Of a DNA stretch of 40,444 bases, positions 1-40,444 are shown piece after piece (position 1 is the stretch's first letter; every line of letters begins with the position of its first letter). This DNA is from a bacterium. GTDB lineage: Bacteria > Patescibacteriota > Minisyncoccia > UBA6257 > WO2-44-18. The notes below the pieces were generated by a model, which was given only the letters and a program-made list of their open reading frames with translations, was not told where the DNA came from and made no database searches. The translations under genes and the position numbers were made by a program. The stretch is from the NCBI GenBank assembly GCA_023244815.1, contig JAHFLQ010000003.1, positions 32,875 to 73,318 on the forward strand, given 5' to 3'.

Positions 1-155
1 TAGCCGCCGAGCGGACCCGGGCTGGTGTCGGAAATGGAAAAAACCCAGCCTTTATTTGAGGCATAGCGCTGGTACATTCGCACGAGATTGCCGGCAAAGA
101 TCGCGGCCTCATCGCCGCCGACCCCGCCCCGGACTTCTAAAATGATTTTATTCAC
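1..155 (-). CDS. prfA: Peptide chain release factor 1-like protein, N-terminal part (runs off window)
   Basis: Class I release factor, which hydrolyses peptidyl-tRNA at stop codons. Only the first 51 codons are in the window. They read into the conserved RF1 segment [16 protein letters not shown] followed by LVRMYQRYA and a GG pair. In ordinary RF1 this block lies after about 100 residues of N-terminal domain. Here the GTG start (155-153) comes three bases after the L31 stop codon, and the DNA upstream codes L31, so the N-terminal domain appears to be missing. The GGQ catalytic motif would lie beyond the window edge. Probably cotranscribed with rpmE. It could be a stop-codon-independent rescue factor of the RF-H type; the visible part cannot decide. 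Confidence 0.8.
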
Positions 156-158
156 GAG

Positions 159-425
159 CTACTTCTTCGCTGACTTGGTAGCTTTCTTAACGCGGGTTTT
201 CTTGACCACTTTCTTAACGGCGGCCGCTTTGGCGCGGCGGGCACGGAAGCGCTCCACCTTACCGGCAGTGTCAATGAGATTTTCCTTGCCGGTATAGAAA
301 GGGTGGCAGTTGTAGCAGATTTCCACCTCAATTTCCGGCTTGGTGGAGCCGGTGGTGAAAGTTTTGCCGCAAGCGCACTTCACTTTGGCGGCCGGATAAT
401 ATTTCGGATGGATTTCGGTTTTCAT
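159..425 (-). CDS. rpmE: 50S ribosomal protein L31 (zinc-binding type)
   Basis: Ribosomal protein of the large subunit, 88 residues. The N-terminus [11 protein letters not shown] and the C-x-C ... C-x-x-C pattern (CACG, then CYNC) are the zinc-binding form of L31. The body [20 protein letters not shown] is typical of the family. The protein ends in a 20-residue Lys/Ala-rich tail that is longer than in the Escherichia coli protein and probably contacts rRNA. No Shine-Dalgarno is seen. A TACAAT box lies about 14 bases before the ATG, so the leader would be very short. The downstream partner is the RF1-like gene. Confidence 0.97.
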
Positions 426-484
426 ATTGAATAAAAGATATTGTAGGTGAAAATTTTTGTTTTGGCAAGAAGGGGCGACCCAGC

Positions 485-513
485 TTGCTTTTTAATAAAT
501 TCTCTTGTATAGT
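485..513 (+). promoter_or_regulatory. Promoter of lipoprotein gene A
   Basis: TTGCTT (485-490), 17-base spacer, TATAGT (508-513). A leader of about 25 bases then carries GGAGG at 536-540, five bases before the ATG. Confidence 0.6.
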
Positions 514-545
514 ACCAAACAGCACTTTTTAGATCGGAGGATTGC

Positions 546-1163
546 ATGAAGGGTCTACTGGCCGTGTGTCTCTTGTCGCTTGTCGTGGGCTGTACGATCA
601 CTGATACCAGTCAGGTAAACACCGGACTTTTCGGTGGTGACCTCAAAAAGCTCTCGGACGCTTACGAAAAGCTGGATAAGCTGAAGCGCAACGAAGCAAC
701 CCTGCAAGAAGTCCAGGATTTGGGGTTTAAACTGGAGTACCGTTATAAGACGCCGAATATCGAGCAAGTACCGGGTCCGGCGGCCTTTCAAAGAATCTTT
801 GGAAGCACAGTGTTCCAAGGCGCGCTGATGGATCCGAAAAATGGCGACAAGCTTCTGGAAGAGGCGCAGCACTACAAAGCCTTCTTCGTTCCTTTCCGGG
901 ACGTTGTCACCTACACCGACCGCTACTACTTTTCCACCAAAGAAACGCTGAAGCAGGGCGACGATCTTCTGATTATCATCCTCTTAAAGGACAACAAGTT
1001 GTTTTACGCGGATTACAAGTACGTGAAAATCGACACCAAGGAAAGCACCAGCGCTTTTGCCCAGGGTATCTTCGAGATACTCCGGGAATACCTTGGTCCC
1101 GCGTCTGCCATGTACGACCTTGCTGACAAACTCAAACAGCAGTTTGACAAAACTCCGAAGTAA
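546..1163 (+). CDS. Putative lipoprotein A, orphan family (paralogue of the next gene)
   Basis: Unrecognised 205-residue protein. It begins with a short lipoprotein signal peptide whose lipobox LVVGC places the lipidated Cys at residue 16, so it should be exported and membrane anchored. The mature part is mixed alpha/beta with no catalytic motif I can name. It aligns along most of its length with the gene at 1288 (shared TGLF start, a ..AYE.L.K.. helix, P..E.VPG...RIFG, and a late ..ID(T) segment), so the two are tandem duplicates. It has its own promoter, a GGAGG ribosome site and a terminator, so it is monocistronic, unlike most core genes in the window. Confidence 0.85.
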   Translation: MKGLLAVCLLSLVVGCTITDTSQVNTGLFGGDLKKLSDAYEKLDKLKRNEATLQEVQDLGFKLEYRYKTPNIEQVPGPAAFQRIFGSTVFQGALMDPKNGDKLLEEAQHYKAFFVPFRDVVTYTDRYYFSTKETLKQGDDLLIIILLKDNKLFYADYKYVKIDTKESTSAFAQGIFEILREYLGPASAMYDLADKLKQQFDKTPK

Positions 1164-1178
1164 GCAAAATATCAATCT

Positions 1179-1206
1179 CTGCCGCGATGCGGCAGATTTT
1201 CTTTTA
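1179..1206 (+). terminator. Rho-independent terminator after lipoprotein A
   Basis: Stem CTGCCGC/GCGGCAG with a three-base loop, followed by ATTTTCTTTT. Confidence 0.9.
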
Positions 1207-1220
1207 TTAGCGGGCTGGGG

Positions 1221-1249
1221 TTTATTTTTACGGCAATATATTGTATAGT
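1221..1249 (+). promoter_or_regulatory. Promoter of lipoprotein gene B
   Basis: TTTATT (1221-1226), 17-base spacer, TATAGT (1244-1249). It has the same TATAGT box as lipoprotein A. AAGGTGAAGG precedes the ATG. Confidence 0.5.
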
Positions 1250-1287
1250 ATTTTAGTTATCTAAACGCCCTTTTAAAAGGTGAAGGA

Positions 1288-1914
1288 ATGAAAGCTCTGG
1301 TGGCAGTAGCGCTGCTTAGTGCGGCCGCTACCGGCTGCACGAGCGTTATAACCAGCACAGTCGAGACGGGCTTGTTTGAAAACAATCCAGAAAAAATTGT
1401 CGCGGCTTATGAGAATCTTGAAAAAAGAAAGCTGGGCGATGAAATAATTACCTTTCAGGACCTGGAACATCTTGGTTTCAACTTGAAAGCGCCGAACGTC
1501 GAGGCGGTGCCCGGGACTTTCGCGTTGAAGAGAATCTTCGGCGATGCGGTTTTCCGCGACAAGAACGGCGTGGAGAAACCGGACATTAATCTTGAAGAGT
1601 TTTCTAAGTACCGCGGCTACTCCATTCCTTATCAGCGCATAGAAATTACGTCAGACCGAATTTACCTTTCAGAATTAGAAGTTCTTCAGAAGGGGTCGCA
1701 AGTGCAAATCTTTCTTCTGCTCAAACAAGACAAGCTTTGCTATTGCGACCTGCGTGCTGTGACAATCGACACTCGCTATTCTCACTACGCTTTACTCGAG
1801 GGCCTGATTGTTGCCATCAGGAATCCCGGCAAAGCGGCGCTGAATACGCTCCAAAAGCTTGAGGAATATCAACGCCCAGGACTAAAATTTTTCGCGCCCA
1901 TTCCAATAGATTAA
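1288..1914 (+). CDS. Putative lipoprotein B, orphan family (paralogue of lipoprotein A)
   Basis: Unrecognised 208-residue protein with signal peptide and lipobox (A-T-G-C, Cys at residue 17). It resembles the 546-1163 product in order and spacing of conserved segments: TGLFE..., an AYENLEKRK helix, EAVPGTFALKRIFG, a YxxxxIPY segment and a VTIDTR segment. The C-terminal ends differ, so divergence after duplication is not recent. It is separated from its twin by a terminator and has its own promoter, so the pair can be expressed independently. Function unknown; an envelope role is an inference from the lipobox only. Confidence 0.85.
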   Translation: MKALVAVALLSAAATGCTSVITSTVETGLFENNPEKIVAAYENLEKRKLGDEIITFQDLEHLGFNLKAPNVEAVPGTFALKRIFGDAVFRDKNGVEKPDINLEEFSKYRGYSIPYQRIEITSDRIYLSELEVLQKGSQVQIFLLLKQDKLCYCDLRAVTIDTRYSHYALLEGLIVAIRNPGKAALNTLQKLEEYQRPGLKFFAPIPID

Positions 1915-1945
1915 GCCCTCCTACTCAAGGAGGGCTTTTGCTTTG
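1914..1945 (+). terminator. Rho-independent terminator after lipoprotein B
   Basis: Stem AGCCCTCC/GGAGGGCT with a 7-base loop, then TTTGCTTT. It overlaps the stop codon of the lipoprotein gene. Confidence 0.9.
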
Positions 1946-1959
1946 AGTGGCACAGGCAC

Positions 1960-1987
1960 TTGACTGCCAAACTTGTTTGTATATAAT
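1960..1987 (+). promoter_or_regulatory. 16S rRNA promoter
   Basis: TTGACT (1960-1965), 16-base spacer, TATAAT (1982-1987). Close to the vegetative sigma consensus and placed about 310 bases before the mature 16S, as expected for an rRNA promoter with a long leader. Confidence 0.8.
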
Positions 1988-1994
1988 AGAACTT

Positions 1995-2296
1995 ACCAAA
2001 CTTTTAATATTTAAATATTGAAGTATTTACAACAGTAGTAGAGGTAGAGCGTCCGCCCCGAATCCGTACCGAAAAGTAGGGAGTCGAGGCGGATGTTTTA
2101 TTCAAAACATCGCGACTTTGAAAAAAGCATTTTCCAAAATGCCATAGTCGATCTTCGCAACATGTTCCAATGTTGAAGATAGACGTTAAACGAGTCAAAG
2201 ATTTTATAGTTGTCCCAATTTATTTCTTGAGTAGCAAGCAGCAAGTAGCAAGCATGAAGCTTCGGCTTAATACTAACTACTTACTACTGACTACTC
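1995..2296 (+). other. Structured 16S rRNA leader
   Basis: No gene is seen here. The leader holds several hairpins: CGTCCGCC pairing with GGCGGATG (2050-2095), GCATTTT/AAAATGC inside CGACT/AGTCG (about 2110-2152), and ATCTTC..AAC with GTTGAAGAT (about 2152-2180). Next comes the left arm of the processing stalk (2192-2220), then a hairpin closed by GAGTAG/CTACTC with a TTCG tetraloop on AAGC/GCTT (2228-2295). The block 2003-2029 is one copy of an AT-rich repeat found elsewhere in the window. Confidence 0.65.
2192..2220 (+). other. Pre-16S processing stalk, left arm
   Basis: 29 bases that are nearly the reverse complement of 4317-4345 downstream of the 16S gene; a few positions rely on G-U pairing or mismatch. 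Such long stems around 16S are the usual RNase III-type processing substrate. The pairing defines this as a self-contained 16S transcript. Confidence 0.8.
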
Positions 2297-4222
<1,926 letters not shown>

Positions 4223-4316
4223 TAAACTAAAACTTTCAAACTATGTTTGAAAGCGAGTTGTCGAAATTTATCGCAAGATAAGAAAGGTGTTGGCCGAGGA
4301 ACCTTAAGTTTCGGTC

Positions 4317-4345
4317 AGTTGGGATAACTATAAAGTTTTGGACTC
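4317..4345 (+). other. Pre-16S processing stalk, right arm
   Basis: Pairs with 2192-2220 over 29 bases. The mature 16S 3' end must lie upstream of this arm. No CCTCC occurs between 4221 and this arm, or further on to 4560. Confidence 0.8.
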
Positions 4346-4350
4346 TAAAT

Positions 4351-4510
4351 TCGGTAGGAATATTCTCTCGGCAACCGGGCGTCGGTTTTCTCCTGCGGAA
4401 AACTACGCCCTGTGCCCTCGGAACTTTGCGAATCGTTGTAACATTCTTTTTAACGATTCGTCCAAGCCAAAGTTCCTGCGGGAACTTGCCTCAAAAACAT
4501 TCCTACCGGC
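4351..4510 (+). ncRNA. Structured trailer RNA downstream of 16S (three-way junction)
   Basis: An outer 10-bp perfect stem (CGGTAGGAAT 4352-4361 with ATTCCTACCG 4499-4508) encloses two hairpins. One is GGGCGT/ACGCCC plus GTTTTC/GAAAAC, with an apical TCCTGCG loop (4377-4410). The other is GGAACTTTG/CAAAGTTCC plus CGAATCGTT/AACGATTCG (4420-4476). No T-tract follows, so it is not a simple terminator. It lies just outside the processing stalk and should be on the same transcript as 16S. I do not recognise the family. A 72-codon reading frame crosses it, but the folding explains the sequence better than coding. Confidence 0.6.
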
Positions 4511-4602
4511 TTCTTCGTTGGTTGTTGGTCAGGGTGTTTTTGGTTTGACAAATTAAATTATCGGTGGTAGCATCTCGGCAGGACTTTGAAAGGAGGCGCG
4601 CG

Positions 4603-5151
4603 GTGAAGATTGTGAGGCCCGGCGATTCCAAGAAAGCCGAAGGGGCCAAGAAGAATCACTGGTGGGTCGGCGCGAGTTACCAGTGTGGCACTTGTGATTG
4701 CGTTATCAAGTTGCAGGTTGAAGATGTCGCAAAAATGCAGATTTGTAGCATAAACGACGTTGGGGGAATCGATAAATACTCGATCCCTTGCCCGACTTGT
4801 TTCAGCGCTATCGAGCTTTCAAGCAGCAACCAAGTCGAGCTTTCCAACTGCGCGGACTGTGGCAAAGAATTCGATAAGCTGGCCGTCAGTTGTCGCCATT
4901 GCCGCAATGAGGTCTATTTGGCGATTAAGGGCGGCTATGAGGTGCTTAGCGAGCCGTCTAAGCAGTCTCTGTGCTCGAACTGCTTTGAAAAACTTTTCCC
5001 GAAGGGTTGTTTCCGGGTGGTGCGGTGTCACGCACGCCACGAAGGCTACGAGACAAAGGACGAAATCCATACGTGCGGCAAGAACGAATGCTTCGCCTGC
5101 AAAGACGAGCGCAAACGTGACCAGCGTAGACAGTCCGCCTCAAAGGCTTAA
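4603..5151 (+). CDS. Cysteine-rich zinc-ribbon protein, orphan
   Basis: 182 residues from a GTG start chosen because AGGAGG (4591-4596) sits six bases upstream. An earlier in-frame start at 4564 has no such site. The protein has many paired cysteines: CGTCDC near the N-terminus, CPTC, CADCGKEF with CRHC, CSNC, and a C-terminal CGKNECFACKDER. That suggests two or three zinc-ribbon or treble-clef modules, about a third of the way in and at the end. It has no enzymatic motif; nucleic-acid or protein binding is an inference. Monocistronic with its own terminator. The bases just before its start (AAAGGAGGCGCGCG) are identical to those of the small minus-strand gene at 15487-15666. Confidence 0.8.
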   Translation: MKIVRPGDSKKAEGAKKNHWWVGASYQCGTCDCVIKLQVEDVAKMQICSINDVGGIDKYSIPCPTCFSAIELSSSNQVELSNCADCGKEFDKLAVSCRHCRNEVYLAIKGGYEVLSEPSKQSLCSNCFEKLFPKGCFRVVRCHARHEGYETKDEIHTCGKNECFACKDERKRDQRRQSASKA

Positions 5152-5166
5152 AGAATAATTACCCAA

Positions 5167-5195
5167 CAGCGACTACGGTCGCTGTTTTTATTTTT
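5167..5195 (+). terminator. Terminator after the zinc-ribbon gene
   Basis: Stem CAGCGAC/GTCGCTG, TACG loop, then TTTTTATTTTT. Confidence 0.92.
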
Positions 5196-5200
5196 CGTGA

Positions 5201-5206
5201 TATAAT
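5201..5206 (+). promoter_or_regulatory. -10 box of a leaderless transcript (response regulator)
   Basis: TATAAT ends seven bases before the ATG at 5214, so transcription should start at or next to the start codon. No Shine-Dalgarno. Confidence 0.7.
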
Positions 5207-5213
5207 TACCTTA

Positions 5214-5585
5214 ATGTTCAAAGTATTTTTAGTTGAGGACGATCAGTTTCTTTCTTCCATATTAGTGAACCGGCTGACGAAGGAGGGTTATGAAGTAACG
5301 CTTGCCAAAGACGGTTCGGAGGCGGAGAAAATGTTGATTCAAGAAAAAGCGCGGCCGGATGTGATTTTGCTGGACGTAATTTTGCCTGGCAAAACCGGCT
5401 TTGAGGTTTTGGAAGACATCCGTCAGGTGCCGGAGTTAAAAAAAACTAAAGTGGTCATTACTTCTAATCTTGGACAAGAGCTGGACGTGAAGCGGGGGCA
5501 GGAATTGGGAGCGGAATATGTTGTAAAGGCCCGTACTTCGCTGGACGACATTATTAACAAGGTTAAAGAATTGGCGGGCAAATAA
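5214..5585 (+). CDS. Single-domain response regulator (CheY-like)
   Basis: 123-residue receiver domain with no output domain. The acidic pair is at residues 8-10 (EDD), the phospho-acceptor Asp54 is in LLDVILPG, Thr/Ser lies at 83-84 and the conserved Lys105 is in YVVKA. It presumably accepts phosphate from a histidine kinase encoded elsewhere, as none is in the window. It lies immediately before the pilus cluster. In related bacteria CheY-like proteins beside pil genes modulate pilus motors, so a role in pilus control is plausible but inferred from position. Probably leaderless. Confidence 0.92.
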   Translation: MFKVFLVEDDQFLSSILVNRLTKEGYEVTLAKDGSEAEKMLIQEKARPDVILLDVILPGKTGFEVLEDIRQVPELKKTKVVITSNLGQELDVKRGQELGAEYVVKARTSLDDIINKVKELAGK

Positions 5586-5644
5586 GTGAGTTGTGGATAA
5601 CCCTAGCTAGATATTAGATTCTAGATATTAGATAATAGACCTAT

Positions 5645-6268
5645 ATGAATACATTAATGGTTCGGTCGGCTCACCACAAAGGTTTCACTCTGATTGAATT
5701 ACTCATCGTCATCGCTATCATTGCGATTTTGGCTACTGCGGTCATTTTGCTTTTGAATCCAACCGCTTTGCTCGCGCAAGCCCGTGATTCGCAGAGAATT
5801 TCCGATTTGGATACGCTGAAAAGCGCGATTGCTCTCTATCAATCAACTGCCGGAGGCAGTATCAACGGCACGGGTGCTTGTTATGTTTATCCAGCCGGAG
5901 ACGCAAGTGTAAATTGTGGTGGTAGGCACAGTACTGGCGCAATCGGTAACAATGCCGGCACCAGAGCGGTTGATGGTACGGGTTGGGTCCCGGTTAATTT
6001 TGGCGGAACCCCGGGCGGCTCTCCTTTATCAGTTCTTCCGATTGACCCAAAGAACAATACGACCTATTACTACTCCTACGTAGGTACTGTTTCAGGAACA
6101 TTTGAAATTGACGCAAATATGGAAAGCGCCCGGTACGCCGCGTGCGGCGGTGATGATGCCGAAACTACTGATGGGGGCAATAAAGGAACTACGACTGATT
6201 GCCCTGGCGGCGCCAGTATTGCCACAGCCGTTCGCGAAGTAGGCAATGCTCCTGGTCTCGCTCTATAG
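5645..6268 (+). CDS. Type IV pilin (major pilin-like prepilin)
   Basis: 207 residues. A short leader ending in Gly precedes FTLIELLIVIAIIAILA, the class III prepilin cleavage and assembly helix (cleavage G/F, Glu at mature +5). The C-terminal part is Gly/Ala/Asn-rich with paired cysteines, as in pilin globular heads. The size and place at the head of the pil genes suggest it is a main subunit. The prepilin peptidase that would process it is not in the window. GATAAT lies eight bases before the ATG, consistent with a leaderless mRNA. The gene overlaps the next ORF by 23 bases. Confidence 0.9.
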   Translation: MNTLMVRSAHHKGFTLIELLIVIAIIAILATAVILLLNPTALLAQARDSQRISDLDTLKSAIALYQSTAGGSINGTGACYVYPAGDASVNCGGRHSTGAIGNNAGTRAVDGTGWVPVNFGGTPGGSPLSVLPIDPKNNTTYYYSYVGTVSGTFEIDANMESARYAACGGDDAETTDGGNKGTTTDCPGGASIATAVREVGNAPGLAL

Positions 6269-6812
6269 TTTAATAATCCTCGCGATTTTATTGGGGGCGC
6301 AGATCTGGCGCCCTCAATTTTTATTGCAGCTGGCGGAATATAGTTTTTGGCTTTCAGTATTTTTTATATTTTTTGTTTCAAGCTATTTAACACTCCAACA
6401 ATATCAGATTTGGTTAACCAGTCCGCTAGCCCAGCTTCTTTTACCGCCCCATCAGCCGATCGGCTATTTTATTCAATATTCCATCACTCGCTTCTGGACC
6501 GGACCGATGATTGCTTTCGCTATGGCGCTGATTGCTTTGGTAGCCGCAAAACTCCTGAACAAAAAATTTCAGGAAAGGTTTTTCTGGCCCGCCGAGCCGT
6601 GGCTCTTCGCGACCGGCCTTTTGTTAGCCGGGCATCCGGGCTGGATGTATTACACTGCGGCGTTATTTGCCGTAGCCATTTTATGGCAACTACTCTTTGT
6701 GATTACCGGGAAATCCGGCCATGAACGTGTCTCAACTTACTATCTTTGGCTTCCTGTCGCGATTTTAACTATACTTATAAATACATGGTTCAGATTCCCG
6801 CCGAGCAGTTAA
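6246..6812 (+). CDS. Polytopic membrane protein of the pilus cluster, unknown function
   Basis: 188 residues, strongly hydrophobic, with about six predicted membrane helices (roughly residues 2-20, 32-52, 83-105, 118-130, 135-155, 165-182). I recognise no family and no catalytic motif; the aspartates of a prepilin peptidase are not present. It overlaps the pilin stop by 23 bases and the pilB start by 28 bases, so translation is likely coupled and the gene belongs to the pilus operon. It might anchor the machine or process surface polymers, but the sequence does not say. Confidence 0.7.
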   Translation: MLLVSLYSLIILAILLGAQIWRPQFLLQLAEYSFWLSVFFIFFVSSYLTLQQYQIWLTSPLAQLLLPPHQPIGYFIQYSITRFWTGPMIAFAMALIALVAAKLLNKKFQERFFWPAEPWLFATGLLLAGHPGWMYYTAALFAVAILWQLLFVITGKSGHERVSTYYLWLPVAILTILINTWFRFPPSS

Positions 6813-8503
6813 AAGACCAGCTTGCTAAAGAAGGCTTAATTACCGCCGAAGAGTTTGACGCAATTGCCGCCGAATCTGGCCGTATGGGCCAGTCGGTAGC
6901 GGAAATTTTGATTTCTAAAAGCATAATTACTCCGGACTACTATTTCAACGCGCTTTCCAAATTTTTTGGAGTGGCGCTGGCCAAGCTTTCGGGCAGACAA
7001 ATCGACGAATCAGCGCTGAAGTTGATCGATGAGGACCTTGCCAGACAAAAACGGGTGGTAATTTTTGCCAAAGAGACAGACGACACATTGGATGTGGCGA
7101 TGGACGATCCGACCGATCTTGCGGCGATCGATTTTCTGGCCAACCGGCTGAAAGCGAAGATCCGGCCGTTTTTGGCGACTACTGACGACCTCAACCGTGG
7201 GTTTGCGCTTTACGGCCGCCGTTCGGCGGAGGATTTCAAAAAAATTATTGAGGAAAACATTCAGGTTTCTCTGCGCGGCGAGCTTTTAGGTAAGACTGGT
7301 AAAGAGGTTGCCGAGGAAATTCCGGTGGTGGCGATTGTCGACAATCTGATCTCTTACGCGATTTCCTCGCGGGCTTCCGATATTCACATTGAAATTATGG
7401 AAGATTCGGTGCTGGTGCGGTTTAGGATTGACGGAGCGCTTCATGAAATTACCAAGATACCAAAAGCTGTTCACGACGCGATTATTGCCCGGCTCAAGTT
7501 GTTGTCGGCTCTTCGTTTGGACGAACATTCCAAACCGCAGGACGGCCGCTTCCGCTACCAGGCCGGCGGGGAGCTGATGGATATCCGCGTCTCTATAATC
7601 CCAACTTTTTACGGAGAAAAATTGGAAATGCGTCTGCTGGCGGCCACGGCTCGCGCCCAATCTTTTGAAGAATTGGGAATGTCGGAAGATGCGGTGAAGA
7701 TTTTTAAAGAAAATATTTCTAAAACCTACGGCATTGTATTGGTTACTGGCCCGACTGGATCCGGAAAAAGCACCACGCTTTATTCGGCTCTGGCGGCCTT
7801 GAATAAATCCGACGTAAATATCTGTACGATTGAAGATCCGATAGAATATGAAATGAAATATGTGAATCAGATGCAAGTGAATAACGCCGCTGGCATTACT
7901 TTCGCGACCGGCCTGCGCGCGCTTCTGCGGCAAGATCCGAACATCATTATGGTTGGCGAAATCCGCGACAGCGAGACATCGGATATTTCCGTGCAGGCCG
8001 CGCTGACTGGCCACCTGGTACTCTCCACTTTGCACACGAACGACGCGCCATCAGCTATTCCGCGCCTTTTTGACATGAAAGTAGAGCCGTTTTTGGTGGC
8101 GGCGGTTTTGAACGCGATTATGGCCCAGCGCTTAGTGCGTAAAATTTGCCTGGACTGCATTGAGTCCTACAAAGCAACGTCCGAAATCGTTAATACCATC
8201 AAAAGCCAGATGAAAAATTTGGGCCTGGACGCGGCTTCCTATACTCCACCGAAGCTTCTATATCGCGGCAAGGGTTGCTCTGTCTGCGGGCAGATCGGCT
8301 ACAGGGGGCGAATGGGCATTTATGAAATTTTTGACGTGGACGAGGAGATCCGGACGGCGATCGTTGACCCCAGGTTCAATTTGGATGTGCTGAAGAAAAT
8401 AGTGCGTAAAAAGAATGTCATCACCATGTTTGAAGATGGCATTAGAAAAGCCGAGCGCGGCTTAACTACCATAGAAGAAGTCCTGCGGGTTATTCGGGAA
8501 TAA
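6785..8503 (+). CDS. pilB: Type IV pilus assembly ATPase PilB
   Basis: Hexameric cytoplasmic motor that drives pilus extension, 572 residues from the preferred start (MVQIPAEQL; an upstream in-frame ATG at 6746 gives a poorer N-terminus). It has an N-terminal GspE-type domain (about 1-150), then Walker A GPTGSGKST (about 322-330), the Asp box, Walker B IIMVGEIRD (about 384), the His box TGHLVLSTLHTND, and a C-terminal zinc tetracysteine (CLDC ... CSVC). All hallmark motifs are intact. The next pil gene, pilC, is displaced 1.45 kb downstream by an island. No pilT retraction ATPase is present in the window. Confidence 0.96.
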   Translation: MVQIPAEQLKDQLAKEGLITAEEFDAIAAESGRMGQSVAEILISKSIITPDYYFNALSKFFGVALAKLSGRQIDESALKLIDEDLARQKRVVIFAKETDDTLDVAMDDPTDLAAIDFLANRLKAKIRPFLATTDDLNRGFALYGRRSAEDFKKIIEENIQVSLRGELLGKTGKEVAEEIPVVAIVDNLISYAISSRASDIHIEIMEDSVLVRFRIDGALHEITKIPKAVHDAIIARLKLLSALRLDEHSKPQDGRFRYQAGGELMDIRVSIIPTFYGEKLEMRLLAATARAQSFEELGMSEDAVKIFKENISKTYGIVLVTGPTGSGKSTTLYSALAALNKSDVNICTIEDPIEYEMKYVNQMQVNNAAGITFATGLRALLRQDPNIIMVGEIRDSETSDISVQAALTGHLVLSTLHTNDAPSAIPRLFDMKVEPFLVAAVLNAIMAQRLVRKICLDCIESYKATSEIVNTIKSQMKNLGLDAASYTPPKLLYRGKGCSVCGQIGYRGRMGIYEIFDVDEEIRTAIVDPRFNLDVLKKIVRKKNVITMFEDGIRKAERGLTTIEEVLRVIRE

Positions 8504-8692
8504 TTTACTCGCCCCTCTTCTTCCTCACCGCGACGCTCCGGTACAGACAAATTAAGGTCGCCTTGCTCCGGAAATCCTTCCGGAATTACGCAGACGCTCC
8601 AGTTCCGGCTTTCCTGTCCGCAAGTCTCCCTAATTTGTACCCGCCCCTCCGCTAATGCGGCTGTGGAGAAGACGGGCTCGTTATTTTTTGGG
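8504..8692 (-). repeat. Long inverted-repeat element, family 1, copy 1
   Basis: About 190 bp. On the minus strand it matches 16268-16454 closely and 9757-9945 partly. Conserved landmarks include AGCCGGAACT, AATTCCGGAAGGAT-like, ACAAATTA near one end with its complement AATTTGTCTG near the other, and GCGTCGCGG-GAGGAAGAAG. Its two ends are imperfect inverted repeats, so it folds into one long hairpin. No ORF. MITE-like. Confidence 0.8.
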
Positions 8693-8722
8693 GACGTTCC
8701 GCAGAACAACCCGACCTACGAC
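8691..8722 (+). repeat. Partial copy of inverted-repeat element family 2
   Basis: GGGACGTTCCGC and CAACCCG-CCT match the right end of the element at 15250-15412 (GGGACGTGCCGC, CAACCCGCCCT). It abuts copy 1 of family 1. Confidence 0.6.
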
Positions 8723-8740
8723 CAAAATATTTATAAAGAC

Positions 8741-8768
8741 TTGACAAAATAGATGAGCCTGGTATATT
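8741..8768 (+). promoter_or_regulatory. Promoter of the island gene
   Basis: TTGACA (8741-8746), 16-base spacer, TATATT (8763-8768). The leader is about 55 bases. Confidence 0.8.
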
Positions 8769-8828
8769 ACTGGAAGTTCCAATTTGTATGGATTGGATGG
8801 TAGATCGGTTCTTTTTAGGAGGTTCGCG

Positions 8829-9440
8829 ATGACGGCTATTTTAAAGGCGAGGACGTCCCAGAAGCGCGCCCGGGAGATCATGGGGCGCAACTTCTTCGGC
8901 GTGGAAGAGGCGATCCAGCACTTCGGGTTCAACCCCACGAAGCCGCAGCTCGTCGCCTTGGCCGAGATTCCGCTCACCGAAGCGGAGCTGATCGAGAAGA
9001 AGGACAGCCACATTCTCGTCGCCGTCTTCCCGATTTCGATCCTGGAGATCCGCGGCAAGGTGCAGCGCCAGCTCTTCTACGTGCACGAAAAAGCCTGGTA
9101 CAACAACGAGGCATTCGCGAACGAGAAAGGCGATGCCAGCTGGCAGCTGGTCCAAAAGACTCCGGTGGCCGACTCCACCAGCGATATTGGTAAGGCGCTC
9201 ACGGCTCGCGTGATGGTCTACGCCATCATCGGCCACTACCTAGTCACCGGCGAGCGGCTTATCCAGCGCACCTTTGTCCGAAGCTCGGACATTAGCGCGA
9301 GCGGCGGTTTGGTGCACGTCGGCCCATTCGAATTGAATGGGCCGGTCAATGGGCTGGTCGTCGACAGTCGTGGGGATGACTGCGGCTGTCACTGTGGTGA
9401 CGGATGTCGCGCGGGAGCAGTCGACAGCTGCTGGTTCTAA
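8829..9440 (+). CDS. Orphan protein inserted in the pilus cluster
   Basis: 203 residues; I do not recognise a named family, although similar proteins occur as hypotheticals in Parcubacteria to my recollection. The start is fixed by AGGAGG (8817-8822) six bases upstream of ATG. The N-terminus MTAILKARTSQKRAREIMG is basic. The middle has alternating beta-like segments (ILVAVFPISILEIRG, QRQLFYVHEKAWYN), and the last 30 residues are Gly/Asp/Cys-rich. No signal peptide or membrane segment. Codon use is much more G/C-ending than in pilB and pilC. It has its own promoter and terminator and lies between repeat elements, so it looks like an insert rather than a pilus component. Confidence 0.85.
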   Translation: MTAILKARTSQKRAREIMGRNFFGVEEAIQHFGFNPTKPQLVALAEIPLTEAELIEKKDSHILVAVFPISILEIRGKVQRQLFYVHEKAWYNNEAFANEKGDASWQLVQKTPVADSTSDIGKALTARVMVYAIIGHYLVTGERLIQRTFVRSSDISASGGLVHVGPFELNGPVNGLVVDSRGDDCGCHCGDGCRAGAVDSCWF

Positions 9441-9518
9441 ACAACGGATCTTTGAGGCCACCTACGTCTCTTGATTCCCCAGAGCCTTTCAAGTGATGCT
9501 TGGCAGATTTATGCATAC

Positions 9519-9547
9519 GCCGCCGATAACCTCGGCGGCTTTTTTAT
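9519..9547 (+). terminator. Terminator after the island gene
   Basis: Stem GCCGCCGA/TCGGCGGC followed by TTTTTTTAT. Confidence 0.92.
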
Positions 9548-9746
9548 ATGCCAAGATACCGAACGAAAACCATGGCCGTAAGGCCGTGGAAGTGTGGGCA
9601 TATCCGCTGTCTTCTTTGTCATTCTGAAGAAGCGGAGCGACTGAAGAATCTCGAAAAGAGATCCTTCGTTTCACTCAGGATGACAGCGGACAAGCGAAGC
9701 TTGAACTATAAAGAAACCACGGCCGTAAGGCCGTGGAGTTTCATTT
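9547..9746 (+). repeat. Composite palindromic element, copy 1 (units A and B with a nested hairpin)
   Basis: Unit A (9547-9600) contains the palindrome core GGCCGTAAGGCC and matches 29599-29652 on the other strand at about 48 of 54 positions. Unit B (9703-9746) contains CCACGGCCGTAAGGCCGTGG and matches 29512-29554 on the other strand. Between A and B lies a separate hairpin (TCCGCTGTC 9603-9611 with GACAGCGGA 9682-9690) enclosing the paired blocks GAAGAATCTC and GAGATCCTTC. Copy 2 has a different hairpin at the same place. Confidence 0.75.
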
Positions 9747-9756
9747 CAAAAATATC

Positions 9757-9945
9757 AAAGCCCACCCATCCTTCCCGCAGACGGTATTGCGGAAGAACAG
9801 ATACAAATTACCGAGTCGAACGAGAGGGAAGCTGGAACTGAAGCCCGACGGAATTCCAGAAGGATCCCCGAAGTGAGACGAGGATAATTTGTCTGGGCTG
9901 GAGCCTACTGGCGAGGAGAAGGAGGGGGTGGGCGTAGCGGGAAAG
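9757..9945 (+). repeat. Long inverted-repeat element, family 1, copy 2
   Basis: Shares with copies 1 and 3 the landmarks ACAAATTA, CGAACGAGAGGGAAGC, GGAACT, GGAATTCC-GAAGGAT, CCGAAGTGAGA and AATAATTTGTCTG. The outer thirds are more diverged. It ends just before the pilC promoter. Confidence 0.7.
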
Positions 9946-9963
9946 CCAGGAAAATGGATATGT

Positions 9964-9969
9964 TATAAT
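9964..9969 (+). promoter_or_regulatory. -10 box of a leaderless transcript (pilC)
   Basis: TATAAT ends nine bases before the pilC ATG. It lets pilC and the genes after it be transcribed despite the island upstream. Confidence 0.65.
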
Positions 9970-9978
9970 TATTTTAGG

Positions 9979-11187
9979 ATGAAATTCAACTACAAAGCGC
10001 AGGATGCGACGGGAAAGATCATAGAGGGGTCGGCGGAGGAGCCGAATACCGGCGCGGTGCTGGAAATGATGGCTTCTAAGGGATGGAAGCCAATCTCTAT
10101 TATTCCGGAAAAACAGTTTGAAAGGAAAACCAAGGGGATTTTTGGCGGAAGCATTACTATTACTGATAAGATTTTCTTGGCGAAATATCTCGCGCTGATG
10201 TTGAAAGTTGGCACAGATCTTTTTCGGGCTATCAATATTCTGATTGCCAACTTTGACAAAGCGGCAATGAAATCTCTGTTGCTTGAAATCCGCACTAATT
10301 TGGAAAAAGGCCAGCCCTTTTACCAGACCTTTGCCGCTTATCCGCAATATTTTTCCCCAGTGTTTATTAATCTAGTGAAGGCCGGCGAAGCCTCCGGCAA
10401 TCTGGAAAAAGTTTTTGAGGATTTGAGCGTCACTCTCGAAAAAGACCATGAATTGCAGAGCAAAATAAAATCAGCACTGGCGTACCCGGTGATTTTATTC
10501 GTTTTAGCCACTCTCATACTTTTCTTTTTGGTTACTTTCGCTTTGCCAAGGATCGCCAACGTTTTTGAAAGCGGTGGCTTTAGTCCGCCAGCCTTCTCTC
10601 GCGTTGTGTTTTCCGTCGGTAATTTTCTCAACTCTAACGTCGGCGTAATTATCGGCGCCATTTTGATTTTGGTTATCGGCCTTTGGGTCTTTGTGAAAAA
10701 AACCCTGACGGGGAAAAATTTTTCTGGTTGGGTGCTCGGGCATACGCCAATCATCAAGACTGTGGTTTATAAAGTCGCTATTCAGCGCTTTGCCTCTACC
10801 TTGAGTTCGCTGATGAGCGCCGGTATTCCGATTCTGGATGCTTTACGGATTACCGCTGACGCGGTTGTGCACCCGCCTATTAAAAACGCGATTATCCGGG
10901 TGGCGCGTGACGGGATTACCAAGGGCATGTCACTCGGCGAAGCTTTTAGCCGCGAAGCGGTTTTCCCGCCGGTGGTCACTAACCTAGTGGCGATTTCCGA
11001 ACGTGCCGGCCATTTAGACGAAGTTTTGAAAACGCTCGCCGATTTTTACGAATCGGAAATCAGCTCGTCCGTCAAAACGTTGGTTACTTTTATCGAACCG
11101 GCGCTCCTTATTATGATCGGCGGCGTGATTGCCTTGATCGCTCTTTCTATTCTGGTGCCAATTTACCAACTGGTTACCCAGTTCTGA
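9979..11187 (+). CDS. pilC: Type IV pilus inner-membrane platform protein PilC
   Basis: 402 residues from ATG 9979, where MKFNYKAQDATGK matches the family's usual N-terminus (typically MxxFxYKAxDxxGK). Two GspF domains follow, roughly residues 45-170 and 250-375, with the motifs LMLKVGTDLFRAI and LSSLMSAGIPILDAL. Three membrane helices lie near 165-190, 220-245 and 375-400. It is the membrane platform on which PilB acts. It overlaps the next gene by one base and heads the pseudopilin block. Confidence 0.95.
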   Translation: MKFNYKAQDATGKIIEGSAEEPNTGAVLEMMASKGWKPISIIPEKQFERKTKGIFGGSITITDKIFLAKYLALMLKVGTDLFRAINILIANFDKAAMKSLLLEIRTNLEKGQPFYQTFAAYPQYFSPVFINLVKAGEASGNLEKVFEDLSVTLEKDHELQSKIKSALAYPVILFVLATLILFFLVTFALPRIANVFESGGFSPPAFSRVVFSVGNFLNSNVGVIIGAILILVIGLWVFVKKTLTGKNFSGWVLGHTPIIKTVVYKVAIQRFASTLSSLMSAGIPILDALRITADAVVHPPIKNAIIRVARDGITKGMSLGEAFSREAVFPPVVTNLVAISERAGHLDEVLKTLADFYESEISSSVKTLVTFIEPALLIMIGGVIALIALSILVPIYQLVTQF

Positions 11188-11642
11188 TGAAAAAAAGCGG
11201 ATTTACGTTAATTGAACTTCTGATTGTTATTGCCATTATTGTTCTTTTAGCTATTTTTAGTGTCTTGAATTTATCCGGTTTCCGCGTCCAGCAATCCTTG
11301 CGCGTAGCCGCTTCAAATTTTTCTACTTTTTTACGTGACGCTCAGCAAAAATCTATCAGCCAAGAAGATGGTTTACAGTGGGGCGTGAGATTAGCCAAGC
11401 CCGGTAGCGGCCGGGATTACTACTATCTTTTTAATGGGCCATCCTTTACTTCGGCAATTGTCACAGTGGCCCTGCCTTCCGGATTAGAGTTTGATCCGGC
11501 AAGCGGCCCGTTTCCTAAAGACCTGATTTTTGCCAAGGCTACTGGTTTGCCGATTAGCGCGGCCACAATTACAATTAGATTAGTCAACAATCCATCGTCT
11601 AACGCGATAATTACTATCAATGCTCAAGGCTCCATTCGTTAA
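11187..11642 (+). CDS. Minor pseudopilin (GspH/FimT-like)
   Basis: 151 residues with a very short leader MKKSG and the prepilin motif FTLIELLIVIAIIVLLAIF. The remainder is a beta-rich head of GspH/FimT size. It starts on the last base of pilC and overlaps the next pilin by 23 bases, so the block is translationally coupled. Probably a minor pilin that primes assembly; the exact subtype is an inference from size and order. Confidence 0.85.
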   Translation: MKKSGFTLIELLIVIAIIVLLAIFSVLNLSGFRVQQSLRVAASNFSTFLRDAQQKSISQEDGLQWGVRLAKPGSGRDYYYLFNGPSFTSAIVTVALPSGLEFDPASGPFPKDLIFAKATGLPISAATITIRLVNNPSSNAIITINAQGSIR

Positions 11643-12312
11643 AAATAGCGGTTCGGCAAAGCTCACCACAAGCGGGCAATCTTTGATCGAGATACTGGTT
11701 GGTATCGGTGTCGGCGTGATTATTATTGGCGGAGTCGCGGCGACTATCGCCCTAACCCTCCGGTCTAACGTTCAGAACAAAAACAACCAGATTGCCACAT
11801 CGTTGGCTCAGGAGGTGGTAAGCGAAGTAAGCGATTTTGCCGGAGCCAATTGGCATAATCTGGACAATCTTTCCACTGGCCTGCAGTACCATCTAGCCAC
11901 CAGTGGCCCAAACTTTAGCGCCCAGTCTGGAATCGAAACTTTCACGGTCGAAGGTAAGGTATTCACCAGGTATTTTGTTTACAATAACGTTTCTCGCGAT
12001 GCCGCGACCGACAATATAGAATCTTCTTACAACTCGGCCAATAATGATCCCTCGACCAAGAAATTAACGGTTACTGTCAGCTGGCCGGAAGGGCCGGACA
12101 CCGCTTCGGTTGCTTTGAATAAGTTCCTTACGCGCAGTAAGAGTTTAGTTTTTCGCCAGACCGACTGGTCCGGCGCCGCCGGGCAGGTTGGTCCGATTAC
12201 ATCCATCAATAATCGTTATGCCAGCACCAGCAATCTGGACACCACGACATGCGTCAACTCTGGTGATCCAAATCCAGCCACTAATCGATGCATAAAAGTG
12301 CAGGGATTTTAA
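11620..12312 (+). CDS. Minor prepilin (PilV/PilW-like)
   Basis: 230 residues. The leader is longer (about 19 residues), ending in G before QSLIEILVGIGVGVIIIGG. This is a non-standard processing site with Gln instead of Phe at +1 but with the Glu at +5 retained. The C-terminal region is Ser/Thr/Asn-rich with one Cys pair near the end. It sits in the coupled pseudopilin block. Confidence 0.8.
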   Translation: MLKAPFVKNSGSAKLTTSGQSLIEILVGIGVGVIIIGGVAATIALTLRSNVQNKNNQIATSLAQEVVSEVSDFAGANWHNLDNLSTGLQYHLATSGPNFSAQSGIETFTVEGKVFTRYFVYNNVSRDAATDNIESSYNSANNDPSTKKLTVTVSWPEGPDTASVALNKFLTRSKSLVFRQTDWSGAAGQVGPITSINNRYASTSNLDTTTCVNSGDPNPATNRCIKVQGF

Positions 12313-12331
12313 TAGAATCGAGAATAAAAAT

Positions 12332-13282
12332 ATGAAAACAAAATTACTAAAAACAAGCATCATCACCTCTGCTTGTATCCTACTTTCTGGCGTTGCATTT
12401 GCTATTAACGGCGGCGGCAATATCAACCCGAATAATACCAATGGCGAACGCTATGCCTGGAATGACGCTACTGGCTGGCTTGATTTCGACACTGGTTCAG
12501 TGACCGTCAGCGATACCAATTTAGTTGGAGTCGCTAATGGTCTGCAGTTTGGAAACCTGGTTCTTAATTGCGCTTCCCTGCCCGTTCCTAACTGCAGCGC
12601 TCCGGCTGGCACATGGTTTGTTTCCAACGACAGCAATGGCAATCTTGCCGGTTGGGCCTGGAGTTCTAGTTTTGGCTGGTTTAGTTTCTGTGGCAATGCG
12701 AGCAGCGGGTCTACCTATAACGGCTCGACTTGGGTTTGCCCCGCTGGCGCGACTTATCAGGCTCACATCAATCCGGCAAGTGGAGTTTTTAGTAACTGGG
12801 CATGGAACAACGTGATTGGTTGGGTTAGTTTCAATTGCGCAAATACTCTTTGGTGCGCCACGAGCGATTTTAAAGTACTGACAGTTTGGCGAGGCGGTCC
12901 TCCGCCTCCTGTCGGCGGCCCCGGCAGTTTTGACGCCAATACGTGGCTGATTTCCAGCATTTTTGACACGCAAATCGGCTGTTACGGCGCGCCGCCGCAA
13001 TGCGGTTCTGCTTTCAATAGTATTTTGTGGCAAGGCGTGGCGAACGGCGGCCAGGTTGGTTTCCAGGTCGCCACTTCCAACAACTCCGGTGGTCCCTGGA
13101 ATTATGTTGGCCCAGATGGTACCAGCGGCACGGTTTATCGGCCTGCTGGTCCGAATGTGCAAATGAGGCTTTCCCGCGTTTACCACAATAATTTCCGCTA
13201 TGTCCGATACAAAATCTGGCTTGCCTGGTCCGGCGTGAGCAGCCCGCAAGTTGATGACGTGATAATTAATTACAGCCCATAA
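12332..13282 (+). CDS. Secreted protein with W-A-W...G-W repeats, putative pilus-associated adhesin
   Basis: 316 residues. A Sec signal peptide of about 24 residues ends in VAFA. The mature protein contains three related repeats: YAWNDATGWLDF, WAWSSSFGWFSF and WAWNNVIGWVSF, near residues 40, 108 and 158. These carry conserved Trp and Gly and are followed by Cys pairs. A Pro/Gly hinge (about 188-198) leads to a separate beta-rich C-terminal domain. The gene lies inside the minor-pilin block, so a surface or pilus-tip role is likely. No ligand-binding motif can be named. Confidence 0.75.
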   Translation: MKTKLLKTSIITSACILLSGVAFAINGGGNINPNNTNGERYAWNDATGWLDFDTGSVTVSDTNLVGVANGLQFGNLVLNCASLPVPNCSAPAGTWFVSNDSNGNLAGWAWSSSFGWFSFCGNASSGSTYNGSTWVCPAGATYQAHINPASGVFSNWAWNNVIGWVSFNCANTLWCATSDFKVLTVWRGGPPPPVGGPGSFDANTWLISSIFDTQIGCYGAPPQCGSAFNSILWQGVANGGQVGFQVATSNNSGGPWNYVGPDGTSGTVYRPAGPNVQMRLSRVYHNNFRYVRYKIWLAWSGVSSPQVDDVIINYSP

Positions 13283-13294
13283 ACGCGAAGCGAG

Positions 13295-13744
13295 ATGTTT
13301 AAATATTTAAATATTGAAATATGGAAACGTCGTGACGGCGTTTCCGCGTTACCTATGATGCTTTTGTTAGGAAGTATCATTATTGAAATCGCGATTGCCA
13401 TTGCTTTTTTAACCTACTACTTCAACACGATTAATTTTGCATCCCGTCTGTCCGCCGAAGCGTTGGAAACGGCGCGTGCCGGAGCCAGTGACGCGATTAT
13501 CCGAGTGGTGCGTGACAAGACTTGTCCAAACGGTTCTTGCCCGTCACCCTATACCCTAGCCATCTCCAATGGCCGGACCGCGACCATTTCAATTTGCAAA
13601 GACACTTGTGTTGGCGCTGGGAAAACAGAAATAATTTCCACCGCGGCGGCGCTCAATAAGCAAAAAAGAATTCACGCGGTTCTCAGCGTCGATCCGGTTA
13701 CCGGCCAGGTAAGCGTCGATTTGCTACAAGAGATTCCTCTCTAA
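13295..13744 (+). CDS. PilX-like minor pilus protein
   Basis: 149 residues with one N-terminal membrane helix (LPMMLLLGSIIIEIAIAIAF) and a short soluble domain with two Cys pairs (CPNGSC, CKDTC). There is no canonical G-F-T-L cleavage motif; the helix is preceded by DGVSALP, as in the PilX N-terminal family. The first nine codons are derived from the AT-rich repeat seen at 2003, 33765 and 34111, so an internal start is possible. It overlaps the next gene's ATG by one base. Confidence 0.65.
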   Translation: MFKYLNIEIWKRRDGVSALPMMLLLGSIIIEIAIAIAFLTYYFNTINFASRLSAEALETARAGASDAIIRVVRDKTCPNGSCPSPYTLAISNGRTATISICKDTCVGAGKTEIISTAAALNKQKRIHAVLSVDPVTGQVSVDLLQEIPL

Positions 13745-15240
13745 TGAAAATCAGCCTGAATTTAAAAAAGTATCTCAATCCCGCGCCGAACATCGGCGGT
13801 TTGGAAATTTCCGACCTTGCTTTGCGGTTTGTCAGAATAGAGAACAGCCGGTTGAGGCAGGCTTCTGTCCAGATGCCACCAGGCATTATCAGCGGCGGGA
13901 AAATTTTGGATCGCGGTAAATTGGCCACAGCGCTGAAGGGACTGCACCAACAAGTTGACTCACTAAAAAAATCTTTGCACGTTGTCTTGCTGATACCCAC
14001 CAATAACGTTTATACCCAGGCGTTTACTATGCCGTTGGTGCCGGCGAAAATCGTGAATGAAACTGCCAAGCTGAATCTTCAGAGTATTTCGCCGATTGAT
14101 ACAAAATCCGCTTATTACGGGTATCAGATGATCGGCGAAACAAAGCAGGGCCAATTGGAAGCATTGGGGGCATTCGTGAACTCAATGGAGGTGGATGACC
14201 TGACCGCTGTCTTGCGGGAAGCTAATTTTAGTGTCGTGTCGGTAGAATTTCCGGCGCTGGCCGTCACCCGGTTGGTGAAAAATTACAGTTCCGGCCTGAA
14301 AGCCGATACGCCCTATCTGGTTGTTTATCTTGGCAGTGACGGGCCGGATCTTATGATTGTTAAAAACGGTCACCTCTATTTCAATTATTTTAATTCCTGG
14401 TCGGCGCTTCAGGAAGAAATTGGCGGCCGGAAGATATCGACAGCCGATGTCCAGGATTTTTTGGCGCGCCACATCAAACAGGTAATCAATTTTTATGCCA
14501 GCCGGTGGGGCCAGCCGGTGCAGGAAGTTTTGCTGGTGGATAATCCGATTGCTAAAGAAATTATTAACAATGTCAGGCATAATTTTTCTTTGAACGTCCA
14601 GCCTTTCCAAATTTTGAAATACGGGCATCTTTCTCCGCTTTGGTACGGTGCTTTGGGGGCGGCCGAGCGAGGTTTGATTCCACGCGACCAAGACCAATTC
14701 ATTAGCCTTACTACCCTTGGCGTGGAACAGGAATATTACCGCGAGCTGGCGTTGAATTTTATCAAGACTTGGCGGAATATCCTTGTTTTAACGGCCGGTT
14801 TTATGTTTTTGGTTTTACTGGTTGCGGACTCGCTTCTTGTTCGTTCGGCCGCCGCCGGAGCGCTGGATTTGGCGAACCGCAACCTGGTTCCATTAAATGA
14901 AATTCAGGGCTTGCAGGCGAATGTCCAAAAATTTAATCAAGCTTTAAATTACGCGCTGAAAGCGCAGGAACTGACGCCCGCCTGGTCCAATTTTTACTCA
15001 AAGATGAAATTGCTTACGGGCGACAAGGTGTCCATGCAAAGATTATTTGTTGACCCGGCGCTTTCCGGTTTACTGATTGGGAAGGCGGTGAATGATTCAG
15101 CGGTCATTAATTTTAAAAATACGATGGCGAAAGAGCCAAACTTCCAAGACGTGATTTTGCCGCTCTCTAATATCAAAGTCAACGACGACGGCACCGTTTC
15201 CTTCTCGCTTAACTTTAAGCTGACCTCTTTGAAATTCTAG
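13744..15240 (+). CDS. PilM-PilN-like fusion, pilus alignment subcomplex
   Basis: 498 residues in two parts. Residues 1 to about 335 resemble the actin-fold PilM/GspL cytoplasmic domain (opening GLEISDLALRFVRIE, then a VVLLIPTNNVYTQ strand, and a later IGG-RKIS...HIKQVINFY region). A single membrane helix (about 350-370) is followed by a PilN-like coiled and periplasmic-type domain to the C-terminus. In most bacteria pilM and pilN are separate. The fusion would link cytoplasmic ATPase binding directly to the membrane part. It ends the pilus cluster. Domain assignment of the second half rests on topology and order. Confidence 0.75.
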   Translation: MKISLNLKKYLNPAPNIGGLEISDLALRFVRIENSRLRQASVQMPPGIISGGKILDRGKLATALKGLHQQVDSLKKSLHVVLLIPTNNVYTQAFTMPLVPAKIVNETAKLNLQSISPIDTKSAYYGYQMIGETKQGQLEALGAFVNSMEVDDLTAVLREANFSVVSVEFPALAVTRLVKNYSSGLKADTPYLVVYLGSDGPDLMIVKNGHLYFNYFNSWSALQEEIGGRKISTADVQDFLARHIKQVINFYASRWGQPVQEVLLVDNPIAKEIINNVRHNFSLNVQPFQILKYGHLSPLWYGALGAAERGLIPRDQDQFISLTTLGVEQEYYRELALNFIKTWRNILVLTAGFMFLVLLVADSLLVRSAAAGALDLANRNLVPLNEIQGLQANVQKFNQALNYALKAQELTPAWSNFYSKMKLLTGDKVSMQRLFVDPALSGLLIGKAVNDSAVINFKNTMAKEPNFQDVILPLSNIKVNDDGTVSFSLNFKLTSLKF

Positions 15241-15249
15241 AGGGTATTT

Positions 15250-15412
15250 GGGTTTAGGTCGGATTACTCCGCGGCACCAGAATACTTTTGCTCCAGCGGC
15301 AAAAGTTTCTTCACCCTCGGACGATTTGCCAGGCGCCATAGCTCTGACTCAATCATGAGTCAGGCTAGCCAAATCGTCCTGCGGGACGTGCCGCGGACCA
15401 ACCCGCCCTCAA
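15250..15412 (+). repeat. Nested inverted-repeat element, family 2
   Basis: Left end around CCGCGGCAC (15269-15277) and right end GTGCCGCGG (15388-15396), with outer GGGTTTAGG / CAACCCGCCCT similarity. Inside are ACTTTTGC/GCAAAAGT, GGACGATTTG (15319-15328) with CAAATCGTCC (15370-15379), and GACTCA/TGAGTC. No convincing ORF. Right-end fragment also at 8691-8722. Confidence 0.75.
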
Positions 15413-15449
15413 CCCATTTTATTTATTTCATAAAGTTCGCGGTTCTTTG

Positions 15450-15479
15450 GGAAATTGAAAGCCGCCTGGTTAAGGCGGC
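15450..15479 (-). terminator. Terminator of the small minus-strand gene
   Basis: On the minus strand, GCCGCC..GGCGGC with a short loop is followed by TTTCAATTTCC. Confidence 0.7.
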
Positions 15480-15486
15480 GTTTAGT

Positions 15487-15666
15487 TTAGTGCTTGTCCG
15501 TGTAAAAGATGGCGATGATGACGTGGATGCATTGGTAACTAGGAACGTAAATGCTGCTCAGCTTACGGCCGATAATGCTGATTCTGTCGCCGTTTTCCTT
15601 GAGCCAGGAATTCACCTGGGTTTCTACGGCCCCTGTGAGACCTGAGAAAATCTTCACTTGTTCCAC
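15487..15666 (-). CDS. Small orphan protein, 59 residues
   Basis: GTG-started gene, identified from AAAGGAGG six bases before the start and the open frame that follows. The product starts MEQVKIFSG and has one helix (VETQVNSWLKENGDR). A beta strand follows, with a hydrophobic C-terminal strand (CIHVIIAIFYTDKH). The pattern (V-K-I-F, amphipathic helix, I..I, final strand ending Y-x-x-K) weakly recalls Cse60/DUF2758 small proteins, but I am not sure. It has its own promoter and terminator. Its ribosome-binding leader AAAGGAGGCGCGCG is identical to that of the 4603 gene. Confidence 0.75.
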   Translation of the reverse strand: MEQVKIFSGLTGAVETQVNSWLKENGDRISIIGRKLSSIYVPSYQCIHVIIAIFYTDKH

Positions 15667-15723
15667 GCGCGCCTCCTTTCACAAAATTCTCAATAGGATC
15701 AACCACTGATCCCAACTGCCAAG

Positions 15724-15752
15724 ATATTAACAAATTATTTTGTACTTGTCAA
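15724..15752 (-). promoter_or_regulatory. Promoter of the 59-residue protein gene
   Basis: Minus strand TTGACA (15752-15747), 17-base spacer, TAATAT (15729-15724). The leader contains a GGATCA/TGATCC hairpin near 15697-15712. Confidence 0.75.
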
Positions 15753-16205
15753 TTTAGCTCTTATCTCTTCAAAAACTTTTTCCAGAAGCTTTTTATCGGC
15801 GGGAGAGATTTTTTTCAGGACGAATTCTTCGGCCTTCTTTCGAGTTCCGCTTTCCTTTTGCGCCGGGCGGATGCCGATGCGAAGCCGCCAGAAATTATTA
15901 GTTTTTAGAGTGGCCTGGATGTTTTCCACGCCATGGTGGCCAGCCGCGCCGCGCCCGAAACTGAATTTATATTTGCCAAGCTCAATGTCACTGTCGTCGT
16001 GCACGATCAAAAGATTTTCCGGTTTCACGCCAAACTTTTTCATTGCTTTCGCCACAGACCTACCTGACTCGTTCATATAAGTATCGGACTTCATCGCTTC
16101 GCCGCTCAAATAATCCGCAAGCATATGGCCTACATTATGATAGGTGTTTTCATACTTTTTATCAGGATTGCCGAGGCCGATGATTAGTTTCGGTGCGAAT
16201 TTCAT
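15735..16205 (-). CDS. pth: Peptidyl-tRNA hydrolase, short form
   Basis: Releases tRNA from prematurely dropped peptidyl-tRNA. 156 residues against the usual 185-200. The family motifs are present: GLGNP (10-14), the catalytic His in YHNVGH (about 23), YMNESGRSV, LLIVHDDSDIELGK and GAAGHHGVENI with the paired His-His. The shortfall is mainly between the first helix and YMNESG, about 30 residues that usually carry a helix and strand. All recognised catalytic positions remain. TATAAT ends eight bases before the ATG, so the message is probably leaderless. Confidence 0.95.
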   Translation of the reverse strand: MKFAPKLIIGLGNPDKKYENTYHNVGHMLADYLSGEAMKSDTYMNESGRSVAKAMKKFGVKPENLLIVHDDSDIELGKYKFSFGRGAAGHHGVENIQATLKTNNFWRLRIGIRPAQKESGTRKKAEEFVLKKISPADKKLLEKVFEEIRAKLTSTK

Positions 16206-16213
16206 ATAAATAG

Positions 16214-16219
16214 ATTATA
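16214..16219 (-). promoter_or_regulatory. -10 box of a leaderless transcript (pth)
   Basis: Minus strand TATAAT, eight bases before the pth ATG. Confidence 0.65.
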
Positions 16220-16240
16220 TCAGAAAGTTGGCGAACAGCT

Positions 16241-16260
16241 TGCTAGCCCGCGGGCTAGCA
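16241..16260. repeat. 20-bp perfect palindrome
   Basis: TGCTAGCCCG followed by its exact reverse complement. It lies upstream of the pth promoter and beside the family 1 element. No T-tract follows on either strand. Confidence 0.7.
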
Positions 16261-16267
16261 AAAAACA

Positions 16268-16454
16268 AACGAGCCCATCTTCTCCACAGCCGCCTTAGCG
16301 GAGGGGCAGGTACAAATTACCTTCTCGAACGAGAGGGAAGCCGGAACTGCGGGAGCGTTTTACGCGACCAAATTCCGGAGGGATTAGCCCGAAGTGAGAG
16401 AAGAATAATTTGTCTGCACCGGAGCGTCGCGGCGAGGAAGAAGATGAGCGAATA
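16268..16454 (+). repeat. Long inverted-repeat element, family 1, copy 3
   Basis: Nearly colinear with the reverse complement of 8504-8692: CGAGCCC-TCTTCTCCACAG, CCGC-TTAGCGGAGGGGC, GGTACAAATTA, AGCCGGAACT, AATTCCGGA, AATTTGTCTG-ACCGGAGCG and GGAAGAAG. The flanks fold back on each other. It ends 25-30 bases before the lepB promoter. Confidence 0.85.
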
Positions 16455-16497
16455 AAAAGTTGCATTAAACGAGCCAATCTTCCATAATTGAAGCATT

Positions 16498-17025
16498 ATG
16501 CGAGCTTTTTGGAGTTCAGCATGGGAGATTATTGAAATTGTTTTAATTTCGGTTGTTACCGTGTTTCTGATAAGAAATTTTCTTGCCCAGCCGTTTTTGG
16601 TAAGTGGCGCGAGCATGGAGCCCACATTTTACAATCACAATTATTTGATCATTGACGAAGTTACTTATCATTTTCGCGCACCACAACGCGGTGAACCAAT
16701 AGTCTTTCGTTATCCCAACGATCCCTCCGTGTATTTCATCAAAAGAATCATCGGTTTGCCTGGCGATCGAGTTGTGGTGCGGGACGGGAAGGTGACGGTT
16801 TACGATATTAGTGGCAAAGCAATACCGGTAACTGGTGAAACCAATGGCTACACGGACGTAAAGCTTGGGGCTGACCAGTATTTTGTTTTAGGAGATAACC
16901 GGTATAATAGCTTTGACTCCCGAAACTGGGGCCCGGTTCCCAAAAAAGATATTATCGGATTGGTGCGTCTCCGCATTTTTCCAATCAGCGAATTTGAAGT
17001 AGTGAAAACTCCGGCAATACCATAA
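16498..17025 (+). CDS. lepB: Signal peptidase I
   Basis: Membrane serine protease that cleaves Sec signal peptides, 175 residues. An N-terminal membrane helix (about 7-27) precedes the catalytic serine motif SGASMEP (about 37-43). Box D FIKRIIGLPGD holds the catalytic Lys, and box E reads VLGDNRYNSFDSRNWGPV. This is the minimal one-helix Gram-positive type. CATAAT lies nine bases before the ATG. It heads a tight run of genes: its stop overlaps the hisS start by one base. Confidence 0.96.
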   Translation: MRAFWSSAWEIIEIVLISVVTVFLIRNFLAQPFLVSGASMEPTFYNHNYLIIDEVTYHFRAPQRGEPIVFRYPNDPSVYFIKRIIGLPGDRVVVRDGKVTVYDISGKAIPVTGETNGYTDVKLGADQYFVLGDNRYNSFDSRNWGPVPKKDIIGLVRLRIFPISEFEVVKTPAIP

Positions 17026-18314
17026 TGGCTAAGTCATCAAAAAAACCAAAAGCCCCCATCATTACCTCGCCCAAAGGAATGCACGATATTTTACCGGCCG
17101 ACCAGCCGCTTTGGGAAAAGGTTCGGAAGGTCGGCAAAGAAGTTGCCGATTATTATAATTTTTTGAAAATTGAAACACCGATTCTGGAAAAGGAAGAGCT
17201 TTTTAATCGTCCGCTCGGCGAAATTTCCGAAGTGGTGGAAAAGCAGATGTTTATTTTAAAAAGTAGAGGCAGTGACGGTCTGGCTTTGCGTCCGGAAGGG
17301 ACGGCTCCGATTGTCCGCTCTTATATAGAGCACGGTCTCAGCCATCTTGGCCAGCCGTTAAAGCTTTATTACGAAGGTCCGATGTTCCGCTATGAGCAGC
17401 CACAAGCCGGGCGTTTCCGCCAGTTTCATCAGCTGGGATTTGAAATCATCAGCGGGGACAACGATCCAGTGTATGACGCGCAGGTTATCATTGCCACCTA
17501 TCGTTTCCTGCAATACTTGAAACTGAAAGACACAGAGGTGCAGATTAACAGCACTGGCTGCAATAAATGCCGGCCAAATTTCAAGAAAAAGCTTGTGGAG
17601 TACTACAAGAGCAAGGAAAAACTCCTTTGTGCCGATGATCGGCACCGCTTAAAAATAAATCCGATGCGGCTACTCGACTGCAAAGTCGATAAATGCATTG
17701 AACTTAAGAAAGATTCCCCCAACATCCTTGATTCGCTGGATTCCGACTGCAAGAAGCATTTTAAAAAGGTGTTGGAGTTTTTAGAAGAGGTGAAGTTGCC
17801 GTACAGCCTGAATCAGTTTTTAGTTCGAGGCTTCGATTACTATACCAAGACCGTTTTTGAAATTTTTCACCAAGGATTTAATTTTGCTATTGCTGCGGGC
17901 GGCCGCTACGACTACCTGGTGGAAATGTTGGGCGGTCGGCAGTCGCCGGGAGTGGGATCCGCCACGGGATTGGAGCGGATAGTGGAAATAATCAAGCAAA
18001 AAAACATCAGCATACTTGGCAAGGTCAAGCCGAAGCTATACCTGATCCATATCGGAGATTTAGCGAAAGCCAAAGCGCTGGCGATTGTGGAAATGTTTCG
18101 GGAAGCGGGGATGGATATTCACGAAGCGCTCGGTAAAGACTCTCTTCGTGCCCAACTGAAATCCGCCGACAAGCTTGGCTCGCCATTCGCGCTGATTTTT
18201 GGCCAGCAGGAAGCTTTTGAGCAGTCCATCATTATTCGTGATATGAAATCCGGCGCGCAGGAGACCGTACCGCTGATTAAAGTAGTAAATGTTTTGCGTC
18301 GTAAGCTTCGGTAA
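17025..18314 (+). CDS. hisS: Histidyl-tRNA synthetase
   Basis: Class II aminoacyl-tRNA synthetase charging tRNA-His, 429 residues, the normal length. The N-terminus contains PKGMHDILP. Motif 2 lies around FRYEQPQAGRFRQFHQLGFE (about residue 121), the HisA motif is RGFDYYTKTVFEI, and motif 3 with GVGSATGLER is near 310. The C-terminal anticodon-binding domain starts around residue 335. Nothing is missing. It lies between lepB and hinT with overlap of one base and a two-base gap, so it is co-transcribed. Confidence 0.97.
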   Translation: MAKSSKKPKAPIITSPKGMHDILPADQPLWEKVRKVGKEVADYYNFLKIETPILEKEELFNRPLGEISEVVEKQMFILKSRGSDGLALRPEGTAPIVRSYIEHGLSHLGQPLKLYYEGPMFRYEQPQAGRFRQFHQLGFEIISGDNDPVYDAQVIIATYRFLQYLKLKDTEVQINSTGCNKCRPNFKKKLVEYYKSKEKLLCADDRHRLKINPMRLLDCKVDKCIELKKDSPNILDSLDSDCKKHFKKVLEFLEEVKLPYSLNQFLVRGFDYYTKTVFEIFHQGFNFAIAAGGRYDYLVEMLGGRQSPGVGSATGLERIVEIIKQKNISILGKVKPKLYLIHIGDLAKAKALAIVEMFREAGMDIHEALGKDSLRAQLKSADKLGSPFALIFGQQEAFEQSIIIRDMKSGAQETVPLIKVVNVLRRKLR

Positions 18315-18315
18315 A

Positions 18316-18681
18316 ATGGAAAGCTGTATTTTTTGTAAAATTGGCAAAAAGGAAATATCCGCGGAGATCGCTCTGGAAAACGATCGGGTGATCGCATTCA
18401 AGGATATCCGTCCTTCGGCGCCGGTCCATTATCTGATCATCCCCAAAGAACATATCCAATCGATTGCCCACCTTGAAGATAACCACAAGGAGGTTTTAGC
18501 GGAACTGATTTATTCCGCGAAAAAACTGGCGGCTAAACTAGGCTTGATGGGTTATAAGCTGGTTTTTAATGTTGGCCGAGAAGGGGGACAGGCGGTAGAC
18601 CATCTCCACCTCCACCTGCTGGGTGGCTGGGAGAACCAGGCAGATATAGATAAAATGCCGCACCCGGTACTGGACAAATAG
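18316..18681 (+). CDS. HIT-family purine nucleoside phosphoramidase (HinT-like)
   Basis: 121 residues from ATG 18316, chosen because MESCIFCKIGKKEI is the family N-terminus; an earlier frame start at 18289 is inside hisS. The HIT triad HLHLHLLGG is near 98-106. CIFC may bind zinc, as in many HIT proteins. It hydrolyses AMP-lysine or similar adducts in the family. It is part of the lepB-ftsZ run. Confidence 0.95.
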   Translation: MESCIFCKIGKKEISAEIALENDRVIAFKDIRPSAPVHYLIIPKEHIQSIAHLEDNHKEVLAELIYSAKKLAAKLGLMGYKLVFNVGREGGQAVDHLHLHLLGGWENQADIDKMPHPVLDK

Positions 18682-18710
18682 CCTAATTTTGGGTTATTCT
18701 TTAAACCACA

Positions 18711-18923
18711 ATGGCAGAAGTTAAAAAAAGGGAAGGCGAATCCACCACCTCGTTAATCTACCGGTTTATTAAGCGTGTTCAACAGACTGGAGTTTTGCGT
18801 GAATCCAAAAAGCGCCGGTTTCATAGCCGAACGCAAAATCGTTTGAAGCGCAAACTTTCCGCTCTCCATCGGGAAGTCAAAAAGAAAGAGATGGAGATTG
18901 CCCGCAAGCTTGGTGAGTTGTAA
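18711..18923 (+). CDS. rpsU: 30S ribosomal protein S21
   Basis: 70 residues, highly basic, with the S21 pattern FIKRVQQTGVLRESKKRR near the middle. S21 normally sits by the 3' end of 16S rRNA near the anti-Shine-Dalgarno. Its retention here, beside a 16S that lacks that sequence, is notable. Only two bases separate it from yqeY. Confidence 0.93.
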   Translation: MAEVKKREGESTTSLIYRFIKRVQQTGVLRESKKRRFHSRTQNRLKRKLSALHREVKKKEMEIARKLGEL

Positions 18924-18925
18924 CA

Positions 18926-19378
18926 ATGGCGCTTAGAGAACAACTAGCCGCGGACCTAAAGGCCGCAATGAAATCTGGCGATACCCAATCGGTCAGCCTT
19001 TTGCGCATGGTGATTTCTGCCGTTAATAATAAAGAAATTGAAAAAAAGATGAAGGGAGTGGCTGGTGAGCTGACCGATGAAGACGTTCTTTCTGTGCTAA
19101 TGACCGAGGCGAAAAAGCGCAAAGATTCCATAGACGCCTTTACTAAAGGCGGGCGGCAGGATTTGGCGGATAAAGAAAAGAAAGAGCTGGAAGTAATGCA
19201 AAAATATTTACCTAAACAGATGAGCCGGGAGGAGGTGGATAAAATTGTAGAGGCGACTGTCAAGAAAGTTGGATCGAAGGAGATTGGCCCAGTAATGAAA
19301 GCGGTGATGGCGGAATTAAGGGGCAAAGCCGATTCTGGTCTGGTTAGCCAACTGGTAAAAGAAAAACTTGGGAGCTAA
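18926..19378 (+). CDS. yqeY: YqeY/GatB-like family protein
   Basis: 150 residues with the YqeY pattern: N-terminal LREQLAADLKAAMKSGD and SLLRMVISAVNN, then EVMQKYLPKQMSREE and a C-terminal GPVMKAVMAELRGKADSGLV. The fold resembles the tRNA-binding tail of GatB. In many bacteria yqeY follows rpsU, as here. Exact role uncertain. Confidence 0.93.
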   Translation: MALREQLAADLKAAMKSGDTQSVSLLRMVISAVNNKEIEKKMKGVAGELTDEDVLSVLMTEAKKRKDSIDAFTKGGRQDLADKEKKELEVMQKYLPKQMSREEVDKIVEATVKKVGSKEIGPVMKAVMAELRGKADSGLVSQLVKEKLGS

Positions 19379-19380
19379 TC

Positions 19381-19758
19381 ATGGCCGTCAAGGTTGAGAG
19401 TTGGGGAAAACGATTTAATCATCTGGTGCCAATGGTTAAGCGAACCGCCCTTAAGTTGGCGCGGGTTTTGTCTATAAAAAGAGCGAGGATTGAGGTGTTT
19501 TTAGTAGGAAATCAGTTTATGAAAAAGAACGTGATGTCTTTTCCGGCTCCCCGGGGCTTCCCAAACCCCAACCGGCGTACGAAACCGCTCGGGGAGATAT
19601 TTTTAAACCCCGACCATATTGCCAAAGAAGGCGAAGAGCTTTCTTACATGCTCATTCACGGAGTTTTGCACCTTTTAGGCTATGGCCATAAAAAGAAAAA
19701 TGATATTATTAGGATGGAAAAGAAAGAACGGCAGTTACTCAAGTTATTGACTCAATGA
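19381..19758 (+). CDS. ybeY: Endoribonuclease YbeY, reduced
   Basis: 125 residues, a short YbeY (usually 150 or more). The metal-binding motif HGVLHLLGYGH is intact (three His), although the common Asp before the last His is Gly. The preceding LGEIFLNPDHI strand matches the family's LGDIxI. YbeY matures the 16S 3' end and acts in ribosome quality control in other bacteria. The stop overlaps the ftsA start by four bases. Confidence 0.92.
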   Translation: MAVKVESWGKRFNHLVPMVKRTALKLARVLSIKRARIEVFLVGNQFMKKNVMSFPAPRGFPNPNRRTKPLGEIFLNPDHIAKEGEELSYMLIHGVLHLLGYGHKKKNDIIRMEKKERQLLKLLTQ

Positions 19759-20984
19759 CTCAATTCATAGTCGGCCTTGATGTCGGCTCACATTCTATTA
19801 AAGCGGCAGTCGCGGAAGTTAAAAAGAACTCCAAATTGTCTTTGGTGCATCTTTTTAAGATGCCATCTGCCGGTATGCGGAGGGGTGTGGTTGACGACCT
19901 TCCTGAAGCCACGCGCGCGATTAGCCAGGCGCTGGGAGAAATAAAGCAGATTGCTAAAGGCGCTGTTAAAAATATTTTTCTAGCGGTAGGCAGCCCGGAC
20001 TTTAAAGCGCAGAACGGGATGGGCATGGTGGCAGTCTCCCGTGCCGATTCAGAGATTTTCCAAGATGACATTGATCGAGCGATCGACGCTTCTCAAGCAA
20101 TTAAGATGCCTCTGAATCGGATGGTCGTCCATCGCATCACTAATGAGTTTATCGTTGATGGGGTTGTTGGCATTCGCGATCCTCTCGGAATGGTTGGCAA
20201 TCGTCTAGAGGTCAGCAGTCTAATTATAGATGCCTTCGCGCCGGCAATAAAAAACCTTACCAAATGCGTGGAAAGTGCTGGTGGGGAAATCGCCGGCCTT
20301 ATTTTTTCTCCGCTCGCTTCCGCGCGCGCCCTACTTTCCAAAAACCAAAAAGAGCTGGGGGTAACTATGATTGATGTAGGTTTTAGTAAGACCGGGATTG
20401 GTGTTTACGAGGAGAACAAGCTTTTACACACAGCGATCTTTCCGGTTGGTTCTGGCAATGTTACCAACGATCTGGCGATCGGTCTGAAAATCGCCCATAA
20501 TTCCGCTGAAAACGTGAAGCTTTCGTTGGGTACCGCTCTGGCTAAAGAAGCGCCCAGTCGCGAGCAGGTAGACTTAACCAAATTTGACGCGACCGCGCGC
20601 GGTTCGGTTTCCCGCCGTTATATTGCCGAAATCATCGAAGTGCGGCTTGCGGAAATTTTGGAATTTGTAAATAATGAGTTAAAGTACATCGGAAAGGCGG
20701 CGCGTTTGCCGGCGGGCGTGGTGCTTGCGGGCGGCGGCTCCAAATTGCCGGCAATCGTGGATTTGACAAAGCAGGAGCTAAAATTAAGCGCGCAGATCGG
20801 CATCCCGAATCTTTCCGAAGTGGACGTCAATAATTCCGAACTGATGTCCCAGTCGGAAGATCCAGAAATGGCCTGCGCTTTCGGCCTCGTGCTTTCTGGA
20901 GCCGATCGCTTGGCAACGCCGGAGTCTTCAGCCAACCGTGTCGGCAGTATCTTCAGGAAAATTTTCAATACTTTCACACCCTAA
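19755..20984 (+). CDS. ftsA: Cell division protein FtsA
   Basis: Actin-like membrane tether for FtsZ, 409 residues. The phosphate-1 motif is VGLDVGSHSIKAAV at residues 6-19, the 1C subdomain lies at about 85-165, the phosphate-2 motif is VTMIDVGFSKTGIGVY, and the adenosine motif is VVLAGGGSKLP. The C-terminal amphipathic tail (about 395-409, RVGSIFRKIFNTFTP) would bind the membrane. The gene directly precedes ftsZ. Confidence 0.96.
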   Translation: MTQFIVGLDVGSHSIKAAVAEVKKNSKLSLVHLFKMPSAGMRRGVVDDLPEATRAISQALGEIKQIAKGAVKNIFLAVGSPDFKAQNGMGMVAVSRADSEIFQDDIDRAIDASQAIKMPLNRMVVHRITNEFIVDGVVGIRDPLGMVGNRLEVSSLIIDAFAPAIKNLTKCVESAGGEIAGLIFSPLASARALLSKNQKELGVTMIDVGFSKTGIGVYEENKLLHTAIFPVGSGNVTNDLAIGLKIAHNSAENVKLSLGTALAKEAPSREQVDLTKFDATARGSVSRRYIAEIIEVRLAEILEFVNNELKYIGKAARLPAGVVLAGGGSKLPAIVDLTKQELKLSAQIGIPNLSEVDVNNSELMSQSEDPEMACAFGLVLSGADRLATPESSANRVGSIFRKIFNTFTP

Positions 20985-21010
20985 GCGTCTATACTTTTTA
21001 TAAAAGGAAA

Positions 21011-22171
21011 ATGGCGAATACCAACAACAAACCAAAAAAGGGGTCCGGCGACTATGCCGCCAAAATTAAAGTAGTTGGCGTTGGCGGCGGAGGCGGCAAC
21101 GCCATTTCACGTATGCAAGAAGATTTTGAGGTTAAATCGGTTGATTTTATCGCTATTAACACCGATGCCCAGGACTTGGATTATTGCCACGCTAAGTACA
21201 AAGTTTACATAGGGAAAAATCTAACTCGCGGGTTGGGGACTGGCATGAATCCAGAGCTGGGCAGGCAAGCGGCGGAGGAGAACCGTTCGGAGATAGTAGA
21301 GACGCTCAAAGGAGCTGATTTGGTGTTTATTACCGCTGGTTTGGGTGGCGGCACCGGTTCTGGAGCGGCCCCGGTGATTGCCGAAGCGGCGAGGGAAAGC
21401 GGCGCGCTGACCGTGGCTGTAGTTACTAAACCATTCACTTTTGAAGGCGCTCAGCGTTCCAGGATTGCCCAGGAGGCCCTCCAGAAATTAAAAGAAAAGG
21501 TAGACACGCTGATTGTAGTTCCTAACGACCGCATTTTCAGCGTTATCAAAAAAGACACGCCGATTATTAAAGCTTTTGAGTTTATTGATGACATTTTGCG
21601 CCATAGCGTGCAGGGTATTGCCGAGCTAATCGCGATGCCGGGCATTATTAACGTGGATTTCGCCGATGTGAAAGCGATTATGAAAGACGCCGGTTCGGCT
21701 TTGGTGGGCATTGGCCTTGCCAACGGCCAAGAGCGGGCAATGACGGCCGTGGACCAGGCAATTAACTCACCTTTGCTGGAGGTATCTATTGATGGCGCCA
21801 AAGGCGTACTCTTTGCGGTTTCCGGCGGTAAGGATATGCGCCTGAATGAAATCCATGACATCGCCAAAGTGATTGGGGAATCGGTAGACCCGGCGGCCAA
21901 AATTATTTTCGGAGCCTATCACGATCGCAAGCTCCGCAAGGGCGCTCTTAAAGTTATTATGGTTGCCACCGGTTTCAACGGCTCGTCTTTGAAGGGCGGA
22001 GATTCCGGCATTACTACTTTGTTTAACGCGTCGTCGCCGAAGCCGGTAATTGCCAATGAAGAAAAAACAGATAAATCGGTATCCAACGGCGGTAAAGATA
22101 AAAACGGCAAAGACAAAAAGAGAGACGAAGACGTTTGGGACATTCCGACCTTTCTCCGCAAGAAACGATAA
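21011..22171 (+). CDS. ftsZ: Cell division protein FtsZ
   Basis: Tubulin-like GTPase forming the division ring, 386 residues. It has GVGGGGGNAI at the N-terminal nucleotide site, the tubulin signature GGGTGSGAAP at about 112-121, and the T7 catalytic region NVDFADVKAIM. A low-complexity Lys/Asp/Gly linker (about 345-372) leads to the conserved C-terminal peptide DIPTFLRKK, which binds FtsA. TATAAA ends six bases before the ATG, so a leaderless transcript is possible in addition to read-through from ftsA. Confidence 0.97.
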   Translation: MANTNNKPKKGSGDYAAKIKVVGVGGGGGNAISRMQEDFEVKSVDFIAINTDAQDLDYCHAKYKVYIGKNLTRGLGTGMNPELGRQAAEENRSEIVETLKGADLVFITAGLGGGTGSGAAPVIAEAARESGALTVAVVTKPFTFEGAQRSRIAQEALQKLKEKVDTLIVVPNDRIFSVIKKDTPIIKAFEFIDDILRHSVQGIAELIAMPGIINVDFADVKAIMKDAGSALVGIGLANGQERAMTAVDQAINSPLLEVSIDGAKGVLFAVSGGKDMRLNEIHDIAKVIGESVDPAAKIIFGAYHDRKLRKGALKVIMVATGFNGSSLKGGDSGITTLFNASSPKPVIANEEKTDKSVSNGGKDKNGKDKKRDEDVWDIPTFLRKKR

Positions 22172-22220
22172 GGCCTGGATCGGCGACGCCCCCTTACCGA
22201 GTGAAGCAATGACAAAATAC

Positions 22221-22248
22221 AAAATCTCCGCCGATCGGCGGAGATTTT
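22221..22248. terminator. Bidirectional terminator between ftsZ and the minus-strand channel-like gene
   Basis: 28-bp perfect palindrome with core TCTCCGCCGATCGGCGGAGA, bounded by AAAA and TTTT so that it can work on both strands of this convergent pair. Confidence 0.9.
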
Positions 22249-22269
22249 GTTGAATGAACTGCGGAGTTT

Positions 22270-22956
22270 TTAGCCCCGGTGGTTGAATTCGTCGCGCAAA
22301 CCGTCCAGCATTTTGGACGCCATATCTTTGCCGCCCAAGCCGAAGGCTAATCCGCCGGCCAAAGCCAGCATCGCGATTAAGCCAGTGATCAGCGTATTGA
22401 TAATGCTGACCGCTACGCCCAATTGCACCAACGATGTCAGGAATCCGAAGACGAAGACCACCCACCAGGTTACTGCCCCCAATCCCTTAGCTGTGTGCAT
22501 GTTCGCGCTCATTACCGAAGCCCTTACCAAGCCGCGGAGAAAATTCGCGACTACGAGCGTTGCCAACAAAATTAGGACCGAAACCAACACCTGCGGAGTA
22601 TAGGTGAGAACATCTCGAACGAAGCCAGACAACGTGGAGAAGCCCAAAATGTCCGAAGAAGCTAAGAGGAAAGCCAAGACGAAGAACCAGTAGACCAAAC
22701 GTCCCAGGAATTTCCCGGCGTCCAGTTTCATATTGGCCCGCTCGACAAAGGCGTCTACTCCTAACCGCCTCAACAATACATCCAGTTTCAGGTGGTAGAT
22801 AATTCTTTCCACTACCCGATCAAGAACCGCGGCCACGATCAAGCCAATTACAAAGACCAGCAATGAGCCGATCAATTGAGGTAAAAAGCCTGCCGTTACA
22901 AGCCACAGGTTTTGAATGGATGCCCTTAAAACATTTAACCAGCTTTCAATTACCAT
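22270..22956 (-). CDS. MscS-like/conserved TM-helix membrane protein
   Basis: 228 residues with about five membrane helices. Helix segments such as LPQLIGSLLVFVIGLIVA and a final Gly/Ala-rich helix (ALAGGLAFGLGGKDMASKML) match the conserved TM-helix family and the pore helix of small mechanosensitive channels. It lacks the soluble beta domain of full MscS. Likely a small ion channel or a CmpX-type membrane protein; the substrate is unknown. Convergent with ftsZ. Confidence 0.75.
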   Translation of the reverse strand: MVIESWLNVLRASIQNLWLVTAGFLPQLIGSLLVFVIGLIVAAVLDRVVERIIYHLKLDVLLRRLGVDAFVERANMKLDAGKFLGRLVYWFFVLAFLLASSDILGFSTLSGFVRDVLTYTPQVLVSVLILLATLVVANFLRGLVRASVMSANMHTAKGLGAVTWWVVFVFGFLTSLVQLGVAVSIINTLITGLIAMLALAGGLAFGLGGKDMASKMLDGLRDEFNHRG

Positions 22957-23068
22957 AGGTATAAATTTAGGGTTTTTAACGACCTTTCTTTATAACCTCA
23001 TTTTAACATAAAAGCGGCAACAATAGCCCGGTGGTGTGGATAACCAAAACACCTCTTTTCTTTAGGCG

Positions 23069-23139
23069 TGGACCTAGCCGGAATCGAACCGGCGCCTCGC
23101 CCATGCGAAGGGCGCGTAATGCCACTTTACTATAGGCCC
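23069..23139 (-). tRNA. tRNA-Ala (CGC)
   Basis: 71-nt cloverleaf on the minus strand. The acceptor GGGCCTA/TAGGTCC contains the G3-U70 wobble that identifies alanine tRNA. The anticodon stem CGCCC/GGGCG has loop TTCGCAT, anticodon CGC (codon GCG). The T loop is GGTTCGATTCC-like and the discriminator is A. The CCA end is not encoded. Confidence 0.95.
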
Positions 23140-23157
23140 GAATATCAAAATATTAAC

Positions 23158-24180
23158 CTATTTTTCCGTAAAGTAAAGAAATTCTAACACAAGTAGCACG
23201 AACCACCCGGCCTGGAGGACAAAGAAGAGGATGATCTGGATAAGCTCCAGAAATTGACGACTGGAAATGCTGAAGTTTTCGGAGACGATATTGTAAATAT
23301 CTTCCAAAGAATCTAATTTTTCCTGAATAGTTTTGCGCCAGTCGTCTAATTTGAATTTTTTGGAAATTAAATCGTAAAGACGAGCGGAGTACCAGTCACC
23401 GATCAGTTTGATGTCGCGCTCGATGGCTTCGAAGTCAGCAATGGCCATTGAACGCGTCTCAATCACCTCCTGAAAAGCATGGCGCAGTTCTTTATTGTGT
23501 TTATAGAATTGTATTTTTAATTTTGGCGCGTGGGCGAATTTGGTAACTTTGCGGAGACGGTCGTCCAGTTTGCGGTCCAGAATCCGATAGCGAAGGAGTT
23601 GCAGGTTGGCGGTTTGGAAGAGATCGATAATGTCGTCGATCTTACCTTCGGTGTCGAAAACGAAAGCGCCGTCCCAGTCCACAATCACGAGATCATTGTT
23701 GGCGTATTTGATTTGCTTGGAAAGCGTGTATTCAATTTCCTGGTCGTCCAATTTCTGGATCTCGGATTTAAGAAACGAAGCAATCGCCTGTTTTTTATTC
23801 AAAAATTGTTCGGGATCGCCATCATAGCCGGAAACGAGAGCGATGGAGTATTCTTCGCTCAATTCCAATTCACCCCCATGCTTTTGGGAAATTTTCTGGC
23901 AGGCGTCAATCAGAGCTTCGCGGAGTTTGAAGGTTTCTTTTGAGAAAGCATCGTCAATTTCCACCGTCGCCTCTACAAGAATATTTTCCGGGGGATAGGC
24001 GCGCACCAAAAATTTTACATCTCGGCCGCCAACTTTTGCTTTTTCCTCCACCATCGCGTACTGCTGCGGCATAGTGGATTTATAATAAGGCGGCGCGCTT
24101 TCCAGCGGTCGGAGTTCCACAGCCTCCCCTTTTTTCAGCCGATGCGATTCGGATATGACGAAAGAAATTAGCTTATGCAT
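23158..24180 (-). CDS. DUF155/RMND1-like membrane protein
   Basis: 340 residues from the ATG at 24180, preferred because TATCAT ends eight bases upstream. The first half is a soluble alpha/beta domain. The middle contains NDLVIVDWDGAFVFD and a run of helices (IDLFQTANLQLLRYRILDRKLD). The end has W-YSARLYDL...LEDIYNIVSENFS followed by one C-terminal membrane helix. This order of long helices then a final membrane anchor resembles the DUF155 (RMD1/RMND1) family; the match is by pattern only. Function in bacteria is unknown. Confidence 0.65.
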   Translation of the reverse strand: MHKLISFVISESHRLKKGEAVELRPLESAPPYYKSTMPQQYAMVEEKAKVGGRDVKFLVRAYPPENILVEATVEIDDAFSKETFKLREALIDACQKISQKHGGELELSEEYSIALVSGYDGDPEQFLNKKQAIASFLKSEIQKLDDQEIEYTLSKQIKYANNDLVIVDWDGAFVFDTEGKIDDIIDLFQTANLQLLRYRILDRKLDDRLRKVTKFAHAPKLKIQFYKHNKELRHAFQEVIETRSMAIADFEAIERDIKLIGDWYSARLYDLISKKFKLDDWRKTIQEKLDSLEDIYNIVSENFSISSRQFLELIQIILFFVLQAGWFVLLVLEFLYFTEK

Positions 24181-24259
24181 ATGTCTTAATGATACAACGA
24201 AAAACACTCCGTGGCATTGATTGCCTTTTTAGCCAGTTGTGGTAGACTCTAAAATAATC

Positions 24260-24291
24260 AAAAATCTCCGAACAAGTGTCGGAGATTTTTT
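24260..24291 (+). terminator. Isolated terminator hairpin between divergent genes
   Basis: AAAATCTCCG/CGGAGATTTTTT with a nine-base loop. No gene ends upstream on this strand. It may end a very short transcript or insulate the ECF operon. The rest of 24292-24411 holds no gene; a weak promoter-like TTAAAC-N16-TAAAAT is at about 24325-24346. Confidence 0.65.
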
Positions 24292-24411
24292 AATCCTGCC
24301 TGCCATGCCTGCGGCAGTTAAACCGGCAAGCGGGTGTGCTAAAATGGTCTTTAGGGGGGTCCAGAAGCGGACTCTACAATAAGAAACCAAAACCCAACTT
24401 ATTCGTTATAT

Positions 24412-24954
24412 ATGCTAGACGGCGAACTGAACTTAATAAGAGAGGCGCAGAAGGGTAAAAAGGAGGCTTTTGGGCCGCTTTACGACCATTATGTTGCCCC
24501 GATCTATCGGTTTGTTTACGTTAAGGTAACAGACAAAGAAGAGGCGGAAGACCTTACCCATGAAGTGTTCTTGAGCGCTTGGCAGAACTTGAAAGGCTAC
24601 AAGCACCAGGGTTTTCCCTTTTCAAGCTGGCTTTACCAGATAGCGAGGAACAAGGTTATAGATCACTACCGCACCAAGAAAACTCATACGAGTTTTGAAA
24701 ACGTGGACGAAGATCTCCTATCCATAGTCGGCGTGGTAGAAAACGACCTGGAGAAAGTTCTGGCGCTGGATAAAGTTAAGGAAGCAATCGCCCAGCTTAA
24801 CCAGGAGCAGCAAGACGTGATCATCATGAAATTCATAGAAGACCTCTCCAATGAAGAAATCGCCAACACGATGAGTAAAACTGAAGGTGCTGTTCGTCTA
24901 CTCCAACACCGAGCTATCAATAATCTAAAAGAAATCCTATGGAAGAACGACTAA
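24412..24954 (+). CDS. ECF-type RNA polymerase sigma factor
   Basis: 180 residues. Region 2 (about 20-90) includes FVYVKVTDKEEAEDLTHEVFLSAWQ and FSSWLYQIARNKVIDHYR. Region 4 (about 120-175) includes LNQEQQDVIIMKFIEDLSNEEIA and a helix-turn-helix ending EGAVRLLQHRAINNL. There is no region 1 or 3, which is the extracytoplasmic-function layout. It overlaps the next gene by 16 bases, the usual sigma/anti-sigma coupling. Confidence 0.95.
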   Translation: MLDGELNLIREAQKGKKEAFGPLYDHYVAPIYRFVYVKVTDKEEAEDLTHEVFLSAWQNLKGYKHQGFPFSSWLYQIARNKVIDHYRTKKTHTSFENVDEDLLSIVGVVENDLEKVLALDKVKEAIAQLNQEQQDVIIMKFIEDLSNEEIANTMSKTEGAVRLLQHRAINNLKEILWKND

Positions 24955-25328
24955 TCAAAGTTTTAAAATCGCTTAAGCTAGTCAGTCCCGATGACGGCTT
25001 TATTCATCGTTCCCGGCAAATATTATTCGCGAGTGAGCAAAAACCGGCTCCGGCGCGCTTCGTTTTCAGCTTTTCCGAGAGTTTCAGGCTGGCGGCTGCG
25101 CTGGCAATGGCGAGCATCCTATTATTTATCGCTCTAGGCGGCCTGTCCTATCTCCATCTCGGCAACCTGTCTCCGTCTCTATTGACTAAAGCGGGCGGCG
25201 AAAATTTGAAATCAGAAATGGAAAATCTAAATTTCCAGATCCAGCTAGGGCAGGCAAAGTACGATCTTGGCAATGAGAAATCTGTTGGCCTCGATATAGA
25301 CGAACTTTTAAAGAATTTGTCCTTATAA
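24939..25328 (+). CDS. Putative membrane anti-sigma factor
   Basis: 129 residues with a cytoplasmic N-terminal helix region (1-45), one membrane helix (about 50-72) and an extracytoplasmic tail rich in Glu/Asn/Leu. There is no zinc-binding HxxxCxxC, so it is not a ZAS-type anti-sigma. Overlap with the sigma gene and the topology are the basis of the call; no named domain is visible. Confidence 0.65.
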   Translation: MEERLIKVLKSLKLVSPDDGFIHRSRQILFASEQKPAPARFVFSFSESFRLAAALAMASILLFIALGGLSYLHLGNLSPSLLTKAGGENLKSEMENLNFQIQLGQAKYDLGNEKSVGLDIDELLKNLSL

Positions 25329-25364
25329 AAAATCTCCCCCGATGTACATCGGGGGAGATTTTTT
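25327..25364. terminator. Bidirectional terminator between anti-sigma and HU genes
   Basis: 38-bp perfect palindrome AAAAAATCTCCCCCGATG and its complement, flanked by T-runs on both strands. Confidence 0.93.
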
Positions 25365-25373
25365 ATTTTCTCG

Positions 25374-25649
25374 CTATCTCACAGCGTCCTTTAATTCTTT
25401 ACCGGCTTTGAATTTCGGTTTGGTGCCGGCGGGGATTTGTAGTTTCGCGCCTGTTTTCGGGTTTATGCCCATGCGCGCCTTGGTTTTGACTACTTTAAAG
25501 GTACCAAAACCAGTAACGCCGACCTCCTCACCCCGTCCCAGGGTTTTGGTGATCGTATCGAAAAGCGCATTCACAGCTTCCGCCGCCTGTTTTTTGGTAG
25601 CCATTTTTGCCGCTTTCATTACTGCCTCCACTAGTCCTTCTTTTTTCAT
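25374..25649 (-). CDS. HU-family DNA-binding protein
   Basis: Histone-like dimeric DNA-bending protein, 91 residues. It has the HU pattern with the beta-arm tip RMGINPKTGAKLQIPA containing the intercalating Pro, and GVTGFGTFKV before it. TATAAT at 25688-25693 (minus) lies 38 bases before the ATG, a longer leader than most core genes but without a Shine-Dalgarno. The adjacent 25650-25803 holds only this promoter and no gene. Confidence 0.95.
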   Translation of the reverse strand: MKKEGLVEAVMKAAKMATKKQAAEAVNALFDTITKTLGRGEEVGVTGFGTFKVVKTKARMGINPKTGAKLQIPAGTKPKFKAGKELKDAVR

Positions 25650-25803
25650 TTAGATTTATTTTCGCATTTGAACGACCTTGTTTTTTTATTATACCAAATC
25701 CCTGCTACTGACTACTACTTCGCGAACCCGGTGCCACAACTTCGACCACTTCGTGATATTGAATATAGTCGGCGTTTCTCCGGCAATCCAGTCGAAGTTA
25801 TGG

Positions 25804-27294
25804 CTACCGGGCGAATTCCACCGCGCGAGTTTCACGAATCACGTTCACTTTGATTTCGCCCGGGTATTTCATTTCCGTCTGCACTTTAGAAGCCACATTT
25901 TTGGCGAGCTGGAGAGCGCCGAAGTCGTCTATTTTTTCCGGTACCACGAAGATGCGGATTTCGCGGCCGGCGGAAAGCGCGTAGGCGGATTTAACACCCT
26001 CAAAGCTGGTAGCGATTTTTTCTAACTCTTCTAGGCGCTTCAGGTAATTTTCAGCGGTGTCGCGGCGGGCTCCCGGGCGGGCGGCCGAGAGGATGTCAGC
26101 GGCCGTGACGATAAATGATTCCGGAGTGGAGAACGGATACTCCTCGTGGTGGGACTCCATGCCGCGGATAATTTTTTCATCAATTCCGTATTTCTGTAAA
26201 ATCTTACGGCCAAGGTTCACGTGCGTACCCTCTACTTCATGACTGATCGCTTTGCCGATATCGTGGAGCAGAGCGGCGCGTTTGGCAATCTCCACATTGG
26301 CGCCGAGTTCAGCGGCCATAATGCCGGAGATGTGCGCCATTTCCACAGAGTGCACCAAAACGTTCTGGCCGTAACTGGTCCGGAAGTGCAAGCGGCCGAG
26401 CAGTTGGAGAATTTCTTTCGGGAAATCTACCACGCCGATTTCCAAAGCGGCTTGTTCGCCTACCTCCATCATCCGCTTATTGAGCTCGTTTTTAGCTTCC
26501 TCCACTTTTTCCTCAATCTTGGCAGGCTGAATTCGCCCGTCTTTCACCAGTTTTTCCAAGGCGAGGCGGGCGGTTTCCCGGCGCAGAGGATCGAAAGAAG
26601 AGATGAGAATGGTTTCCGGCGATTCGTCCACAATCAATTCCGCGCCAGTTAAACGCTCCAGGGTCCGGATATTGCGGCCTTCGCGGCCGATGATCTTTCC
26701 CTTCATTTCTTCATTGGGAAGGTGAAAAGCGGTAGTGGTTAAATCGGCGACGTGCGAACGGGCATAGCGCTGAATGGCGGTGGTAATAATTTCCAAACTT
26801 TTCTTTTCCACCTCTTCGCGCTTTTCATGTTCCAGACTTTGGATGGTTTTCACCAAATCATGCTGGTACTGGTTCTTTAATTCATCAAAAAGTTTTACTT
26901 TGGCCTGTTCGGCAGAAAGACCGGCGATTTTTTCCAATTGCACCACCGTTTTTTTCTGGAGTTCATCGGCTTCTTGTTTGATCCGATCGACATTCGCCAA
27001 CTGCTCTTTCAAGTTGGCTTCTGTTTTGGAAAGATCGCTGGAACGTTGTTCCAAGCTCTCGTCCTTTTTCATCAGGCGCTCTTCTGTCGTATCCAGCTTG
27101 GCCTTACGTTCGCGCTCATCGCGTTGAACGTCTTCAAGCAAAGAAACGGCCTTTTCTTGCGCCTCCAGAATTACCTTTTTCGCCCTTTCTTCTAGGGAAC
27201 TCGCGTGCTTAGCCGAGATGCTCTGCCTGATAAAGTAGCCGAGACCAAGACCAAGAACGAGTAAAACCCCTCCCAATAGGATGGTTGAAATCAT
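25804..27294 (-). CDS. rny: Ribonuclease Y
   Basis: Membrane-anchored endoribonuclease that starts mRNA decay, 496 residues. It has an N-terminal membrane helix (3-22), then a long coiled coil (about 30-190). The KH domain contains IIGREGRNIRTLE (near 205-217), and the HD domain contains HSVEMAHISG and ALLHDIGKAISHE (about 310-400). The C-terminal conserved helix region is complete. Confidence 0.97.
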   Translation of the reverse strand: MISTILLGGVLLVLGLGLGYFIRQSISAKHASSLEERAKKVILEAQEKAVSLLEDVQRDERERKAKLDTTEERLMKKDESLEQRSSDLSKTEANLKEQLANVDRIKQEADELQKKTVVQLEKIAGLSAEQAKVKLFDELKNQYQHDLVKTIQSLEHEKREEVEKKSLEIITTAIQRYARSHVADLTTTAFHLPNEEMKGKIIGREGRNIRTLERLTGAELIVDESPETILISSFDPLRRETARLALEKLVKDGRIQPAKIEEKVEEAKNELNKRMMEVGEQAALEIGVVDFPKEILQLLGRLHFRTSYGQNVLVHSVEMAHISGIMAAELGANVEIAKRAALLHDIGKAISHEVEGTHVNLGRKILQKYGIDEKIIRGMESHHEEYPFSTPESFIVTAADILSAARPGARRDTAENYLKRLEELEKIATSFEGVKSAYALSAGREIRIFVVPEKIDDFGALQLAKNVASKVQTEMKYPGEIKVNVIRETRAVEFAR

Positions 27295-27356
27295 AAATTA
27301 AGTTAATGTTTAAGTTTATATACATTTGTAATCGACTTATCCACAGAGTAGCGCGG

Positions 27357-27385
27357 TTGACTTAGAAAGTCAAATCGTGTATACT
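27357..27385 (+). promoter_or_regulatory. Promoter of candidate small RNA
   Basis: TTGACT (27357-27362), 17-base spacer, TATACT (27380-27385). Confidence 0.75.
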
Positions 27386-27391
27386 CTTTTT

Positions 27392-27492
27392 AGAGTGAGT
27401 GATGAGTATTGCTCAGTCCAGCGCAAGCTGGATCGAGAAATGCCCCGCTCAATTTGTGGCAAAACACCCGCGCAAGCGGGTGTTTTGTTTTT
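27392..27492 (+). ncRNA. Candidate small RNA of about 100 nt
   Basis: It lies between a good promoter and a strong terminator (AAAACACCCGC/GCGGGTGTTTT, GCAA loop, then GTTTTT) with no ORF. The internal hairpin TCCAGC-GCAA-GCTGGA and a GAGCAATACTCA-type hairpin are visible, plus a TGCCCCGCTC segment that is single-stranded in this model. It does not match 4.5S, 6S, tmRNA or a riboswitch I can recognise. The next gene has its own promoter, so this is not simply its leader. Confidence 0.6.
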
Positions 27493-27508
27493 AGCAGTAT
27501 TTTTGTAG

Positions 27509-27537
27509 TTGACAGAACCGGGAAGCCTTTGTATATT
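27509..27537 (+). promoter_or_regulatory. Promoter of the small membrane protein gene
   Basis: TTGACA (27509-27514), 17-base spacer, TATATT (27532-27537). AGGAGG lies four bases before the ATG. Confidence 0.85.
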
Positions 27538-27565
27538 TTTAGCAGGTTTTTGAAAAGGAGGATTT

Positions 27566-27856
27566 ATGTTAGCTGCTTTAACAGTCGTGGGCTTTACAGC
27601 AGTTTGGGTGGGTTTTTGTGTTTTTGTTTTATGCCGCCCATCACAACCGACTGACTACGAAATGATCGCTGAGGGGATCTATGATCGAGTAGATTATGTC
27701 AGCCGACGTTACACGGTCCTTACAGTCGTGTATTTTCAAGACGAAACCACCTGCGTACTTCAGGAAGACGTCGCCCGCTGTATAGAATTTCCAAAAGGCA
27801 CAAAAATCAAAATTATGGAAAATAACATCAACTACAAAATCGAAAAAGTTTCTTGA
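27566..27856 (+). CDS. Small membrane-anchored orphan protein
   Basis: 96 residues. One N-terminal membrane helix (about 2-24, ending FCVFVLC) is followed by an acidic soluble domain with beta-like segments (YTVLTVVYFQDETTCVL, KIKIMENNINYKI). No family recognised. Translation start is supported by AGGAGG at 27556-27561. It has its own promoter and terminator, the style shared by the other orphan genes in the window. Confidence 0.8.
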   Translation: MLAALTVVGFTAVWVGFCVFVLCRPSQPTDYEMIAEGIYDRVDYVSRRYTVLTVVYFQDETTCVLQEDVARCIEFPKGTKIKIMENNINYKIEKVS

Positions 27857-27873
27857 CCAGACTTCCCTATACC

Positions 27874-27902
27874 AAGCCCCCAATAAAGGGGCTTTTTATT
27901 TC
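27874..27902 (+). terminator. Terminator after the small membrane protein gene
   Basis: AAGCCCC/GGGGCTT with a seven-base loop, then TTTATTTCTT. Confidence 0.92.
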
Positions 27903-27938
27903 TTAATGTTACGATATAATGATTTTGCAGTGCCGTTT

Positions 27939-28171
27939 GACCATCCTGAGGACCGCATGGACCCCGCACCAAAAAAATTAAACCTGGATTTTGCCAGTGC
28001 ACTGTCTGCCCTGGACCCTCGAGAGGGCCACGTGGACGCGCACTCACTCAACACAAATTGTATTGGAGGTCACCACACGTGGCCCTCTCGGTAGTTCAGG
28101 GCGATCAATTTTTGGTACGGGGCAGGCGCGCAAGCGGTGGCGTCACCACCTGCGGTCCTCTGGGTGGTTAA
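27939..28171 (+). repeat. Nested inverted-repeat element upstream of murB
   Basis: GAGGACCGCA (27948-27957) pairs with TGCGGTCCTC (28151-28160), and GAGAGGGCCACGTG (28021-28034) with CACGTGGCCCTCTC (28076-28089). CCGCACCAAAAA also resembles the complement of TTTTTGGTACGGGG. The arms are 80-100 bp. A 62-codon frame from 27906 runs through it, but the symmetry explains the sequence better. TATAAT at 27915-27920 lies just outside and may drive murB. Confidence 0.75.
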
Positions 28172-28181
28172 GCCCAGTGGA

Positions 28182-29111
28182 ATGTTTCAATCCAACATCA
28201 GCTTAAAAGAATATAGCAACTACAAAATTGGCGGACCGGCCCGCCAATTTTTCGTCCCGAAAACTTTGGAAGAGCTGACCGCCGGCGTGGAGAAGGCGAA
28301 GCAGGAAAAACTGCCGATCTTCGTCTTGGGCGGCGGGACGAATCTGCTCATCAGCGACAAGGGATTTCCCGGACTGGTGGTGAAACCGGAAATTATGACA
28401 CTGGAAGGAAAAGACGGCGTTATCCGCGTCGGCGCCGGAGTCTCGGTGGCTGATCTTCTGGCCTTCACCATCGCCAACGGTCTTTCCGGCCTGGAATGGG
28501 CGGGCGGTTTGCCGGGAACCGTAGGCGGCGCGATTCGCGGCAACGCGGGCGCTTTCGGCGGTGAGATACAAGACGTGATTACAGAGGTGGTGAGTTTGGA
28601 TATTGCCGGAGCGCCGAAGATTATAAATCGCGGCCACAAAGAATCTAAGTTTGGTTATCGTTCCAGCATTTTCAAAGAGAAGAACGGCGAGGAAATTATT
28701 CTGGAAGCGACGCTTCAGTTGCAGAATGGTGAAAAAAAAGCGATCCAGGAAGCAATCGAAAGCAAAATACAATATCGGCAGGAACGGCATCCGATGGAGT
28801 ATCCGAACATCGGCAGTATCTTCAAAAATGTGGACTGGAAAGACGTCCCGAAAGAATTCCAGGAACGATTTGTGGGAAAAATGAAAAAAGATCCGTTTCC
28901 GGTTCTGCCGACAGCAGTCTTGCTTTCGGAAACGGGATTGAAGGGTGTGGCTTCCGGCGGCGCGATGTTTTCACCGAAGCACCCGAATTTTATTGTCAAT
29001 ACGCAAGGCGCGACTGCCGAAGACGTGAAAAAGTTGATCGAGCTTGCTAAAGAAACCGTGAAGGATAAATTTGGAGTTATACTGGAAGAAGAGGTCCAAT
29101 ACGTGGAATAA
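28182..29111 (+). CDS. murB: UDP-N-acetylenolpyruvoylglucosamine reductase
   Basis: FAD enzyme completing UDP-MurNAc synthesis for peptidoglycan, 309 residues from ATG 28182 (MFQSNISLKEYSNYKIGGPA); an earlier frame start lies in the repeat element. FAD-binding motifs are LGGGTNLLISDKGFPGLV and GLPGTVGGAIRGNAGAFGGE. The substrate region contains KFGYRSSIFKE, and a C-terminal GSIFKN and AS/GGAMFSPKHPNFIVN segment is present. Followed two bases later by hpf. Confidence 0.95.
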   Translation: MFQSNISLKEYSNYKIGGPARQFFVPKTLEELTAGVEKAKQEKLPIFVLGGGTNLLISDKGFPGLVVKPEIMTLEGKDGVIRVGAGVSVADLLAFTIANGLSGLEWAGGLPGTVGGAIRGNAGAFGGEIQDVITEVVSLDIAGAPKIINRGHKESKFGYRSSIFKEKNGEEIILEATLQLQNGEKKAIQEAIESKIQYRQERHPMEYPNIGSIFKNVDWKDVPKEFQERFVGKMKKDPFPVLPTAVLLSETGLKGVASGGAMFSPKHPNFIVNTQGATAEDVKKLIELAKETVKDKFGVILEEEVQYVE

Positions 29112-29112
29112 A

Positions 29113-29478
29113 ATGAGAATCGATATTAAATACACAAATCTAGACAGCACGCCGGCGATGAACGAGTATATTAACGAAAAAATCGGCGGGCTGGGAAAAT
29201 TTATCAAGCGGATGGACGAGAAAGGCGCGGCGCGGGTATTCGTGGAGATCGGCCGTTCCACTAAGCACCATCATAAAGGCGCTGTCTACCATTTGGAGGG
29301 CAACTTGGAATTGCCTGGCAAACTACTGCGCGCGGAAACCGAGAATTGGGATGTGCGCTTGGGAGTGGACGAGGTAAGGAATATTTTGGAAATGGAAATT
29401 AAGAAGTATTTGGAGAGATTTCGGCCACAGGATTCCGGTGGGCAAAAAGAGTTGAGGAAATTGCGCGGAAAAGATTAA
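29113..29478 (+). CDS. Ribosome hibernation promoting factor (HPF/RaiA family)
   Basis: 121 residues from ATG 29113. The S30AE/HPF fold pattern MRIDIKYTNLDSTPAMNEYI, then AARVFVEIGR, a HHKGAVYHLEGNLELPG strand pair and the LYxAID-like segment here LGVDEVRNILEMEIKKYLERF. It is the short form lacking the C-terminal dimerisation domain. It binds the 30S decoding region in the family. Coupled to murB. Confidence 0.92.
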   Translation: MRIDIKYTNLDSTPAMNEYINEKIGGLGKFIKRMDEKGAARVFVEIGRSTKHHHKGAVYHLEGNLELPGKLLRAETENWDVRLGVDEVRNILEMEIKKYLERFRPQDSGGQKELRKLRGKD

Positions 29479-29510
29479 CTAGGTTATCTGACGATCGTCA
29501 GATAACCTAG
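29479..29510. repeat. 32-bp perfect palindrome after hpf
   Basis: CTAGGTTATCTGACGA and its exact reverse complement, starting at the base after the hpf stop. There is no T-tract, so it is not a standard terminator. Confidence 0.75.
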
Positions 29511-29511
29511 T

Positions 29512-29652
29512 AATGAAATTCCCCGGCCTTAAGGCCGGGGTTTCTTTCTGGTTCGGACCTTGTCCGTCTAGTGCTACCGTCGACGGTAGCACTAGACGTG
29601 CCCACGCTTCCACGGCCCTACAGCCGTGGTTTTCGTTCGGAAGCTTGGCATA
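29512..29652 (-). repeat. Composite palindromic element, copy 2 (units B and A)
   Basis: Inverted relative to copy 1 at 9547-9746. Unit B (29512-29554) has core CCCCGGCCTTAAGGCCGGGG and unit A (29599-29652) has CCACGGCCCTACAGCCGTGG. The space between them is filled by a 34-bp perfect palindrome (29565-29598, centre CCGTCGACGG) unlike the hairpin in copy 1. Confidence 0.75.
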
Positions 29653-29737
29653 GAAAGAGTTGAAGAAATTACGCGGGAAGGAGTAGTTCGGATAGTGAGC
29701 TACTTCTCCGGAACATCCTTCTGGAGATTGTTGTGTA

Positions 29738-29766
29738 TGAAAAAGACGCACATGGGTGCGTCTTTG
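29738..29766 (-). terminator. Terminator of the 29778-30188 gene
   Basis: Minus strand AAAGACGCAC-CCAT-GTGCGTCTTT followed by TTCATAC. Confidence 0.8.
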
Positions 29767-29777
29767 GATTTTTGAAG

Positions 29778-30188
29778 CTACTTCTGCGCTTTAATGAGCT
29801 CGGCGCGGAGCTTAGGGCGAGATTGTTTTTCGCCTGGGAACGTCATATTTTCCCGGAGGAAGAGCTCCGCCCACTGCTCCGGTTCCCAGCCCTTTTGGGT
29901 CCAGTGGATCCACAATCCGAAAGCGCAGGGCTGGCCTTGTTTGGGATTCTGGGGGTATGGTTTCCAGCCGGCCTTGTAGTCTGGGTTGATTTTCCCTTCA
30001 AACACAGCCGACCCATTCGTGCCGTAAATCTTCAGCCAATCGCCTTTATCCAGGAAATGAAGCGCGTCGTAACCTTTCTTGCCGTCGATCTCAAAAATCC
30101 AGCAGGTACCCTCGCAGCCCGTCTCAAAAAACCAGCTGATCGTTCCTGTGTGCTTCGCCGTCTTTTTTGTTTCAATGTATCGCGCCAC
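29778..30188 (-). CDS. Orphan aromatic-rich protein
   Basis: 136 residues from GTG 30188, with AAGGAG six bases upstream. No signal peptide or membrane helix. It has an unusually high Trp content (ISWFFETGCEGTCWIFEID, GWKPYPQNP, LWIHWTQKGWEPEQW), one CEGTC pair and many Lys. The beta-rich first half could be a small beta-barrel. I do not recognise a family. Monocistronic, with TTGACC-N17-AATAAT upstream (30245-30217). Confidence 0.8.
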   Translation of the reverse strand: MARYIETKKTAKHTGTISWFFETGCEGTCWIFEIDGKKGYDALHFLDKGDWLKIYGTNGSAVFEGKINPDYKAGWKPYPQNPKQGQPCAFGLWIHWTQKGWEPEQWAELFLRENMTFPGEKQSRPKLRAELIKAQK

Positions 30189-30216
30189 AGCCGTCTCCTT
30201 AAAAAGAACTGTAGCT

Positions 30217-30245
30217 ATTATTTAGGTTTTTTAAGAATTGGTCAA
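30217..30245 (-). promoter_or_regulatory. Promoter of the aromatic-rich protein gene
   Basis: Minus strand TTGACC, 17-base spacer, AATAAT. It overlaps the terminator of the upstream minus-strand gene. Confidence 0.6.
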
Positions 30246-30277
30246 ATAAAAACAGCCCGATGGTTAGTCGAGCTGTT
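30241..30277 (-). terminator. Terminator of the 30301-30936 gene
   Basis: Minus strand AACAGC ... GCTGTT followed by TTTATTTG. Confidence 0.7.
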
Positions 30278-30300
30278 GAGAGGTTGTGCGCGGTTGAGCG

Positions 30301-30936
30301 CTAGACCTCGACCGTGGCGCGCTGGATGAGGTTGGGCGGGACGATCGCCAGCGCCTGGCCGATCGCCTCGTTGGCCGCCTTGACGAACTCGTCCACCTGT
30401 TCGCCCGGTGCGCGGGTCATACGGAGTGCGCGACTGGGACCCGCCTCGAAGTGCACATGCTTCTTGCAGCGCAGGCCCTCGTGGTGGAAGACGTCGCCGA
30501 CGAGCACGAACTTGCAGTTGTCCACCCACTGGGGGACAAGGGTGGAATCGGGCAGGCATTCCGGCCTCTGCATCTGTCCGAACTTCTCCTTGATTTGGAT
30601 CAGTTCCTTGGCCGCCTCGTTCGCCTTGTCTTGCGTTTCCAGGTAGGCCTTGGCCGAGGCGCAGGGTTGGCCCTGATGCGCCCAGTTGCCCGACTGACGG
30701 ATCAGCGTGCATTCGCCGATCTGGAACTGGACGCTGTAGGTCCAGTGGCTCGTTCTCTTGCAGGAGTTGTCCACGTGACGCCACTCATCTCCCTTCCGGA
30801 AGAACGTGCATCCGTCCACCTTGGCCATCTTGACCTTCGGCCGGTTGTTGGTCGGGTGGCTGAACATCAGCTTCACCCGCATCTTCGGCCTCGCCGGTTT
30901 CGCCGACTCCACTGACGTCGTCGTCTCTTCCGCCAT
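30301..30936 (-). CDS. Orphan Cys/His/Trp-containing protein
   Basis: 211 residues from ATG 30936, six bases after AGGAG. G+C content is far above its neighbours. A Thr/Ser/Pro N-terminal tail (1-20) precedes two similar segments of the form C-T-F/L-I-R...G-x-W-x-H-x-x-x-x-C (near 45-60 and 78-95), and a third C-K-F-V-L-V-G-D-V-F-H-H-E-G-L-R-C near 145-160. These look like repeats with a conserved Cys-x12-18-Cys spacing. No known family named. It could be a zinc or disulphide repeat protein. Divergent from secA. Confidence 0.8.
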   Translation of the reverse strand: MAEETTTSVESAKPARPKMRVKLMFSHPTNNRPKVKMAKVDGCTFFRKGDEWRHVDNSCKRTSHWTYSVQFQIGECTLIRQSGNWAHQGQPCASAKAYLETQDKANEAAKELIQIKEKFGQMQRPECLPDSTLVPQWVDNCKFVLVGDVFHHEGLRCKKHVHFEAGPSRALRMTRAPGEQVDEFVKAANEAIGQALAIVPPNLIQRATVEV

Positions 30937-31005
30937 TGCCATCTCCTTTCGCCCCATTACGGGGCTTTCAAGGAACAATAAAAACTACTCACCTACACTT
31001 CCGCC

Positions 31006-31033
31006 ATTGTAGCATATGCTCAAAATTTGTCAA
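31006..31033 (-). promoter_or_regulatory. Promoter of the 30301-30936 gene
   Basis: Minus strand TTGACA (31033-31028), 16-base spacer, TACAAT (31011-31006), back to back with the secA promoter. Confidence 0.85.
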
Positions 31034-31050
31034 GTGAGCCATAAGTGGAG

Positions 31051-31056
31051 TATACT
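31051..31056 (+). promoter_or_regulatory. -10 box of a leaderless transcript (secA)
   Basis: TATACT ends six bases before the secA ATG. Confidence 0.65.
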
Positions 31057-31062
31057 GACCGC

Positions 31063-33495
31063 ATGTTCAAATGGCTTTCTAAACTTTTTAAATCCGATGC
31101 CGAGTTGCGGAGAACTGTTGAAGAAATCAGCGCGCTTGAGCCGGAAATCCAGAAACTCACCGATCAGGAACTGACCGCGGCGAGTTTGCATTTGAAAGAA
31201 ATCGTTTCCAAAGGAGCGGCGCTCGATCTGATCTTGCCGCGCGCATTTGCGTTGGTGCGCGAAGCGGCGAAGCGCACTCTCAGCCAGCGCCACTTTGACG
31301 TCCAGCTGATGGGCGGCATCGCGCTTCACCGGGGGAAAATCGCCGAGATGCGTACCGGTGAAGGCAAGACGCTTGCCGCGACCCTGCCCGTGTATTTGAA
31401 CGCGCTCTCCGGAAAAGGCGTGCATGTGGTTACCGTCAACGAATATCTCGCCAAACGCGATACGGTCTGGATGGGCCAGATCTATCAAGCGCTGGGCCTG
31501 AAGGTAGCCTGTCTTGTTCACGAAAGCGCGCGGCTCTACGACCCGCATTTCAAGATTCCGCCGGTAGGCGAAGCGTTGATTGATAAAGAGCGGGACACTA
31601 CCGGAAGTTTTTTGGTGCAGGAAGATTATTTGCGGCCGATAAATCGCAAAGAAGCCTATGCCGCCGACATTACTTACGGAACCAATCACGAATTTGGTTT
31701 TGACTACCTCCGCGACAATTTGGTTTACGAACTTGCCCAGCAGGTCCAGCGTGGCCACCACTACGCGATCATTGACGAAGTGGACAGTATTTTGATTGAT
31801 GAAGCGCGCACGCCGCTGATTATTTCCGCGCCCGACGCCGCGTCCAGCGAGCATTATAAAACTTTCGCGCGCGTTGTCCGCGGGCTTAGCGATGGCCCGG
31901 ATTATACCAAAGACGAGAAGCGGCGCGCGGTGGAAATTACCGACGAAGGCATTAACAAAGTAGAAAAGGCGATTGGCGTGAAAAACATTTATGATCCGGA
32001 AAATTTGCGGCTCACCCATTACTTGCAGGAGAGTTTGAAAGCGCAGGCGCTTTTTCATCTTGATAAGGACTACGTCGTAAAGCCTGCCCGCAATGCTTCG
32101 CATAGCGAGGCGGGCGGGAACGGGGAGATTATATTGGTAGATCAGTTCACCGGGCGCCTGCTTCCGGGCCGCCGCTACTCCGGCGGCCTGCACCAGGCGA
32201 TCGAGGCGAAAGAAGGCTTGCGCGTGCAGGAAGAATCCAAGACCTACGCCTCCATTTCCATCCAGAATTATTTCCGCCTGTACGACAAACTTGCCGGCAT
32301 GACCGGCACGGCGCAGACGTCCGCCGAAGAGTTCGACAAAGTTTATAAACTGGACACGGATACGATCGTACCGAACCGGCCGATGATCCGCAAAGACGAA
32401 CCGGACCTGATCTTCAAGACACTGGAAGGAAAATTCTCCGCGCTGGTGCGGGAAATCAAAGAGCGGCGCGAGAAGGGCCAGCCGGTGTTGGTTGGCACGG
32501 TTTCCATTGAGAAAAATGAATACCTCTCGCAACTTCTGAAACGCGCTGGCATTCCGCACGAAGTTTTGAACGCGAAGAATAACGAACGGGAAGGGGCGAT
32601 TATCGCGCAGGCCGGCAAACCGGGCGCGATTACTATCGCCACCAACATGGCGGGCCGCGGCGTGGACATTATTTTGGGCGGCAATCCGCCGGAGATTCTG
32701 GAAGCGGAAAAAGTGAAAAACGCGGGAGGGCTTCACGTAATTGGCACGGAGCGGCATGAATCGCGGCGCATTGATAACCAGCTTCGCGGCCGCGCCGGAC
32801 GGCAGGGCGACCCAGGTTCTTCCCAATTTTATCTTTCGTTGGAAGATGATCTGATGCGGATTTTTGCCGGCGATCGGCTGAAAAAAATGATGGAGTTTTT
32901 GAAAGTGCCGGAAGATATGCCGATCAGTTCGCGCGTGGTCAGCCGCGCGGTGGAGCAGGCGCAGGGAAAAGTGGAGGGTTTCAATTTCGACGCCCGCAAA
33001 CATTTACTGGACTATGACGACGTGCTCAATAAGCAACGGAAGGCGATTTACGCGAAGCGGCAGTCAATACTCGCAACTAATAACTTACAACTTATAACCC
33101 ATAACGAAAATGGCAGCGAAGAAGCCAAAGAATTGCCGCTGCCCCGCGGGGTAGTGCCGCAGGTTTTAGGAATGCTGGATATGCTTTGGATGACGCACTT
33201 GGAAAATATGGAAGCACTCGGCGAATCCGTCCGCATCCGCGCCTATGCCCAGCACGATCCGCTCGTGGAATATCGCCGCGAAGGCCGCCTGCTCTACCAG
33301 CAGCTACTCGCCGATTTTGACCAGTGGCTGGCGGAGAATGAAGAAAAATTAAAATTCGCCACGACCGGCGGCGTTATGACGCAGGCTCCGGTTGCCGCGC
33401 CGAAAAACGCCGATCCGAAATTTAATAATGTTGGTCGCAACGATCCTTGCCCCTGCGGTAGCGGCAAGAAATATAAAAAGTGTCATGGGAAATAA
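31063..33495 (+). CDS. secA: Preprotein translocase ATPase SecA, with reduced helical-wing region
   Basis: Motor of Sec export, 810 residues from ATG 31063. Walker A MRTGEGKT (about 95-102) is followed by DEVDSILIDEARTPLIIS, the preprotein-binding domain, GRRYSGGLHQAIEAKEG, MAGRGVDI and the scaffold helix FDARKHLLDYDDVLNKQR. The C-terminal zinc SEC-C motif is CPCGSGKKYKKCHG. Two oddities: a roughly 14-residue insert PARNASHSEAGGNG (about 340-353), coded by a palindrome; and only about 35 residues between AKRQSIL and LDMLWMTHL, where standard SecA has over 100 (the helical wing). Confidence 0.96.
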   Translation: MFKWLSKLFKSDAELRRTVEEISALEPEIQKLTDQELTAASLHLKEIVSKGAALDLILPRAFALVREAAKRTLSQRHFDVQLMGGIALHRGKIAEMRTGEGKTLAATLPVYLNALSGKGVHVVTVNEYLAKRDTVWMGQIYQALGLKVACLVHESARLYDPHFKIPPVGEALIDKERDTTGSFLVQEDYLRPINRKEAYAADITYGTNHEFGFDYLRDNLVYELAQQVQRGHHYAIIDEVDSILIDEARTPLIISAPDAASSEHYKTFARVVRGLSDGPDYTKDEKRRAVEITDEGINKVEKAIGVKNIYDPENLRLTHYLQESLKAQALFHLDKDYVVKPARNASHSEAGGNGEIILVDQFTGRLLPGRRYSGGLHQAIEAKEGLRVQEESKTYASISIQNYFRLYDKLAGMTGTAQTSAEEFDKVYKLDTDTIVPNRPMIRKDEPDLIFKTLEGKFSALVREIKERREKGQPVLVGTVSIEKNEYLSQLLKRAGIPHEVLNAKNNEREGAIIAQAGKPGAITIATNMAGRGVDIILGGNPPEILEAEKVKNAGGLHVIGTERHESRRIDNQLRGRAGRQGDPGSSQFYLSLEDDLMRIFAGDRLKKMMEFLKVPEDMPISSRVVSRAVEQAQGKVEGFNFDARKHLLDYDDVLNKQRKAIYAKRQSILATNNLQLITHNENGSEEAKELPLPRGVVPQVLGMLDMLWMTHLENMEALGESVRIRAYAQHDPLVEYRREGRLLYQQLLADFDQWLAENEEKLKFATTGGVMTQAPVAAPKNADPKFNNVGRNDPCPCGSGKKYKKCHGK
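32083..32118 (+). repeat. Palindromic insert inside secA coding sequence
   Basis: CCTGCCCGC ... GAGGCGGGCGG with an inner GC-TTC-GC hairpin. It codes the extra residues ARNASHSEAGG, in frame, in the loop before the VDQFTGR motif. Confidence 0.55.
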
Positions 33496-33521
33496 AAAAG
33501 CCCCCAAGGTATTTCAGGGGC
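33491..33521 (-). terminator. Terminator of the 33530-33709 gene
   Basis: Minus strand GCCCC ... GGGGC followed by TTTTTTATTT. It overlaps the secA stop region and could also end secA. Confidence 0.75.
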
Positions 33522-33529
33522 AAATTTGT

Positions 33530-33709
33530 TTACAGTTTCTTGAGAGTGACACAGGGGTAATATCCGCCATCCCAACCCTGCTTTGGCTCGATTTCCGCAA
33601 TTATCTCTGCGACGAGCTGTTCGCCATTGTAAACGAGTACGCGGGCGGGTCTGCGCACTATTGCGATTTCTGATTGAATTTCTACCCGTACTTTTCCGGA
33701 CTGCGCCAT
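33530..33709 (-). CDS. Small orphan protein, 59 residues
   Basis: The start at ATG 33709 is set by AAGGAG six bases upstream; a second ATG two codons earlier is less well spaced. The product MAQSGKVRVEIQSEIAIV... is a predicted all-beta small protein ending PCVTLKKL, with a VYNGEQLVAEIIAEIEP segment. No family known to me. Own terminator; a weak promoter (TTGACT-N15-TATAGC, 33767-33741) lies in the AT-rich repeat. Confidence 0.75.
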   Translation of the reverse strand: MAQSGKVRVEIQSEIAIVRRPARVLVYNGEQLVAEIIAEIEPKQGWDGGYYPCVTLKKL

Positions 33710-33764
33710 ATTCATCTCCTTGTTTTGGAACTAATGGCAGGCTATAACGCGCATAAACTAAAGT

Positions 33765-33840
33765 CAATATTGAAACATTTAAACATTGAAAAACACAGAA
33801 CACACCGTCTTGCAATATTGAAATATTTAGATGTTTAAAT
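33765..33840. repeat. AT-rich direct repeats upstream of the four-helix-bundle gene
   Basis: Two similar 28-bp units (33765-33792 and 33813-33840) begin CAATATTGAAA and contain TTTAAA/TTTAGA. Related copies lie at 2003-2029, 13298-13322 and 34111-34148. The second unit ends in the probable -10 box of the following gene. Confidence 0.7.
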
Positions 33841-33851
33841 ATGATTAGGCG

Positions 33852-34313
33852 ATGGCCACGATACAACAATTTGAAGACCTGATTTGCTGGCAGAGGGCGA
33901 GGGAACTGACAAAGCAGGTATACAAAACATTTAAAGATTCAAAAGATTTTGGTTTCAAAGATCAGATTCAGCGCGCGGCGGTGTCGGTGATGAGTAATAT
34001 CGCGGAAGGTTTTGAGCGCGGGACACAACAAGAATTTTTGAACTATCTTTTTATCGCTAAAGGGTCGGCCGGCGAAGTACGCGCGCAGATTTACGCCGCC
34101 CTCGATGCCGAATATTTAAATATTGAAATGTTTAAAAATTTAAATAATCTGGCATCAGAATGTTCGCGGTTGCTTCAAAGTTTCACAGAAAAAGTAAAAG
34201 GCGGCGCGGCTCGCGGTATGCAGTACAAACATATTTATAAGCCGGACCCAAGTATAGAAATGCTAAAGAAATACGCCCCGAAAATTTACGAGCAATATTA
34301 TAAAAATAGATAA
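33852..34313 (+). CDS. Four-helix-bundle protein (S23/23S rRNA intervening-sequence family)
   Basis: 153 residues. The family core is clear: IQQFEDLICWQRARELTKQVY, FGFKDQIQRAAVSVMSNIAEGFERGT, EFLNYLFIAKGSAGEVRAQI, then a final amphipathic helix. These form a soluble four-helix bundle. The genes are named from 23S rRNA intervening sequences but also occur free, as here. A basic 25-residue extension follows. TATGAT ends six bases before the ATG. The stop overlaps the Nudix start by one base. Confidence 0.92.
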   Translation: MATIQQFEDLICWQRARELTKQVYKTFKDSKDFGFKDQIQRAAVSVMSNIAEGFERGTQQEFLNYLFIAKGSAGEVRAQIYAALDAEYLNIEMFKNLNNLASECSRLLQSFTEKVKGGAARGMQYKHIYKPDPSIEMLKKYAPKIYEQYYKNR

Positions 34314-34780
34314 TGCCTAAAAAAATCCTCACACTCTGCCTGATCCATCAGCACCCTCGAATTTTGCTCGGTATGAAGAAGCGCGGGTTTGGGGCGGGGC
34401 GGTGGAATGGGTTTGGCGGAAAGGTGCAGCCGGGCGAGACGATCGAGGCGGCGGCCAAGCGGGAATTTCTGGAGGAGGCGTCGGTGAAGGTCGGTGATAT
34501 AGAAAAAGTGGGGATTCTTAATTTTGAATTTCAGAGCAATCCGGAAATTCTGGAGTGCCATATTTTCCACGCCCTGAATTTTGAAGGCGAGCCGGCGGAG
34601 AGCGATGAGATGAAGCCGCAGTGGTTTGAGGTGAGCGCGATCCCGTTCAAAGATATGTGGCCGGACGATATCCACTGGATGCCGCTCTTTCTCGCCGGCA
34701 AGAAATTCACCGGAAAGTTTCTTTTTGGCAAAGGCGATACGGTGCTGGAAGTGAAGCTGACGGAAGTCAAAATGCTATAA
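34313..34780 (+). CDS. Nudix hydrolase (MTH1/MutT-like)
   Basis: 155 residues. The Nudix box is GGKVQPGETIEAAAKREFLEEASV, which fits G-x5-E-x7-REUXEExGU apart from A-S for G near its end. The preceding GAGRWNGFGGK resembles oxidised-purine nucleotide hydrolases of the MTH1 type. Probably removes damaged dNTPs; substrate inferred. Confidence 0.93.
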   Translation: MPKKILTLCLIHQHPRILLGMKKRGFGAGRWNGFGGKVQPGETIEAAAKREFLEEASVKVGDIEKVGILNFEFQSNPEILECHIFHALNFEGEPAESDEMKPQWFEVSAIPFKDMWPDDIHWMPLFLAGKKFTGKFLFGKGDTVLEVKLTEVKML

Positions 34781-34781
34781 T
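34776..34781 (+). promoter_or_regulatory. -10 box of a leaderless transcript (membrane protein)
   Basis: TATAAT overlaps the Nudix stop codon and ends seven bases before the ATG at 34789. Confidence 0.65.
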
Positions 34782-34788
34782 TGAATTT

Positions 34789-35406
34789 ATGCAAGATATC
34801 ATTAGCAATCCTTGGTTTTGGTACTACACCTTAAGCGCGATACCGCAGGCGCTCGCGGCCATGATCGCGGTGGTGGCGACCTTTGTCGTTTATAAAGTCA
34901 GCCGGGTGAGCGATCGCACCGAGCGGGAGAAGGACGCGATCAAACGGTTTATTCTGGTGCTTCACCCGGAAAAAGAAATCCATGAGATTGAGCGGATGCG
35001 CGGCTGGGACGTTTGGAGCGCGCTCAGCGATGGCGTGGCCAAGCTAAATCCCAAGGAAGCGAATCTTGGCTTTGCCGGATACAAAGAACTGGAAAAACTT
35101 TTCAAAGAGATTGCCAGCTACTGGCAGAGGAGTTTTGAAGTAACCGAAGAGCGGGTTTACGAATTTTTAAACCAAAAGGCGGAGGTGCTCCATAATTTGG
35201 TGTTGGTAAGAAAAACCTCCTTGCGCCATCTGGTTAATTCCCTAATTACGGCGTCGGTGCCAAGCTGCCTTTCATTTTTGGTTTTGCCGCACATCTATCT
35301 TTTTGGCAATGAGTGGGCCAATTTGGTCGTTACCATTCTGGCCATTCTTACTTGCGTGAGTTTCATTTACACCGCTTACGCTGTTTGGAAAATAGCAAAG
35401 ACTTAA
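34789..35406 (+). CDS. Membrane protein of unknown function
   Basis: 205 residues from ATG 34789; an upstream in-frame start lies within the Nudix gene. One N-terminal membrane helix (about 17-38) is followed by a charged cytoplasmic domain (40-145) with helices and a VWSALSDG motif, then two C-terminal membrane helices (about 150-172 and 178-200). No family recognised. The start is supported by its leaderless promoter. Confidence 0.75.
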   Translation: MQDIISNPWFWYYTLSAIPQALAAMIAVVATFVVYKVSRVSDRTEREKDAIKRFILVLHPEKEIHEIERMRGWDVWSALSDGVAKLNPKEANLGFAGYKELEKLFKEIASYWQRSFEVTEERVYEFLNQKAEVLHNLVLVRKTSLRHLVNSLITASVPSCLSFLVLPHIYLFGNEWANLVVTILAILTCVSFIYTAYAVWKIAKT

Positions 35407-35457
35407 GGGCTTCGGTCAACTACTTCTTCGCTTTTTGATTTTGGTATCAAAAACAAT

Positions 35458-36003
35458 TTACTGATTCAACGGACTGGCGGAGCCTTGGAGAGTACGGCTG
35501 ACGAACTGCGCCGGGTTTTGGGATTTATTGTCGGCGGAGATATTGATTTGAATTGTTTCGGTTGAAGGAACGCAGGGCGTGCCCGGGCAGGGCAGGCTGG
35601 ACGGGGTAGTGTAGTGCCGGAAAGTAAGATTAGTCACCTGTATTTTATCGTTGGTAATCGGATCAGTATTGCCGGCTTCAGTCACGCAGACGGCATTGGT
35701 GGTTATTGGAGTGCCGCAGGATCCGAGCGCGATAGTTACAATACCGGAAGGCTTTGTGATTGTCAGAGTTGAACCGGATGCTCCGGAGGCGGGGGCGCTG
35801 ACAGCGGTCGCATCATGAACGTGCCTTTGGACGGCTTGCATCACAAAGTTCAGTTGCCCACTGATTTCTACAAGACCAGTTTGAGTGCTTTGTACCCGCA
35901 AGCTAATCAGTAGAATACTGGTAAAAAATCCGGCTACTATCGCGAAAATCGCCACATAGATAAGTAACTCTATCAAAGTGAATCCAAGTTTGGAGCGATA
36001 CAT
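35458..36003 (-). CDS. Prepilin-like protein outside the pilus cluster
   Basis: 181 residues. Short leader MYRSKLG followed by FTLIELLIYVAIFAIVAGF, a full class III prepilin signal (G/F cleavage, Glu +5). The beta-rich head has two or three Cys pairs (CGTPITTNAVC; CPGTPC). Likely a minor pilin exported with the main pilus system although it lies 20 kb away. TATAAT ends eight bases before the ATG. Confidence 0.88.
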   Translation of the reverse strand: MYRSKLGFTLIELLIYVAIFAIVAGFFTSILLISLRVQSTQTGLVEISGQLNFVMQAVQRHVHDATAVSAPASGASGSTLTITKPSGIVTIALGSCGTPITTNAVCVTEAGNTDPITNDKIQVTNLTFRHYTTPSSLPCPGTPCVPSTETIQINISADNKSQNPAQFVSRTLQGSASPLNQ

Positions 36004-36011
36004 ACTTTGTA

Positions 36012-36017
36012 ATTATA
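36012..36017 (-). promoter_or_regulatory. -10 box of a leaderless transcript (second prepilin)
   Basis: Minus strand TATAAT, eight bases before the ATG. It overlaps the end of the sugar transferase gene. Confidence 0.65.
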
Positions 36018-36600
36018 CTGCTGTCGGGTCGGAAAACATAATTACCGCAGTTTTGGCGAGAATTTTCATATCCAATAGTAAATCGCGATTTCTGACATAG
36101 TGATTGTCCAGCTCCAACTCTTTCAAAAATGGCAATTCGGAGGCCCCGCTTATCTGGGAAAGTCCGGTCACGCCAGCTTTGGCAAGTACCAGATGCTTGT
36201 AGGGATGAGGATAGAAGGCCACCTCTTCCGGTTCATGCGGCCTTGGTCCAACCAATGTCATCTCGCCTTTCAATACATTAACCATTTGGGGAAATTCATC
36301 CAGCCGGAATTTCCGTATCAGCCTGCCTACCTTCGTAACTCGCGGGTCTTTCTTAATTTTAAAAAACGGGCCATCGCCTCTTTCGTTGAGAACCGCCAAT
36401 GCCCCTTTCATTTGATGCGCCCCATCATACATAGACCGGAATTTGTAAACTTTAATTACTTTTCCGCCACTGACTCTCGGTAGCTTAACGATCACCGGTC
36501 CACGGCTATTCAATTTAATCGCCAAAGCGATAAATGGCGCAAGCGGCGCCATTGCCAAGAGGCCGAGCGAGGCTCCAAGAATGTCTAAAATACGTCGCAT
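36013..36600 (-). CDS. Bacterial sugar transferase (WcaJ/PglC type, soluble-like short form)
   Basis: 195 residues from ATG 36600 (an ATG three codons upstream falls in the repeat end). The family pattern is R..DILGASLGLL (re-entrant membrane helix), VYKFRSMYDGA, FKIKKDPRVTKVGRLIRKFRLDEFPQ with the DE catalytic pair, LVGPRPHEPEEV and GLSQISGA. It transfers sugar-1-phosphate to undecaprenyl phosphate to begin a surface glycan. It lacks the long N-terminal domain of WcaJ. Divergent from the glycosyltransferase at 36889. Confidence 0.93.
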   Translation of the reverse strand: MRRILDILGASLGLLAMAPLAPFIALAIKLNSRGPVIVKLPRVSGGKVIKVYKFRSMYDGAHQMKGALAVLNERGDGPFFKIKKDPRVTKVGRLIRKFRLDEFPQMVNVLKGEMTLVGPRPHEPEEVAFYPHPYKHLVLAKAGVTGLSQISGASELPFLKELELDNHYVRNRDLLLDMKILAKTAVIMFSDPTAV

Positions 36601-36602
36601 CG

Positions 36603-36873
36603 GAGCCATATCCCAATACTAACTCCCGCCGCGTTGTTGGTCAAAATGTTCCGATTCGCAAGGAGCGGACAGTTGAGGTGTAGACTCTACTCCCAACTGT
36701 CCGTGACACAGCGAGCGGACATTTTGATCACAACCCAAAGGGATGAGGCTATTTTATTTCATAGCGTTGTTGCTCGGAGTGAGTAGTGGGCTTCCACAAC
36801 TCACTCCTCGACGCCTAGCTCTGAAAATAAAATAGCCGGCATCGCGGCTGAGATTAGTATTGGGATATGGCTC
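36603..36873. repeat. 270-bp terminal-inverted-repeat element between the two glycan genes
   Basis: 20-bp perfect terminal inverted repeats (GAGCCATATCCCAATACTAA at 36603-36622 and its complement at 36854-36873). Nested pairs inside: TCAAAATGT-CCG with CGGACATTTTGA, CGGACAGTTG with CAACTGTCCG, CTATTTTATTT with AAATAAAATAG, and GAGTGAG with CTCACTC. No ORF. It touches the start of one gene and the -10 box of the other. Confidence 0.85.
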
Positions 36874-36876
36874 GTA

Positions 36877-36882
36877 TATAAT
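36877..36882 (+). promoter_or_regulatory. -10 box of a leaderless transcript (glycosyltransferase)
   Basis: TATAAT, six bases before the ATG at 36889, immediately outside the right terminal repeat of the 270-bp element. Confidence 0.65.
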
Positions 36883-36888
36883 AATAAC

Positions 36889-37983
36889 ATGCGGGTTGCC
36901 CTGGTTCACGACTATCTAAATCAATACGGCGGCGGCGAGCGGGTGTTGGAAGTTTTGATGGAAATGTTTCCGGCGGCGCCAGTTTACACGATCCTTCACG
37001 ACGGAAAAAAGACGGCGGCAAAATTTGCCGCTCGGGTAGCAGGCACCAGCTTTCTAAATTTCCAATTCGTTAAAGACCACCACCGGCTTTTCATACCCCT
37101 GATGCCCAAAGCGGCCGAATCCTTATTTTTGGGTGACCAGTACGACCTGATTATTTCCGATACGGCTGGTTACGCAAAAGGTATTACTTACAATCCAGAG
37201 ACAACCAAGCACATTTCTTATATTCACACGCCGCTCCGTTACGCCTGGGAGGCGAAGGATTACTTTTCTAACAAGATTTTTACCGCCGCCTTCAGCGATC
37301 TCTTTAATTATTTAAAAAACTGGGATTACCAAGCGGCACAGCGGCCAGATCTTTTAATTGCCAACTCTGCTTTTATCGCCGGGAAAATAAAAAAATATTA
37401 TGGCCGAGAGGCAAAATTGGCATATCCGCCGGTGGACATATCGCGATTCTATCGCGAAGTTAAAAGTTCCAAGTTAAAAGCTCCAAGTTACTACCTGGCC
37501 GCCGGGCGGTTTATGCGGTATAAACGCTTCGATTTAATCATTGATGCGTTTGCGAATCTTGGCTATTGGCTAAAGATTGTCGGTTCCGGCCCTGAAAAAG
37601 AGAGCTTAGCAATGAGAATTAATGAATTAGGAGCGGCCAACATTGAACTTCTGCCATTGGTCGGCGACGACGAGTTGTGCAAGCTCTACAATGGAGCGAA
37701 GGCTTTTATTTTTCCTCAGGTAGAAGATTTTGGTTTGGTGGCGGCGGAGGCGCAAGCTTGCGGTACGCCGGTGATCGCTTACGCTGCCGGCGGCGCGCTG
37801 GAAATTGTGGAAGATGGTGAGACCGGCATTTTGTTTAAAGAGCAAACGCCGAACAGTTTGATAGAAGCGGTGCAAAGATTTGAAAAAACAAAATTCAGCC
37901 GTGTGAAAATTTCCCAATCCGCTAAACGTTTTTCTAAAGAAAATTTCCAAAAGAAAATCTTTAACGCGGTGAGTTCTGTTTGA
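36889..37983 (+). CDS. Glycosyltransferase, GT4 family (GT-B fold)
   Basis: 364 residues. The N-terminal acceptor domain begins VALVHDYLNQYGGGERVLE with the Gly-rich loop of this family. The C-terminal donor domain contains AAGRFMRYKRFDLIIDAF and the E-x7-E motif in EDFGLVAAEAQACGTPVIAY. It transfers a sugar from a nucleotide donor onto a growing glycan. Opposed to the sugar transferase, so both may act on one surface polysaccharide. Confidence 0.93.
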   Translation: MRVALVHDYLNQYGGGERVLEVLMEMFPAAPVYTILHDGKKTAAKFAARVAGTSFLNFQFVKDHHRLFIPLMPKAAESLFLGDQYDLIISDTAGYAKGITYNPETTKHISYIHTPLRYAWEAKDYFSNKIFTAAFSDLFNYLKNWDYQAAQRPDLLIANSAFIAGKIKKYYGREAKLAYPPVDISRFYREVKSSKLKAPSYYLAAGRFMRYKRFDLIIDAFANLGYWLKIVGSGPEKESLAMRINELGAANIELLPLVGDDELCKLYNGAKAFIFPQVEDFGLVAAEAQACGTPVIAYAAGGALEIVEDGETGILFKEQTPNSLIEAVQRFEKTKFSRVKISQSAKRFSKENFQKKIFNAVSSV

Positions 37984-38027
37984 TGCCTTTACATTTCAGG
38001 CGTATTTGTATACATTTATAGCTATTC

Positions 38028-38798
38028 ATGTCCGAATTAGACAACAATAATAATTCCGCCGTTGCCGAGAGTATAGTGCCGGAGGTGACGATGGATCCGA
38101 TGTTGCTTGAGGAAATGGTCAAGGCCGGTATTTTATACGGCCGCAAGAAATCCAAAACCCACCCTCATATGCGGCCTTTTATTTACGCTACCCGCAATGG
38201 CATCGAAATTTTGGATTTGCCGAAGACTTTTGAGGCACTGGAGAAGGCCGGTGAATTCATGAAAGAGCTTGCCAAAAAAGATGGGCTGATCTTGACAGTC
38301 GGCACCAAGCCGGCGGCCCAGGATTTGGTGGACGGCTTTGCTAAGAAGTTTTCCATGCCCTATGTTACCAAGCGTTGGCTTGGCGGTACCTTGACCAACT
38401 TCAAAACACTTTCCAAGCGCATCCAATACTATATGAACCTGAAAGCAGACAAGGCGACTGGCAAACTGGAGAAGTACACCAAGAAGGAACAGCTGGAGTT
38501 TTCCAAGTTAATCACCAAGATGGATCAATTTTTCAACGGTTTGGAGAAATTAAGCCGCTTACCGGACGTTTTATTGGTAGTGAATGTCACGGATCATATT
38601 ACCGCGGTCCGGGAGGCGCGGCGACTGAAGATTCCGGTGGTGGCGATTATCAGCACCGATACCGATCCCGAACTGGTAGATTATCCGATTCCAGCTAACG
38701 ATAATTCGCGGACCAGCATCGCTTGGATTTTGGGTAAGTTAGAGGCTAAAATAGAGGAAGGCCAGAAAGAGAAACCGGCAGCAGTGATCAGCAAGTAG
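38028..38798 (+). CDS. rpsB: 30S ribosomal protein S2
   Basis: 256 residues. S2 signature stretches: EEMVKAGILYGRKKSKTHPHMRPFIY, VGTKPAAQDLV, YVTKRWLGGTLTNFKT, LPDVLLVVNVTDHITAVREARRLKIPVVAIISTDTDPELVDYPIPANDNS. The usual partner tsf follows. No Shine-Dalgarno; TATACA and TATAGC boxes lie within 20 bases of the ATG. Confidence 0.98.
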   Translation: MSELDNNNNSAVAESIVPEVTMDPMLLEEMVKAGILYGRKKSKTHPHMRPFIYATRNGIEILDLPKTFEALEKAGEFMKELAKKDGLILTVGTKPAAQDLVDGFAKKFSMPYVTKRWLGGTLTNFKTLSKRIQYYMNLKADKATGKLEKYTKKEQLEFSKLITKMDQFFNGLEKLSRLPDVLLVVNVTDHITAVREARRLKIPVVAIISTDTDPELVDYPIPANDNSRTSIAWILGKLEAKIEEGQKEKPAAVISK

Positions 38799-38811
38799 TA
38801 AACAGTAAAAA

Positions 38812-39264
38812 ATGCCAAAAATCAACGCGGTGGACGTGCAAAAACTCAGAGAGATGACCGGCGCGGGAATTCTAGATTGTAAAAAAGCCCTGGAAGACGC
38901 GGGTGGTGATTTGGACAAAGCGGTATCTATTATACAAGAGCGCGGTCTGGTAAAAGCTGAGGGCAAGTCGGGCCGCAAGACCGGCGTGGGAATCTTGGAA
39001 ACCTACATCCACAACAATCGTGTTGGGGTGCTTTTGGAGTTGCGCTGTGAAACTGATTTTGTGGCGCGTACCGAAGATTTTCGGGGTCTGGCGCATGAAC
39101 TCGCGATGCATATTGCCGCTATGGACCCTAAAGATTTGGAGGTGTTGCTCAAACAGCCTTATGTACGTGATGAAAAAATGACAGTAGAGGAGGTAGTGAA
39201 GGGCGTGATTGCTAAAACCGGCGAAAACATTCAGATTGGCAGATTTTGCCGGTACGAACTATAA
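38812..39264 (+). CDS. tsf: Translation elongation factor Ts, short form
   Basis: Guanine-nucleotide exchange factor for EF-Tu, 150 residues. The N-terminal UBA-like domain is [29 protein letters not shown]. The catalytic core follows with [25 protein letters not shown] and the end [16 protein letters not shown]. It has a single core subdomain, like the Thermus protein and unlike the 283-residue E. coli protein. Follows rpsB by 13 bases. Confidence 0.97.
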
Positions 39265-39265
39265 T
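39260..39265 (+). promoter_or_regulatory. -10 box of a leaderless transcript (small membrane protein)
   Basis: TATAAT overlaps the tsf stop codon and ends seven bases before the ATG at 39273. Confidence 0.65.
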
Positions 39266-39272
39266 TTATTTG

Positions 39273-39593
39273 ATGTATAGCCTTGTTCTGCAAATCATCG
39301 TTTTTTCCAGCCTTGGTTTTGTTATCTACCTGATGGCTCGGGCTTTGCCGCGAGTCAATGATAACGTTGCGCCGCCGCGCGGACCGAATTTTTTCGACCG
39401 TTGGATAGCGAAGGTGCCGATGGCGGAGATTGATCAGAACATCAATTCTTTTTTGGCGAAATTTTTGCGAAAATTGAAAATAGTGGTGATGAAAGTGGAC
39501 AACTTTATCAATCACCGACTGGGAAAGCTTTCCAAAAAAACTGATAGCGGTAACGTGGAAAAGGCTGGCGATAATACGCAGCAGATGCTATAG
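39273..39593 (+). CDS. Small single-pass membrane protein
   Basis: 106 residues from ATG 39273, supported by the promoter spacing. An N-terminal membrane helix (about 4-27) is followed by a basic cytoplasmic region (FFDRWIAKVPMAEIDQNINSFL, FLRKLKIVVMKVDNFINHRLGKL) and a polar tail. No family recognised. It lies between tsf and the tRNA pair. Confidence 0.7.
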   Translation: MYSLVLQIIVFSSLGFVIYLMARALPRVNDNVAPPRGPNFFDRWIAKVPMAEIDQNINSFLAKFLRKLKIVVMKVDNFINHRLGKLSKKTDSGNVEKAGDNTQQML

Positions 39594-39615
39594 TTTGACA
39601 AGTTAGGCTTTTGAT

Positions 39616-39699
39616 GGGCAGGTGGCAGAGCGGTCAATTGCACCTGGCTGTAGACCAGGCGCCTTTTAGGCTACGGGGGTTCGAATCCCTCCCTGCCCA
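39616..39699 (+). tRNA. tRNA-Tyr (GTA)
   Basis: 84-nt class II tRNA with a long variable arm. Acceptor GGGCAGG/CCTGCCC, anticodon stem CCTGG/CCAGG with loop CTGTAGA (anticodon GTA), and a GGTTCGAATCC-type T arm. The CCA end is not encoded. Confidence 0.97.
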
Positions 39700-39816
39700 T
39701 ATGTTGGATTCGAACGCCGGAGCGATTTTTCCAGCAGGAAAAATCGTGAGGCGGTGCCCAGACCTCGGCGAGCGACGGCGAGCCGAGAGTAGCGGGCGAA
39801 TCCCTCCCTGCTCACA
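39700..39816 (+). repeat. Hairpin element with duplicated tRNA-Tyr 3' sequence
   Basis: The end of tRNA-Tyr (CGAATCCCTCCCTGCCCA) recurs at 39798-39815 as CGAATCCCTCCCTGCTCA. The 110 bases between begin with an inverse copy of the T arm (GGATTCGAACGCCGG) and contain the hairpins CGATTTTTCC/GGAAAAATCG and CTCGGC/GCCGAG. No gene. Confidence 0.65.
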
Positions 39817-39834
39817 ACTGGGTTGTATAAATAT

Positions 39835-39909
39835 GCCACCCTAGCTCAACGGCAGAGCAGCGCTTTTGTAAAGCGAAGGTTCTGGGTTCAAGTCCCGGGG
39901 GTGGCTCCA
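39835..39909 (+). tRNA. tRNA-Thr (TGT)
   Basis: Acceptor GCCACCC/GGGTGGC, anticodon loop TTTGTAA (anticodon TGT), T arm GGGTTCAAGTCCC, discriminator T. The CCA end is encoded (39907-39909), unlike the other two tRNAs here. The first anticodon-stem pair is a G-A mismatch. Confidence 0.95.
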
Positions 39910-39919
39910 GTTGTTTAAC

Positions 39920-39945
39920 GGCCTAGTTGTGCTAGGCTGTTTTTA
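39920..39945 (+). terminator. Terminator after tRNA-Thr
   Basis: GCCTAG/CTAGGC, five-base loop, then TGTTTTTAG. Confidence 0.85.
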
Positions 39946-39967
39946 GTACTTCAAAACGAGGTGAGTT

Positions 39968-40444
39968 GTGAAGAGTTGCGTACCGCACCGCCGGATCCAG
40001 TTGAGAACCCTCTGGTCTTTTTTCCTGATTGTTGTCCTCTTCGGATGCTCAGCAATTGGTCAGGCAACGGCCACCAACAGCTGTGCCGCACTTCAGGAAC
40101 GTGAGGAAGCCGGCTCAGAATTTGTTTTTAATGTCTTCGACCAGCTAAAAAAAGATTTCTACGATCCGGACAGTTTGAAGCCGGTTGAGCTTTTCAACGC
40201 GTCGTTGGACGGTTTGGCCAAACATCTCAAGTCTAAGAACTTGAATTTTTCTCCGGAAAAGATTCCGGCCGATTCCGATTACCCAGCGGTGAAAGCGAAG
40301 TTTGCGGCGGAATTCGGGAAGGCGGGAAAGCTAGCGGCCGGAATCGTTTTGGAAAAGCACGAGCTTGCTTTTACGGCGGCTCACATGCTGCTCGCGGCAG
40401 TCGGCGATTCTCACACCAGCTTTATCGAGCCGAAGCTCTGGGAC
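39968..40444 (+). CDS. S41-family C-terminal processing peptidase-like lipoprotein (partial, runs off window)
   Basis: GTG start with GAGGTGA four bases upstream; 159 codons are visible. A signal peptide (SFFLIVVLFG) ends in a lipobox-like LFGC (Cys near 28). Then comes FNVFDQLKKDFYDPDSLKPVELFNASLDGL, the helical opening of tail-specific peptidases (CtpA/S41), and MLLAAVGDSHTSFIEP, matching the family's G-D-x-H-T-x-F/Y segment before the PDZ domain. The catalytic Ser/Lys region lies beyond the edge. Probably cleaves exported proteins at their C-terminus. Confidence 0.85.
   Translation, partial: MKSCVPHRRIQLRTLWSFFLIVVLFGCSAIGQATATNSCAALQEREEAGSEFVFNVFDQLKKDFYDPDSLKPVELFNASLDGLAKHLKSKNLNFSPEKIPADSDYPAVKAKFAAEFGKAGKLAAGIVLEKHELAFTAAHMLLAAVGDSHTSFIEPKLWD

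Follow-up and report, generated by a model that had tools for sequence, protein, structure and literature searches.

Loss of the anti-Shine-Dalgarno sequence from the 16S rRNA of a Parcubacteria-type bacterium and its relatives

Introduction

How does a bacterium choose its translation starts if its 16S rRNA cannot pair with Shine-Dalgarno (SD) motifs? The question is raised by a 40,444-nt stretch of DNA (contig JAHFLQ010000003.1, positions 32,875 to 73,318; GTDB family WO2-44-18, order UBA6257, class Minisyncoccia, phylum Patescibacteriota), hereafter the window, in which an earlier note had read a 16S rRNA gene without the anti-SD sequence. The window belongs to a metagenome-assembled genome (MAG) of 598 kb in 15 contigs, estimated to be 96% complete (G000). 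Our gene set comprises 450 genes over 523 readable kb of G000 (the remaining ~75 kb was masked and thus lies outside the gene and motif counts), and was obtained with a simple codon-score caller blind to SD motifs, the gene starts being our own calls. SD motifs were scored as AGGAG or GGAGG at -16 to -4 from the start, with the expectation given by shuffling. The 16S region was retrieved from 69 genomes of the order, 60 of which had a readable helix 45 (h45) and tail.

Results and Discussion

The 3' end of the 16S rRNA gene

The features of the gene, all on the + strand, are as follows.

2298 to 4228, +: 16S rRNA gene (RF00177, 1294 bits), the sole copy in G000; 3' end placed by the drop in tail conservation
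3674 to 4100, +: insertion of 427 nt, devoid of long ORFs, at E. coli 16S position ~1400, with borders set from G005, G006 and G007, which lack it
4192 to 4215, +: helix 45, intact, with a GGAA loop (direct reading)
4216 to 4220, +: GAUCA linker, same as in other bacteria (direct reading)
4221 to 4228, +: replacement tail UUUAAACU where CCUCCUUA is expected; first 14 nt free of CTCC in 60/60 genomes of the order, and positions 1-8 conserved above later ones
2192 to 2222, +: 5' strand of the 16S processing stalk, approximate (duplex prediction)
4318 to 4346, +: 3' strand of the 16S processing stalk, approximate (duplex prediction)

Read directly, the 3' end of the gene runs GTAACAAGG-CACGGGTAGC-GGAA-GCTGCTCGTG-GATCA-TTTAAACTAAAA, in which CACGGGTAGC and GCTGCTCGTG form h45 as a perfect 10-bp hairpin. 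The earlier description, an intact h45 followed by GGATCA and then by non-standard bases, is thus borne out. The same holds for the claim that AGGAGG has no pairing partner in the mature tail, as the duplex energy with AAGGAGGUG falls from -10.8 kcal/mol for CCUCCUUA to -0.6 kcal/mol for UUUAAACU. The processing stalk, said to close at 4317, was placed about right, and was only moderately significant as a whole against plain shuffles (-77.1 versus a mean of -61.9, sd 6.3). CCTCC, reported to be missing from 4221-4560, is absent from the entire 3 kb 3' of 4220 in the window, and likewise within 3 kb after h45 in G002, G003 and G007 over the sequence available.

Across the order, the information content of the tail is 0.6-1.9 bits at positions 1-8 and 0.2-0.5 bits at positions 9-14. 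This fall after position 8 suggests that the mature 16S rRNA ends ~8 nt past GAUCA, as in E. coli. Both h45 and the length of the tail appear to have been retained, with CCUCCUUA exchanged for the A/U-rich and moderately conserved UUUAAACU/AUUAAACU. At the opposite end of the gene (2298-2330), most of the order carries GAGGATTTGATCCTGGTCCAGGATGAACG instead of GAGAGTTTGATCCTGGCTCAGGATGAACG, and the standard 27F primer may therefore miss the order. Pairing of the tail with the 16S 5' end was considered and rejected, because the 5' end differs across most of the clade.

The insertion upstream of h45 was overlooked in the earlier note. It matches the group II model RF01998 weakly (E 0.026, below the cut-off), and position 1400 (16IS9) is a concentration point for group-II-like insertions in 16S genes of the CPR (PMC11270868); judged from its sequence and site, the insertion is probably a degenerate group-II-like rRNA intron. 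RF00177 puts the end of the 16S rRNA at 3725, on a CTCCTCC inside the insertion. We regard this as an alignment error, owing to which automatic annotation would yield a spurious anti-SD sequence.

Introns are frequent in CPR 16S genes, and with an insertion present here, an intron at the 3' end concealing a downstream exon with CCTCC, or else an assembly error, might be invoked to explain the tail. Either is almost inconceivable, as (i) the same kind of tail is found in independent MAGs of many families, (ii) G006 and G007, which belong to the same family and lack the insertion, end in TTTAAACT and TTTACATT, respectively, neither of which contains the anti-SD sequence, and (iii) no CCTCC exon was found within 3 kb in the four genomes above.

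We detected one 16S and one 23S rRNA gene in G000, a single copy that is not absolute in a 96% complete MAG, and thus no normal second copy of the kind that the earlier note had proposed to look for. rRNA operons are often missing from MAGs, and a normal 16S gene could have been lost in binning. One other class member, G282, does have two 16S 3' ends (L245 and L246): a large contig carries TATCCAATT, and a 4-kb contig carries CCTCCTTTC, with CCTCC; nevertheless, h45 differs on the latter, so that this second 16S gene is probably contamination of the MAG. Every well-assembled genome of the family (G000, G002, G004-G007) yielded a single 16S match, as did genomes of the order assembled into one contig, G038 among them, and we therefore consider a missed normal gene very unlikely. 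Taken as a whole, the anti-SD sequence is confirmed to be truly lost from the 16S rRNA of this Parcubacteria-type bacterium.

Distribution of the altered tail

None of the 60 readable tails of the order contains CTCC in its first 14 nt. A scan of named genomes for the tail pattern [AT]TTAAA, which is biased through the pattern and serves for names only, returned 59 contigs. The specific names among them are mostly Harrisonbacteria, Liptonbacteria, Colwellbacteria, Wolfebacteria and Jorgensenbacteria, the remainder being labelled Parcubacteria, Paceibacterota, Patescibacteria or unnamed bacteria. Members of the phylum elsewhere retain CCUCCUUUCU; at the phylum level, all of the first 30 loci listed carry CCTCCTTTCTA (reading GGATCACCTCCTTTCTA).

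Within the class, CCTCC is retained in families f43, f185, f201, f204, f212 and others, whereas changed tails were found in f177 (TCTCC), f32 (CTTCT), f42 (CTACA) and f195 and f222 (TTTCTTTTTAGG-like), and tails unrelated to it in f28, f33, f188 and f198. Judged from these tails, loss or erosion of the anti-SD sequence is an order-wide rule and is also frequent in many other families of the class, whose tail states look like repeated or progressive erosion. The view in the earlier note that such a loss is rare does not hold in this group, in which it is not confined to a single reduced genome.

The GTPase Era binds both GAUCA and CCUCC (PMC10582724). In all 71 genomes of the order searched, Era fell below the cut-off. 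In a sample of the phylum, 51 of the 116 genomes passed it, but by match length only six have a true Era, the others having two-GTPase-domain, Der-like proteins. Loss of Era in most CPR, and of Der together with Era, has already been published (PMC12641178, PMC10582724). We rejected Era loss as the specific cause of tail loss: most of the phylum has no Era, and as some of these lineages have kept CCUCC, its loss is at most permissive. The constraint on the tail may have been relaxed by the loss of Era, which alone does not predict loss of the anti-SD sequence.

Translation starts without SD motifs

Three genes in the window are relevant to initiation.

18711 to 18923, +: gene for ribosomal protein bS21, a 30S neighbour of the 3' tail (PF01165, 33.4 bits)
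5214 to 5585, +: predicted leaderless gene with TATAAT a few bases 5' of ATG (promoter position; genome-wide peak)
34789 to 35406, +: predicted leaderless gene with TATAAT near ATG (promoter position)

Upstream of the 450 genes of G000, TATAAT forms a sharp peak at -13/-12 (26 matches), where the looser TANNWT has 86 matches against 8.3 per position, an excess corresponding to ~15% of genes. The equivalent excess is 10% in G002 and 16% in G078. A -10 box 12-13 nt upstream of AUG puts the transcript start at or beside the AUG, and from this promoter position we infer that many G000 genes are leaderless. A is enriched at -14 to -5 upstream of starts in G000, and the genome has genes for IF3, bS21 and an S1-like protein. 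In E. coli, ribosomes with an altered anti-SD sequence still choose the correct starts, helped by A-rich sequences (PMC7043885).

The conservation of tail positions 1-8 throughout the order could also mean that the new tail is itself a new anti-SD sequence for a new, AGUUUAAU-like mRNA motif. We find this extremely unlikely, as the tail complements AGTTT, GTTTA and TTTAA were not enriched at -19 to -4 upstream of G000 starts, and the pairing would be worth only ~-4 kcal/mol.

The explanation that we prefer, and consider very likely, is that the anti-SD sequence was truly lost and replaced by an A/U-rich tail, which would pair neither with SD motifs nor with any enriched upstream motif, and that translation of most mRNAs begins without pairing to the rRNA. 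Many of these mRNAs would be leaderless, with the -10 box 12-13 nt before the AUG, while the others may rely on A-rich unstructured upstream regions, the AUG itself, the S1-like protein and coupling with the preceding gene. As for its history, the loss of Era, which grips GAUCACCUCC, and a low use of SD motifs, seen even in an anti-SD-bearing class member, may both have loosened the constraint that held the tail. SD motifs are kept by a minority of genes, which are leadered and mostly accessory, and this explanation does not account for their use. The earlier note had proposed that initiation rests on leaderless starts, S1/S21-type contacts or unstructured 5' ends. The abundance of predicted leaderless starts agrees with this proposal, but it did not foresee the leadered class of genes with well-spaced SD motifs described below.

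SD motifs retained in the family

AGGAG or GGAGG at canonical spacing precedes 46 of the 450 genes in G000 (8.0 in shuffled sequence) and 28 of 184 genes in 200 kb of G002 (3.2 shuffled). The Harrisonbacteria genome G078 has 5 such genes among 173 (1.0 shuffled), and G038 has none. SD motifs are thus neither absent nor at chance level in G000 and G002. In the family these motifs peak sharply, and as strongly as those of a control that bears the anti-SD sequence, and the family uses SD motifs more than G631, an anti-SD-bearing member of the class. These 46 well-spaced and ortholog-conserved motifs are not explained by an SD-blind ribosome and count against our preferred explanation.

The genes with SD motifs differ from the others in several respects. 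In G000, 42 of the 46 lie >40 nt from the upstream gene and so have their own transcription unit. They are GC-richer (0.53 versus 0.48; 0.50 versus 0.46) and their orthologs are scarcer among relatives (Fisher P 0.07 to 6e-4). A boxA-like element, G[TAC][TA]CTTT, is found in 24% of SD-gene leaders against 2% of others when pooled, and in 13/46 SD genes against 6/404 others in G000. SD status is shared across reciprocal best hits between G000 and G002 (Fisher P 5.9e-4) and between G002 and G004 (P 4.5e-5), with P 0.17 for G000-G004; the identity of SD-positive pairs is mostly low (22-63% versus medians of 52-63%). As SD status is shared between orthologs above expectation, the motif is either selected or moving with genes within the family. 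Examples in the window are as follows.

535 to 1163, +: lipoprotein-like gene (546-1163) with SD CGGAGG at 535-540; family-specific, with an SD-like motif in homologs
8817 to 9440, +: orphan gene (8829-9440) with AGGAGG at 8817-8822 after boxA-like GTTCTTTTT
29778 to 30188, - strand: orphan gene with boxA-like AGTTCTTTTT and AAGGAG ahead of GTG
30301 to 30936, - strand: orphan gene with AAAGGAGATGGCA ahead of ATG

One possibility is that the SD minority is a floating pool of genes acquired from SD-using donors, or circulating within the family, that have kept donor-type leaders (promoter, boxA-like element and SD), the SD being idle or marginally useful. We give this about an even chance. The higher GC content, the scarcity of orthologs, the separate transcription units and the low identity of SD-positive pairs are all in its favour. 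So is the presence, among the SD genes, of beta-oxidation genes odd for the phylum: genes for thiolase, 3-hydroxyacyl-CoA dehydrogenase/enoyl-CoA hydratase and acyl-CoA dehydrogenase, each preceded by an SD, lie on contig C12 (L083, 9745-15265), and, being unusual in so reduced a genome, were probably acquired. On the other hand, an idle motif accords poorly with a peak as sharp and strong as that of the control, with an SD use above that of G631, and with the lipoprotein-like gene listed above. Homologs of this gene, which lies beside the 16S gene, occur in 7 of the 8 genomes of the family, plus one other genome; 7 of the 10 copies keep AAGGA, AGGAG or GGAGG before the start at only 27-47% protein identity, and AGTTCTTT is retained in four of the leaders. 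Contamination as the source of SD genes was rejected, as they occur on nearly all contigs and also on the 400-kb 16S contig of G002.

The lipoprotein-like gene is one of two paralogs without a Pfam match at 546-1914 of the window; among the 61 genomes searched, these were found only in this family and in G022, and they lie near the 16S gene in several genera.

Alternatively, the SD-like signals of the family might function without a 16S anti-SD sequence, the reader being the S1/bS21 surface, NusB-S10 at the boxA-like leader, or an unrecognised CCUCC RNA. We consider this possibility rather unlikely, and are slightly more doubtful still about the corresponding claim that the family leaders (promoter, boxA-like box, AGGAGG and start codon) are working, selected signals whose GGAGG is read other than by 16S pairing. 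The conservation of SD status across genera, the enrichment of the boxA-like element in SD-gene leaders, and the presence of bS21, the S1-like protein and IF3 would fit such a reader. Nevertheless, no preference of S1 for GGAGG is known, and co-inheritance of acquired genes could yield the same statistics. The RNAs that we searched offered no alternative partner either: among 16S rRNAs of the family, nothing recurs but the universal CTCCTACGGGAGG and the decoy in the insertion, with no shared alternative CCUCC, and among 70 intergenic candidates for a trans RNA with CCUCC, the conserved ones were mostly tRNA-like stretches, plus a palindromic repeat. A single match to GATCACCTCCTTT elsewhere in G000 (C3:10823), apparently within coding sequence, was taken as chance.

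The 16S leader itself carries a boxA-like GACTTTGAAAA at 2113-2125, similar to the G[TAC][TA]CTTT box of SD-gene leaders. This likeness hints at Nus-factor antitermination on SD mRNAs.

The palindromic repeat (~270 nt; window 36630-36771, - strand; L310 1501-1773; L316 1501-1773) is family-specific among the genomes searched, with matches in G000, G001, G002, G004, G005 and G007. Its predicted fold is worth -140 kcal/mol (z -11), and no Rfam match was found. The outer 20-bp arms of several copies are AGCCACCTCCTTTCACATAA and TTATGTGAAAGGAGGTGGCT, such that an SD right before the start codon pairs with a perfect anti-SD sequence in cis. The repeat may represent a mobile palindromic element, or else a leader that masks the SD.

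Comparison with known systems

Mycobacteria and Caulobacter have ribosomes that keep the anti-SD sequence, unlike the one described here. The two resemble G000 in being rich in leaderless genes, with the AUG of many mRNAs lying at the 5' end or close to it (PMC4633059, PMC4117421), a feature predicted here from the position of the -10 box. Flavobacterium-type ribosomes (PMC6847099) share SD-independent initiation and A-rich upstream regions, but their CCUCC is present and unused, whereas it is absent here. As in the 128 taxa without the anti-SD sequence in PMC6107228 (Bacteroidetes, Mycoplasma, Carsonella and others), no new SD motif compensates for the loss. Nevertheless, no Patescibacteria are named in the main text of that study, and since its anti-SD-less organisms generally lack SD motifs as well, the family of G000 departs from the reported pattern.

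The closest precedent is category iv of PMC10783764, CCUCC-less and SD-scarce, which comprises Candidatus Wolfebacteria, Campbellbacteria, Absconditabacteria, Carsonella, Hodgkinia and others, with one genome each of Wolfebacteria and Campbellbacteria. G000 resembles these in its tail without CCUCC and its reduced genome, and Wolfebacteria belong to the same clade by MAG names, so that the bare fact of CCUCC loss is already known for the clade. On the other hand, category iv consists of single genomes with 2-7% SD, whereas here the loss spans the order and comes with a conserved replacement tail, and the family of G000 retains 10-15% well-spaced, ortholog-conserved SD motifs. Pairing of an altered tail with the leaders, as in category iii (SD-abundant), was not found at the duplex energy of UUUAAACU given above. 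In the open-access journal literature that was searched, we found no report of a loss throughout the order, of the replacement tail or of a class of genes retaining the SD. The loss of CCUCC is thus known in outline, its scale apparently not.

Implications

In this clade, start callers that assume SD motifs err, as do 16S ends based on Rfam. More broadly, loss of the anti-SD sequence, so far a matter of individual genomes and scattered endosymbionts, now extends to a large environmental clade, and the intermediate tails in the class make the order of events traceable, from low SD use through Era loss and tail erosion to the new tail. A family with conserved SD boxes and without the anti-SD sequence is a natural test of whether GGAGG has any role beyond 16S pairing.
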